Below are positions 1-38,621 of a DNA stretch of 38,621 nt, in pieces; the first letter of the stretch is position 1; each line of letters opens with the position of its first letter. The notes beneath the pieces were generated by a model, which did no database searches, had not been told where the DNA came from, and saw only the letters and a list, made by a program, of their open reading frames with translations. The translations under genes and the position numbers were made by a program. Origin of the DNA: Patescibacteria group bacterium (lineage in GTDB: Bacteria > Patescibacteriota > Microgenomatia > 2-02-FULL-39-11); assembly GCA_023379265.1 (NCBI GenBank), contig JAMCUI010000009.1, forward strand, positions 316,908 through 355,528, in the 5' to 3' direction.

Positions 1-148
1 AACTGACTTTAACATACTTTTTAGACTTAATATCTCCACATTTTTATATAAAAGATAAACAAATCCGTAACAATGAGAGAAGTCTATCGGACATAGTATT
101 TTCACAGGAGTGGAATTCTTACGTGGGATATTTGCATTTATATAAACG

Positions 149-1069
149 ATGACTGACACTCAATTATTCCATAAACAATTCAAAAGATTTAATAAAGTTG
201 TCATATGGGGGTTACGAAGTGTAAATAATACCTACCGTTATATCCAAGGTCATTTTTTTGAAACCTTAAGGAAATTGGAATACCCGGTAGTATGGGTGGA
301 TGACGAAATAAAAAATGGTGTTGTCATAAGTAATGGCGATTTGGTTATTTCGGCAAATGTCGGAGGAAATAATTTACCGATTAAAAAAGAAATCTTTTAT
401 TGCCTCCATAACTTTGACAGCGGGTTTTATAAAAATATAAGCGATAAGAGACGCATTGTGATACAGGTTTATACTAACGATGCTGAGAAAGGATGCGAAA
501 AATGGGACAAGGTTACATTTTTTGACAGGGAAAAACAGATATTATACCAGCCATGGGGAACCAATCTTCTGCCCGGCGAATTTTACGAACCTGTCTACAG
601 AAAGAGATCTCCACTGGCATTTTTCATAGGGAGTATCTGGGACAACTTGCGCCATCAAGGGAATATCAGGAAAATAAATGAGTTAAAGAAAGTTCTTAAA
701 AACAATAATCTGACGTTTATCCATCTTCAGGGAGTACCGGACTGGTGGAACGCCTTTTTAGTAAGAGCGTCAAGAATTGCCCCCGCAATTGCCGGGGAAT
801 GGCAGGAGAGGGTCAACTATTTACCCTGCCGGGTATTTAAGAACGTTTCTTACGGGCAAATAGCGGTCACAAATGTCAGAAAATTTCATGACTTATTTAA
901 GGGTTTCACAATAGACGGTAAAGACATAGAAGAACTTATTGGCAACGCTTTGCGCCTGAAAGCGAAAGATTATGTTGAACTCGTTTACGAGCAGCAGAAA
1001 GAGGTTAAGAAACATACTTATTTTCAAAGTTTACTAAACATTTCAAAAGCTTTTGCAGCTATAAATTAA
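149..1069 (+). CDS. Putative glycosyltransferase-like protein, family not recognised
   Basis: A 306-residue soluble protein with no signal peptide or membrane segment. I do not recognise a defined family. The C-terminal third has a pattern around RVFKNVSYGQIAVTN that recalls the 'R-x-FE-x-xACG' donor-side segment of CgeB-like GT-B glycosyltransferases, but the acidic residue is absent. The start is fixed by an in-frame TAA at 143-145 just upstream. No clear ribosome binding site is seen. The gene ends 5 bases before the GT11 gene, so it is probably co-transcribed and works on the same glycan. The 148 bases before it hold no gene I can support. Function is inferred mainly from context. Confidence 0.5.
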   Translation: MTDTQLFHKQFKRFNKVVIWGLRSVNNTYRYIQGHFFETLRKLEYPVVWVDDEIKNGVVISNGDLVISANVGGNNLPIKKEIFYCLHNFDSGFYKNISDKRRIVIQVYTNDAEKGCEKWDKVTFFDREKQILYQPWGTNLLPGEFYEPVYRKRSPLAFFIGSIWDNLRHQGNIRKINELKKVLKNNNLTFIHLQGVPDWWNAFLVRASRIAPAIAGEWQERVNYLPCRVFKNVSYGQIAVTNVRKFHDLFKGFTIDGKDIEELIGNALRLKAKDYVELVYEQQKEVKKHTYFQSLLNISKAFAAIN

Positions 1070-1074
1070 CCAGA

Positions 1075-1947
1075 ATGATTATTACCAGACTTATAGGAGG
1101 CTTGGGAAACCAAATGTTCCAATATGCTGCAGGACGCAGGCTGGCTCATGCCAGAGGTACCGTTCTTAAGCTTGATATTGTCGGATTTGAAGTTTACAAA
1201 CTCAGAAAATATGAGCTGGAATATTTCAGAATAAATTCAGAAATTGCTCAAAATAAGGAGCTTGATGTTTATAAATCAGCCAGATCTAAAGGTTTACTTC
1301 GTTTTGTGTATAAACTGGTCCCATCAATCGGACCTAAAGTGAATTTCTATTCAGAGAAAAGTTTTAATTTCAATAAAGAGATACTGAAGTTGTCGGAAAA
1401 CGCTTATCTTACTGGGTACTGGCAAAGCGAAAAATATTTTAAGGACATTGAAAAAATAATTAGACGCGAGTTTGAATTTAAGACAAGACCAGACAGAGGA
1501 AATAATCTATTACTGAAAAAGATAAGGTCTGTAAATTCGATAAGCATCCACGTGCGCCGTGGAGATTTAGTCACAAATCGGTCGACAAATAAATATCACG
1601 GAGTATGTCCAATCAGCTATTACTTGACAGCCTTAAAGATCATTTCAGAAAAAGTAAAAAATCCACATTTATTTATTTTTTCTGATGATATTCCTTGGGT
1701 GCGCCGGAATTTTAAGTTAAAACTGCCAGTTTATTTTGTGGAAAATAACCAGGGGGATCATTCCTATGAGGATCTTAGACTTATGCAAAACTGCAAACAT
1801 AATATAATTGCAAACAGTACCTTTTCCTGGTGGGCAGCTTGGTTAAATCCCAATAAGGGAAAGACGATAGTTGCTCCCAAAAAATGGTTTAATGAAAAAT
1901 CCATTGATACTAGTGATCTAATTCCTGAAGATTGGATAAAAATATAA
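1075..1947 (+). CDS. GT11 family alpha-1,2-fucosyltransferase-like protein
   Basis: A 290-residue protein expected to transfer fucose from GDP-fucose in an alpha-1,2 linkage to a galactose-type acceptor at the inner face of the membrane. The GT11 signatures are all present: GGLGNQMFQYAAGR at residues 8-21, the GDP-binding HVRRGD at 159-164, and STFSWWAAW near 248-256. Length matches bacterial GT11 enzymes such as WbgL or FutC. It lies 5 bases after the preceding gene and 5 bases before a GT2 gene. No gmd or fcl gene for making GDP-fucose is visible in the window, so donor supply must be encoded elsewhere, or the donor differs. Family call is firm; acceptor and exact linkage are inference. Confidence 0.88.
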   Translation: MIITRLIGGLGNQMFQYAAGRRLAHARGTVLKLDIVGFEVYKLRKYELEYFRINSEIAQNKELDVYKSARSKGLLRFVYKLVPSIGPKVNFYSEKSFNFNKEILKLSENAYLTGYWQSEKYFKDIEKIIRREFEFKTRPDRGNNLLLKKIRSVNSISIHVRRGDLVTNRSTNKYHGVCPISYYLTALKIISEKVKNPHLFIFSDDIPWVRRNFKLKLPVYFVENNQGDHSYEDLRLMQNCKHNIIANSTFSWWAAWLNPNKGKTIVAPKKWFNEKSIDTSDLIPEDWIKI

Positions 1948-1952
1948 CTCTT

Positions 1953-3014
1953 ATGAAAAATCCTCTAGTGACTGTATTTATGCCTGTTTATAACGGGCAA
2001 AGGTATATCCGAGAGTCAGTTGAAAGCATTCTTACCCAAACGTTTAAGGATTTTGAGCTTCTTATAGTTGATGATGCATCCACTGATAAAAGCGTAAGAA
2101 TAATTGAATCTTTTAACGATACGAGGATAAGACTGGTGAAAAATAAAAAACATTTGGGTTTAGCAAAGATAAGGCAGAAAGGCGTGGATTTGGCGAAAGG
2201 CAAATATATTGCCTTTTTGGATTGTGACGATATAGCACTTCCTCAACGGCTATCAAAACATGTATCCTATCTTGATTCTCATAAAGAAGTATATGTAGCC
2301 GGTTCTTGGGTAGAAATTATTGATGAGCAGGGAAAAAAAACCGGACAGGTCTGGCGTCATGCAGAATCTCCTGAATTGATAAAGGCAATACTGCTATTTA
2401 GGAATTGCATCTCACAGTCATCAGTTCTTCTGAGAAAAGAATGTTTTAATGCCGAGCATTATCGCGCCGACAACTGGCCTGCACCGGACTATGATTTGTG
2501 GATCAGGCTTGCTGGAAAATTTAAGATGATAAATATCCCTGCTGTATTAACGTATTACAGGAAGCATCCGCAAAACATGTCTGGGGATGCAAAAAAAGAG
2601 ATAGACGATTGTACCACTAAGATAATGAAGGAGAATTTGGGGAGATTGGACATTAATGTTTTACCACAGGAAGTAAGAATACACAGGCTACTTGAACCCG
2701 GACAGCAAAATTTATCTCTTCAGGAAATTAAAGCCATTGAAAAATGGCTATTGAAGCTGTCTGACTGCAATAGAAATATCGGACGGTATGATATTGATCT
2801 TTTTGACAGACTGCTCAAGGGTTATTGGTTCAAGGTGTGCTTGGGAAATTCATATAACGGGATGAAAGTTTTTGAGCGATATAGATTGTCTATGCTTTCC
2901 AGAAACACACGATGGGGAATTGCTAAACAATTTTTTTTAAGCTTATTCTGTTTTTTTAGGAAATCACGACTAGTAGACATTACGGCATATGAGATGACAA
3001 AATATTTTATATAA
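1953..3014 (+). CDS. GT2 family glycosyltransferase
   Basis: A 353-residue GT-A fold enzyme. Residues 1-110 carry the usual GT2 features: VTVFMPVYNG at the N-terminus, VDDASTDKS, and a metal-binding D90-C-D92-D93 in FLDCDD. An in-frame TTG at 1932 would extend it by seven residues into the upstream gene. I prefer the ATG at 1953 because the family fold begins directly after it and it lies 5 bases past the GT11 stop. The C-terminal 150 residues (mixed helical, basic) have no obvious domain. It most likely adds one sugar of the repeat unit at the cytoplasmic membrane face; donor and acceptor cannot be told from sequence. Confidence 0.88.
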   Translation: MKNPLVTVFMPVYNGQRYIRESVESILTQTFKDFELLIVDDASTDKSVRIIESFNDTRIRLVKNKKHLGLAKIRQKGVDLAKGKYIAFLDCDDIALPQRLSKHVSYLDSHKEVYVAGSWVEIIDEQGKKTGQVWRHAESPELIKAILLFRNCISQSSVLLRKECFNAEHYRADNWPAPDYDLWIRLAGKFKMINIPAVLTYYRKHPQNMSGDAKKEIDDCTTKIMKENLGRLDINVLPQEVRIHRLLEPGQQNLSLQEIKAIEKWLLKLSDCNRNIGRYDIDLFDRLLKGYWFKVCLGNSYNGMKVFERYRLSMLSRNTRWGIAKQFFLSLFCFFRKSRLVDITAYEMTKYFI

Positions 3015-3030
3015 ATATTAAATTGATAAC

Positions 3031-3951
3031 ATGAAAAACAAAATAAATCTCACTTTCAAGCAAGAGGATTTTATAAAGGATTTTAATGGTTTTCGTGATG
3101 CTGAATTATATATCCAGTATACGAATGAAGTCGGCGGATTCTCTAGTTATTTCCGCCAGAATTTTTTATATGATATTTTGCGCCGTTTATATTTGAAATA
3201 TATCGGTAATCCCAATGATGATGAAGTAGAAAAAATCCGGAATGAAGTATCAAGCAGGTGGGGAGAGATTAATCATATTACTTTGGGAAAATACCTTGAG
3301 AAAAGATTTAGTAACGACCATCTGCGAAAGCTTGAATATTCTTTTCTGGCAGATTGCATAAACAGGATAGGCATAGAAAGAAAGAAGATTATTGATATGG
3401 GCGGAGGTTTCAGTTTTTCAACTATTACCATAATGCTACTGGCTTCGGCGCATACTAAAGTATACTCCCTGGATGTTTTGGACTTTCCCCGAAAATCAAA
3501 AAATAATGTTTATTACATAGTGGGGGATTGCATGGAGACAAAACTGGCCGATAAATCAGTGGACGTGGTGACTTTAATATCAACATTGGAGCATATCGGT
3601 TTGGGACGCTACGGAGATCCGCTTGATCCAGACGGAGATGTTAGGACAATGAACGAAGCCAACAGAATACTGAAAAAAGGAGGGTATCTTATCCTAACTA
3701 TTCCTTATGGTTATCCTACTGTCGTATACAATCTTCACCGAGTGTATGATGAAAAGAGATTTACCAGACTTATTGAAGGGTTTACTCCCGTTGAAATAAA
3801 ATATTCTCTTTTTGGCCGCTATTGCAGTCAAAAGGATATTGAAGGTAAGAAAGTGAGTAAAGAAATTAAGGGATATTATACCGATGTAGAAGATGGTAAA
3901 AGAATGTATAATCCCCAGGGTGGAATACTGGTATTGTTAAGGAAAAAATGA
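3031..3951 (+). CDS. Class I SAM-dependent methyltransferase
   Basis: A 306-residue protein with a Rossmann-type methyltransferase core. Motif I is IIDMGGGFSFS around residues 110-121. An acidic strand-2 end follows (YSLDVLD), then GDCMETKLADKSVDVVTLISTLEHIG, a typical motif II/III stretch with the 'EH' seen in methyltransf_11/25 members, and the LKKGGYLILTIPYG motif. It sits between a GT2 gene and the GT10 gene and overlaps the latter by ATGA, so translation is probably coupled. It may O-methylate a sugar, perhaps a deoxyhexose, in the same glycan; that substrate is inference from position only. Confidence 0.8.
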   Translation: MKNKINLTFKQEDFIKDFNGFRDAELYIQYTNEVGGFSSYFRQNFLYDILRRLYLKYIGNPNDDEVEKIRNEVSSRWGEINHITLGKYLEKRFSNDHLRKLEYSFLADCINRIGIERKKIIDMGGGFSFSTITIMLLASAHTKVYSLDVLDFPRKSKNNVYYIVGDCMETKLADKSVDVVTLISTLEHIGLGRYGDPLDPDGDVRTMNEANRILKKGGYLILTIPYGYPTVVYNLHRVYDEKRFTRLIEGFTPVEIKYSLFGRYCSQKDIEGKKVSKEIKGYYTDVEDGKRMYNPQGGILVLLRKK

Positions 3952-4889
3952 TTTTAGTAAGAATAATAAAGAATTGGGATTATCCTGATATCTTCAGGCA
4001 GTCACCCGGAGGAAAAGGAATTTGGGACAACGTCCGGTTTGTCACAGAAGAAATTTCTGACTGCGATTACGTAATTGTCTCCAATTATTCCCGGGAAAAG
4101 TATAGAATTTTGTGTCCGAAAGAAAATGTCTGGTCACTCCAGCAGGAGCCGCCAAATGAATATTTCCGCATGAGACATAAAGCACATGAGGTTTACAGAA
4201 GAGTTTTTACTACCGACCGAACTTTGAGGGGAGAGAGATTTACCCATACACAGCCTGCCTTACCATGGCATATTGATAAAACTTATGATGAGCTGGTAAA
4301 AATTAAATCAGCGCCAAAAACAAAAGTTCTATCTATGATTACAACCAATAAAAAAAATTTTCAGGGCCACAGGGAAAGGATGTCATTTCTTGAAAAAATA
4401 AAAAATAAAGTTGATTTTGATCTTTATGGTTATGGGTTTCATCCTATAAGAGATAAATGGGATGCACTCTATCAATATAAGTATTCTTTGGCTATTGAAA
4501 ATTTTTCTTGTTCCGATTATTGGTCTGAAAAAATTGCCGATTGCTTTCTTTCATATACTATGCCGATATATTACGGCTGTACCAATTTATCCCACTACTT
4601 TCCCGAAGAATCGTTTGTGCAGATTAATATAAATGATAAGAATGTTATAGATAAGGTTTCTAAAGTTGTACAGAGTAACCTTTGGGAAAAACGCAAAGAA
4701 GCTATCGCATACGCCAGGAGATTAATTCTTACGAAATACCAGTTTTTCCCGTTTATGGTAAAACAAATAAAAAATTGGGAAAGTAAAACTCAAAATGACA
4801 AGCTGGTTAAGGAGTATATAACGATTCCGAATGAGGAGACTTTGTTGACCCGTCTGTCTGGTGCCATACGTCAAAAATTGGTTAAATGA
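3948..4889 (+). CDS. GT10 family (alpha-1,3/1,4-fucosyltransferase-like) protein
   Basis: A 313-residue protein with the C-terminal hallmark of GT10 fucosyltransferases: YKYSLAIENFSCSDYW at residues 177-192, then SEKIADCF, and MPIYYG at 205-210. This corresponds to the family pattern YKFxLxFENSxxxDYxTEK...PVxxG, in which E184-N185 and E194-K195 contribute to GDP-fucose binding. The N-terminal part (residues 1-120) is divergent, as is usual for bacterial members. The start overlaps the methyltransferase stop by ATGA. With the GT11 gene two genes upstream, it suggests a glycan that may carry two fucose (or similar GDP-deoxyhexose) branches. Linkage and acceptor are not determinable here. Confidence 0.82.
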   Translation: MILVRIIKNWDYPDIFRQSPGGKGIWDNVRFVTEEISDCDYVIVSNYSREKYRILCPKENVWSLQQEPPNEYFRMRHKAHEVYRRVFTTDRTLRGERFTHTQPALPWHIDKTYDELVKIKSAPKTKVLSMITTNKKNFQGHRERMSFLEKIKNKVDFDLYGYGFHPIRDKWDALYQYKYSLAIENFSCSDYWSEKIADCFLSYTMPIYYGCTNLSHYFPEESFVQININDKNVIDKVSKVVQSNLWEKRKEAIAYARRLILTKYQFFPFMVKQIKNWESKTQNDKLVKEYITIPNEETLLTRLSGAIRQKLVK

Positions 4890-4935
4890 GCAATATGCAC
4901 TAGGCAAAAACCTCTGAATCTACTAAAATTTAGCA

Positions 4936-5892
4936 ATGAAACGAAATTCCAACATGCTTTTATCCGTAATTATATGTACTTATAACAGGTCAGAATTGTT
5001 ATCGCAGGCTTTGGGAAGTTTGATCTGTCAGACGTTGGAGAAGAAAAGTTACGAAATTGTAGTGGTAAATAACGGGTCAACAGACAATACCAGTGATGTT
5101 GTCAGGTCGGTTCAAAGACGATACAAGAATCATATTATCAACTTGATTGAGGAAAAAAGATTGGGATTGGGCATAGCACGGAATACAGGGCTTTTAAGAG
5201 CAAAAGGAAAATATGTCACTTTTCTTGATGATGACGCAAAAGCCGATCCCAACTGGCTTCAGGAATCGCTTAGGATTTTTGAAAATATAAAACCTGTTCC
5301 TTTGGTAGTTGGAGGGCAAATTATACCTTTTTATTCCAGACAAAAACCCCCATGGTTTTCAGACCGTTATGAGGCAGATTTCAAAGGGAACAAATCCAGA
5401 TATTTGCACAAAGGTGAGTCTTTTTCGGGATCCAATATGGTTGTAGAGAAAAAGACATTATTGCAATACGGAGGGTTTGAAGAAAACGTGGGAATGAAAG
5501 GTAACATATTGTCAGTGGGTGAGGAAACGGGATTTTTTGAGAGAGTTTGGGATAAATCTGAATTAGAGAAAATCTTTTACTACTGTCCAGATCTGAAGGT
5601 TTACCACCTAGTGCCCCCAAATAAAACAAGAGTAGTGTACAGACTGAAAAGATATTTTGTTTCAGGTCAGTCTTCTTGCGTCAGATATGGTAAAAAAAAG
5701 TATACGGAAAGGCTTATTTATGTATCAAAATCAATAGGATTTCTGATTTTGAGTCTAATCAAAATAATATTTCCTCCTGTTTACTCTTTTTCTTTTCAAG
5801 GATGGATAGTAGAAAGGTTGGGCCCGGTGGCCTGGTGTCTGGGTTTTTTATCACATTTTTCTGGCTTATCAATAAAAGTAAATCAGAGTTAA
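4936..5892 (+). CDS. GT2 family glycosyltransferase
   Basis: A 318-residue GT-A enzyme: LSVIICTYNRSE near residue 9, VVVNNGSTDNT at 43-52, IARNTGL, and a catalytic metal site FLDDDA with D98-D100. The acidic GEETGFFERV segment in the C-terminal half fits the general-base region of GT2 enzymes. A second ATG seven codons in (4954) would also preserve the fold, so the first six residues are uncertain. A hydrophobic stretch near residues 254-285 may be an amphipathic or re-entrant membrane contact. It follows the GT10 gene after 46 bases of apparently empty sequence. The sugar is not predictable. Confidence 0.86.
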   Translation: MKRNSNMLLSVIICTYNRSELLSQALGSLICQTLEKKSYEIVVVNNGSTDNTSDVVRSVQRRYKNHIINLIEEKRLGLGIARNTGLLRAKGKYVTFLDDDAKADPNWLQESLRIFENIKPVPLVVGGQIIPFYSRQKPPWFSDRYEADFKGNKSRYLHKGESFSGSNMVVEKKTLLQYGGFEENVGMKGNILSVGEETGFFERVWDKSELEKIFYYCPDLKVYHLVPPNKTRVVYRLKRYFVSGQSSCVRYGKKKYTERLIYVSKSIGFLILSLIKIIFPPVYSFSFQGWIVERLGPVAWCLGFLSHFSGLSIKVNQS

Positions 5893-5905
5893 ATTTAATT
5901 CGTTT

Positions 5906-8242
5906 ATGGAAAACTTTCTAACTGTTCTTATACCAGTGACGTTTATTTTTGGAGCCTACCCAATTATTAATAATATTTCACTTTTAAAGAAGTTATCAAC
6001 TCTAAAGAAACTCTGTTTATCTCTTTTAGCCACGACATCATTTACTATTATTTTTCTAAGTTTCTGGGGAATACTATTTTCTAGAGGATTTATTGCCGTA
6101 TCCAGATTGTTATTCTTACTTTTGGTTATTTTGACAATAGTTGCTCTTAGAAATCTAATAATGTCGGAATTCAGTCAAAAATTGGTTAAAACAGAAGTAA
6201 AGAAAAGGATAGTGAAAGGATCAATAGTAACACATTTGTTAATTATTCTCTTTGTGTTGATATTTTTGTTGATTTTTGCCGTAAGGCCGGTAGTTGATAG
6301 TGATGTCGTTGACAGTTATTTACCTTTAGCAAGATCCATAATCAAGATTGACCGCATTCCAGCATATAATTATTACGACGGCAGTCCTTTTGCTATTCCA
6401 CCCGTTGGAGAACCGACTTTATTTGCGTATTATTATGCCGTTTCAGGCAATATTACCGGCGAGGTTTTCAGATTCATAAACATTCCCTATTTTCTGGGGT
6501 TTTTGCTGCTCAGTTATTTTATATTTAATCTATTCATTCAGGAAGAATATTCCCTTCTGGGTGTGCTTGTAGTTTTGATAATTCCCTTTTTGGAAGTCTT
6601 TATATTTGAAGCCGGATTTTATCCCGATTTCGTTTTTGCTTTTTTGGCAATATTCTGTTTTTGGTTTATGTTGGAATCTTTCCTTGATGGGAAGAGACAA
6701 TCGTGGTTGATGTATTTTTTATTAGGTTTATCGTTGGGAGCGTCCCTTTTACTTAAATATCAGGCTGTTTTCATTTATTCACTGGTTTTTGGGTTAGGTT
6801 TGTTCCGGTACTTTCAGGGGAAACGGAAGATTCTTTACTTATCAGTTCCTTTTATCCCCTTTCTTCTGAAAATATTTTTCCAGGGGGAACCCTATGCAGT
6901 ACCTCAAGGTTTTGCCTCAATGATTTTTTTAATTATTTTGCTGTTTATGGCTCTTCTTTCATTAAGAATAAATGTTTCTGGTGTGACGAAAGATTTTTCC
7001 AGATTGGTTGTCGCCTCTGTTATTTCCTTATCCGGTTTTATTTTTACTTTGAGAAATTACTTATACTTCGGCAATTTTACTTCTCAAAAGGTAAGTTTTA
7101 ACTGGGCTTCAAGTGTGGGTGAATCAATTGGCGTGGCGACAAAGGGCGGCATACCATTTGAAGTATTGACAGTAATTTTCGGATCTTCTTTGGCAGTCTT
7201 CTGGCTTTTGCCAAAAATAGCAGGATATACAAAAGGATTATTTTCCCGGAGAAAATTTTTACCCTTATTTATTCTCTCGGTCTGGTATAGCTGGTGGGTA
7301 CTTTTTTTGGGTGCGGCTGATTCCAAATGGCTTTTTCCTGTCATACCCTTTTTAGCTCTTGTTATTATTGACGGTTTGAGAAAGTTGTTTATGAATAAAC
7401 GGATGGTGGAAAATATCGTTTACGCAGGAGTTTTTTTTCATCTTTTATCGTCAAAATTTCTGTTATGGAATCTGTGGACGTATTCATTGGGTAGTAATAC
7501 GTTGAGGCAATCCGTACAAAAATATACAGGGAGTAAAGGGATTACGGAAATGTTAGCTCCCCAGCTGAAGTCACATTTTTGGGGGATAATTAAAATACCA
7601 AATCACATAATAAAGATTATTCTTAGATCACTCTATATTTTAGCAGCCAGAGTACCTATTCATTCCACTGATATTCCATTAATAATCATATTGACGTTTG
7701 TATTATCCATAGGTATTGTATTTGTCGGATTGTTTTCAGATAAGCTTAAATTGAGAATTGTCATACCGACCTTAATAGTAGTTGCATACGGCTACGTATT
7801 TATAGTTGTTTCCGGAGGCCTTAATTTGAGAAATTTTGCCAAGAAGGAGCAAAATCTTCTTTTTGATTACTGGGGTCAAAGTACAAACGTGGTTCCTTAT
7901 TTACTTATCCATTCACATATTTCGGATAGGATAGCGGTATTTAGCACTCCTTCCGGTCTTTCCTATTATACCGGATTGCAAACTTATAATATGGAATACG
8001 GAGGAGGTCTGGCATTGTTTTATCCCGTGTTTGAGTCCGAAAATCTGTCCGATATTTACCGGTTTTACAAAAAAAATCATATCAGGTATGTTCTAGTAAA
8101 TACTTATGGAACTTCGGAAGCAATGTTTCGTAGGTTGAAGGATAAAACAAAAATATTTGATATCCTGGAAAATAAGGAATACGCCAAAAAGGTAATACGT
8201 CCCAATAGTAACGTATATTGGGAAATGTATGAAATTATATAA
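5906..8242 (+). CDS. Large polytopic membrane protein, putative GT-C fold glycosyltransferase
   Basis: A 778-residue integral membrane protein with well over ten hydrophobic helices. The first large extracytoplasmic loop contains RPVVDSDVVDSYLPL around residues 127-141, with D131, D133 and D136. Such an acidic motif after the first membrane segments is the usual active-site signature of GT-C enzymes that use polyprenyl-phosphate sugars. The last 150 residues form a soluble domain, again as in GT39/GT83-like proteins. It is the first of three adjacent large membrane proteins and overlaps the next gene by 14 bases. It would act on the outer face of the membrane. Exact family and sugar are unknown. 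Confidence 0.65.
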   Translation: MENFLTVLIPVTFIFGAYPIINNISLLKKLSTLKKLCLSLLATTSFTIIFLSFWGILFSRGFIAVSRLLFLLLVILTIVALRNLIMSEFSQKLVKTEVKKRIVKGSIVTHLLIILFVLIFLLIFAVRPVVDSDVVDSYLPLARSIIKIDRIPAYNYYDGSPFAIPPVGEPTLFAYYYAVSGNITGEVFRFINIPYFLGFLLLSYFIFNLFIQEEYSLLGVLVVLIIPFLEVFIFEAGFYPDFVFAFLAIFCFWFMLESFLDGKRQSWLMYFLLGLSLGASLLLKYQAVFIYSLVFGLGLFRYFQGKRKILYLSVPFIPFLLKIFFQGEPYAVPQGFASMIFLIILLFMALLSLRINVSGVTKDFSRLVVASVISLSGFIFTLRNYLYFGNFTSQKVSFNWASSVGESIGVATKGGIPFEVLTVIFGSSLAVFWLLPKIAGYTKGLFSRRKFLPLFILSVWYSWWVLFLGAADSKWLFPVIPFLALVIIDGLRKLFMNKRMVENIVYAGVFFHLLSSKFLLWNLWTYSLGSNTLRQSVQKYTGSKGITEMLAPQLKSHFWGIIKIPNHIIKIILRSLYILAARVPIHSTDIPLIIILTFVLSIGIVFVGLFSDKLKLRIVIPTLIVVAYGYVFIVVSGGLNLRNFAKKEQNLLFDYWGQSTNVVPYLLIHSHISDRIAVFSTPSGLSYYTGLQTYNMEYGGGLALFYPVFESENLSDIYRFYKKNHIRYVLVNTYGTSEAMFRRLKDKTKIFDILENKEYAKKVIRPNSNVYWEMYEII

Positions 8243-9842
8243 GATTGTTGTCAATACGATAAATAAAGTGAAGGATAAAACTCTTTTAATCTTTTTTGTG
8301 CTTGTAATACTAAATGCATTAGTGTGGGTGACCATTGTTCCCATATGGCAGTTTCCTGATGAACAGGCGCATTTTGGCCAAGTGACGTTTGTCGCTCAAA
8401 AAGGCAGGAATCCCGGTTACACAGAGAAATACAATCTCAGTAAAGAGATTTATGTTTCAGAGCAGCTCTTGGGTACTGTGCGCGACAAATCCGGAAATAA
8501 CAGATTTACATTCCATCCTGATTATAAAATCGAATATACAAATTCCTTTCAAGGGAAGTATGAAGCCAGTATATCCGCTTTGGTAAACACAGGTGCCCAA
8601 TCCGCATTTGTCCATCGTGAGTCGACCATTTATCCCATACTTTATTATTTTCCTGCCAGTTTGGTTTATAAAATTTTCCAGGGATATAGTTTGTTTGTCA
8701 GGGTTTATGCTGTACGTCTGTGGTCAATTTTGGTTTTCGCAAGCACGGTTTATCTGACATATAGGATTGGTGCCCTTTTTTTTCCAAAAGATAAGTTAAG
8801 TACCGTAACTTTGGCGATGTTAGTTGCATTTCAACCAATGATGGTTTTTGCCAATGTTGGAGTCAACAGTGATTCATTGGGTAATTTCCTTTTTACGCTT
8901 TTTATTCTACTTGTTTCAGATGTGCTTCTAAAAGGATTATCTTCCAGAAAACTGTTTGCCCTCTTGGTAACTGTATTTCTTTCTGTCTATACCAAGCCGC
9001 AATTTATTGTAATGATCCCAGTTATTTTGGTTTTATTGGTTTGGATTTTCTGTTGGGATATGAGGAAATTTTGGCGTCATTCAATTATTACTCCATTTTT
9101 TCTTTTGGCTACCTCATTAATTGTATTAATTTTATACATTAAAAGTTCAATATCAGTACAGATATCTGTTTTTATACAGAAATTAAATCCGACCAGTTAT
9201 CTTAAGTTTTTCCGCGGATATACCATTCCTCATACTTATAGAGAAGTATTGCCCTGGTACTGGGGAATTTATGATTGGCTTGGTGTTACGTATCCGAGAA
9301 TTGTTCACAGAATTATAAATGTCGTTTTAGCAATCTCTCTTTTAGGATTTGGAATCTATCTAATAAGTATTTTCCGCAAGGGTAAATGGCATGAGAGAAA
9401 TGTACAGGCTGTATTTTTTTTGATTTTTATCAATCTGATTTTCTATATAGGTGTTTCATCATATGATTGGATGTCCTGGTATACATCGGGATTCCAGCTG
9501 GGGGTACAGGGCAGGTACTTTTTTCCGTTGATATCTTCTGATATGCTTTTTCTCCTTATCGGAATAAAATCTATTGTTCCGTCCAAATCCGAGTGGCAAA
9601 ATAAAGCGATCAAACTGGCGGCAAATTTGATGATATTACTGGATATATTTGCTTTATGTACAGTAGCAAAGATATATTACAGTCTTTCAGATATGAAGAC
9701 TTTTTTGCTTCAGGTCAGTCAATATAAACCGACACTGTTGAAGGGGAACGGGATTATTTTCTTGTTTGGGTTATATATTATCTGTATGGGATTATTTCTG
9801 ATAAAATATAACAGTTATTCGAATGATAAAAAAGCTGTATAA
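8229..9842 (+). CDS. DUF2142-like polytopic membrane protein, probable GT-C type
   Basis: A 537-residue multi-pass membrane protein. Directly after the first membrane helix comes WQFPDEQAHFGQ (P43, D44, E45, H48, F49), which matches the 'PxDExAHF' signature of DUF2142 membrane proteins found in polysaccharide clusters and thought to be GT-C-like. The ATG at 8229 overlaps the upstream stop by 14 bases, and the end overlaps the next gene by 20 bases, so the three membrane proteins are probably translated together. The acidic D-E pair is the likely catalytic element. Biochemical function of DUF2142 is not established as far as I know. Confidence 0.65.
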   Translation: MKLYKIVVNTINKVKDKTLLIFFVLVILNALVWVTIVPIWQFPDEQAHFGQVTFVAQKGRNPGYTEKYNLSKEIYVSEQLLGTVRDKSGNNRFTFHPDYKIEYTNSFQGKYEASISALVNTGAQSAFVHRESTIYPILYYFPASLVYKIFQGYSLFVRVYAVRLWSILVFASTVYLTYRIGALFFPKDKLSTVTLAMLVAFQPMMVFANVGVNSDSLGNFLFTLFILLVSDVLLKGLSSRKLFALLVTVFLSVYTKPQFIVMIPVILVLLVWIFCWDMRKFWRHSIITPFFLLATSLIVLILYIKSSISVQISVFIQKLNPTSYLKFFRGYTIPHTYREVLPWYWGIYDWLGVTYPRIVHRIINVVLAISLLGFGIYLISIFRKGKWHERNVQAVFFLIFINLIFYIGVSSYDWMSWYTSGFQLGVQGRYFFPLISSDMLFLLIGIKSIVPSKSEWQNKAIKLAANLMILLDIFALCTVAKIYYSLSDMKTFLLQVSQYKPTLLKGNGIIFLFGLYIICMGLFLIKYNSYSNDKKAV

Positions 9843-11409
9843 ATCCCACAAGGAATATATATTGCTGGGAATTGTGTTAATCCTAGCAATATTTTTCAGA
9901 TATTATCACATTTACCAATGGCAGTTTTTCGGGATGGATCAGGCTTATGAGGCATTTCTTGCTCAAAATATCGTCACCGGTCACCACTTTCCCCTTATTG
10001 GCGTGAATGCCTCTGATACCGGTCTTTACCTTGGGCCGCTTTTTATCTATTTTGCCGCCATTCCATTTTTTCTGTCGGGAGGCAATCCTTTGGGATGGAG
10101 TATTGTCGCTTCCCTTCTGGGCGTTGTGACCACACTCGTAATTTTTTGGGTTGGAAAAGAAATGTACAATACGAGAGTAGGTTTTCTTGCTGCGTTTCTC
10201 TATGCTGGATCGATGTTGGCGGCTTTTTATGACAGGCAATTCTGGAATCCGATGTTCGTGCCATTATTTTCTTTAATCATCGGATACTTTTCTTTTCTTT
10301 TATTGAAGAATAGTAAAAAATCTGTCATTGTTCTGGCAGTACTTATGGGTTTGTCGCTACATATTCATCTGTCTTTGTTGATATTTCTGCCTTTAGTTTT
10401 GTATGTTACATGGAAGAAAAAGAAACTAATAGGAACGAAATTAATTGTCGCATCGATTATATTATTTATATTTTTACAGTTACCCCAGATTTTTTTTGAG
10501 GTTCGGCATGGATTTGTCAATACTAGAGAAGCTTTTGCATTGCTTTCGGCAAAATCAAATAATACGCAGACGTTTTTGTCACGAAACAACATATTTTTAT
10601 CTTCAGTAGGAAGATTTGTCCTGTTGCCTTTTGCATCTGATTTGTCTTTGCAATCGGGTCAATGCATTAGCCTCATTGGTTACAAAAAAGATGATATATT
10701 TTTGGGTTTTATCGTTCTATTTCTTATTCTGATTGTCTATTTCGACCGTGCCGGTGTTTTTGTAGAGAAAGTGTTAAAAAGGAAAAGAAAAGGACCACCT
10801 GTGGAGTTTTCTGCAGGTTCCAGAGTAATAGTTTTTATTTTTTTCCTGTCGTTGCTGTTTACGGAATTTTATACGAGAGGAGTTTTTGAATATTACTTTC
10901 TGTTTCTTTTTCCCTGGTTGGCGATACTATTGGGTAGAATCCTTGATTATACGGCTCAAAATCGATACGGTAGGATGTCGATTATTTCGGTTTTGCTGAT
11001 TTTTGCCGTTTTTAATCTGGTATCGCTTTTTACGGCTAGATTTAGTTTTTCCTATGAGAAGAAGATGGCAGCTGTAAACTTTGCCAAGAAATATGTGACA
11101 GCAGGAAATTATTCTCTTGAAGCGGTAGGGGAATGTGCTAGGTTTGGCGGATACAGATATCTTTTTGGTCATTTTGCAGGTATACCCGTAAGTTCTTATA
11201 TGGATAGTTATTTTGGCTGGCTTTATCCAACCGGAAGAGTTAAAGAACAAAATTTGACTGTTCTTTTGTCACTCATTGATCCGCGAGAAGACGCAAAAAC
11301 GCTTTCCAAATGGGAAAATATAAAGCTGAGTTTGATTTTGGAAAATAGAATTATCGCTCAAAATAATTTCGACACTATTCAAATTTACGTTCTTGGAGCC
11401 AAAAAATGA
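9823..11409 (+). CDS. GT39/ArnT-like GT-C glycosyltransferase
   Basis: A 528-residue multi-pass protein with a GT-C layout: a first membrane helix, then an outer loop with FFGMDQAYEAFLAQNI where D39 is the candidate catalytic residue, then GPLFIYFAAIPF and ARVGFLAAFLYAGS-like membrane segments typical of the PMT_2/GT39 superfamily. These enzymes take a sugar from polyprenyl phosphate and act outside the cytoplasmic membrane. The gene overlaps its upstream neighbour by 20 bases and the downstream aminotransferase by ATGA. The periplasmic-type C-terminal domain is short. Superfamily is well supported; substrate is not known. Confidence 0.75.
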   Translation: MIKKLYKSHKEYILLGIVLILAIFFRYYHIYQWQFFGMDQAYEAFLAQNIVTGHHFPLIGVNASDTGLYLGPLFIYFAAIPFFLSGGNPLGWSIVASLLGVVTTLVIFWVGKEMYNTRVGFLAAFLYAGSMLAAFYDRQFWNPMFVPLFSLIIGYFSFLLLKNSKKSVIVLAVLMGLSLHIHLSLLIFLPLVLYVTWKKKKLIGTKLIVASIILFIFLQLPQIFFEVRHGFVNTREAFALLSAKSNNTQTFLSRNNIFLSSVGRFVLLPFASDLSLQSGQCISLIGYKKDDIFLGFIVLFLILIVYFDRAGVFVEKVLKRKRKGPPVEFSAGSRVIVFIFFLSLLFTEFYTRGVFEYYFLFLFPWLAILLGRILDYTAQNRYGRMSIISVLLIFAVFNLVSLFTARFSFSYEKKMAAVNFAKKYVTAGNYSLEAVGECARFGGYRYLFGHFAGIPVSSYMDSYFGWLYPTGRVKEQNLTVLLSLIDPREDAKTLSKWENIKLSLILENRIIAQNNFDTIQIYVLGAKK

Positions 11410-12545
11410 ACAAACCATTTATTCCTGTTTCCTATCCTGATTTGACAGGCGGCAATGAAAGGAAATATTTATTGGACTGCTTTGACTCGTCGTGGATCTC
11501 TTCAAAAGGTGAATATATCAGAAAGTTTGAATATAACTTTGCCAAATATATAGGGGTTAGATTTGGGGTGGCGACATCAAACGGTACTACTGCTTTGCAT
11601 CTGGCCATCTCAGCGTTGGGACTGGGGAAAGGTGATGAAGTCATTGTTCCCAATTTGACATTTGTTGCTTCGGCAAACGTGGTGCGTTATACCGGAGCAA
11701 AACCGGTTTTTGTGGATGTTGAGAAAGAAACTTGGGGAATGGATCCGACAACTGTGGAAAAAGCCATAACAAAGAGAACAAAGGCGGTAATGCCGGTACA
11801 TCTTTACGGCCAACCGGCAGCGATGGGAAAATTGATTGATATTGCAAATAAGCATAATTTGTCGATTATTGAGGATGCGGCTGAAGCGCATGGAGCGCAG
11901 GTAAGAATCAAGGATCAAGAGTCAAGAATAAAGAGGTATAAGTGGAGAAAAGTGGGGAGTTTGGGGAAAGCGGGGTGTTTCAGTTTTTACGGCAATAAAA
12001 TTATCACTACTGGGGAGGGCGGAATGGTGGTGACAGACGATGAGAAGCTGGCCCAAAAAATGAGAATCCTGCGTGATCACGGACAAAATCCAAAGAAAAG
12101 ATATTATCATGATGTTGTCGGTTTTAACTACCGGATGACCAATATGCAGGCTGCAATCGGGATGGCTCAGTTTGAAAGGATAGAAAAACTGATTGTCAAA
12201 AAAAGAGAAATCGCTCGTTGTTATGAGAAATATTTGAAGGGTATAAATGGCATATTTCTTGCGCCTAAGCTGCACTGGTCCAAAAGCGTTTACTGGATGT
12301 ATTCCGTTTTAATTGACAGTCCATACCCGAAAACAAGAGATGAAATGATGATTATATTGCAAAAAGAGAATATAGAAACAAGGCCATTTTTTTATCCAGT
12401 TTCAAAACTCCCCCCATACAAACAGTCCGGGGATTTTGCTCAAAGTATTTATCTTTCGGCACACGGCATCAACCTGCCTTCAGGCACGACGTTGTCAGAA
12501 GACGATATCAAAAGAGTTGCTAAAGTTTTTCAAAAATATCAATGA
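11406..12545 (+). CDS. DegT/DnrJ/EryC1/StrS family PLP-dependent sugar aminotransferase
   Basis: A 379-residue fold-type I aminotransferase that would convert a nucleotide-linked keto-sugar to an amino sugar in the cytoplasm. Visible family motifs are NGTTALHLA for phosphate binding, EDAAEAHGA with cofactor-binding D157, SFYGNKIITTGEGG with the Schiff-base lysine K198, and FNYRMTN. Between AHGAQ and YKWRKVGSLG lie about 11 extra residues (167-177, RIKDQESRIKR) encoded by a degenerate tandem heptamer repeat, in a loop where other members have none. No partner dehydratase is in the window. ATGA overlaps occur at both ends, so it is coupled to the GT-C gene and to the flippase. Confidence 0.9.
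   Translation: MNKPFIPVSYPDLTGGNERKYLLDCFDSSWISSKGEYIRKFEYNFAKYIGVRFGVATSNGTTALHLAISALGLGKGDEVIVPNLTFVASANVVRYTGAKPVFVDVEKETWGMDPTTVEKAITKRTKAVMPVHLYGQPAAMGKLIDIANKHNLSIIEDAAEAHGAQVRIKDQESRIKRYKWRKVGSLGKAGCFSFYGNKIITTGEGGMVVTDDEKLAQKMRILRDHGQNPKKRYYHDVVGFNYRMTNMQAAIGMAQFERIEKLIVKKREIARCYEKYLKGINGIFLAPKLHWSKSVYWMYSVLIDSPYPKTRDEMMIILQKENIETRPFFYPVSKLPPYKQSGDFAQSIYLSAHGINLPSGTTLSEDDIKRVAKVFQKYQ
11907..11934 (+). repeat. Degenerate 7-bp tandem repeat (x4) inside the aminotransferase gene
   Basis: Four consecutive heptamers, ATCAAGG, ATCAAGA, GTCAAGA and ATAAAGA, lie at 11907-11913, 11914-11920, 11921-11927 and 11928-11934. Total length including flanking bases keeps the reading frame. The repeat encodes the extra basic/acidic residues between the cofactor aspartate and the PLP lysine. 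Confidence 0.75.
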
Positions 12546-13852
12546 AAAGATTTAATAAGATAATCACAAAACACTTGACTCCTTTATTTCTGTCGAAAAC
12601 GGCCATGAACACTTATATGATTTTTGTAGGCAATGGTCTGTCGGCATTTCTAGCCTTTGTTTTTACCGTCACACTCGTCAGGAATGTCAGCCTGGCGGAT
12701 TTTGGCTACTTTTCAGCCCTGCTCTCCTTTATGATGTTGGTAACGGATGTCTCAGATACCGGAATCGGCAGTACGCTGTCAGCATTCCTGCCTCCTCTGG
12801 AGGATGATAAAAAGCGCTTTTTTAGCATCCTTAAAGCGGCTTTTATTTTGCAGACTATAATCGCTTTGGTAGTTACGACTGTTTTGTTTATTTTTTCTTA
12901 TGCAATTGCCAATATCCTTTTCCATACTGTAAAGCTTGATTTACTGGTGAAAATTACGACCCTGGCGATATTTTTCAATATTATGGGTACATTTTTCACT
13001 TATGTACTCTCAGCCAGACAAAAGTTTCTTCAGGTGGCATTCCTTTCAGCTTTTAGCAGTCTTATGAGAGTGGTGTTACTAGTATGTCTTATACTTTTCT
13101 CCATGGTTTTTCTGCAGAATGTCTTATGGATTCACGTTTTTTATCTTTTGATAACGGCCGTCATTGCTTTCATATTTGTGGACGTTGAGTTTCTGAAATT
13201 TAAAAAAATTCCGGGTGAATTGCGGAAATTTGTGTCATTTTCATATTTTATAGGTATTGCGCGTGGCCTAACCGCAATTGCCAGCAGGCTAGACGTTTTA
13301 ATGCTTATTGCCATGACAAATCCCGTGCAAGCGGGCATTTATTCTACTGCTTCAAGAATAATTTCAGTTTACCCTCTTTTGACGGGCAGTTTCTCGACCG
13401 TGATTGCCCCCCGTCTTTCAGCCGCTACTGACCATAAGTCAATAAATAAGTATATCTATAAAGTTATATTCGCGACGTTTGGGATAATGAGTACCAATGT
13501 ATTTCTTATAATTTTTGCCAGGCCATTTATGATCACGCTTTTTGGAACAGACAAAGGTGGGCCGGCAGTGACAGTGTTACAACTTTTACTTGTAGCGATG
13601 ATGTTTTTTGTCGGTTCTATCCCGTCAGTGGCGCTGTCTATTTATTATTTGCGAAAGCCTTTTATTATCACCTTCAATAGTATTTTGCAACTTATAATAG
13701 TAGCGGTTGGAAATCTGGTTTTTATTCCCAAATATGGAAGATTGGGGCCAGCTGTATCACTCATTTTGGCTTTTGGGATTACACTTCTTCTAACCTCCTG
13801 CATGAGTTTCTACTATTACGCAAAGACGGGGAATGAAAAAAAATCCATATGA
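12542..13852 (+). CDS. Wzx-type oligosaccharide flippase (MOP/MATE superfamily)
   Basis: A 436-residue integral membrane protein with about twelve hydrophobic helices, the size and layout of Wzx/RfbX polysaccharide flippases. N-terminal NGLSAFLAFVFTVTLVRNVS resembles the conserved first helices of PF01943/PF13440 members ('...xxxlaRlLgpxxfG'), and DFGYFSALLSFM follows. It would move the lipid-linked oligosaccharide from the inner to the outer membrane face. It is the only flippase in the window, placed centrally in the cluster with ATGA overlaps at both ends. Function as a flippase is well supported by family; the transported glycan is unknown. Confidence 0.85.
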   Translation: MKRFNKIITKHLTPLFLSKTAMNTYMIFVGNGLSAFLAFVFTVTLVRNVSLADFGYFSALLSFMMLVTDVSDTGIGSTLSAFLPPLEDDKKRFFSILKAAFILQTIIALVVTTVLFIFSYAIANILFHTVKLDLLVKITTLAIFFNIMGTFFTYVLSARQKFLQVAFLSAFSSLMRVVLLVCLILFSMVFLQNVLWIHVFYLLITAVIAFIFVDVEFLKFKKIPGELRKFVSFSYFIGIARGLTAIASRLDVLMLIAMTNPVQAGIYSTASRIISVYPLLTGSFSTVIAPRLSAATDHKSINKYIYKVIFATFGIMSTNVFLIIFARPFMITLFGTDKGGPAVTVLQLLLVAMMFFVGSIPSVALSIYYLRKPFIITFNSILQLIIVAVGNLVFIPKYGRLGPAVSLILAFGITLLLTSCMSFYYYAKTGNEKKSI

Positions 13853-14679
13853 GAAAAGATGTTACCGTCCATATGGTGGTGAAAAACGAGGACAGGTTTA
13901 TCTGGTATGCTATTTCTTCAGTGTTGCCTTATGTAGATAAAATTTTCATCTGCGATACGGGTTCCCAGGATAGTACAATCAATATCTTAAGCTCATTTAA
14001 CGATAAGAAAATTGTCCTTGATAAAAAAAATGTGCAATATCTAAGTGACATTGGAAAGATCAGGCAGTTTCAGATTGAACAAACGGCAACAGAATGGATA
14101 TGGGTAGTAGATGGCGATGAGATTTATACTGATGGTCTCTGTCAGGAGATTGGAAAAATTATTGAGAAAAAAGGAGACGAGCTTGAAGGAATTGTTGTGA
14201 GACGTTATGACCTTTTGGGTGATGTATACCATTTTCAGGATGAGACAGCGGGAAAGTATAGACTTTTTGGTCAAAGTGGCCATTTTGCTTTAAGGCTTAT
14301 AAATAAAAAGAAGATAAGTGGTTTGCATATTGAGGGAATTTATCCGTATGAGGGGTATTATGATTATAAAGGAGAAGAATTGATCTATCACCCAAGTATA
14401 AAATATATGTTTACAGAAGGACATCTTTTCCACGCAATGTATCTTTCCAGGTCAACGCTTGGAAAAAATCTAGAAGAGACATTTCATCGGCAGAAATTTA
14501 AGATGGAGAAGGGCAATAAAATCACAGGCAAAAAGAGCATTCCTGAAGTTTTTTTCCGCAATCACCCAAAGATAGTACCTAACGTTTTGGGAAAAAGATC
14601 TGTAGATTATGAGATCATGGCAGAATTTCTAACACCTCTGAAGAAGGTGAAAAGAAAAATATGGAAGAATAAAGTATGA
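13849..14679 (+). CDS. GT2 family glycosyltransferase (SunS/WaaE-like branch)
   Basis: A 276-residue protein with a compact GT-A domain: VTVHMVVKNEDRFIWYAI at the N-terminus, IFICDTGSQDST, and WVVDGDEIY with a D88-x-D90 metal site. The 'KNE' rather than 'YNE/YNG' opening and the W-x-x-D-x-DE signature are typical of the WaaE/SunS-like GT2 branch. The C-terminal part is basic and probably acceptor- or membrane-binding. It is coupled by ATGA to the flippase upstream and to a GT4 gene downstream. Confidence 0.82.
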   Translation: MRKDVTVHMVVKNEDRFIWYAISSVLPYVDKIFICDTGSQDSTINILSSFNDKKIVLDKKNVQYLSDIGKIRQFQIEQTATEWIWVVDGDEIYTDGLCQEIGKIIEKKGDELEGIVVRRYDLLGDVYHFQDETAGKYRLFGQSGHFALRLINKKKISGLHIEGIYPYEGYYDYKGEELIYHPSIKYMFTEGHLFHAMYLSRSTLGKNLEETFHRQKFKMEKGNKITGKKSIPEVFFRNHPKIVPNVLGKRSVDYEIMAEFLTPLKKVKRKIWKNKV

Positions 14680-15773
14680 AAATAGCGTTCTTAAACATTT
14701 TTAACGGTGTAGTGGAAAGAGGTTCAGAGGTTTTTGTCAGCGAATTGTCAAAACGGTTGTCCCAAGAGTGTGAGGTAGAAGTATTGCAGATTGGAGATGG
14801 TAGCGGAGAGTTAGGGTACAAAACTATTAAGATTGGAGGCATCCCTAAAATTATTCCTCAGGGAAAAGGTGCTCCAGCTTCCTCGGGAGTAAAATCGTTT
14901 ATTTATTATCAGTATTACCATCTGACAGTTTTACTTTTTACGCTGAAATGCATACCTCATATTTTGACTCACAATTATGATTGGGTGATACCGGTTAATG
15001 GTGGATGGCAGGTGTTAATATGCAGAATACTGCGAGCATTTAATGGATATAAGATACTTGTAAGCGGACATGCCGGAATCGGTGCAGATGACAGGTTTAA
15101 TCTGCTTTTGGGAAAACCTGATAAATTTATTGCGCTTTCTCCCAACGCATTCATATGGAGTCAGTCTTTTTACGATAAACATAAACTGGAGTTTATACCT
15201 GATGGTGTGGATACCAACAAATTTAATCCCAATGTATTACCACAAAAAATAAATTTGTCTAAACCGGTGGTCTTGTGTGTAAGTGCGTTACTGCCATACA
15301 AAAAAGTGGACTTAGTGATTAAGGCTGTGGCAGAAATGAAAAGAGGCAATCTGTTGCTTATTGGTGAGGGACCTCTTACAGATGAAATTGATCGAATCGG
15401 ACAAAGTCTGCTTGGAAAACGGTTTATCCACCTGACAAAAGCAAACCATGAAGATATGCCTGCATACTTCCGGGCGGCGGATGTATTTACATTGGCAAGT
15501 AGTCCAACTGAGGCTTTTGGTATGGTGTATATAGAAGCAATGGCATGCAATATACCAGTAGTGGGACCTGATGATATTAACAGACGATCGATAATTGGAG
15601 ATGCTGGTCTGCAATGTGATCCTAATGATGTAGTTTCTTATGCCAAAACACTTGAACAGGCAGTGAAGATGGATTTTGGAAATAAACCTCGGGAAAAAGC
15701 AGAGGAATATTCCTGGGATAATATTGCCAAACAATATATGAGAATATTTGAGAGGAGTTCTAACCAATTGTAA
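14676..15773 (+). CDS. GT4 family glycosyltransferase
   Basis: A 365-residue GT-B enzyme. The N-terminal domain opens with MKIAFLNIFNGVVERGSEVF, the glycine-poor version of the acceptor loop. The linker carries SALLPYKKVDLVIKA, and the C-terminal nucleotide-sugar domain has IGEGPL and the E-x7-E motif TEAFGMVYIEAMAC with E279 and E287. It would use a nucleotide sugar with retention of configuration at the cytoplasmic face. It has an ATGA start overlap and is followed after 3 bases by a GT2 gene. Donor is not predictable. Confidence 0.87.
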   Translation: MKIAFLNIFNGVVERGSEVFVSELSKRLSQECEVEVLQIGDGSGELGYKTIKIGGIPKIIPQGKGAPASSGVKSFIYYQYYHLTVLLFTLKCIPHILTHNYDWVIPVNGGWQVLICRILRAFNGYKILVSGHAGIGADDRFNLLLGKPDKFIALSPNAFIWSQSFYDKHKLEFIPDGVDTNKFNPNVLPQKINLSKPVVLCVSALLPYKKVDLVIKAVAEMKRGNLLLIGEGPLTDEIDRIGQSLLGKRFIHLTKANHEDMPAYFRAADVFTLASSPTEAFGMVYIEAMACNIPVVGPDDINRRSIIGDAGLQCDPNDVVSYAKTLEQAVKMDFGNKPREKAEEYSWDNIAKQYMRIFERSSNQL

Positions 15774-15776
15774 AAT

Positions 15777-16637
15777 ATGACGCTAATATCAATTATTGTC
15801 GCTTTTTATAATGAACAAAGTGTTTTACCAGATTGTCTTTTTTCTCTTTCCGAGCAATCCGTTGCTTTTCAGACAGAGCTGATTCTTGTTGACGATGGTT
15901 CTCGAGATAAATCTGAAGAAAAGACCAAGGAAATAACCCAAAAACTTGAGAAAAAATTTAAGAATATAATCATTATTTCTCAATCTCATCAGGGTCCGGC
16001 TACGGCACGCAATTTAGGAGCAAAAGCAGCTTCAGGTAGAATATTGGTTTTTGTTGATGCTGATATGACTTTTGACCGTAAATTTATCGAGAATCTTGCC
16101 AGACCGATATTGGATGGAAAAGGAAAAGGTACATTTACAAAGGAAGAATATGTCGCCAACTGGGATAACGTTTGGGCCAGGTGCTGGAATTATAACCAAG
16201 GTATAGGAGACAGCCGGAGAATTCCAACTGACTATCCTGATAAATCACCAGTATTTAGAGCGTTGAAAAAGGAAGAATTTGATAATGTGGGAGGGTTTGA
16301 TAATATCGGTTTTACTGATGATTGGACTTTATCAAGAAAACTTGGGTATAAAGCGGAGAAAGCTGAAAACGCCGTTTGTTATCATAAAAACCCTTCTTCT
16401 CTTGCGGAGGTTTATATTCAAGCAAGATGGATAGGTAAAAATGAATTTATTTCAGGAAATATTTTTCGTAAAATTGTTAGTTTACTCCGTTTTAACTTTA
16501 TTACACAGTCAATTAGAGGATTATTTATTGTATTGAGATATCGCGAATTAAGATATTTTCTTTTTGAGTTGGTTTATTATCTGGGAATATATATAAGCAT
16601 ATGTAAATCATTTTTCGGAGAAACTAAATTCAAATAA
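15777..16637 (+). CDS. GT2 family glycosyltransferase
   Basis: A 286-residue GT-A enzyme: LISIIVAFYNEQSVLPDCL at the start, LVDDGSRDKS at residues 37-46, ATARNLGAKAASG, and the metal site FVDADMTF with D94-x-D96. GFTDDWTLSRKLGYKA carries the downstream acidic 'DDW' pair typical of the catalytic base region in GT2. The last 50 residues are hydrophobic and aromatic and may lie on the membrane. It starts 3 bases after the GT4 stop and is followed by a 71-base gap that contains a tiny ORF. Confidence 0.87.
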   Translation: MTLISIIVAFYNEQSVLPDCLFSLSEQSVAFQTELILVDDGSRDKSEEKTKEITQKLEKKFKNIIIISQSHQGPATARNLGAKAASGRILVFVDADMTFDRKFIENLARPILDGKGKGTFTKEEYVANWDNVWARCWNYNQGIGDSRRIPTDYPDKSPVFRALKKEEFDNVGGFDNIGFTDDWTLSRKLGYKAEKAENAVCYHKNPSSLAEVYIQARWIGKNEFISGNIFRKIVSLLRFNFITQSIRGLFIVLRYRELRYFLFELVYYLGIYISICKSFFGETKFK

Positions 16638-16667
16638 GACGCAGATCATTTCCGGAGAGGTTAATAC

Positions 16668-16712
16668 ATGAAATACAATAAATCTTTTGAAGGTGAGTCA
16701 AAATATAGATGA
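16668..16712 (+). CDS. Possible 14-codon leader ORF coupled to the downstream GT-C gene
   Basis: ATG at 16668 opens 14 codons (MKYNKSFEGESKYR) and stops with TGA at 16710, which overlaps the ATG of the next gene (16709) as ATGA. A strong purine-rich site GGAGAGG (16654-16660) lies 7 bases before its start. This is a better ribosome binding site than most genes here have. It could serve as a translational coupling leader, or be a chance ORF. No known peptide family is recognised. Confidence 0.3.
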   Translation: MKYNKSFEGESKYR

Positions 16713-18121
16713 AAATTAAGTTTTTGTCACGATTGAGTAAAGTATTCAATCTCCCTTCCATACTTTTTTTGGGGTTAATCTTTCGTTTAGTCAATCTGAA
16801 TCAATCTCTCTGGCTGGATGAGGCAGCTCAGGCAATTGAATCTGCCAGACCTCTACCTCAGCAACTTAATATAGTTTCAGATTTTCATCCGCCACTTTAC
16901 CATCTGGTACTTCATTTTTGGATGTTAGGAGGACTAAGTGAAATATGGTTACGTCTACCATCAGTAATTTTTGGAATTTTGAGTATATTTTTTCTTTATA
17001 GGATTGCGGAGATACTTTTTGATAGTAAGTTTGCTTCTATCGCTGCTTTATTTCTGGCAATTTCTCCTTTCCATATCTGGTACAGTCAAGAAGCAAGGCC
17101 TTATATGCTTTTCGTTCTTCTGTCTCTTGTTTCTACCTATTTCCTTCTAGTAGAGAAATGGGTGATATACACCCTGGAGATAATTCTACTTCTTTACAGT
17201 CTTTATTTTGCCCCTTTTCTTCTTTTTGGGCATTTTATCTATATTTTAATTTTTAGGCGGAAGTCTCTCATGCGATTAATAAAATCATTTATTATTGCTT
17301 CGTTTACCTTTTTACCATGGCTACCGTATTTTATAAACCAAATTCACTTGGGGATAGGAGGCGGATTTGCCGGGTGGACCAATGTGGTTTCAGTATCGTG
17401 GTTAAAACTTCTACCTTTGACCTTGGCGAAATTTGCCTTTGGACACGGAACATTAGCCGATAAAGTTTTATACGGTTTTATTATATTTCCTGAAATAATC
17501 GTATTTCTCATTTCCTGTTATTACTTGTCCAAAAAGGAATCAGGCAGAATTTTATTGACTTTGTTTTCATTTTCTCTTCTTCCGGCTTTGGTAATATCGA
17601 TTTTTTTACCTGTTGCCGCACCGCAGAGAATGATATTTTTGCTGCCATTTTTTCTTCTTATTATTGCCGCCGGTATTCGCGGTCTGACCAAATTTCAGAG
17701 AGCAATTTTTTTACTTATAGTGCTTTTTACCAGTCTTGGCGGTATATATCAGTATTACACAGATCCATATACTCAACGGGAAGAATGGAGGCAGGCAGTT
17801 TCCTATGTGGAAAGAAACGCTACTAAAAACAGCGTAGCTCTTTTTGTCTTCCCTACTCCATTTGCTCCATTTCTTTGGTACCAGAAGGGTAGTGTGGAGG
17901 GGATAGGAATAGCACCAAAATTTATAATCCGTGATTCAGACATTGCGAAGATGAATAATCAAATAACCGGTAAAAACAGAATATTTTTATTTCAATACTT
18001 GACTGGTCTGACTGACAAGGAAAATACGACTGGCAAAGACTTATCAAACCAGGGGTATAATCTGGCAACTACAAAAGACTTTCCGGGAGTGGGCTTCATA
18101 TACAGGTATGATAAAAGATGA
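16709..18121 (+). CDS. GT-C glycosyltransferase (GT39/RgtABCD-like superfamily)
   Basis: A 470-residue multi-pass membrane protein. After the first helix comes NQSLWLDEAAQA with D37-E38, then DFHPPLYHLVLHFW (HPPLYH at 60-65), and later ISPFHIWYSQEARPYML. The combination 'LDEA ... HPPLY ... SQEARPY' is characteristic of a large group of GT-C mannosyl/arabinosyl-type transferases using polyprenyl-phosphate sugars on the outer membrane face. AGGTGAG at 16691-16697 may serve as its ribosome binding site, and it is also in ATGA overlap with the 14-codon ORF. It overlaps the following methyltransferase by 14 bases. Confidence 0.8.
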   Translation: MKIKFLSRLSKVFNLPSILFLGLIFRLVNLNQSLWLDEAAQAIESARPLPQQLNIVSDFHPPLYHLVLHFWMLGGLSEIWLRLPSVIFGILSIFFLYRIAEILFDSKFASIAALFLAISPFHIWYSQEARPYMLFVLLSLVSTYFLLVEKWVIYTLEIILLLYSLYFAPFLLFGHFIYILIFRRKSLMRLIKSFIIASFTFLPWLPYFINQIHLGIGGGFAGWTNVVSVSWLKLLPLTLAKFAFGHGTLADKVLYGFIIFPEIIVFLISCYYLSKKESGRILLTLFSFSLLPALVISIFLPVAAPQRMIFLLPFFLLIIAAGIRGLTKFQRAIFLLIVLFTSLGGIYQYYTDPYTQREEWRQAVSYVERNATKNSVALFVFPTPFAPFLWYQKGSVEGIGIAPKFIIRDSDIAKMNNQITGKNRIFLFQYLTGLTDKENTTGKDLSNQGYNLATTKDFPGVGFIYRYDKR

Positions 18122-18869
18122 ATTGATTACTAAACTTTCAGGATTTTTTCTTTTCGAGCGGTGGCATCCGGAGATCGCTTTAAGATATCTACCGATTGTA
18201 AAAGAGATTAGAGACTCAGGTGTAGAAACACTGAAAATTCTTGAGGTAGGGTCAGGAGGTTTGGGAATTGCTCCGTATTTGAAAAAGCCCGTAACGGGTG
18301 TTGATATAAATTTCCGGCCGCCGTATTTTCCTTTACTTAAAAGAGTAAAAGCATCAGTTACAAAGTTGCCATTTGATAATAAAACATTTGATATTGTTCT
18401 AAGTGTGGATATGTTGGAGCATTTGGATTCCTACAAAAGAGGGAGAGCTATTGATGAGATGGTTAGGGTAGCAAGAGAAAAAGTATTGATTGGCGTACCC
18501 TGCGGAGAGTTTTCGCATAGGCAGGATAAAGTGCTGTATGATTATTTCAAGCTGCATTTGGGGAAAAGCTATGATTTTTTTGAGGAGCAGATAGGATTTG
18601 GTCTGCCGGATAAAGAAGAAATTGAAAAAATGATATCAAAATCTGCGAAAAAATTCAGGAGGGAAATAAGTTTAATAATAAAAGGAAACGAAAATTTGAA
18701 AATGAGAAATTTTCTTATGAAAGGCTGGATGACAGAAAATCCCCTGAAAAATTTCTTTTTCCGCAAAATTATGCTTTTTTTTATACAATTCCTTCTTATT
18801 TTGGATAAAGAGCCGTTTTACCGCCAATTGTTTTTTGTAAAAATAAAAGAAAATGAAAGTAGCAATTGA
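18108..18869 (+). CDS. Class I SAM-dependent methyltransferase
   Basis: A 253-residue protein with a Methyltransf_11-type core: motif I ILEVGSGGLGIAPYLKK, VTGVDINFRPP at the end of strand 2, ASVTKLPFDNKTFDIVLSVDMLEHL for motifs II and III, and VLIGVPCGEFSH. The C-terminal tail (GWMTENPLKNFFFRKIMLFF) is hydrophobic and may contact the membrane. It overlaps the GT-C gene before it (14 bases) and the GT4 gene after it (17 bases). It may methylate a sugar or cap the chain, which is inference from the setting. Confidence 0.8.
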   Translation: MIKDELITKLSGFFLFERWHPEIALRYLPIVKEIRDSGVETLKILEVGSGGLGIAPYLKKPVTGVDINFRPPYFPLLKRVKASVTKLPFDNKTFDIVLSVDMLEHLDSYKRGRAIDEMVRVAREKVLIGVPCGEFSHRQDKVLYDYFKLHLGKSYDFFEEQIGFGLPDKEEIEKMISKSAKKFRREISLIIKGNENLKMRNFLMKGWMTENPLKNFFFRKIMLFFIQFLLILDKEPFYRQLFFVKIKENESSN

Positions 18870-19989
18870 TATATCACAAATAGCTTATACCGGAAGCGGT
18901 GTAGCAACATATACAGAAAATTTGGTGCGCAGTCTTTTACAGATGGACAGAAATAATCAGTATCTTCTTTTTGGGATATCACTTCGACAGATTGATGTAC
19001 TGACCGATTTCACGTCAGAATTAAAGAAAAAATACAGCAATGTGGAATCAAAAATTGTCCGGCTGCCGCAAACACTGGGGAATCTTGTTTGGAACAGATA
19101 TCACGTGCTTGATTTAGGCAGATTTATAGGCAGTGCTGATATATTTCATTCGTCGGATTGGATCCAGCCTCCGATAAAGGGGGTAAAGAAGGTCACTACC
19201 ATTCATGATTTGGTAGTTTATAAGTACCCGCAGATTTCCCATCCAGATATTGTTGCTACGCAAAAAAGACGACTGTATTGGGTAAAAAAGGAATGTGATG
19301 CGATAATAGCTGATTCCGTGTCGACAAAAAGAGATATATTGGAGACGCTGAAAGTGGAACCCGATAAAGTAACAGTGGTTTATCCGGGAATCGATAGTCA
19401 ATTTATACCTCAGGATGAGGAGGAATTTATACGCGTGAGACAAAAATATAATTTGCCAGAAAGATATATTTTATTTGTCGGGACACGCGAGCCGCGTAAA
19501 AATTTGCAACGTCTGATTTTGGCTTTTGACAGGTTTTTGCGTCATCCGCTTGTGTCGTCACAGAATAAGGAAATAAATCTTGTTCTCGTGGGTAAAACAG
19601 GTTGGGGACAAAAGCTGAAAAACGTCAGGTTTGTGTATCCTCTGGGAATGGTTGAGAAAAAAGACCTGCCGGCGATTTACTCTGGCGCAGTTTTTTTTGT
19701 TTTTCCTTCACTTTACGAAGGATTTGGTCTGCCTATATTAGAAGCTATGGCATGCGGTTGTCCCGTGATTACATCAAACATGGGTAGTTTGGCGGAAATT
19801 GCAAGTGATTGTGCGATACAGATAGATCCTTATGATGAAGAAGATATATCTGTCAAAATGGTGCAATTAGTTATTGACCAAAATCTTAGGAAAAAAATAA
19901 TTAAGAGAGGTTTTTCCCAGTCCGAAAGATTCAAATGGGAAGATGCTGCAAGTAAACTATTGAAAATATATGAAAGTTTAATTTCATAA
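18853..19989 (+). CDS. GT4 family glycosyltransferase (mannosyltransferase-like)
   Basis: A 378-residue GT-B enzyme. N-terminal MKVAIDISQIAYTGSGVATYTE is the glycine-rich acceptor loop of the GT4 'MtfB/WbaZ-like' branch. FVGTREPRKNLQRLI starts the donor domain, and [19 protein letters not shown] carries the E-x7-E motif (E289, E297). It is closely similar in layout to the next gene and to the gene at 28188. The three look like paralogues adding related sugars, often mannose in this branch. It overlaps the methyltransferase by 17 bases. Confidence 0.87.
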   Translation: MKVAIDISQIAYTGSGVATYTENLVRSLLQMDRNNQYLLFGISLRQIDVLTDFTSELKKKYSNVESKIVRLPQTLGNLVWNRYHVLDLGRFIGSADIFHSSDWIQPPIKGVKKVTTIHDLVVYKYPQISHPDIVATQKRRLYWVKKECDAIIADSVSTKRDILETLKVEPDKVTVVYPGIDSQFIPQDEEEFIRVRQKYNLPERYILFVGTREPRKNLQRLILAFDRFLRHPLVSSQNKEINLVLVGKTGWGQKLKNVRFVYPLGMVEKKDLPAIYSGAVFFVFPSLYEGFGLPILEAMACGCPVITSNMGSLAEIASDCAIQIDPYDEEDISVKMVQLVIDQNLRKKIIKRGFSQSERFKWEDAASKLLKIYESLIS

Positions 19990-19999
19990 TTCATAGGAT

Positions 20000-21163
20000 A
20001 TGCTAATAGGAATTGACGCCAATGAAGCCAATGCGGATTTTAGAGTGGGAATAGGACAATACGCTTTCCAGCTCTTGCGGCACATTTATTTTCTGAGAAA
20101 AAATAAATATAAGGAGCTGGAATTATCAAACGTTAGTTTCAGGATATATTTGAAAAATAGACCTCGGGACGACATGCCTGTGACAAACTCGTGGTGGGAT
20201 TATGAAATATTTGGGCCCCCAAAAGCATGGACTCAAGTTGCTTTACCTTTCAAGCTTTTTATTCAAAGACCCCGGCCGGATATCTTTTTCAGTCCATCAC
20301 ACTATTCACCCAGGTTTGCACCCTGTCCGTGCGCGATGTCAATCATGGATTTGTCTTTTATCAATTTTCCGGAAATGTTCAGAAAGAAGGATTTATATCA
20401 GTTGACCCGTTGGACAGAGTATTCCGTAAAAAAAGCAGCAAAGGTTTTTACAATCAGTTACTATTCCAAAAAATCGATAGTTGAATATTATAAAGTCCGA
20501 GACGACAAGGTAGTGGTGACATATCCTGGATATGATAGCGACGTATTTAATACAAATGAAAAAAGGAATGAGAGGCTTGAGGAAAGGTTGAAGAAGAAAT
20601 ACCATTTAAGCGACAATTTTATTCTGTTTGTTGGGACGCTACAGCCGAGGAAAAATATAAAAAAATTGATCGAGGCTTTTGAAAAGATTATTATGTCAGG
20701 AGATAAAACTAATTTGCAATTGGTAATTATAGGTAAAAAAGGATGGCTTTTTGAGGACATTCTAGAAGCGATCAAAACAAGCCGTGTCGTGCAAAGAATC
20801 ATTGTAACAGATTATGTTTTGCCATTAGAGTTACCACTTTTTTACCATATGGCCTCATGTTTTGTCCTCCCGTCATTGTATGAAGGATTTGGTTTACCGG
20901 TAGTCGAGGCTATGGCCTGCGGTTGTCCGGTAGTTGTAAGTAACAACTCAAGTCTACCTGAGATAATCTGGAAAAGCGGTTTACTTGTTGATCCAGAAGA
21001 TAGTAAGGATATTGCCAGGGGAATAAAAAGCGTTATTTATGATAAAGAGTTACGAAGTAGAATGGTAGTAGGGGGACATGATAGAATAAAGGTTTTCAGT
21101 TGGGAAAAATGTGCACTTCAAACTCTAAAAGTTTTGCAGGAGACAGTTACTGATATAAAATAG
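20000..21163 (+). CDS. GT4 family glycosyltransferase (mannosyltransferase-like)
   Basis: A 387-residue GT-B enzyme and likely paralogue of its upstream neighbour: [21 protein letters not shown] at the start, [18 protein letters not shown] at the donor-domain entry, and [19 protein letters not shown] with the E-x7-E pair. The first domain is longer between residues 40 and 80 than in the neighbour. It starts 10 bases after the preceding stop and ends 7 bases before the acyltransferase. The presence of a mannose-1-phosphate guanylyltransferase later in the cluster makes GDP-mannose a plausible donor, but this is inference. Confidence 0.87.
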
Positions 21164-21170
21164 GATCATT

Positions 21171-21773
21171 ATGGTGGTATTAAAAGACAAAAACGGTAGG
21201 GAATTGACAAGAGCAGAAGTTTTTCAAAAATCTACCAAAAGGCTGAATAGTATAATTTTAGATTTTAAGCTGATGGTAATACGTTTGTTTGGCCATATAC
21301 CATTTCATAGCATGAGATTGGCTTTATATGCGACAGCTGGTATAAAGCTGGGAATTGGAGCCAGGATACATATGTGGTTTAACTGTTTTGATCCACAAAA
21401 CATTTCGATTGGCGAAGACTCAATAATCGGCGATCACGCTTTTTTGGATGGTAGGGCAAAACTTGTTATCGGAAATCATGTTGACATTGCTTCTTATGTT
21501 CTTATCTATAATTCCCAGCACGATATAGGTAGTGAGGATTTCCATGCGGTTTCAAAAAATGTGGAAATTGAGGATTACGTATTTATTGGTCCCAGAGTGA
21601 CTATACTACCTGGAGTAAAAATTGGGAAAGGGGCGGTTGTGGCAGCAGGAGCTGTTGTGACAAAAGATGTAAAACCCTTCTCAGTTGTCGGAGGGATACC
21701 AGCAGAGGTGATAGGAGAACGAACAATAAAAAATCCACATTACAGATTGGGTAGGGCAAGGTTGTTTCAGTAA
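21171..21773 (+). CDS. Hexapeptide-repeat (left-handed beta-helix) acyltransferase
   Basis: A 200-residue protein of the WcaF/NodL/maltose-acetyltransferase class. Hexapeptide repeats run from about residue 70 to 180 ([67 protein letters not shown]). The likely catalytic histidine is in IYNSQHDIG. It would O-acetylate (or otherwise acylate) a sugar of the glycan in the cytoplasm, with acetyl-CoA as usual donor. A basic N-terminal extension of about 60 residues precedes the helix. It lies 7 bases after a GT4 gene. Confidence 0.85.
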
Positions 21774-21804
21774 CATATAGGTCTTATCACTTTCTAAACC
21801 AATA

Positions 21805-22719
21805 ATGAAACTTTCCATAGTCATTGTCAGTTACAATACCTGTGATCTATTAAGGAATTGTCTTTTATCCGTCTTCAAATCTCTGGGAAAATCAGGATTG
21901 AATAAGGATGGTCAGTCAGAAGTTATTGTCATTGATAACGCATCAAGCGATAGTTCTATTGAAATGTTAGAGAAAGAATTTCCAAATATAGATTTGGTAA
22001 GGAATAAAGAAAATTTGGGTTTTGCCGCAGCAAACAATATAGGCCTTAAAAAGGCACACGGCGATTTTATTTTACTTCTAAACAGTGATACGTCCATGTC
22101 TGAGAGTACGTTGGAAATGCTTTTTTCAGTCGCAAGTGATGAAAGTGAGGCGGGAGTTATAGGCCCGAAATTGATTTTTCCCAATGGTAAATTGCAGCAA
22201 TCTCTCGGATTTTTCCCGACATTGATAAAGATCTTTGCCTGGATGACGTTTATTGATGATGTTCCCTTTTTGTCTACATTTATAAAACCTTATCATGTAA
22301 CCGACAAAAGCTTTTATAGTAGAAGAAGAAATGTTGATTGGGTATCCGGAGCATGCCTACTGGTGAAAAAAAATGTGATAAAAAAAGCAGGATACCTTGA
22401 TGATAAAATTTTTATGTATGCTGAAGAAGTAGAATGGTGTTTCCGCATAAAAAGAGCAGGATTTGATATTCTTTATATCCCATCTATTAAAGTTGTGCAT
22501 CATAAAGGAGCCTCTGGTATGGGCAATGAGGCGGGAATTATTGAAGAATTCAATTCACTCGAATATATATATAAAAAACATTTTCCAAACTGGCAGCAAA
22601 TTCCTTTGAAGTTATTGCTAAAATTCGGTTCATTGCTGAGAATACTCGTATTTGGTATAATCGGTGGCAACCCCAGGCGTTTTTCACAATATGTCAAAGC
22701 TTTTAAGGTGGCTGGATGA
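21805..22719 (+). CDS. GT2 family glycosyltransferase (rhamnosyltransferase-like)
   Basis: A 304-residue GT-A enzyme of the WbbL/RfbF rhamnosyltransferase-like branch: LSIVIVSYNTCDLLRNCL, VIDNASSDSSIEML, ENLGFAAANNIGL, LLLNSDTSM with the N93-x-D95 metal motif, WVSGACLLVKK, and YAEEVEWCFRIKRAGF, which carries the catalytic-base acidic cluster. The end overlaps the ligase/GT-C fusion gene by 29 bases. The branch often transfers rhamnose, but substrate is not proven by sequence. Confidence 0.86.
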   Translation: MKLSIVIVSYNTCDLLRNCLLSVFKSLGKSGLNKDGQSEVIVIDNASSDSSIEMLEKEFPNIDLVRNKENLGFAAANNIGLKKAHGDFILLLNSDTSMSESTLEMLFSVASDESEAGVIGPKLIFPNGKLQQSLGFFPTLIKIFAWMTFIDDVPFLSTFIKPYHVTDKSFYSRRRNVDWVSGACLLVKKNVIKKAGYLDDKIFMYAEEVEWCFRIKRAGFDILYIPSIKVVHHKGASGMGNEAGIIEEFNSLEYIYKKHFPNWQQIPLKLLLKFGSLLRILVFGIIGGNPRRFSQYVKAFKVAG

Positions 22720-25700
22720 TAACATCCTTTCAGTATTAGCAGGTTTCCTTTTGGTTTTTATACCTCTTTATCCAAAATTGCCCGTTGGGGATATACTCCC
22801 GGGTTATATTGTCAGAGTCAGACTGGAAGATTTCATAGTCAGCTTCTGTGTTTTCCTGTGGGTAGTGTGGTTGGTACGGGGGAAGACAAGATTGTCCGGC
22901 AATCCTCTTTTTAAGCCGATATTAGCATATCTTGTGGTAGGAGTATTCTCCATGCTATCTGCAGTTTTTCTTCTGCATACCGTACCTTTAATACCTTTAC
23001 ACCTCGAAAAAATGTTTTTGCATTACGCTAGACGGATAGAGTACTTTTCTCTTTTTTTCATATTTTATTCTTCTGTCAGAAGTCTGAAGCAGTTAAAGAT
23101 TTATATCGGTCTTATTATTGTTACTGTGGTTGCTGTTTCGATATACGGTTTTGGTCAACGGTATCTTTACTGGCCTGCATTTTCGACAATGAACCGGGAA
23201 TTTGCTAAGGGCTGGATGCTTTACCTGACTCCTCACGCAAGAGTTCTTTCAACTTTTGGTGGCCACTATGATCTGGCTGCTTATATCATGATGGCACTGG
23301 TGCTTCTTTGGAGTTTGTTTTTTGGTGTTAAAAGAAAATTACTGAAACTGTTAATATTTCTAACAATCTCTGCCGCTTTTTGGACGCTTATACTGACTGC
23401 TTCAAGAACTTCATTTATCGCATATCTATTTGGCGTCACTGTCATATTTTTCTTTTGGGCATATAAAAAGGGAATATCCTGGTCTCTTACCCGTTGGTTT
23501 ACAGTTATATTTCTTTCTATTCTAGTAATGCTGTCTTTTGGTGATCTGTCTGAGAGATTTACTAAGTTTCTCAGGATTGATGAGCGTCTTTCAGGTATAA
23601 AATCTCTTCTTCTGACACCTCTTGGTGCTCCGCCTCCACCCGACAAAGCCGTTTTTTTGGAGAATAATCCAGGCGCAGCTCTTTCCCAAATTACCTCATC
23701 AAGTGACCAGCCTCCCACTCCAGAGCGGCCAATTGATGTCTATAAGAATATACCTCTTATGGTGCCCACAGGCACAAATAGCGCTTCTCTTGCAGCTGTT
23801 CCACGTACCTATTCCAAAACGGCATTTATATACGACTTATCAACAGCCATAAGGTTTGACGCTTTATGGCCAATGGCGATAAAAGGTTTTGAACGCAATC
23901 CGCTTTTGGGTAGCGGATATTCAACGTTAAATAAGACTCAGCCAACACAATTTACAGAAGCGGAATCAACGGATAATGATTTTTTGCGGAATTTGGGTGA
24001 GACCGGAGTTTTGGGTTTTATTACTTTTTTTGGAACTCTGCTTTTTATCGTATTTATCATTTGGCGCAATCTAAACCTCTTTGCCGATCCTTTTATATTC
24101 AGTATGACCATCGGGTTTGCGGGATTACTAATGGGTCTTATGGTTAATGCTCTATATATTGATGTTTTTGAATCGTCAAAGGTAGCATTTATGTTTTGGG
24201 GTATAACGGGATTTGTCTTAGCTGGAGTGGAATTGTTGAGAAAAGAGAGAAAAAGAGATATTCCTTTCCCCAGAATACCGGATTTGAACGAGTTTATATC
24301 AGGTTTAATCCATAAATCAGTTAGTTTCATAAAAAGTGATAAATTCATACTTCTTGTTATACTGGTGCTTGCGTTTACCGTTAGGCTATACAAGATAGAT
24401 GAGCCTCTTGCTGATTGGCATTCATGGCGACAAGCGGATACCTCTGCTGTTACAAGAAATTATGTGAAGCACGGGATTAATATACTTTTTCCCACATACG
24501 ATGATCTATCCAATGTGGCCTCTGGGAAAAATAATCCCAAGGGACTGCGTTTTGTGGAATTTCCTTTATACAACGTATTGAGTGTAGTAACCGATAAAAT
24601 ATTTGTCGGTTGGAATATAGAAGTTTCCGGCAGATTAACTTCGATATTTGCCACTTTGGGGTCAATAATATTTCTTTTTCTTCTTGTCAGGAAATACCTG
24701 GGAAGAAGAGAGGCCGCAATAGCAGCTGCTGTTTTTGCTTTTCTTCCTTATAACATTTTTTATACCCGTACCATACTGCCTGATCCGCTTCTAGTATGTA
24801 CTTCTATTGGTATGATTTGGTTTCTTGACCTATTTTTAGATTCGAAGCAGAAACTAAAACTTTCAGGAGAAAAAAGGATTGGAGAAATTGCGAAGGTGAC
24901 GCTTTACCTATTACTGGCGGGCGTCTTCACAGCTGCTGCACTTTTGGTAAAACCGTATGCATTGTTTCTTTTCCTTCCGATGTCTTACCTTTGGGTCAGG
25001 AAAATGGGATTTTCTATTAGATCTCTTTTCGGACTCGTATTATTTTTTGGTATATCTTCACTACCTCTAGGATGGTGGCGGTGGTGGATAAGTCATTTTC
25101 CTGAAGGAGTACCAGCCAATCTTTGGCTTCTCAACGGCGATGGTATCAGATTTAAGGGCGCATTTTTCTACTGGCTTTTTGCAGACCGACTGTCCAGACT
25201 GATCTTGGGGTATTGGGGTTTACCTCTTTTGATACTTGGAGTTCTTGCTCCTGTCAAAAAGGACAAGTTTCTTTTTTACTGGTGGGGAATTGCAATATTG
25301 GCGTATGTTACTGTTTTTGCCACGGGGAACGTCAGACATGATTATTACCAGATTCTAACGGTCCCAATAATTGCGGTCTTTGTGGCAAAAGGAATTGTAT
25401 TTTTTGCCGACATGGGAAGAAAATACCGCTCTTGGCTGCTGGTTTTTGCTTTTCTTGCATTGATAATTATTTTTACCGAAATGTTTGGCTGGTACTTTGT
25501 TCGCGACTACTACAATATTAATCACCCTGAAATTGTGGAGGCAGGAAGAGCAGTTGATATGAAAACACCTCAAAAAGCGCTGGTTGTTGCTCCTTATGAT
25601 GGGGATACGGCTTTCCTTTACCAGACACACAGGGCAGGATGGCCTGTGATGCAGGAATCAATTGACAAGATGATTAATATGGGTGCAGATTATTATGTAA

Positions 25701-25846
25701 GCGTCAATTTTGACGATCTGACAAAACAGTTGATGGCAGAAGCCCAAATTGCAGATACTGCAAAAAGAAAATACAAAATAGTCGATTTGACAAACAAATA
25801 TGTCATAATTCAATTAGTACCTGATAATAAACTTCCGAAAAATTAG
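22691..25846 (+). CDS. Fusion of O-antigen ligase/polymerase (WaaL/Wzy) domain and GT-C glycosyltransferase
   Basis: A 1051-residue polytopic protein. An in-frame GTG at 22664 would add nine residues; I prefer the ATG at 22691. Residues 1 to about 512 look like PF04932 O-antigen ligase/polymerase: many helices, STFGGHYDLAAYIMM, ASRTSFIAYLFG, a large outer loop around residues 290-400, NPLLGSGYSTLN, and DNDFLRNLGETGVLG, which fits the H[NSQ]X9GXXG motif except that the histidine is Asp428. A basic linker (RKERKRD) follows. From about residue 555 a second set of helices begins with FTVRLYKIDEPLADWHSWRQ and ARTxLPDP-like segments typical of GT39/ArnT-type GT-C enzymes. One reading frame covers both halves. 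Confidence 0.8.
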   Translation: MSKLLRWLDDNILSVLAGFLLVFIPLYPKLPVGDILPGYIVRVRLEDFIVSFCVFLWVVWLVRGKTRLSGNPLFKPILAYLVVGVFSMLSAVFLLHTVPLIPLHLEKMFLHYARRIEYFSLFFIFYSSVRSLKQLKIYIGLIIVTVVAVSIYGFGQRYLYWPAFSTMNREFAKGWMLYLTPHARVLSTFGGHYDLAAYIMMALVLLWSLFFGVKRKLLKLLIFLTISAAFWTLILTASRTSFIAYLFGVTVIFFFWAYKKGISWSLTRWFTVIFLSILVMLSFGDLSERFTKFLRIDERLSGIKSLLLTPLGAPPPPDKAVFLENNPGAALSQITSSSDQPPTPERPIDVYKNIPLMVPTGTNSASLAAVPRTYSKTAFIYDLSTAIRFDALWPMAIKGFERNPLLGSGYSTLNKTQPTQFTEAESTDNDFLRNLGETGVLGFITFFGTLLFIVFIIWRNLNLFADPFIFSMTIGFAGLLMGLMVNALYIDVFESSKVAFMFWGITGFVLAGVELLRKERKRDIPFPRIPDLNEFISGLIHKSVSFIKSDKFILLVILVLAFTVRLYKIDEPLADWHSWRQADTSAVTRNYVKHGINILFPTYDDLSNVASGKNNPKGLRFVEFPLYNVLSVVTDKIFVGWNIEVSGRLTSIFATLGSIIFLFLLVRKYLGRREAAIAAAVFAFLPYNIFYTRTILPDPLLVCTSIGMIWFLDLFLDSKQKLKLSGEKRIGEIAKVTLYLLLAGVFTAAALLVKPYALFLFLPMSYLWVRKMGFSIRSLFGLVLFFGISSLPLGWWRWWISHFPEGVPANLWLLNGDGIRFKGAFFYWLFADRLSRLILGYWGLPLLILGVLAPVKKDKFLFYWWGIAILAYVTVFATGNVRHDYYQILTVPIIAVFVAKGIVFFADMGRKYRSWLLVFAFLALIIIFTEMFGWYFVRDYYNINHPEIVEAGRAVDMKTPQKALVVAPYDGDTAFLYQTHRAGWPVMQESIDKMINMGADYYVSVNFDDLTKQLMAEAQIADTAKRKYKIVDLTNKYVIIQLVPDNKLPKN

Positions 25847-25911
25847 GAATGATTTTTGCCGGTACTGATTTACCATACGTCTATCACAAATTACTCTGAC
25901 TACCTCTTAGT

Positions 25912-27099
25912 ATGAAGATACTCATGTTGACGCCATATTTGCCTTTTCCTCTTTTTTCGGGAGGTCAAATAAGAAGCTATAATCTTTTGAAATATCTCTC
26001 AAAGAAGCATGAGGTGACATTGTATTCATTTATTAGGGAAGAAAAGGAAAAAGATTATATTCCAAAACTCAAAGAATTCTGTGCCGATGTTCAGGTATTT
26101 CTAAAACGTCCACCATGGTCTCCGACAAGTCTTACATTATCAGCCGTTTCAGTTTATCCACTGGTTGTCTGTATGTATCTGAAAAAAGATCTTAAAGACA
26201 AGATAGCAAGAGCCATAGAGAGGGAGCATTTTGATCTAATACATGCTGAAACTTTTTATGTCATGCCCAATATCCCCACTACAAAAATACCTATTATTTT
26301 GGTTGAACAGACTATCGAGTATTTAGTTTACCAACACTATACGGAAAATATAAGATTTATACCGGCTAAGTGGTTAATGAATTTTGATGTGACAAAAATT
26401 CATTATTGGGAGAAAAAATTTTGGCATCAGGCAACCCGGGTGGTGGCAATGTCAGAATCAGACAGACTGGTAATGCATAAATTGGTACCTGGTTTGAGTG
26501 TAGACTTGGTGCCAAATGGAGTAGATACAGATTTTTTTAATGTAAGAAAACAAGCTTATTCCCAGAAAACAAAGACTATCCTTTTTGTAGGTAATTTCAA
26601 ATGGTTACAAAACAGGGAGGCCGTGACAATATTGGTTGAGGAAATTTGGCCAGTGATTAAAAAAAGTCTTGTGAATATAAAGCTTTGGATTGTTGGTAGG
26701 TTTCCGACCGCAAAGATTACTTCTTATAGTTCTAAAAACATACAGATTTCATCGGATGTTGAAGATATAAGGGAAGCTTATAAGAAGTCTGATATACTTC
26801 TTGCTCCGATTTATGGCCCTGGTGGTACCCGCTACAAGATTTTGGAGGCTATGGCTACAGGTCTTCCTGTTGTCAGCACACCTACAGGGATAGAGGGACT
26901 TGGAGCAAAACACGGTAGGGAAGTGCTCATAGGTGATACGCCTTCTGATTTGGCATACGAATCAATAAGACTTTTGACTAACCATGCGTTGTACAGTAGT
27001 CTGGCTGAAAAAGGCAGAAAGCTTGTAGAAGATAAATTTAACTGGAGCAGAATCGGTAAAAGCCTTGACCATATATATCAGGATGCGAAAAATATATAA
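25912..27099 (+). CDS. GT4 family glycosyltransferase
   Basis: A 395-residue GT-B enzyme: MKILMLTPYLPFPLFSGGQI is the acceptor-side opening, VPNGVDTDFF leads into the donor domain, and APIYGPGGTRYKILEAMATG has the GT4 catalytic segment in the 'G-x7-E' variant (the first glutamate of E-x7-E is replaced), common in a sub-branch that includes many capsule and exosortase-associated enzymes. It follows 65 bases of sequence with no visible gene. Its last 17 codons and stop (27049-27099) lie inside the first unit of a perfect 72-bp-period tandem duplication. Confidence 0.86.
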   Translation: MKILMLTPYLPFPLFSGGQIRSYNLLKYLSKKHEVTLYSFIREEKEKDYIPKLKEFCADVQVFLKRPPWSPTSLTLSAVSVYPLVVCMYLKKDLKDKIARAIEREHFDLIHAETFYVMPNIPTTKIPIILVEQTIEYLVYQHYTENIRFIPAKWLMNFDVTKIHYWEKKFWHQATRVVAMSESDRLVMHKLVPGLSVDLVPNGVDTDFFNVRKQAYSQKTKTILFVGNFKWLQNREAVTILVEEIWPVIKKSLVNIKLWIVGRFPTAKITSYSSKNIQISSDVEDIREAYKKSDILLAPIYGPGGTRYKILEAMATGLPVVSTPTGIEGLGAKHGREVLIGDTPSDLAYESIRLLTNHALYSSLAEKGRKLVEDKFNWSRIGKSLDHIYQDAKNI

Positions 27100-27116
27100 G
27101 AGATTATGATTTACCG
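27046..27116 (+). repeat. Tandem direct repeat, copy 1 (3' end of the GT4 gene)
   Basis: Bases 27046-27116 are identical to 27118-27188, giving 71 matching bases at a period of 72. This copy contains the last 17-18 codons and the TAA stop of the GT4 gene plus 17 bases of downstream sequence. Confidence 0.95.
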
Positions 27117-27117
27117 C

Positions 27118-27188
27118 AGCAGAATCGGTAAAAGCCTTGACCATATATATCAGGATGCGAAAAATATATAAGAGATTATGATTTACCG
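27118..27188 (+). repeat. Tandem direct repeat, copy 2 (non-coding duplicate)
   Basis: Exact duplicate of 27046-27116, placed immediately downstream of the GT4 stop. It has no start codon or upstream reading frame of its own, so it is an untranslated copy of the gene's tail. Confidence 0.95.
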
Positions 27189-27189
27189 T

Positions 27190-27237
27190 CGAAAGACCGT
27201 CAAAAACCTTGAACTTGAACATTAGGACGTCAAATAG
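27190..27237 (+). pseudogene. Decayed third copy of the GT4 C-terminal coding segment
   Basis: Read from 27190 the codons give R-K-T-V-K-N-L-E-L-E-H-stop-D-V-K-stop, which lines up with R-I-G-K-S-L-D-H-I-Y-Q-D-A-K of the GT4 C-terminus with one added codon. A CAG glutamine has become TAG at 27223-27225. Bases also align (CTTGA core, AGGA, CAAA). It is either an older diverged copy of the 72-bp unit or the last trace of a lost GT4 paralogue. Confidence 0.5.
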
Positions 27238-27262
27238 ATTTAATTTGTAAACTTTTAAGTTT

Positions 27263-28168
27263 ATGAAACAGGATATTATTTTATCTGTAATAATTGTCAA
27301 CTTTAATACATACAGTTTTTTGTCTAAATGCCTCGAATCTATAAAGCGGAGTAATGTAATACTTGAAAAGATAGAAATCATCGTTGTTGATAATAATTCA
27401 GGTAATAAAGAAGCTGAAAGAATAAAAGAAACCTTTTCTTACGTCAATCTTATAAAAAACAGGGAAAACATCGGTTTCGCAAAAGCAAATAACCAGGCAA
27501 TAAAGAAATCTCTAGGCAAATACGTTCTTCTCCTTAATCCTGATACGATTGTGAAAAAAGGTACATTTGAGACAATGTTAAAATTTATGGAAAAGAACGT
27601 TAAAGTTGGAGTGGCCACATGCAGAGTGAATCTTGTATCAGGACAGATAGATGATGCCTGCAACAGAGGATTTCCTAGTCCGTGGAACGCTTTTTGCCAT
27701 TTTTCCGGACTCGCAAAACTTTTTCCTCAAAGCAAATTTTTTAACGGATACCATTTGGGTTTTTGGAATATGGAGCAAGTTCATGAAATAGACAGTTGTG
27801 TGGGTGCGTTCCTTTTGGTAAGAAGAGAAGTGGGAGAAAGAGTGGGTTGGTTGGATGAGGATTATTTCTGGTATGGAGAGGATATAGATTTTTGTTATAA
27901 AGTAAAAAATGCAGGCTGGAAAGTTATGTACGTGCCTACTACTTCTATACTGCATTATAAAGGCGTATCGGGTGGTATCAAAAAGCATAGTCAGCATCTG
28001 TCCCTGGCTGATAAAAAAATAAAATATTTGGCCACAAGGTCAAGATTTGAGGTTATGAGGATTTTTTACGAGAAGCATTATAAAAAAAAGTATCCAGAGT
28101 GGATAAGGGCAATTGTGCTTTGGGGAATTAAATTGAAAGAATATTTAAGTCTTGCCGCACTGGGTTAA
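27263..28168 (+). CDS. GT2 family glycosyltransferase
   Basis: A 301-residue GT-A enzyme similar to the one at 21805: LSVIIVNFNTYSFLSKCL, VVDNNSGNKEAERI, ENIGFAKANNQAI, LLLNPDTIV with N92-x-D94, IDSCVGAFLLVRREV, and YFWYGEDIDFCYKVKNAGW with the acidic catalytic cluster. This pattern is the common rhamnosyl/galactofuranosyl-type GT2 branch. It follows 163 non-coding bases filled by the tandem duplication and its decayed third copy. Nineteen bases separate it from the next GT4 gene. Confidence 0.87.
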   Translation: MKQDIILSVIIVNFNTYSFLSKCLESIKRSNVILEKIEIIVVDNNSGNKEAERIKETFSYVNLIKNRENIGFAKANNQAIKKSLGKYVLLLNPDTIVKKGTFETMLKFMEKNVKVGVATCRVNLVSGQIDDACNRGFPSPWNAFCHFSGLAKLFPQSKFFNGYHLGFWNMEQVHEIDSCVGAFLLVRREVGERVGWLDEDYFWYGEDIDFCYKVKNAGWKVMYVPTTSILHYKGVSGGIKKHSQHLSLADKKIKYLATRSRFEVMRIFYEKHYKKKYPEWIRAIVLWGIKLKEYLSLAALG

Positions 28169-28187
28169 TAAGTTTTTAATCTCGAAG

Positions 28188-29312
28188 ATGCGCATAGGAA
28201 TTGATGCACGACTTTATCATCAAACCGGAGTAGGAAGATATATACGAAATCTTATTGAGGAGTTGTCTCAAATTGATATTAAGAATGACTATTTCGTATA
28301 TTTACGCAGAAAAGAATTTAATGAGTTTTCTCCTCCTAACATACGTTGGCATAAACGATTAGCTGATATCCCTTGGCATACAGTAAAGGAACAATATGCC
28401 ATGCCCAGAGTACTCCTGGCAGACAAACTTGATATTGCTCATTTTACTTATTTTAATGTCCCTGTTTTATATCCGAAGAAATACATATTGACTATACATG
28501 ATCTGATTGTTGACCATTTTGATACAGGGAGGGCCAGCACGTTGCCTATGGTTTTATATAAAGCAAAGCGTTTAGGCTATAGATTTTCCATAGCAAGGGG
28601 AATAAAACGAGCAGAGACGATTGTCGCCATTTCTGAGACCACGAAACAAGAAATAATTGATCATTACAAGGTTCCTTCAAAACGCATACGTGTTACTTAT
28701 GATGCCTTGGATAGAAGTTTTGCCAATACTTTGAGAAGTCACCATCCGAAAAAATATTATACTTTTCAATATGTACTTTATGTGGGTAATGCTTATCCAC
28801 ATAAGAATTTGGAGCGCACGCTTCTTGCGTTTAAAAAAATAAAAAGAAATAAGCCAGATTATAAATTGGTATTGGCAGGAGATGATAAATACTTTTATCC
28901 AAGGTTAAAAGATGTCGCCCAAAAGCATGGAATAGGCAGTGATGTGGTTTTTTTTGGCGAGGCTAACGATGAACAGTTGATCAATCTTTACACTTTTTCC
29001 TCATGTTTGGTATTTCCGTCACTGATGGAAGGATTTGGTTTACCTACACTTGAGGCGCTTTCTTGCGGAAAGATACCTGTTATTTCAGATATACCTGTGT
29101 TTCGCGAAATCTGGGGTAAAGATTTGCCTTTTTTTGATCCCTATCATTTCGAAGCAATTGCAGACAGGATTTTAGGGGTATTAGATATGAATTCTAAACT
29201 TTATAGAGGAATTGTAACTAAAGCTTCGAGAAGACTTTCAAAGTACAGCTGGAAAAAGACCGCTTTCCAGACACGAGAACTTTACGAATATGTTTTTAAT
29301 GGCAAAGTCTGA
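28188..29312 (+). CDS. GT4 family glycosyltransferase (mannosyltransferase-like)
   Basis: A 374-residue GT-B enzyme. An in-frame TTG at 28152 would add 12 residues overlapping the upstream gene; the ATG at 28188 gives the normal family start MRIGIDARLYHQTGVGRYIR. YVGNAYPHKNLERTLLAF begins the donor domain, and LMEGFGLPTLEALSCGK carries the E-x7-E motif. It belongs to the same branch as the genes at 18853 and 20000. The TGA stop overlaps the next ATG by one base. Mannosyl transfer is a reasonable guess from the branch and from the guanylyltransferase two genes away. Confidence 0.87.
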   Translation: MRIGIDARLYHQTGVGRYIRNLIEELSQIDIKNDYFVYLRRKEFNEFSPPNIRWHKRLADIPWHTVKEQYAMPRVLLADKLDIAHFTYFNVPVLYPKKYILTIHDLIVDHFDTGRASTLPMVLYKAKRLGYRFSIARGIKRAETIVAISETTKQEIIDHYKVPSKRIRVTYDALDRSFANTLRSHHPKKYYTFQYVLYVGNAYPHKNLERTLLAFKKIKRNKPDYKLVLAGDDKYFYPRLKDVAQKHGIGSDVVFFGEANDEQLINLYTFSSCLVFPSLMEGFGLPTLEALSCGKIPVISDIPVFREIWGKDLPFFDPYHFEAIADRILGVLDMNSKLYRGIVTKASRRLSKYSWKKTAFQTRELYEYVFNGKV

Positions 29313-30433
29313 TGAAAATTGCATTGATTTATGATAAGGTAAATAAATTTGGTGGTGCTGAAAGAGTTTTACTTTCACTTCACCAGGTTTGGCCTAACGC
29401 ACCTCTTTATACTGCAGTTTATGATAAGAAAAAAGCAAAATGGGCGGATGCATTTGAAGTAAAAACTTCATTTTTGGATCGTCTACCTTTTTCTTCCTCC
29501 AAACATGAACTGTTTCCTGTTTTAACTGCATATGCGTTTGAGTCATTTAACTTTGATAAATTTGATGTGGTAATTTCGGTCTCCTCAGCTGATGCCAAAA
29601 GTATAATTACCAAACCCCAGACTTTACATATATGCTATTGTCTTACACCAACTAGATATCTTTGGAGTGGTTATGATGACTATCTGAAAGAGCCTGGAAT
29701 GGGCACTTTTAATCCTGTTGCAAGGTTTGTAATGAAGGTTACTTCGCCATCATTTCGCCGATGGGATTATATTGCATCTCAACGGCCGGATAAATATATA
29801 GCCATATCAAAGGCTGTAGCTAATAGAATAAAGAAATATTATGGAAAAGAGTCAGAAATCATTTTTCCGCCGGTAAAAACTGATATATTTAGAATTGAAA
29901 AAAAAATAAAAGACAAAGGCGATTATTTCCTGATAGTTTCAAGGCTCGTGCCCTATAAAGGAATTGATTACGCAATAAGAGTGTTTAACCAGCTTGGTTG
30001 GAAGCTGAAAATTATCGGTGACGGAATAGATGAAAAAAGACTGAAAAATATAGCAGGTAAGAATATTGATTTTATTTCTAGTAATTTGACAGATGAGAAA
30101 CTTTGTTGCTATTATCAGAAAAGCATAGCTCTTATATTTCCAGGGGAAGAGGATTTTGGTTTAACATCAGTTGAAGCACAGGCCTGCGGAAAACCTGTGG
30201 TTGGCTTAAATGCGGGAGGACTGGCAGAAACAGTTATACCTGGATTGACAGGAGAGCTATATGATCATAAAGACGAACGCAATTTAATTTCGGCCTTATC
30301 GAGATTTTCACAAAAAAAATACTTACCGTCTTACTGTCGAGAAAATGCCTTACGTTTCTCTCAATCCGTTTTTAAGGAAAATATAAAAAAGAAGGTTTAC
30401 CAATGGTGGAAGGAAAAGATATCAAGGATGTAA
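29312..30433 (+). CDS. GT4 family glycosyltransferase (WbaZ-like mannosyltransferase)
   Basis: A 373-residue GT-B enzyme: MKIALIYDKVNKFGGAERVL, LPFSSSKHELFPVL, HICYCLTPTRYLWSGYDDYL in the acceptor domain, then VSRLVPYKGIDYAIRVFNQL and GEEDFGLTSVEAQACGKPVVG with the E-x7-E pair in the donor domain. The 'CYCLTPTRYLWS' block is typical of the WbaZ-like group, whose characterised members are mannosyltransferases using GDP-mannose. It sits 10 bases before the gene that makes GDP-mannose, which supports that role. Acceptor is unknown. Confidence 0.85.
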   Translation: MKIALIYDKVNKFGGAERVLLSLHQVWPNAPLYTAVYDKKKAKWADAFEVKTSFLDRLPFSSSKHELFPVLTAYAFESFNFDKFDVVISVSSADAKSIITKPQTLHICYCLTPTRYLWSGYDDYLKEPGMGTFNPVARFVMKVTSPSFRRWDYIASQRPDKYIAISKAVANRIKKYYGKESEIIFPPVKTDIFRIEKKIKDKGDYFLIVSRLVPYKGIDYAIRVFNQLGWKLKIIGDGIDEKRLKNIAGKNIDFISSNLTDEKLCCYYQKSIALIFPGEEDFGLTSVEAQACGKPVVGLNAGGLAETVIPGLTGELYDHKDERNLISALSRFSQKKYLPSYCRENALRFSQSVFKENIKKKVYQWWKEKISRM

Positions 30434-30443
30434 AAAACAAGTT

Positions 30444-31526
30444 ATGAAGGCTATTGTATTTGCTGGTGGAGTGGGAACGCGGCTTTGGCCATTGTCAAGA
30501 CGCAGTTCTCCTAAACAATTTGAGAAAGTAATAGGGGATAAGTCGACTCTTCAGCTTGCTGCTGAAAGACTTTTACCCGATTTGAATTGGGAAGATATTT
30601 ATATTGCTACCTCTGACAGGTATGAACATATAGTAATTTCACAACTACCAAATATTCCAAAAGAAAATTTAATCCTAGAACCTGAAACAAGGGACGTAGG
30701 TCCAGCGGTGGGACTTATGACTTTAAGTTTGCTAAGAAATTTTCCCGAGGAACCGATTGTGATACTTTGGAGTGATCATATAGTACGTCAAGAGGATTTT
30801 TTCAAAAAGATCATAAAAACATGCGCAGAGATAGTCAGAAAACAAAAAAATAAAATTATTTTTATAGGACAGAAGCCTCGATTCGCCAGCCAAAATCTGG
30901 GTTGGATAAAATACGGAGAGAAGAAGCACAGTTTTGAGGGTGTTGATTTTTATTCTTTTGAGAAATTCCATTATCGGCCTGAACTCAAAAAAGCGGAAAG
31001 ATTTTATAAAGATGGTAGTTATTCATGGAACGTAGGTTACTTTGTAACTACACCTTCATTTTTATGGGGACTATTTAAGAAGTTTCAACCTGAAATGTTT
31101 AAGATTTTGGAGAAAGTTTATAAAGCTTATGGGACAAAGAGTTTCCAGGCGGTGTTAAAAGAAAATTATGGTTTACTTAGTAAAATTTCATTCGATAATG
31201 CGATATTGGAGAATATATCCTCGAGTGACGCTTTAGTAGTTTGTGAGAATCTAGGTTGGAGTGATATTGGTGCTTGGGAGGCACTTAAAGAGGCTTTGCA
31301 GTCATCCCCTGAACAAAATGTTATTCAGGGAAAAGTATTAGTAACTGATTGTCATGATAGTCTTATATATAATTATACAAATCAGATGGTAGTGACGATT
31401 GATCTTAACGGTTATTTGGTCATAAATACTAATGATGTAGTACTCATTTGCCATAAAAATTCAGTTCCGAAAATTAAAAAACTGGTAGAGAGTCTTGCTA
31501 AATCTGAAAATGAGCACCTGATTTGA
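30444..31526 (+). CDS. manC: Mannose-1-phosphate guanylyltransferase
   Basis: A 360-residue nucleotidyltransferase that makes GDP-mannose from mannose-1-phosphate and GTP in the cytoplasm. The signature FAGGVGTRLWPLSRR then SPKQF (residues 6-26) is diagnostic. LWSDHIV matches the metal-binding 'ADH' region, SWNVGYFV the sugar-binding block, and GWSDIGAWEAL the C-terminal 'WsDvGsW' motif. It is the short form without the phosphomannose isomerase domain. The usual FVEKP block is here FEKFHYRP, so the proline is shifted; the glutamate and lysine remain. It is the only nucleotide-sugar activating gene in the window and probably feeds the adjacent GT4 enzymes. Confidence 0.88.
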   Translation: MKAIVFAGGVGTRLWPLSRRSSPKQFEKVIGDKSTLQLAAERLLPDLNWEDIYIATSDRYEHIVISQLPNIPKENLILEPETRDVGPAVGLMTLSLLRNFPEEPIVILWSDHIVRQEDFFKKIIKTCAEIVRKQKNKIIFIGQKPRFASQNLGWIKYGEKKHSFEGVDFYSFEKFHYRPELKKAERFYKDGSYSWNVGYFVTTPSFLWGLFKKFQPEMFKILEKVYKAYGTKSFQAVLKENYGLLSKISFDNAILENISSSDALVVCENLGWSDIGAWEALKEALQSSPEQNVIQGKVLVTDCHDSLIYNYTNQMVVTIDLNGYLVINTNDVVLICHKNSVPKIKKLVESLAKSENEHLI

Positions 31527-31607
31527 ATAGATATTACAAGCTGTGAATGGATAAATGTTTAAAACCGTTTAGGCTGAGTGTTGGAATCAGTTCGGGGAAG
31601 TCGGTTT

Positions 31608-32267
31608 ATGAATATATTCAGATACGATTTATACGATAATACCCTAAAAAGGTTTATTGATATCGTTGGTTCTTTGGTACTGCTTGTTTTATTTTCTCCA
31701 ATATGTCTAATTTTGGCTTTCGCGATCAAAATGGATTCTGAGGGACCTGTATTCGCCGATACTCCCGAGAGGGTAGGTAGGCATGGAAAATTATTTAAGA
31801 TGTATAAATTTCGTTCCATGGTGGTCAATGCGCACCAGATGTTACGAAAAGATCCAAAAATGAGATTGCTTTATGAACAATATAAAAAAAACAGTTATAA
31901 ATTGAAAGAAGATCCTCGAGTTACCTCTTTGGGAAAGATGATAAGAAAACATTCTCTGGATGAGATTCCTCAGCTTCTTAACGTGCTTTGTGGAGATATG
32001 AGTTTAGTGGGGCCTAGGGCTTATTATCCTGATGAACTTGTAAACCAGCAAAAAAAATATCCCAAAACAAGAGATCTAGTTAAAAAAGTGTTGTCAATAA
32101 GGCCTGGTATTACAGGTTATTGGCAGGTATCCGGGCGATCAGAGGTTAATTTTGATAAAAGAATAGCCATGGATGCGGATTATGTAAATCATCGCTCTTT
32201 ATGGTATGATGTAAAAATTCTCTTAAAAACTCCTTTTGCAATGATTACAGGCAAAGGTGCTGTTTAG
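31608..32267 (+). CDS. Initiating sugar transferase (polyprenyl phosphoglycosyl transferase)
   Basis: A 219-residue monotopic phosphoglycosyl transferase (PF02397, WcaJ/PglC-like small form). A GTG at 31578 could add ten residues; the ATG at 31608 gives the family start just before TLKRFIDIVGSLVLLVLFSP, the re-entrant membrane helix. Core motifs follow: the E-G-P-V-F block, FKMYKFRSM, SLDEIPQLLNVLCGDMSLVG, GPRAYY, and RPGITGYWQVSGR. It transfers a sugar-1-phosphate from a nucleotide sugar to undecaprenyl phosphate and so starts the lipid-linked glycan. It lies at the 3' end of the cluster, 81 bases after manC. Confidence 0.92.
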   Translation: MNIFRYDLYDNTLKRFIDIVGSLVLLVLFSPICLILAFAIKMDSEGPVFADTPERVGRHGKLFKMYKFRSMVVNAHQMLRKDPKMRLLYEQYKKNSYKLKEDPRVTSLGKMIRKHSLDEIPQLLNVLCGDMSLVGPRAYYPDELVNQQKKYPKTRDLVKKVLSIRPGITGYWQVSGRSEVNFDKRIAMDADYVNHRSLWYDVKILLKTPFAMITGKGAV

Positions 32268-32271
32268 TAAT

Positions 32272-34212
32272 ATGGACGGATTCAAACAAGTAACTTTTGG
32301 AAAAACACCATCAAGAAAAGAAATAGTTTCAAAACGTCGCAATTCTGCCGGAGAGAAAAAGACATTAAAGATAATTGGTACAGTTCTAGCAGCATTTCTT
32401 ATACTAATCGTCATTTTTCTGGCAGCACTCATTATTCCGGGAAGAAATCTCTACTTTGCTGTACAGAAATCCGCCAATTCTGCCAAAGAAGCTTATTCAG
32501 CAATAAAAAGCAGGGATATAGCTTCGTCTCAAGCAAAACTTACTGAATTGGAATCCAACTTAGAAAACGTAAATAGCCAGCTTAGTAAAGTCTCATGGGT
32601 TGGTTACGTTCCCTTTTTAGGATCATATGAAAAAGATTTCCAACATATGGTAACTGGAGGAATTGCGGGGGTTCAGGCGGCTCAGATTACAGTCACAACT
32701 CTTGTTCCATACGCTGATCTTTTGGGACTGAAAGGTAAATCATCCTTTGTATCGGGGAGTGCTGATGACAGGATAAAACTTGCTGTGGAGACTTTGGATA
32801 AAGTAACGCCTAAACTATCGGATATTGCCGCCAAAATTAATATCACCGGAAATGAACTTGATCAGATCGACCCAAACCGTTACCCGGAACAATTCGGGTC
32901 ATTACCGGTAAGAGGCCGAATTGTGGCGGCAAAGAATCTTTTTTCCGCAACAGCCAAGCTCTTTGTTGATGCTCAGCCATTTTTGAAGGAACTTCCTACG
33001 CTTTTAGGCAATAAAGACCCCAAAACTTATATGGTTCTTTTCCAAAATGATGCTGAACTTCGTGCTACAGGCGGATTTATTACAGGTTATGCCCTTTTTA
33101 AGGTAGATAAAGGTAAGATGCAGGTCATAAAAGCTGATGATATATATAAACTTGATGCAGCAAAAACTAAGACATTTCCAGCGCCTCCACCTATATTGAA
33201 ATATCATATTAATGTCAACACTCTTGAGTTGCGTGATAGCAATTTGTCTCCAGATTATGTTGTGTCCATGCAGAAATTTGAAAGTATGTTGAAGGATTCG
33301 GTACCGGATTTACCTCCATTTGATGGTATCGTGGCTGTAGACACACACGTATTGGTTGATGCGATAAAAATATTGGGAGATTTCAATATTGCCGGCCGTC
33401 AATTTAGCGCGCAGAATGATCCTAGGTGTGATTGTCCTAAAGCTATATACGAGCTTGAGGACTATTCAGCCAAGCCTTTGGCTACTTTCAATACGGAGAG
33501 GAAAGATATCATTGGAGTATTACTGTACCAGATAATGCAGAGAGCTTTAGGCGTTTCGCCTTCCAAATACTGGGGACAGCTTATGGAAATGTTTTTAACT
33601 GAAGCGCAACAAAAGCATGTTTTATTTTATTTCCATAACCAAGAGGCGCAAAAAGGCATCGAAGCTCTAAATTTTGCAGGAAGAATAGTAGCGTTTGATG
33701 GTGATTATTTACACATCAGTAATGTGAATTTTGCAGGAGCCAAATCAAATTTGTTCGTAAAGTTTTCGGTGAAACAGGAGATAACTGTGTCTGATAACGG
33801 AAGTGTAGCTGAAACAGTAACTATAAATTATAAAAACCCTTCACCTCCCAGCAACTGTAATTTGGAAGCAGGACAACTTTGTCTTAACGGAATCTTGCGT
33901 AATTGGTTGAGATTCTATGTGCCTTCCGGTTCAAAATTAACTTCTTTTGTGGGATCAGAAAAAACCACTTCAACTTATGATGAGTTAAACAAGACTGTTT
34001 TTGAAGGATTTATGACGGTCAAGCCAGAAGGTGCAGCTCAGGTGGTGGTCAAATATAATCTTCCATTTAAGGTAAAAAAAGGCGATTTGTATAAACTATT
34101 GATCCAAAAGCAGCCTGGAACCGACAATCCGCAATATACTATTTATTATAATGGGAAACAAATTGATCAGTTTTTTCTTCTGACTGATAAAACGGTCACT
34201 TTTCAGCTTTAA
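32272..34212 (+). CDS. DUF4012 domain membrane-anchored protein
   Basis: A 646-residue protein. A GTG at 32257 is possible but the ATG at 32272 is 4 bases after the previous stop. Residues 1-31 are basic and cytoplasmic, one membrane helix spans about 32-55, and the rest should be outside the cell. The region after the helix is helical (SKDIASSQAKLTELE-like, coiled-coil tendency). The DUF4012 hallmark NDAELRATGGFITGYALF lies near residues 258-276. DUF4012 proteins recur in Actinobacteria and CPR beside exopolysaccharide genes, but their reaction is unknown to me. Position next to the initiating transferase suggests a role in glycan handling or attachment at the surface. Confidence 0.85.
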   Translation: MDGFKQVTFGKTPSRKEIVSKRRNSAGEKKTLKIIGTVLAAFLILIVIFLAALIIPGRNLYFAVQKSANSAKEAYSAIKSRDIASSQAKLTELESNLENVNSQLSKVSWVGYVPFLGSYEKDFQHMVTGGIAGVQAAQITVTTLVPYADLLGLKGKSSFVSGSADDRIKLAVETLDKVTPKLSDIAAKINITGNELDQIDPNRYPEQFGSLPVRGRIVAAKNLFSATAKLFVDAQPFLKELPTLLGNKDPKTYMVLFQNDAELRATGGFITGYALFKVDKGKMQVIKADDIYKLDAAKTKTFPAPPPILKYHINVNTLELRDSNLSPDYVVSMQKFESMLKDSVPDLPPFDGIVAVDTHVLVDAIKILGDFNIAGRQFSAQNDPRCDCPKAIYELEDYSAKPLATFNTERKDIIGVLLYQIMQRALGVSPSKYWGQLMEMFLTEAQQKHVLFYFHNQEAQKGIEALNFAGRIVAFDGDYLHISNVNFAGAKSNLFVKFSVKQEITVSDNGSVAETVTINYKNPSPPSNCNLEAGQLCLNGILRNWLRFYVPSGSKLTSFVGSEKTTSTYDELNKTVFEGFMTVKPEGAAQVVVKYNLPFKVKKGDLYKLLIQKQPGTDNPQYTIYYNGKQIDQFFLLTDKTVTFQL

Positions 34213-34238
34213 TCCATCTCCTGTAATATAAATTAATT

Positions 34239-34244
34239 TATAAT
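34239..34244 (+). promoter_or_regulatory. Possible -10 element upstream of recO
   Basis: A perfect TATAAT lies 39 bases before the recO start in a 70-base AT-rich gap. No good -35 hexamer is visible at the expected distance, so this is a weak candidate that would separate recO from the polysaccharide operon. Confidence 0.3.
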
Positions 34245-34282
34245 AGAAATGTAAGAGATGTCCACTTTGGCGTGGTATTTAT

Positions 34283-34840
34283 ATGGATAGAAATCTCAAA
34301 TCATATAAGATAGAGGGAATTGTCATCAAAAGGCTGAATTATAGAGAGGCGGATAAATTGGTAACGGTGTTGACTAAAAACCAAGGAAAGATAGTCTTAA
34401 TTGCCAAAGGAATAAGGAAAATAAACAGCCGCCGTGCTCCCCATCTGGAACTTTTTAATGATATATCGGCTTATGTAACTAAAGGAAGAAGTTTTGATAT
34501 CTTGACAGAGGTTCAGACGACACAAGTGCATAAAGAAATTAAGACAGACTTGAATAAAGTAGCATTTGCTTATCGTATTGCTGAGGTAATTGATAGGCTT
34601 TGTCCTGAGAGAGAAGATCATTACCAGATTTATCTACTCTGTCAAAAGACATTGCTTCAACTAAACGGGTCACAAGGCGATAAGCTAAAAAGCTTAGTTG
34701 AAGATTTTATATTGGAGTTACTTATAGAGTTAGGGTATTTACCAAGAGAAAACGTGGTTAAAGGAGAAGAGCTTGATAGGTTTCTTTCCGAAGTGATGGA
34801 GAAGAACCTGAAGAGTGATAGTTTTTTACGAAAGTTGTAA
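34283..34840 (+). CDS. recO: DNA repair protein RecO, short form
   Basis: A 185-residue RecO. The N-terminal OB-fold is clear: YKIEGIVIKRLNYREADKLV, VLTKNQGKIVLIAKGIRK, SRRAPHLELFNDISAYVTKG and DILTEVQTTQ. The following helical domain (AFAYRIAEVIDRLCPERE, FILELLIELGYLP) is also typical. RecO helps RecR and RecA load on single-stranded DNA in the RecF pathway. At 185 residues it is about 50-60 shorter than Escherichia coli RecO and lacks the C-terminal part, including the zinc-finger cysteines seen in many bacterial members. No obvious frameshifted remainder is visible after the stop. Confidence 0.82.
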   Translation: MDRNLKSYKIEGIVIKRLNYREADKLVTVLTKNQGKIVLIAKGIRKINSRRAPHLELFNDISAYVTKGRSFDILTEVQTTQVHKEIKTDLNKVAFAYRIAEVIDRLCPEREDHYQIYLLCQKTLLQLNGSQGDKLKSLVEDFILELLIELGYLPRENVVKGEELDRFLSEVMEKNLKSDSFLRKL

Positions 34841-34999
34841 ACTAACTTTTGTGTTTATGATTTTATCTAAAAAATGCTGATTTCTGGAATGGATAGCTTC
34901 GTGAGGTTGAAAAATAGTCTTTTTGGGGCTTTCGGTATGGACTTTAAGACTAAGTTATAAAGAAGCTCCGGCTTAAAAGACGGCGAGTCTTCACTTCTA
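34841..34999. other. Non-coding stretch between recO and the glyS promoter with inverted repeats
   Basis: No gene is visible. TAGTCTT (34915-34921) and AAGACTA (34946-34952) form a perfect 7-bp inverted repeat with a 24-base loop. AAGAC (34977-34981) and GTCTT (34987-34991) form a second hairpin around GGCGA. The arms are related, so they could pair in alternative ways. No T-tract follows, so neither looks like an intrinsic terminator. Confidence 0.4.
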
Positions 35000-35027
35000 T
35001 TGACAATGCTAGTTGGTTGTTTATAAT
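35000..35027 (+). promoter_or_regulatory. Sigma-70 type promoter for the glyS T-box unit
   Basis: A consensus -35 TTGACA (35000-35005) and a consensus -10 TATAAT (35022-35027) are separated by 16 bases. Initiation would be expected near 35034, just ahead of the T-box Stem I. A second TATAAT at 35031-35036 is too far from the -35 box. This is the best promoter seen in the window. Confidence 0.8.
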
Positions 35028-35115
35028 AGATATAATTAGATTTGCAGTGATGATCCTAAGGGCATAGGTGAGCTGCAGAAATACAAAAAGTGTTCCGATG
35101 AATACTCGGAAAAGA

Positions 35116-35149
35116 AGGGTGGAACCGCGGGTAATTTAAGCTCGTCCCT
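35116..35149 (+). promoter_or_regulatory. T-box antiterminator
   Basis: Helix A1 pairs AGGG (35116-35119) with CCCT (35146-35149). The seven-base bulge TGGAACC (35120-35126) presents TGGA to the tRNA end. Helix A2 pairs GCGGGT (35127-35132) with GCTCGT (35140-35145) using some G-U pairs, closed by the loop AATTTAA. It shares 35141-35149 with the terminator, so the two are mutually exclusive. Confidence 0.85.
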
Positions 35150-35172
35150 AATTATATTAGGACGGGTTTTTT
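35141..35172 (+). terminator. Intrinsic terminator of the glyS T-box
   Basis: CTCGTCCCTA (35141-35150) pairs with TAGGACGGG (35158-35166) with one bulged C and one U-G pair around a seven-base loop, followed directly by six T residues (35167-35172). It lies just ahead of the glyS start and competes with the antiterminator. Confidence 0.88.
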
Positions 35173-35180
35173 ATTTGCTT

Positions 35181-36503
35181 ATGGTACAACTTGAGAAAAT
35201 TGTTAGTCTTTGCAAAAGGAGGGGATTTATTTATCCTGGGAGTGAAATTTATGGAGGGTTGGGCGGAACTTGGGATTATGGACCCTTAGGGGTTTTGTTA
35301 AAGAAGAATATTAAAGATATCTGGTGGAAAGATATGGTGCAACTGCGGGATGATATAGTGGGAATTGATGCGGCAATCATGATGAATCCTCGGGCTTGGG
35401 TAGCTTCGGGACATGTGGAAGCATTTGTTGATCCGTTAGTGGAGTGTAAGATCTGTCATGCAAGGTTTAGGGCTGATAAGGGTGAGGAGATAAAAAAGCA
35501 TGAAGAAGAACATAGTAAAGAAAGTAAGGGAAAAAATATAAATGTGGAGTGGACTGAACCACAAAAATTCAATCTTCTGGTTAAGGCATACTTGGGGGTA
35601 ATAGAGGGGAAGCAGTCAGAAATATATCTGAGGGGAGAAATAACAAATGGAGTACATGTGAATTTCAGGAATATTCTTGATTCTACGAGGGTTAGAATAC
35701 CTTTTGGTATTGCTCAGATAGGAAAAGCTTTCAGAAATGAGATTACGCCCGGCAATTTTACATTCAGATCGAGAGAATTTGAGCAGATGGAGGTACAATT
35801 TTATATAAAACCTGATGAAGAAGAAGGTGAAAAGTGGTTTAATTTTTGGAAAGAAGACAGAATGAATTGGTATCTGAAATTGGGCATGAGAAAGGAGAAT
35901 TTGAGATTTAGAGATCATACGGATAAAGAAAGAGCGCATTATGCCAGAGTAGCTACAGATATTGAATACAATTCACCGTGGGGATGGTCAGAATTTATGG
36001 GTATTCATCATCGCGGAGATTGGGATTTGACCCGACATCAGAAATATAGTGGGCAGGATATGTCATATACAGACCCGTTTTCTGGGGAAAAATTTATTCC
36101 TTGGGATATAGAAACTTCTGCAGGTGTAGATAGGTCCGCCCTTTTTTTCCTTATTGACGCTTATCATGAAGAAAAAGATCGGGTTGTCATGAAAATTCAC
36201 CCAAGGCTTGCTCCTTATAAAGCTGCGGTATTTCCGCTTGTAGCCAACAAACCTGAACTTGTTGATAAAGCCAGGAAAATTTATAATGAGCTTAGAAGTG
36301 AAATGATGATATGCTGGGATGCAAGGGGAAACATAGGTAAAAGATATTTTGCCCAGGATGAAGCTGGTACTCCTTGGTGCATCACTGTAGATTATGATAC
36401 ATTAAAGGATGATACGGTGACTATACGAAACCGCGATACTACTGTACAGGTAAGGGTAAAAATAAGTGATTTATCAGCTGAAATTCAGAAATCTTTAGTT
36501 TAA
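35181..36503 (+). CDS. glyS: Glycyl-tRNA synthetase, single-chain (alpha2) class II type
   Basis: A 440-residue enzyme that charges tRNA-Gly in the cytoplasm. A TTG at 35175 is in frame, but ATG 35181 yields the normal start MVQLEKIVSLCKRRGFIYPG. GGTWDYGPLGVLL (residues 28-40) is the class signature; a C89-x2-C92 pair is a partial zinc-type site. FRNEITPGN and SREFEQMEVQFY form motif 2, and GVDRSALFFLIDAY motif 3. The C-terminal anticodon domain starts at LAPYKAAVFPLVAN. This is the homodimeric archaeal/eukaryotic-like form, not the alpha2-beta2 GlyQS form. It is controlled by the T-box that precedes it. No strong ribosome binding site is seen. Confidence 0.95.
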   Translation: MVQLEKIVSLCKRRGFIYPGSEIYGGLGGTWDYGPLGVLLKKNIKDIWWKDMVQLRDDIVGIDAAIMMNPRAWVASGHVEAFVDPLVECKICHARFRADKGEEIKKHEEEHSKESKGKNINVEWTEPQKFNLLVKAYLGVIEGKQSEIYLRGEITNGVHVNFRNILDSTRVRIPFGIAQIGKAFRNEITPGNFTFRSREFEQMEVQFYIKPDEEEGEKWFNFWKEDRMNWYLKLGMRKENLRFRDHTDKERAHYARVATDIEYNSPWGWSEFMGIHHRGDWDLTRHQKYSGQDMSYTDPFSGEKFIPWDIETSAGVDRSALFFLIDAYHEEKDRVVMKIHPRLAPYKAAVFPLVANKPELVDKARKIYNELRSEMMICWDARGNIGKRYFAQDEAGTPWCITVDYDTLKDDTVTIRNRDTTVQVRVKISDLSAEIQKSLV

Positions 36504-36506
36504 TAA

Positions 36507-36512
36507 AAGGAG
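36507..36512 (+). promoter_or_regulatory. Strong ribosome binding site for the small membrane protein
   Basis: AAGGAG lies 6 bases before the ATG at 36519, the clearest Shine-Dalgarno site in the right half of the window. It fixes the start of that gene. Confidence 0.7.
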
Positions 36513-36518
36513 AAGAAA

Positions 36519-36977
36519 ATGAAAAAAATTATTATTGGAGTTATTATCGCTATTATCGTCATTATGGTTATTGTCTTTTTTGCGGTTAAGGGTATGGTTT
36601 CAAATAAACCCGCCGTAACAGATGTCACTCCTACTCCTACAGTCGCGTTTCCCACGGTTTCAAGCAGTGTTGAAGTTAGTCTAGCATCGAATAATGGTAA
36701 TAAGTCTTTATCTTTGGATATAAAAGGGATACCTTCCGATACACAATCAGTAGAATATGAGATGACTTATGTAACTGGAGCAGGGATTCCCCGAGGAGTA
36801 TTGGGGAAAATTACGCTTAAAGGTGGAGAGTCAGAGGTCAAACGGGATGATATAGTATTGGGAACCTGCAGTAGTGGAAAATGCGTTTATGATACGGGAG
36901 TTACTTCAATTGATCTTTCTCTGAAATTTAATTCATCTAATGGTATTAGTGTGTTTCAAAAAACGTATTCCCTGTAA
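36519..36977 (+). CDS. Hypothetical membrane-anchored small protein
   Basis: A 152-residue protein of unknown function. Residues 3-25 form a very hydrophobic isoleucine- and valine-rich helix that should anchor it in the membrane. A threonine/proline/serine-rich spacer (VTPTPTVAFPTVSSS) follows, then a small beta-rich outer domain of about 100 residues ending in QKTYSL. CSSGKC near residues 127-132 could form a disulfide. It has a strong ribosome binding site and lies 15 bases after glyS, so it is probably read through from the T-box promoter. The layout suggests a secreted, tethered domain; no family is recognised. Confidence 0.75.
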   Translation: MKKIIIGVIIAIIVIMVIVFFAVKGMVSNKPAVTDVTPTPTVAFPTVSSSVEVSLASNNGNKSLSLDIKGIPSDTQSVEYEMTYVTGAGIPRGVLGKITLKGGESEVKRDDIVLGTCSSGKCVYDTGVTSIDLSLKFNSSNGISVFQKTYSL

Positions 36978-37612
36978 TGATGGAAAATCTCCAAATTACA
37001 GTGTTGACGGTAGGTCAAATGGTGACCAACTGTTACCTTCTTTATGATCCTGATACATTGTCTACTTTAATTATTGATCCCGGTGATGATGCTGAGTATA
37101 TTATCCGAAAATTAAAAGATATGAGTCTGAGGCCTGTATTCTTAGCAGCTACACATGGTCATTTTGACCATATTATGGCGGCTTTAGAGCTACAGCTTGC
37201 TTTTGATATTCCCTTTTATATAAACAAGAAAGATATATTCTTGATGAAGAATATGCAGCGATCAGCCCGGCATTTCCTGGGTATTCTTCAGGTTGATCCA
37301 CCACCACAAATTAACGGGTTTCTGACGGACAAAAAAATTTTGAATGTTGGTAATGAAAAGATAGAAATTCTAGAGACTCCAGGACATACTCCAGGAAGTG
37401 TTTGCCTTTATCAAGAAAAATCAAAATCTCTTTTTGGCGGCGACCTTTTGTTTGCTGGAGGAGGAGTAGGCAGGACAGACTTCTCCTATAGCAGTAGTGA
37501 TTTTCTGCAAAAATCTTTATATTCAATTTTAAGCTTGCCGGATGACACTACTATATTTCCAGGGCATGGTCCAAGTTTTACCTTGTCACAATATAAAAAC
37601 AATCATTGGTAA
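36977..37612 (+). CDS. MBL-fold metallo-hydrolase (glyoxalase II-like)
   Basis: A 211-residue metallo-beta-lactamase fold protein. The metal-binding motif THGHFDHI supplies H60, H62, D64 and H65. Further ligands are in ETPGHTPGSVCLY, GGDLLFAGGGVGRTD and FPGHGP. NCYLLYDPDTLSTLIIDPGDD is the typical glyoxalase II-like first strand pair. Such proteins hydrolyse thioesters such as S-lactoylglutathione or related substrates; the true substrate is unknown, and many bacteria carry several. The first ATG overlaps the previous TAA by one base, and a second ATG follows at 36980, so either start is possible. Confidence 0.88.
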   Translation: MMENLQITVLTVGQMVTNCYLLYDPDTLSTLIIDPGDDAEYIIRKLKDMSLRPVFLAATHGHFDHIMAALELQLAFDIPFYINKKDIFLMKNMQRSARHFLGILQVDPPPQINGFLTDKKILNVGNEKIEILETPGHTPGSVCLYQEKSKSLFGGDLLFAGGGVGRTDFSYSSSDFLQKSLYSILSLPDDTTIFPGHGPSFTLSQYKNNHW

Positions 37613-37695
37613 TAGGCACAAGTTGCATTCTTTGTTTAGAGCTGATAGACTCAAAAAAGGCATTGCTTTATTTGCGATAGGGGATTATATTTATT

Positions 37696-37701
37696 TATAT
37701 A
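37696..37701 (+). promoter_or_regulatory. Weak candidate promoter ahead of the PilM-like gene
   Basis: TTGCGA at 37672-37677 and TATATA at 37696-37701 are 18 bases apart in a 102-base gap after the MBL gene. Initiation would fall within a few bases of the ATG at 37715, giving an almost leaderless message. Both boxes are imperfect. Confidence 0.25.
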
Positions 37702-37714
37702 AACCTTACTGAAT

Positions 37715-38621
37715 ATGCTGTATATAGACTTTAATGACACTTCTGTTGAGTCGATACAAACGAACAAAAGTATATTGGGCGGAGAAAAAATTGTAAGTTG
37801 CGCCAGGCACGAGATATCAGACGGTCTTATAATAAACGGTCTTATTGTTGATCCGGAAAAGCTAAAATCCGAATTGAAAAGTATTTTTGCTTCAGGTTAC
37901 CCTAGATCCCAAAACGACAAGCAGGCCGCAATTACTATCTCTGATAAACAGGTAATCACACACAGATTCCCGTTGGACGACTCGGTAAGGGAGGAAAATA
38001 TTTCAGATGTAGTTATTGATCAGGCTAAGAAAATACTGCCTTACGATCCATCGGAGTTGGATAATTTTTACAGGATAGTAAACGACGAGAATGGAAAGAA
38101 AGGAATTCTCTATACCGCTACGGCAAAAAACACTATAGCCCATTTTGCAAAATTTTTATTGTCAATTGGAGTTAGTCCTCTTTTTATTTCATCAAGATCA
38201 TTTGCGGTTTTTGAGCTTGTGAAGGATGTGATTGGAGATAGTGAAAAAATTCTCTACTCCAGTATTGATAAAAAGACAGCGGAGTATATCATTTATGATA
38301 AATTTGGTCCTGTCAGTTCGATGCATAAGAAATTAAGCGGGAAGGGTTTTGCTACTGAAACTAGAAGTGTTTTGGCGGATTTGGAAAAAAACCATGATAT
38401 TCATGTATCAAAAATGGTATTAAACGGTATAGAATCAATGGAACTTCATGCGAGCGAGCTTTCAGAGGCATTAAACCTGCAAACGCTAAAGATGGGTGAT
38501 TTTATGGAAAGTGTTTTGCAGAAGGAAAAGTTGGGATTTGAGTCAGGCGGAATTCCTAAAATGCTTCTTTCAAATTCATTAGGCCTAATTTTTCTTTCCA
38601 GAACAAAGTCTCCGCTGTCTT
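37715..38621 (+). CDS. PilM-like actin-fold protein, type IV pilus assembly (partial at 3' end)
   Basis: An open frame of at least 302 codons runs from the ATG at 37715 off the right edge. The start MLYIDFNDTSVESIQTNK matches the 'G-I-D-x-G-xx-S-x-K-x-V' phosphate-1 region of PilM/FtsA-type proteins in a weakened form. HEISDGLIINGLIVDPEKLK corresponds to the 'G-x-I-xx-P-x-x-L' block, and ENISDVVIDQAKKILPYDPSEL to the PilM 'I-xxEAxxxIPFxxxEL' stretch. PilM is the cytoplasmic actin-like part of the type IV pilus platform, usually followed by pilN and pilO, which would lie beyond the window. The nucleotide-binding glycines look reduced. No ribosome binding site is obvious. Confidence 0.55.
   Translation, partial: MLYIDFNDTSVESIQTNKSILGGEKIVSCARHEISDGLIINGLIVDPEKLKSELKSIFASGYPRSQNDKQAAITISDKQVITHRFPLDDSVREENISDVVIDQAKKILPYDPSELDNFYRIVNDENGKKGILYTATAKNTIAHFAKFLLSIGVSPLFISSRSFAVFELVKDVIGDSEKILYSSIDKKTAEYIIYDKFGPVSSMHKKLSGKGFATETRSVLADLEKNHDIHVSKMVLNGIESMELHASELSEALNLQTLKMGDFMESVLQKEKLGFESGGIPKMLLSNSLGLIFLSRTKSPLS

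Follow-up and report, generated by a model that had tools for sequence, protein, structure and literature searches.

In a genome of the Microgenomatia (CPR), glyS is preceded by a leader at positions 35041-35172 of the window which is very probably a glycine T-box riboswitch that attenuates transcription and is reduced to three elements (the window is the whole 38,621-nucleotide stretch of DNA analysed; all positions refer to it). The host is a tiny uncultivated groundwater-type bacterium. The three elements would be a K-turn hairpin whose terminal loop shows GGC, followed by Stem III and an antiterminator/terminator switch. The anticodon of uncharged tRNA-Gly(GCC) would pair with GGC, and U33 may pair with the next A. 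The free 3' UCCA end of the uncharged tRNA would pair with the UGGA bulge and stabilise the antiterminator, and RNA polymerase would read into glyS. The 3' end of glycyl-tRNA could not insert; then the terminator, as the stabler fold, would form and transcription would stop. We infer tRNA binding, sensing of aminoacylation and termination in the cell from the sequence. The features are:

34283-34840, plus strand: recO, the upstream neighbour (Pfam RecO_N/RecO_C).
35000-35027, plus strand: promoter with -35 TTGACA at 35000-35005, a 16-nt spacer and -10 TATAAT at 35022-35027.
35041-35079, plus strand: ultrashort Stem I, 39 nt (predicted fold; covariation in relatives).
35041-35048 with 35072-35079, plus strand: outer stem of Stem I, 8 bp counting G-U pairs (predicted fold).
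35049-35051, plus strand: 3-nt bulge of the Stem I K-turn, with tandem G-A pairs of 35052-35053 with 35070-35071 (predicted fold).
35055-35057 with 35066-35068, plus strand: inner stem of Stem I, 3 bp (predicted fold).
35058-35065, plus strand: terminal loop of Stem I, 8 nt, AAGGGCAU, with the specifier GGC at 35061-35063, then A.
35088-35113, plus strand: Stem III with the flanks AAGUG and AA (RRRNG-Stem III-AA motif), stem 35093-35098/35106-35111 (fold).
35116-35149, plus strand: T-box sequence and two-helix antiterminator (RF00230 alignment; fold of -9.6 kcal/mol).
35140-35172, plus strand: intrinsic terminator (fold of -13.2 kcal/mol; U-run, U6, at 35167-35172).
35181-36503, plus strand: glyS, the regulated gene, dimeric glycyl-tRNA synthetase, GlyRS (NCBIfam glycine--tRNA ligase NF003211, E 5.9e-174).

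The end of recO and the promoter are separated by a gap of about 160 nt. The promoter, TTGACA-N16-TATAAT, is of the sigma-70 type and matches the consensus at 12/12 positions. Transcription is expected to start near 35034, about 7 nt 5' of the Stem I hairpin. With so perfect a promoter ending at 35027 and a start so close to the hairpin, Stem I cannot extend any further upstream. A preliminary description of this DNA had regarded a Stem I beginning upstream of 35000 as evidence against its reading; the promoter speaks against such a stem. Of 51 related glycine leaders, 34 have a promoter of 10/12 or better just 5' of Stem I, compared with 2.3% in shuffles, and the end of the -10 box is usually 3-15 nt ahead of the first model position.

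The T-box sequence, the antiterminator and the terminator had been recognised in the preliminary description and were confirmed by folding and by Rfam RF00230, which matched 34973-35152 with 42.8 bits (E 2.6e-8). When the aptamer region was folded alone, exactly Stem I, Stem III and the antiterminator were predicted. The RRRNG-Stem III-AA motif has been described (PMC7778990; PMC7583486), and Stem III covaries across 58 distinct leaders. The antiterminator bulge UGGA (35120-35123) is complementary to the UCCA 3' end of tRNA-Gly, with A opposite U73; the genome itself encodes tRNA-Gly(GCC) with U as discriminator. The 3' strand of the antiterminator is at the same time the 5' arm of the terminator, so the two folds are mutually exclusive. 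Folded separately, the terminator (-13.2 kcal/mol) is stabler than the antiterminator (-9.6 kcal/mol), as a default-off T-box requires. A generic terminator scan overlooked this terminator, which was recovered by folding. The predicted hairpin with U6 ends at 35172, the point at which termination had been anticipated. With glyS downstream, a tRNA-Gly(GCC) in the genome and the terminator with U6, the proposed pairing of a glycine specifier with transcription attenuation was upheld.

Control might instead be exerted on translation, by hiding the ribosome-binding site as in actinobacterial ultrashort T-boxes. The literature does tie an ultrashort Stem I to translational control (PMC7583486), and some relatives without a terminator seem to be translational: several glycine leaders could pair the respective strand with the Shine-Dalgarno sequence (L153, L154 and L116, CCCU with AGGA, no U-runs). 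For the window leader this is unlikely. It has a strong hairpin followed by U6, no Shine-Dalgarno sequence is found between the terminator and ATG 35181, and a terminator which overlaps the antiterminator is present in 42/56 glycine relatives. A start codon directly after the terminator U-run and without a Shine-Dalgarno sequence was seen in several CPR T-box leaders (L005, L013, L022, L033).

Transcription attenuation thus remains the preferred reading for the window. Among the glycine leaders one ultrashort Stem I seems to serve both the transcriptional and the translational mode because 42/56 leaders have terminators, several others could hide the Shine-Dalgarno sequence and some loci (L157, L160) have both in series. 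Tandem ultrashort T-boxes were noticed in Microgenomatia (L157 1317-1617; L160 1334-1615; L099 1336-1614; L185 587-879). In the clearest of these, in L157 5' of glyA and in L160 with a LysE-like transporter gene on one side and glyS on the other, the first T-box carries a terminator; the second has no U-run and is able to hide a Shine-Dalgarno sequence. This arrangement suggests two levels of control in series. A canonical glycine T-box with a long Stem I, with an ultrashort glycine T-box directly after it, was observed in genome G002 and at L052 267-562 (also L162).

The ultrashort Stem I with its K-turn was borne out, with the bounds refined from 35043-35077 to 35041-35079. Between the tandem G-A pairs and the inner stem lies a U-U mismatch, which is U-G in most relatives. 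GGC followed by A, as first noticed in the terminal loop, does not change among the 12 closest leaders, in contrast to the base 5' of GGC; this fixes the register of the specifier. The spacing from the specifier to GAG is 6 nt in 33 of 45 leaders and 7 nt in 9. It is likewise 6 in the RF00230 consensus (specifier, aCCcug, GAG). The natural reading is that the leader represents a canonical Stem I which stops at the specifier loop, with the K-turn and the 6-nt spacing retained and the distal part lost.

As first described, a distal arm is missing. The 39-nt Stem I closes in an 8-nt terminal loop, the promoter leaves no space upstream, and neither an elbow-binding arm nor an interdigitated double T-loop is present. 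The stated absence of Stem II was equally confirmed: the 38 nt between the end of Stem I and the T-box hold Stem III alone, without Stem II or a IIA/B pseudoknot.

The canonical glycyl T-box (glyQS/glyQ of Bacillus/Geobacillus; RF00230) and the window leader have in common GGC, the lack of Stem II, the K-turn base, the Stem III motif, an antiterminator/terminator switch 5' of a glycyl-tRNA synthetase gene and the 6-nt spacing from specifier to GAG. In contrast, the window leader has no distal Stem I, no elbow-binding double T-loop and no loop E side of the specifier loop, and its specifier is located in an 8-nt terminal loop. Class II actinobacterial ileS T-boxes (Nocardia farcinica, Mycobacterium) share with it a short K-turn hairpin, a specifier in the terminal loop and the lack of an elbow arm. 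Sherwood's original ultrashort paper of 2015 reportedly also places the specifier in the terminal loop. However, class II T-boxes respond to isoleucine, act on translation and possess an essential Stem II (S-turn) and a IIA/B pseudoknot, whereas the window leader is devoid of Stem II, pseudoknot and Shine-Dalgarno sequestration and ends in a terminator. Of the parallel with actinobacterial ileS drawn at the outset, the part concerning Stem I stands; Stem II and the mode of control differ. In the tryptophan T-box of the same genome (L004, 5' of trpE), too, Stem I is an ultrashort K-turn hairpin and UGG stands in its terminal loop, yet the middle region is longer and includes an F-box-like IIA/B element, which brings this leader closer to the actinobacterial plan. 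The class II model in TBDB was built from Actinobacteria (PMC7778990).

The common plan of Stem I, K-turn plus terminal-loop specifier, would also fit with a class II T-box acquired from Actinobacteria by transfer. We consider this very unlikely. The 38 nt between Stem I and T-box accommodate neither Stem II nor a IIA/B pseudoknot, glycine and threonine are read besides isoleucine, transcription terminators are used, and many CPR genomes contain such leaders.

A default Rfam scan of the window reported nothing because the score of 42.8 bits is below the RF00230 gathering score of 93, which is an annotation cut-off and not a structural definition. This match was the outcome of the comparison with RF00230 proposed earlier. 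The genome contains five T-boxes, all below the gathering score, and 15/15 genomes of the family hold RF00230 matches. Standard RNA models under-score ultrashort leaders. In the window the RF00230 alignment threads a long Stem I onto upstream non-structure (34973-35040) and treats the real hairpin as an insertion. Taken at face value, the short hairpin would be only a part of a canonical long Stem I which starts upstream; this is hardly credible since 34973-35040 is the promoter region, the alignment there is gap-ridden and the promoters of relatives are at the same distance from Stem I.

The short hairpin as a complete Stem I is supported by covariation, the lack of which had been named as an argument against it. 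Of the pair cells in seven glycine relatives 97.6% are paired, with a covariation of 0.873 compared with 0.306 after shuffling (0/500); slid controls gave at most 0.206. The seven were chosen by loop motif among leaders found by RF00230 whose hairpin sits in the RF00230 insert. The selection was therefore mild but not nil: the loop motif was used, though RF00230 had ignored the hairpin. Adding five named GTDB records, for which the search pattern had pre-fixed pyrimidine/purine at the loop-closing pair, gave 0.635 compared with 0.222 for shuffled alignments (12 sequences; 0/500). For the whole model, 58 distinct glycine-type leaders scored 0.642 compared with 0.194 (shuffled, 0/500), a value which leans towards structure because the alignment was fitted to the covariance model. 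The leader is real and probably functional, as far as sequence can tell.

The search of CPR genomes with a covariance model, suggested in the preliminary description, was carried out with a model from 12 leaders. It found leaders in 80/380 CPR genomes and in 109/374 genomes of the class, counts which include some leaders that are neither glycine-specific nor ultrashort. Glycine leaders on the ultrashort plan number more than 40 in CPR genomes, mostly with terminators. A strict-rule K-turn descriptor overlooked some true leaders. A pattern scan across GTDB had 12 matches, of which ten were real. All ten were from CPR, mostly Ca. Gottesmanbacteria, and also Collierbacteria, other Microgenomates and Dojkabacteria. 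The host, initially surmised to be a CPR bacterium, is assigned there by its kinship with these records. Occurrence beyond CPR was covered by this strict pattern, and rarer forms may occur there. The matches in Syntrophomonas (L062) and Bernardetiaceae (L066) were due to chance, without T-box leader context or terminator.

Wels et al. listed T-boxes only in Firmicutes, Actinobacteria, Chloroflexi, Deinococcus/Thermus and two Proteobacteria (PMC2494555; for the known T-box context see also PMC10651847). Searches of the open-access literature on CPR T-boxes and ultrashort Stem I found no paper on T-boxes in CPR. To this extent the claim that the combination is undescribed holds, provisionally. 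Provisionally, too, what is new is a transcriptional T-box without both known tRNA-stabilising modules, i.e. elbow arm and Stem II; the T-box class itself is known. Such a natural RNA makes the minimal need for tRNA sensing testable with RNAs of 85-130 nt and challenges the view that a T-box needs a long arm to grip the tRNA. It also suggests that genes in CPR, a group with few studies on regulation, are controlled in response to amino acids. Possibly, CPR use a third, minimal T-box, serving several amino acids and both modes, in which tRNA would be read only at the anticodon and the 3' end, without elbow clamp or Stem II. Such a T-box might be a simple, early state and not the product of reduction.

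In its own genome the window leader has a counterpart, a second glycine leader 5' of glyA (serine hydroxymethyltransferase, SHMT), in which the stem differs but the loop is identical: GGC AAU GA U GGC AAGGGCAU GCC G GA GCC. Leaders for tryptophan, alanine and serine in this genome carry UGGC, UGGU and UGGC, respectively, matching the tRNA discriminators G, A and G. Threonine leaders 5' of thrS have a 9-nt terminal loop with ACC (L109, L120, L177, L180, L186, L189, L221); in seven sequences covariation of the loop-closing stem is strong, 1.107 compared with 0.286. Tryptophan leaders 5' of trpE appear to have UGG in the terminal loop. By inspection, leaders for isoleucine (AUC), serine (UCC), alanine (GCC) and proline (CCC, 5' of proB) appear to share the terminal-loop specifier. 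The idea that a protein of the L7Ae/YbxF type or another factor binds the K-turn, and that tRNA does not read the attenuator via GGC, has the presence of a K-turn in its favour but is scarcely tenable, as the specifier tracks the downstream gene (glycine GGC, threonine ACC, tryptophan UGG), the last base of UGGN tracks the discriminator, and conservation extends to the T-box bulge and the Stem III motif. The ultrashort T-box is a lineage-wide architecture in CPR with several amino-acid specificities and not a single oddity; in this respect the preliminary description understated its generality.

Some further leaders are of note. L026, L027 and L037 are probable proline T-boxes with the loop UUUCCCGC; L026 is located 5' of proB (glutamate 5-kinase). 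In the genome of the window, a serine T-box precedes the gene of a fusion protein (L005 1718-3220) which joins phosphoglycerate dehydrogenase and a SerB-like phosphatase domain. Two glycine leaders, L150 1501-1585 and L165 250-338, seemingly dispense with Stem III as well. L150 is the smallest, with 85 nt from Stem I to the end of the antiterminator.
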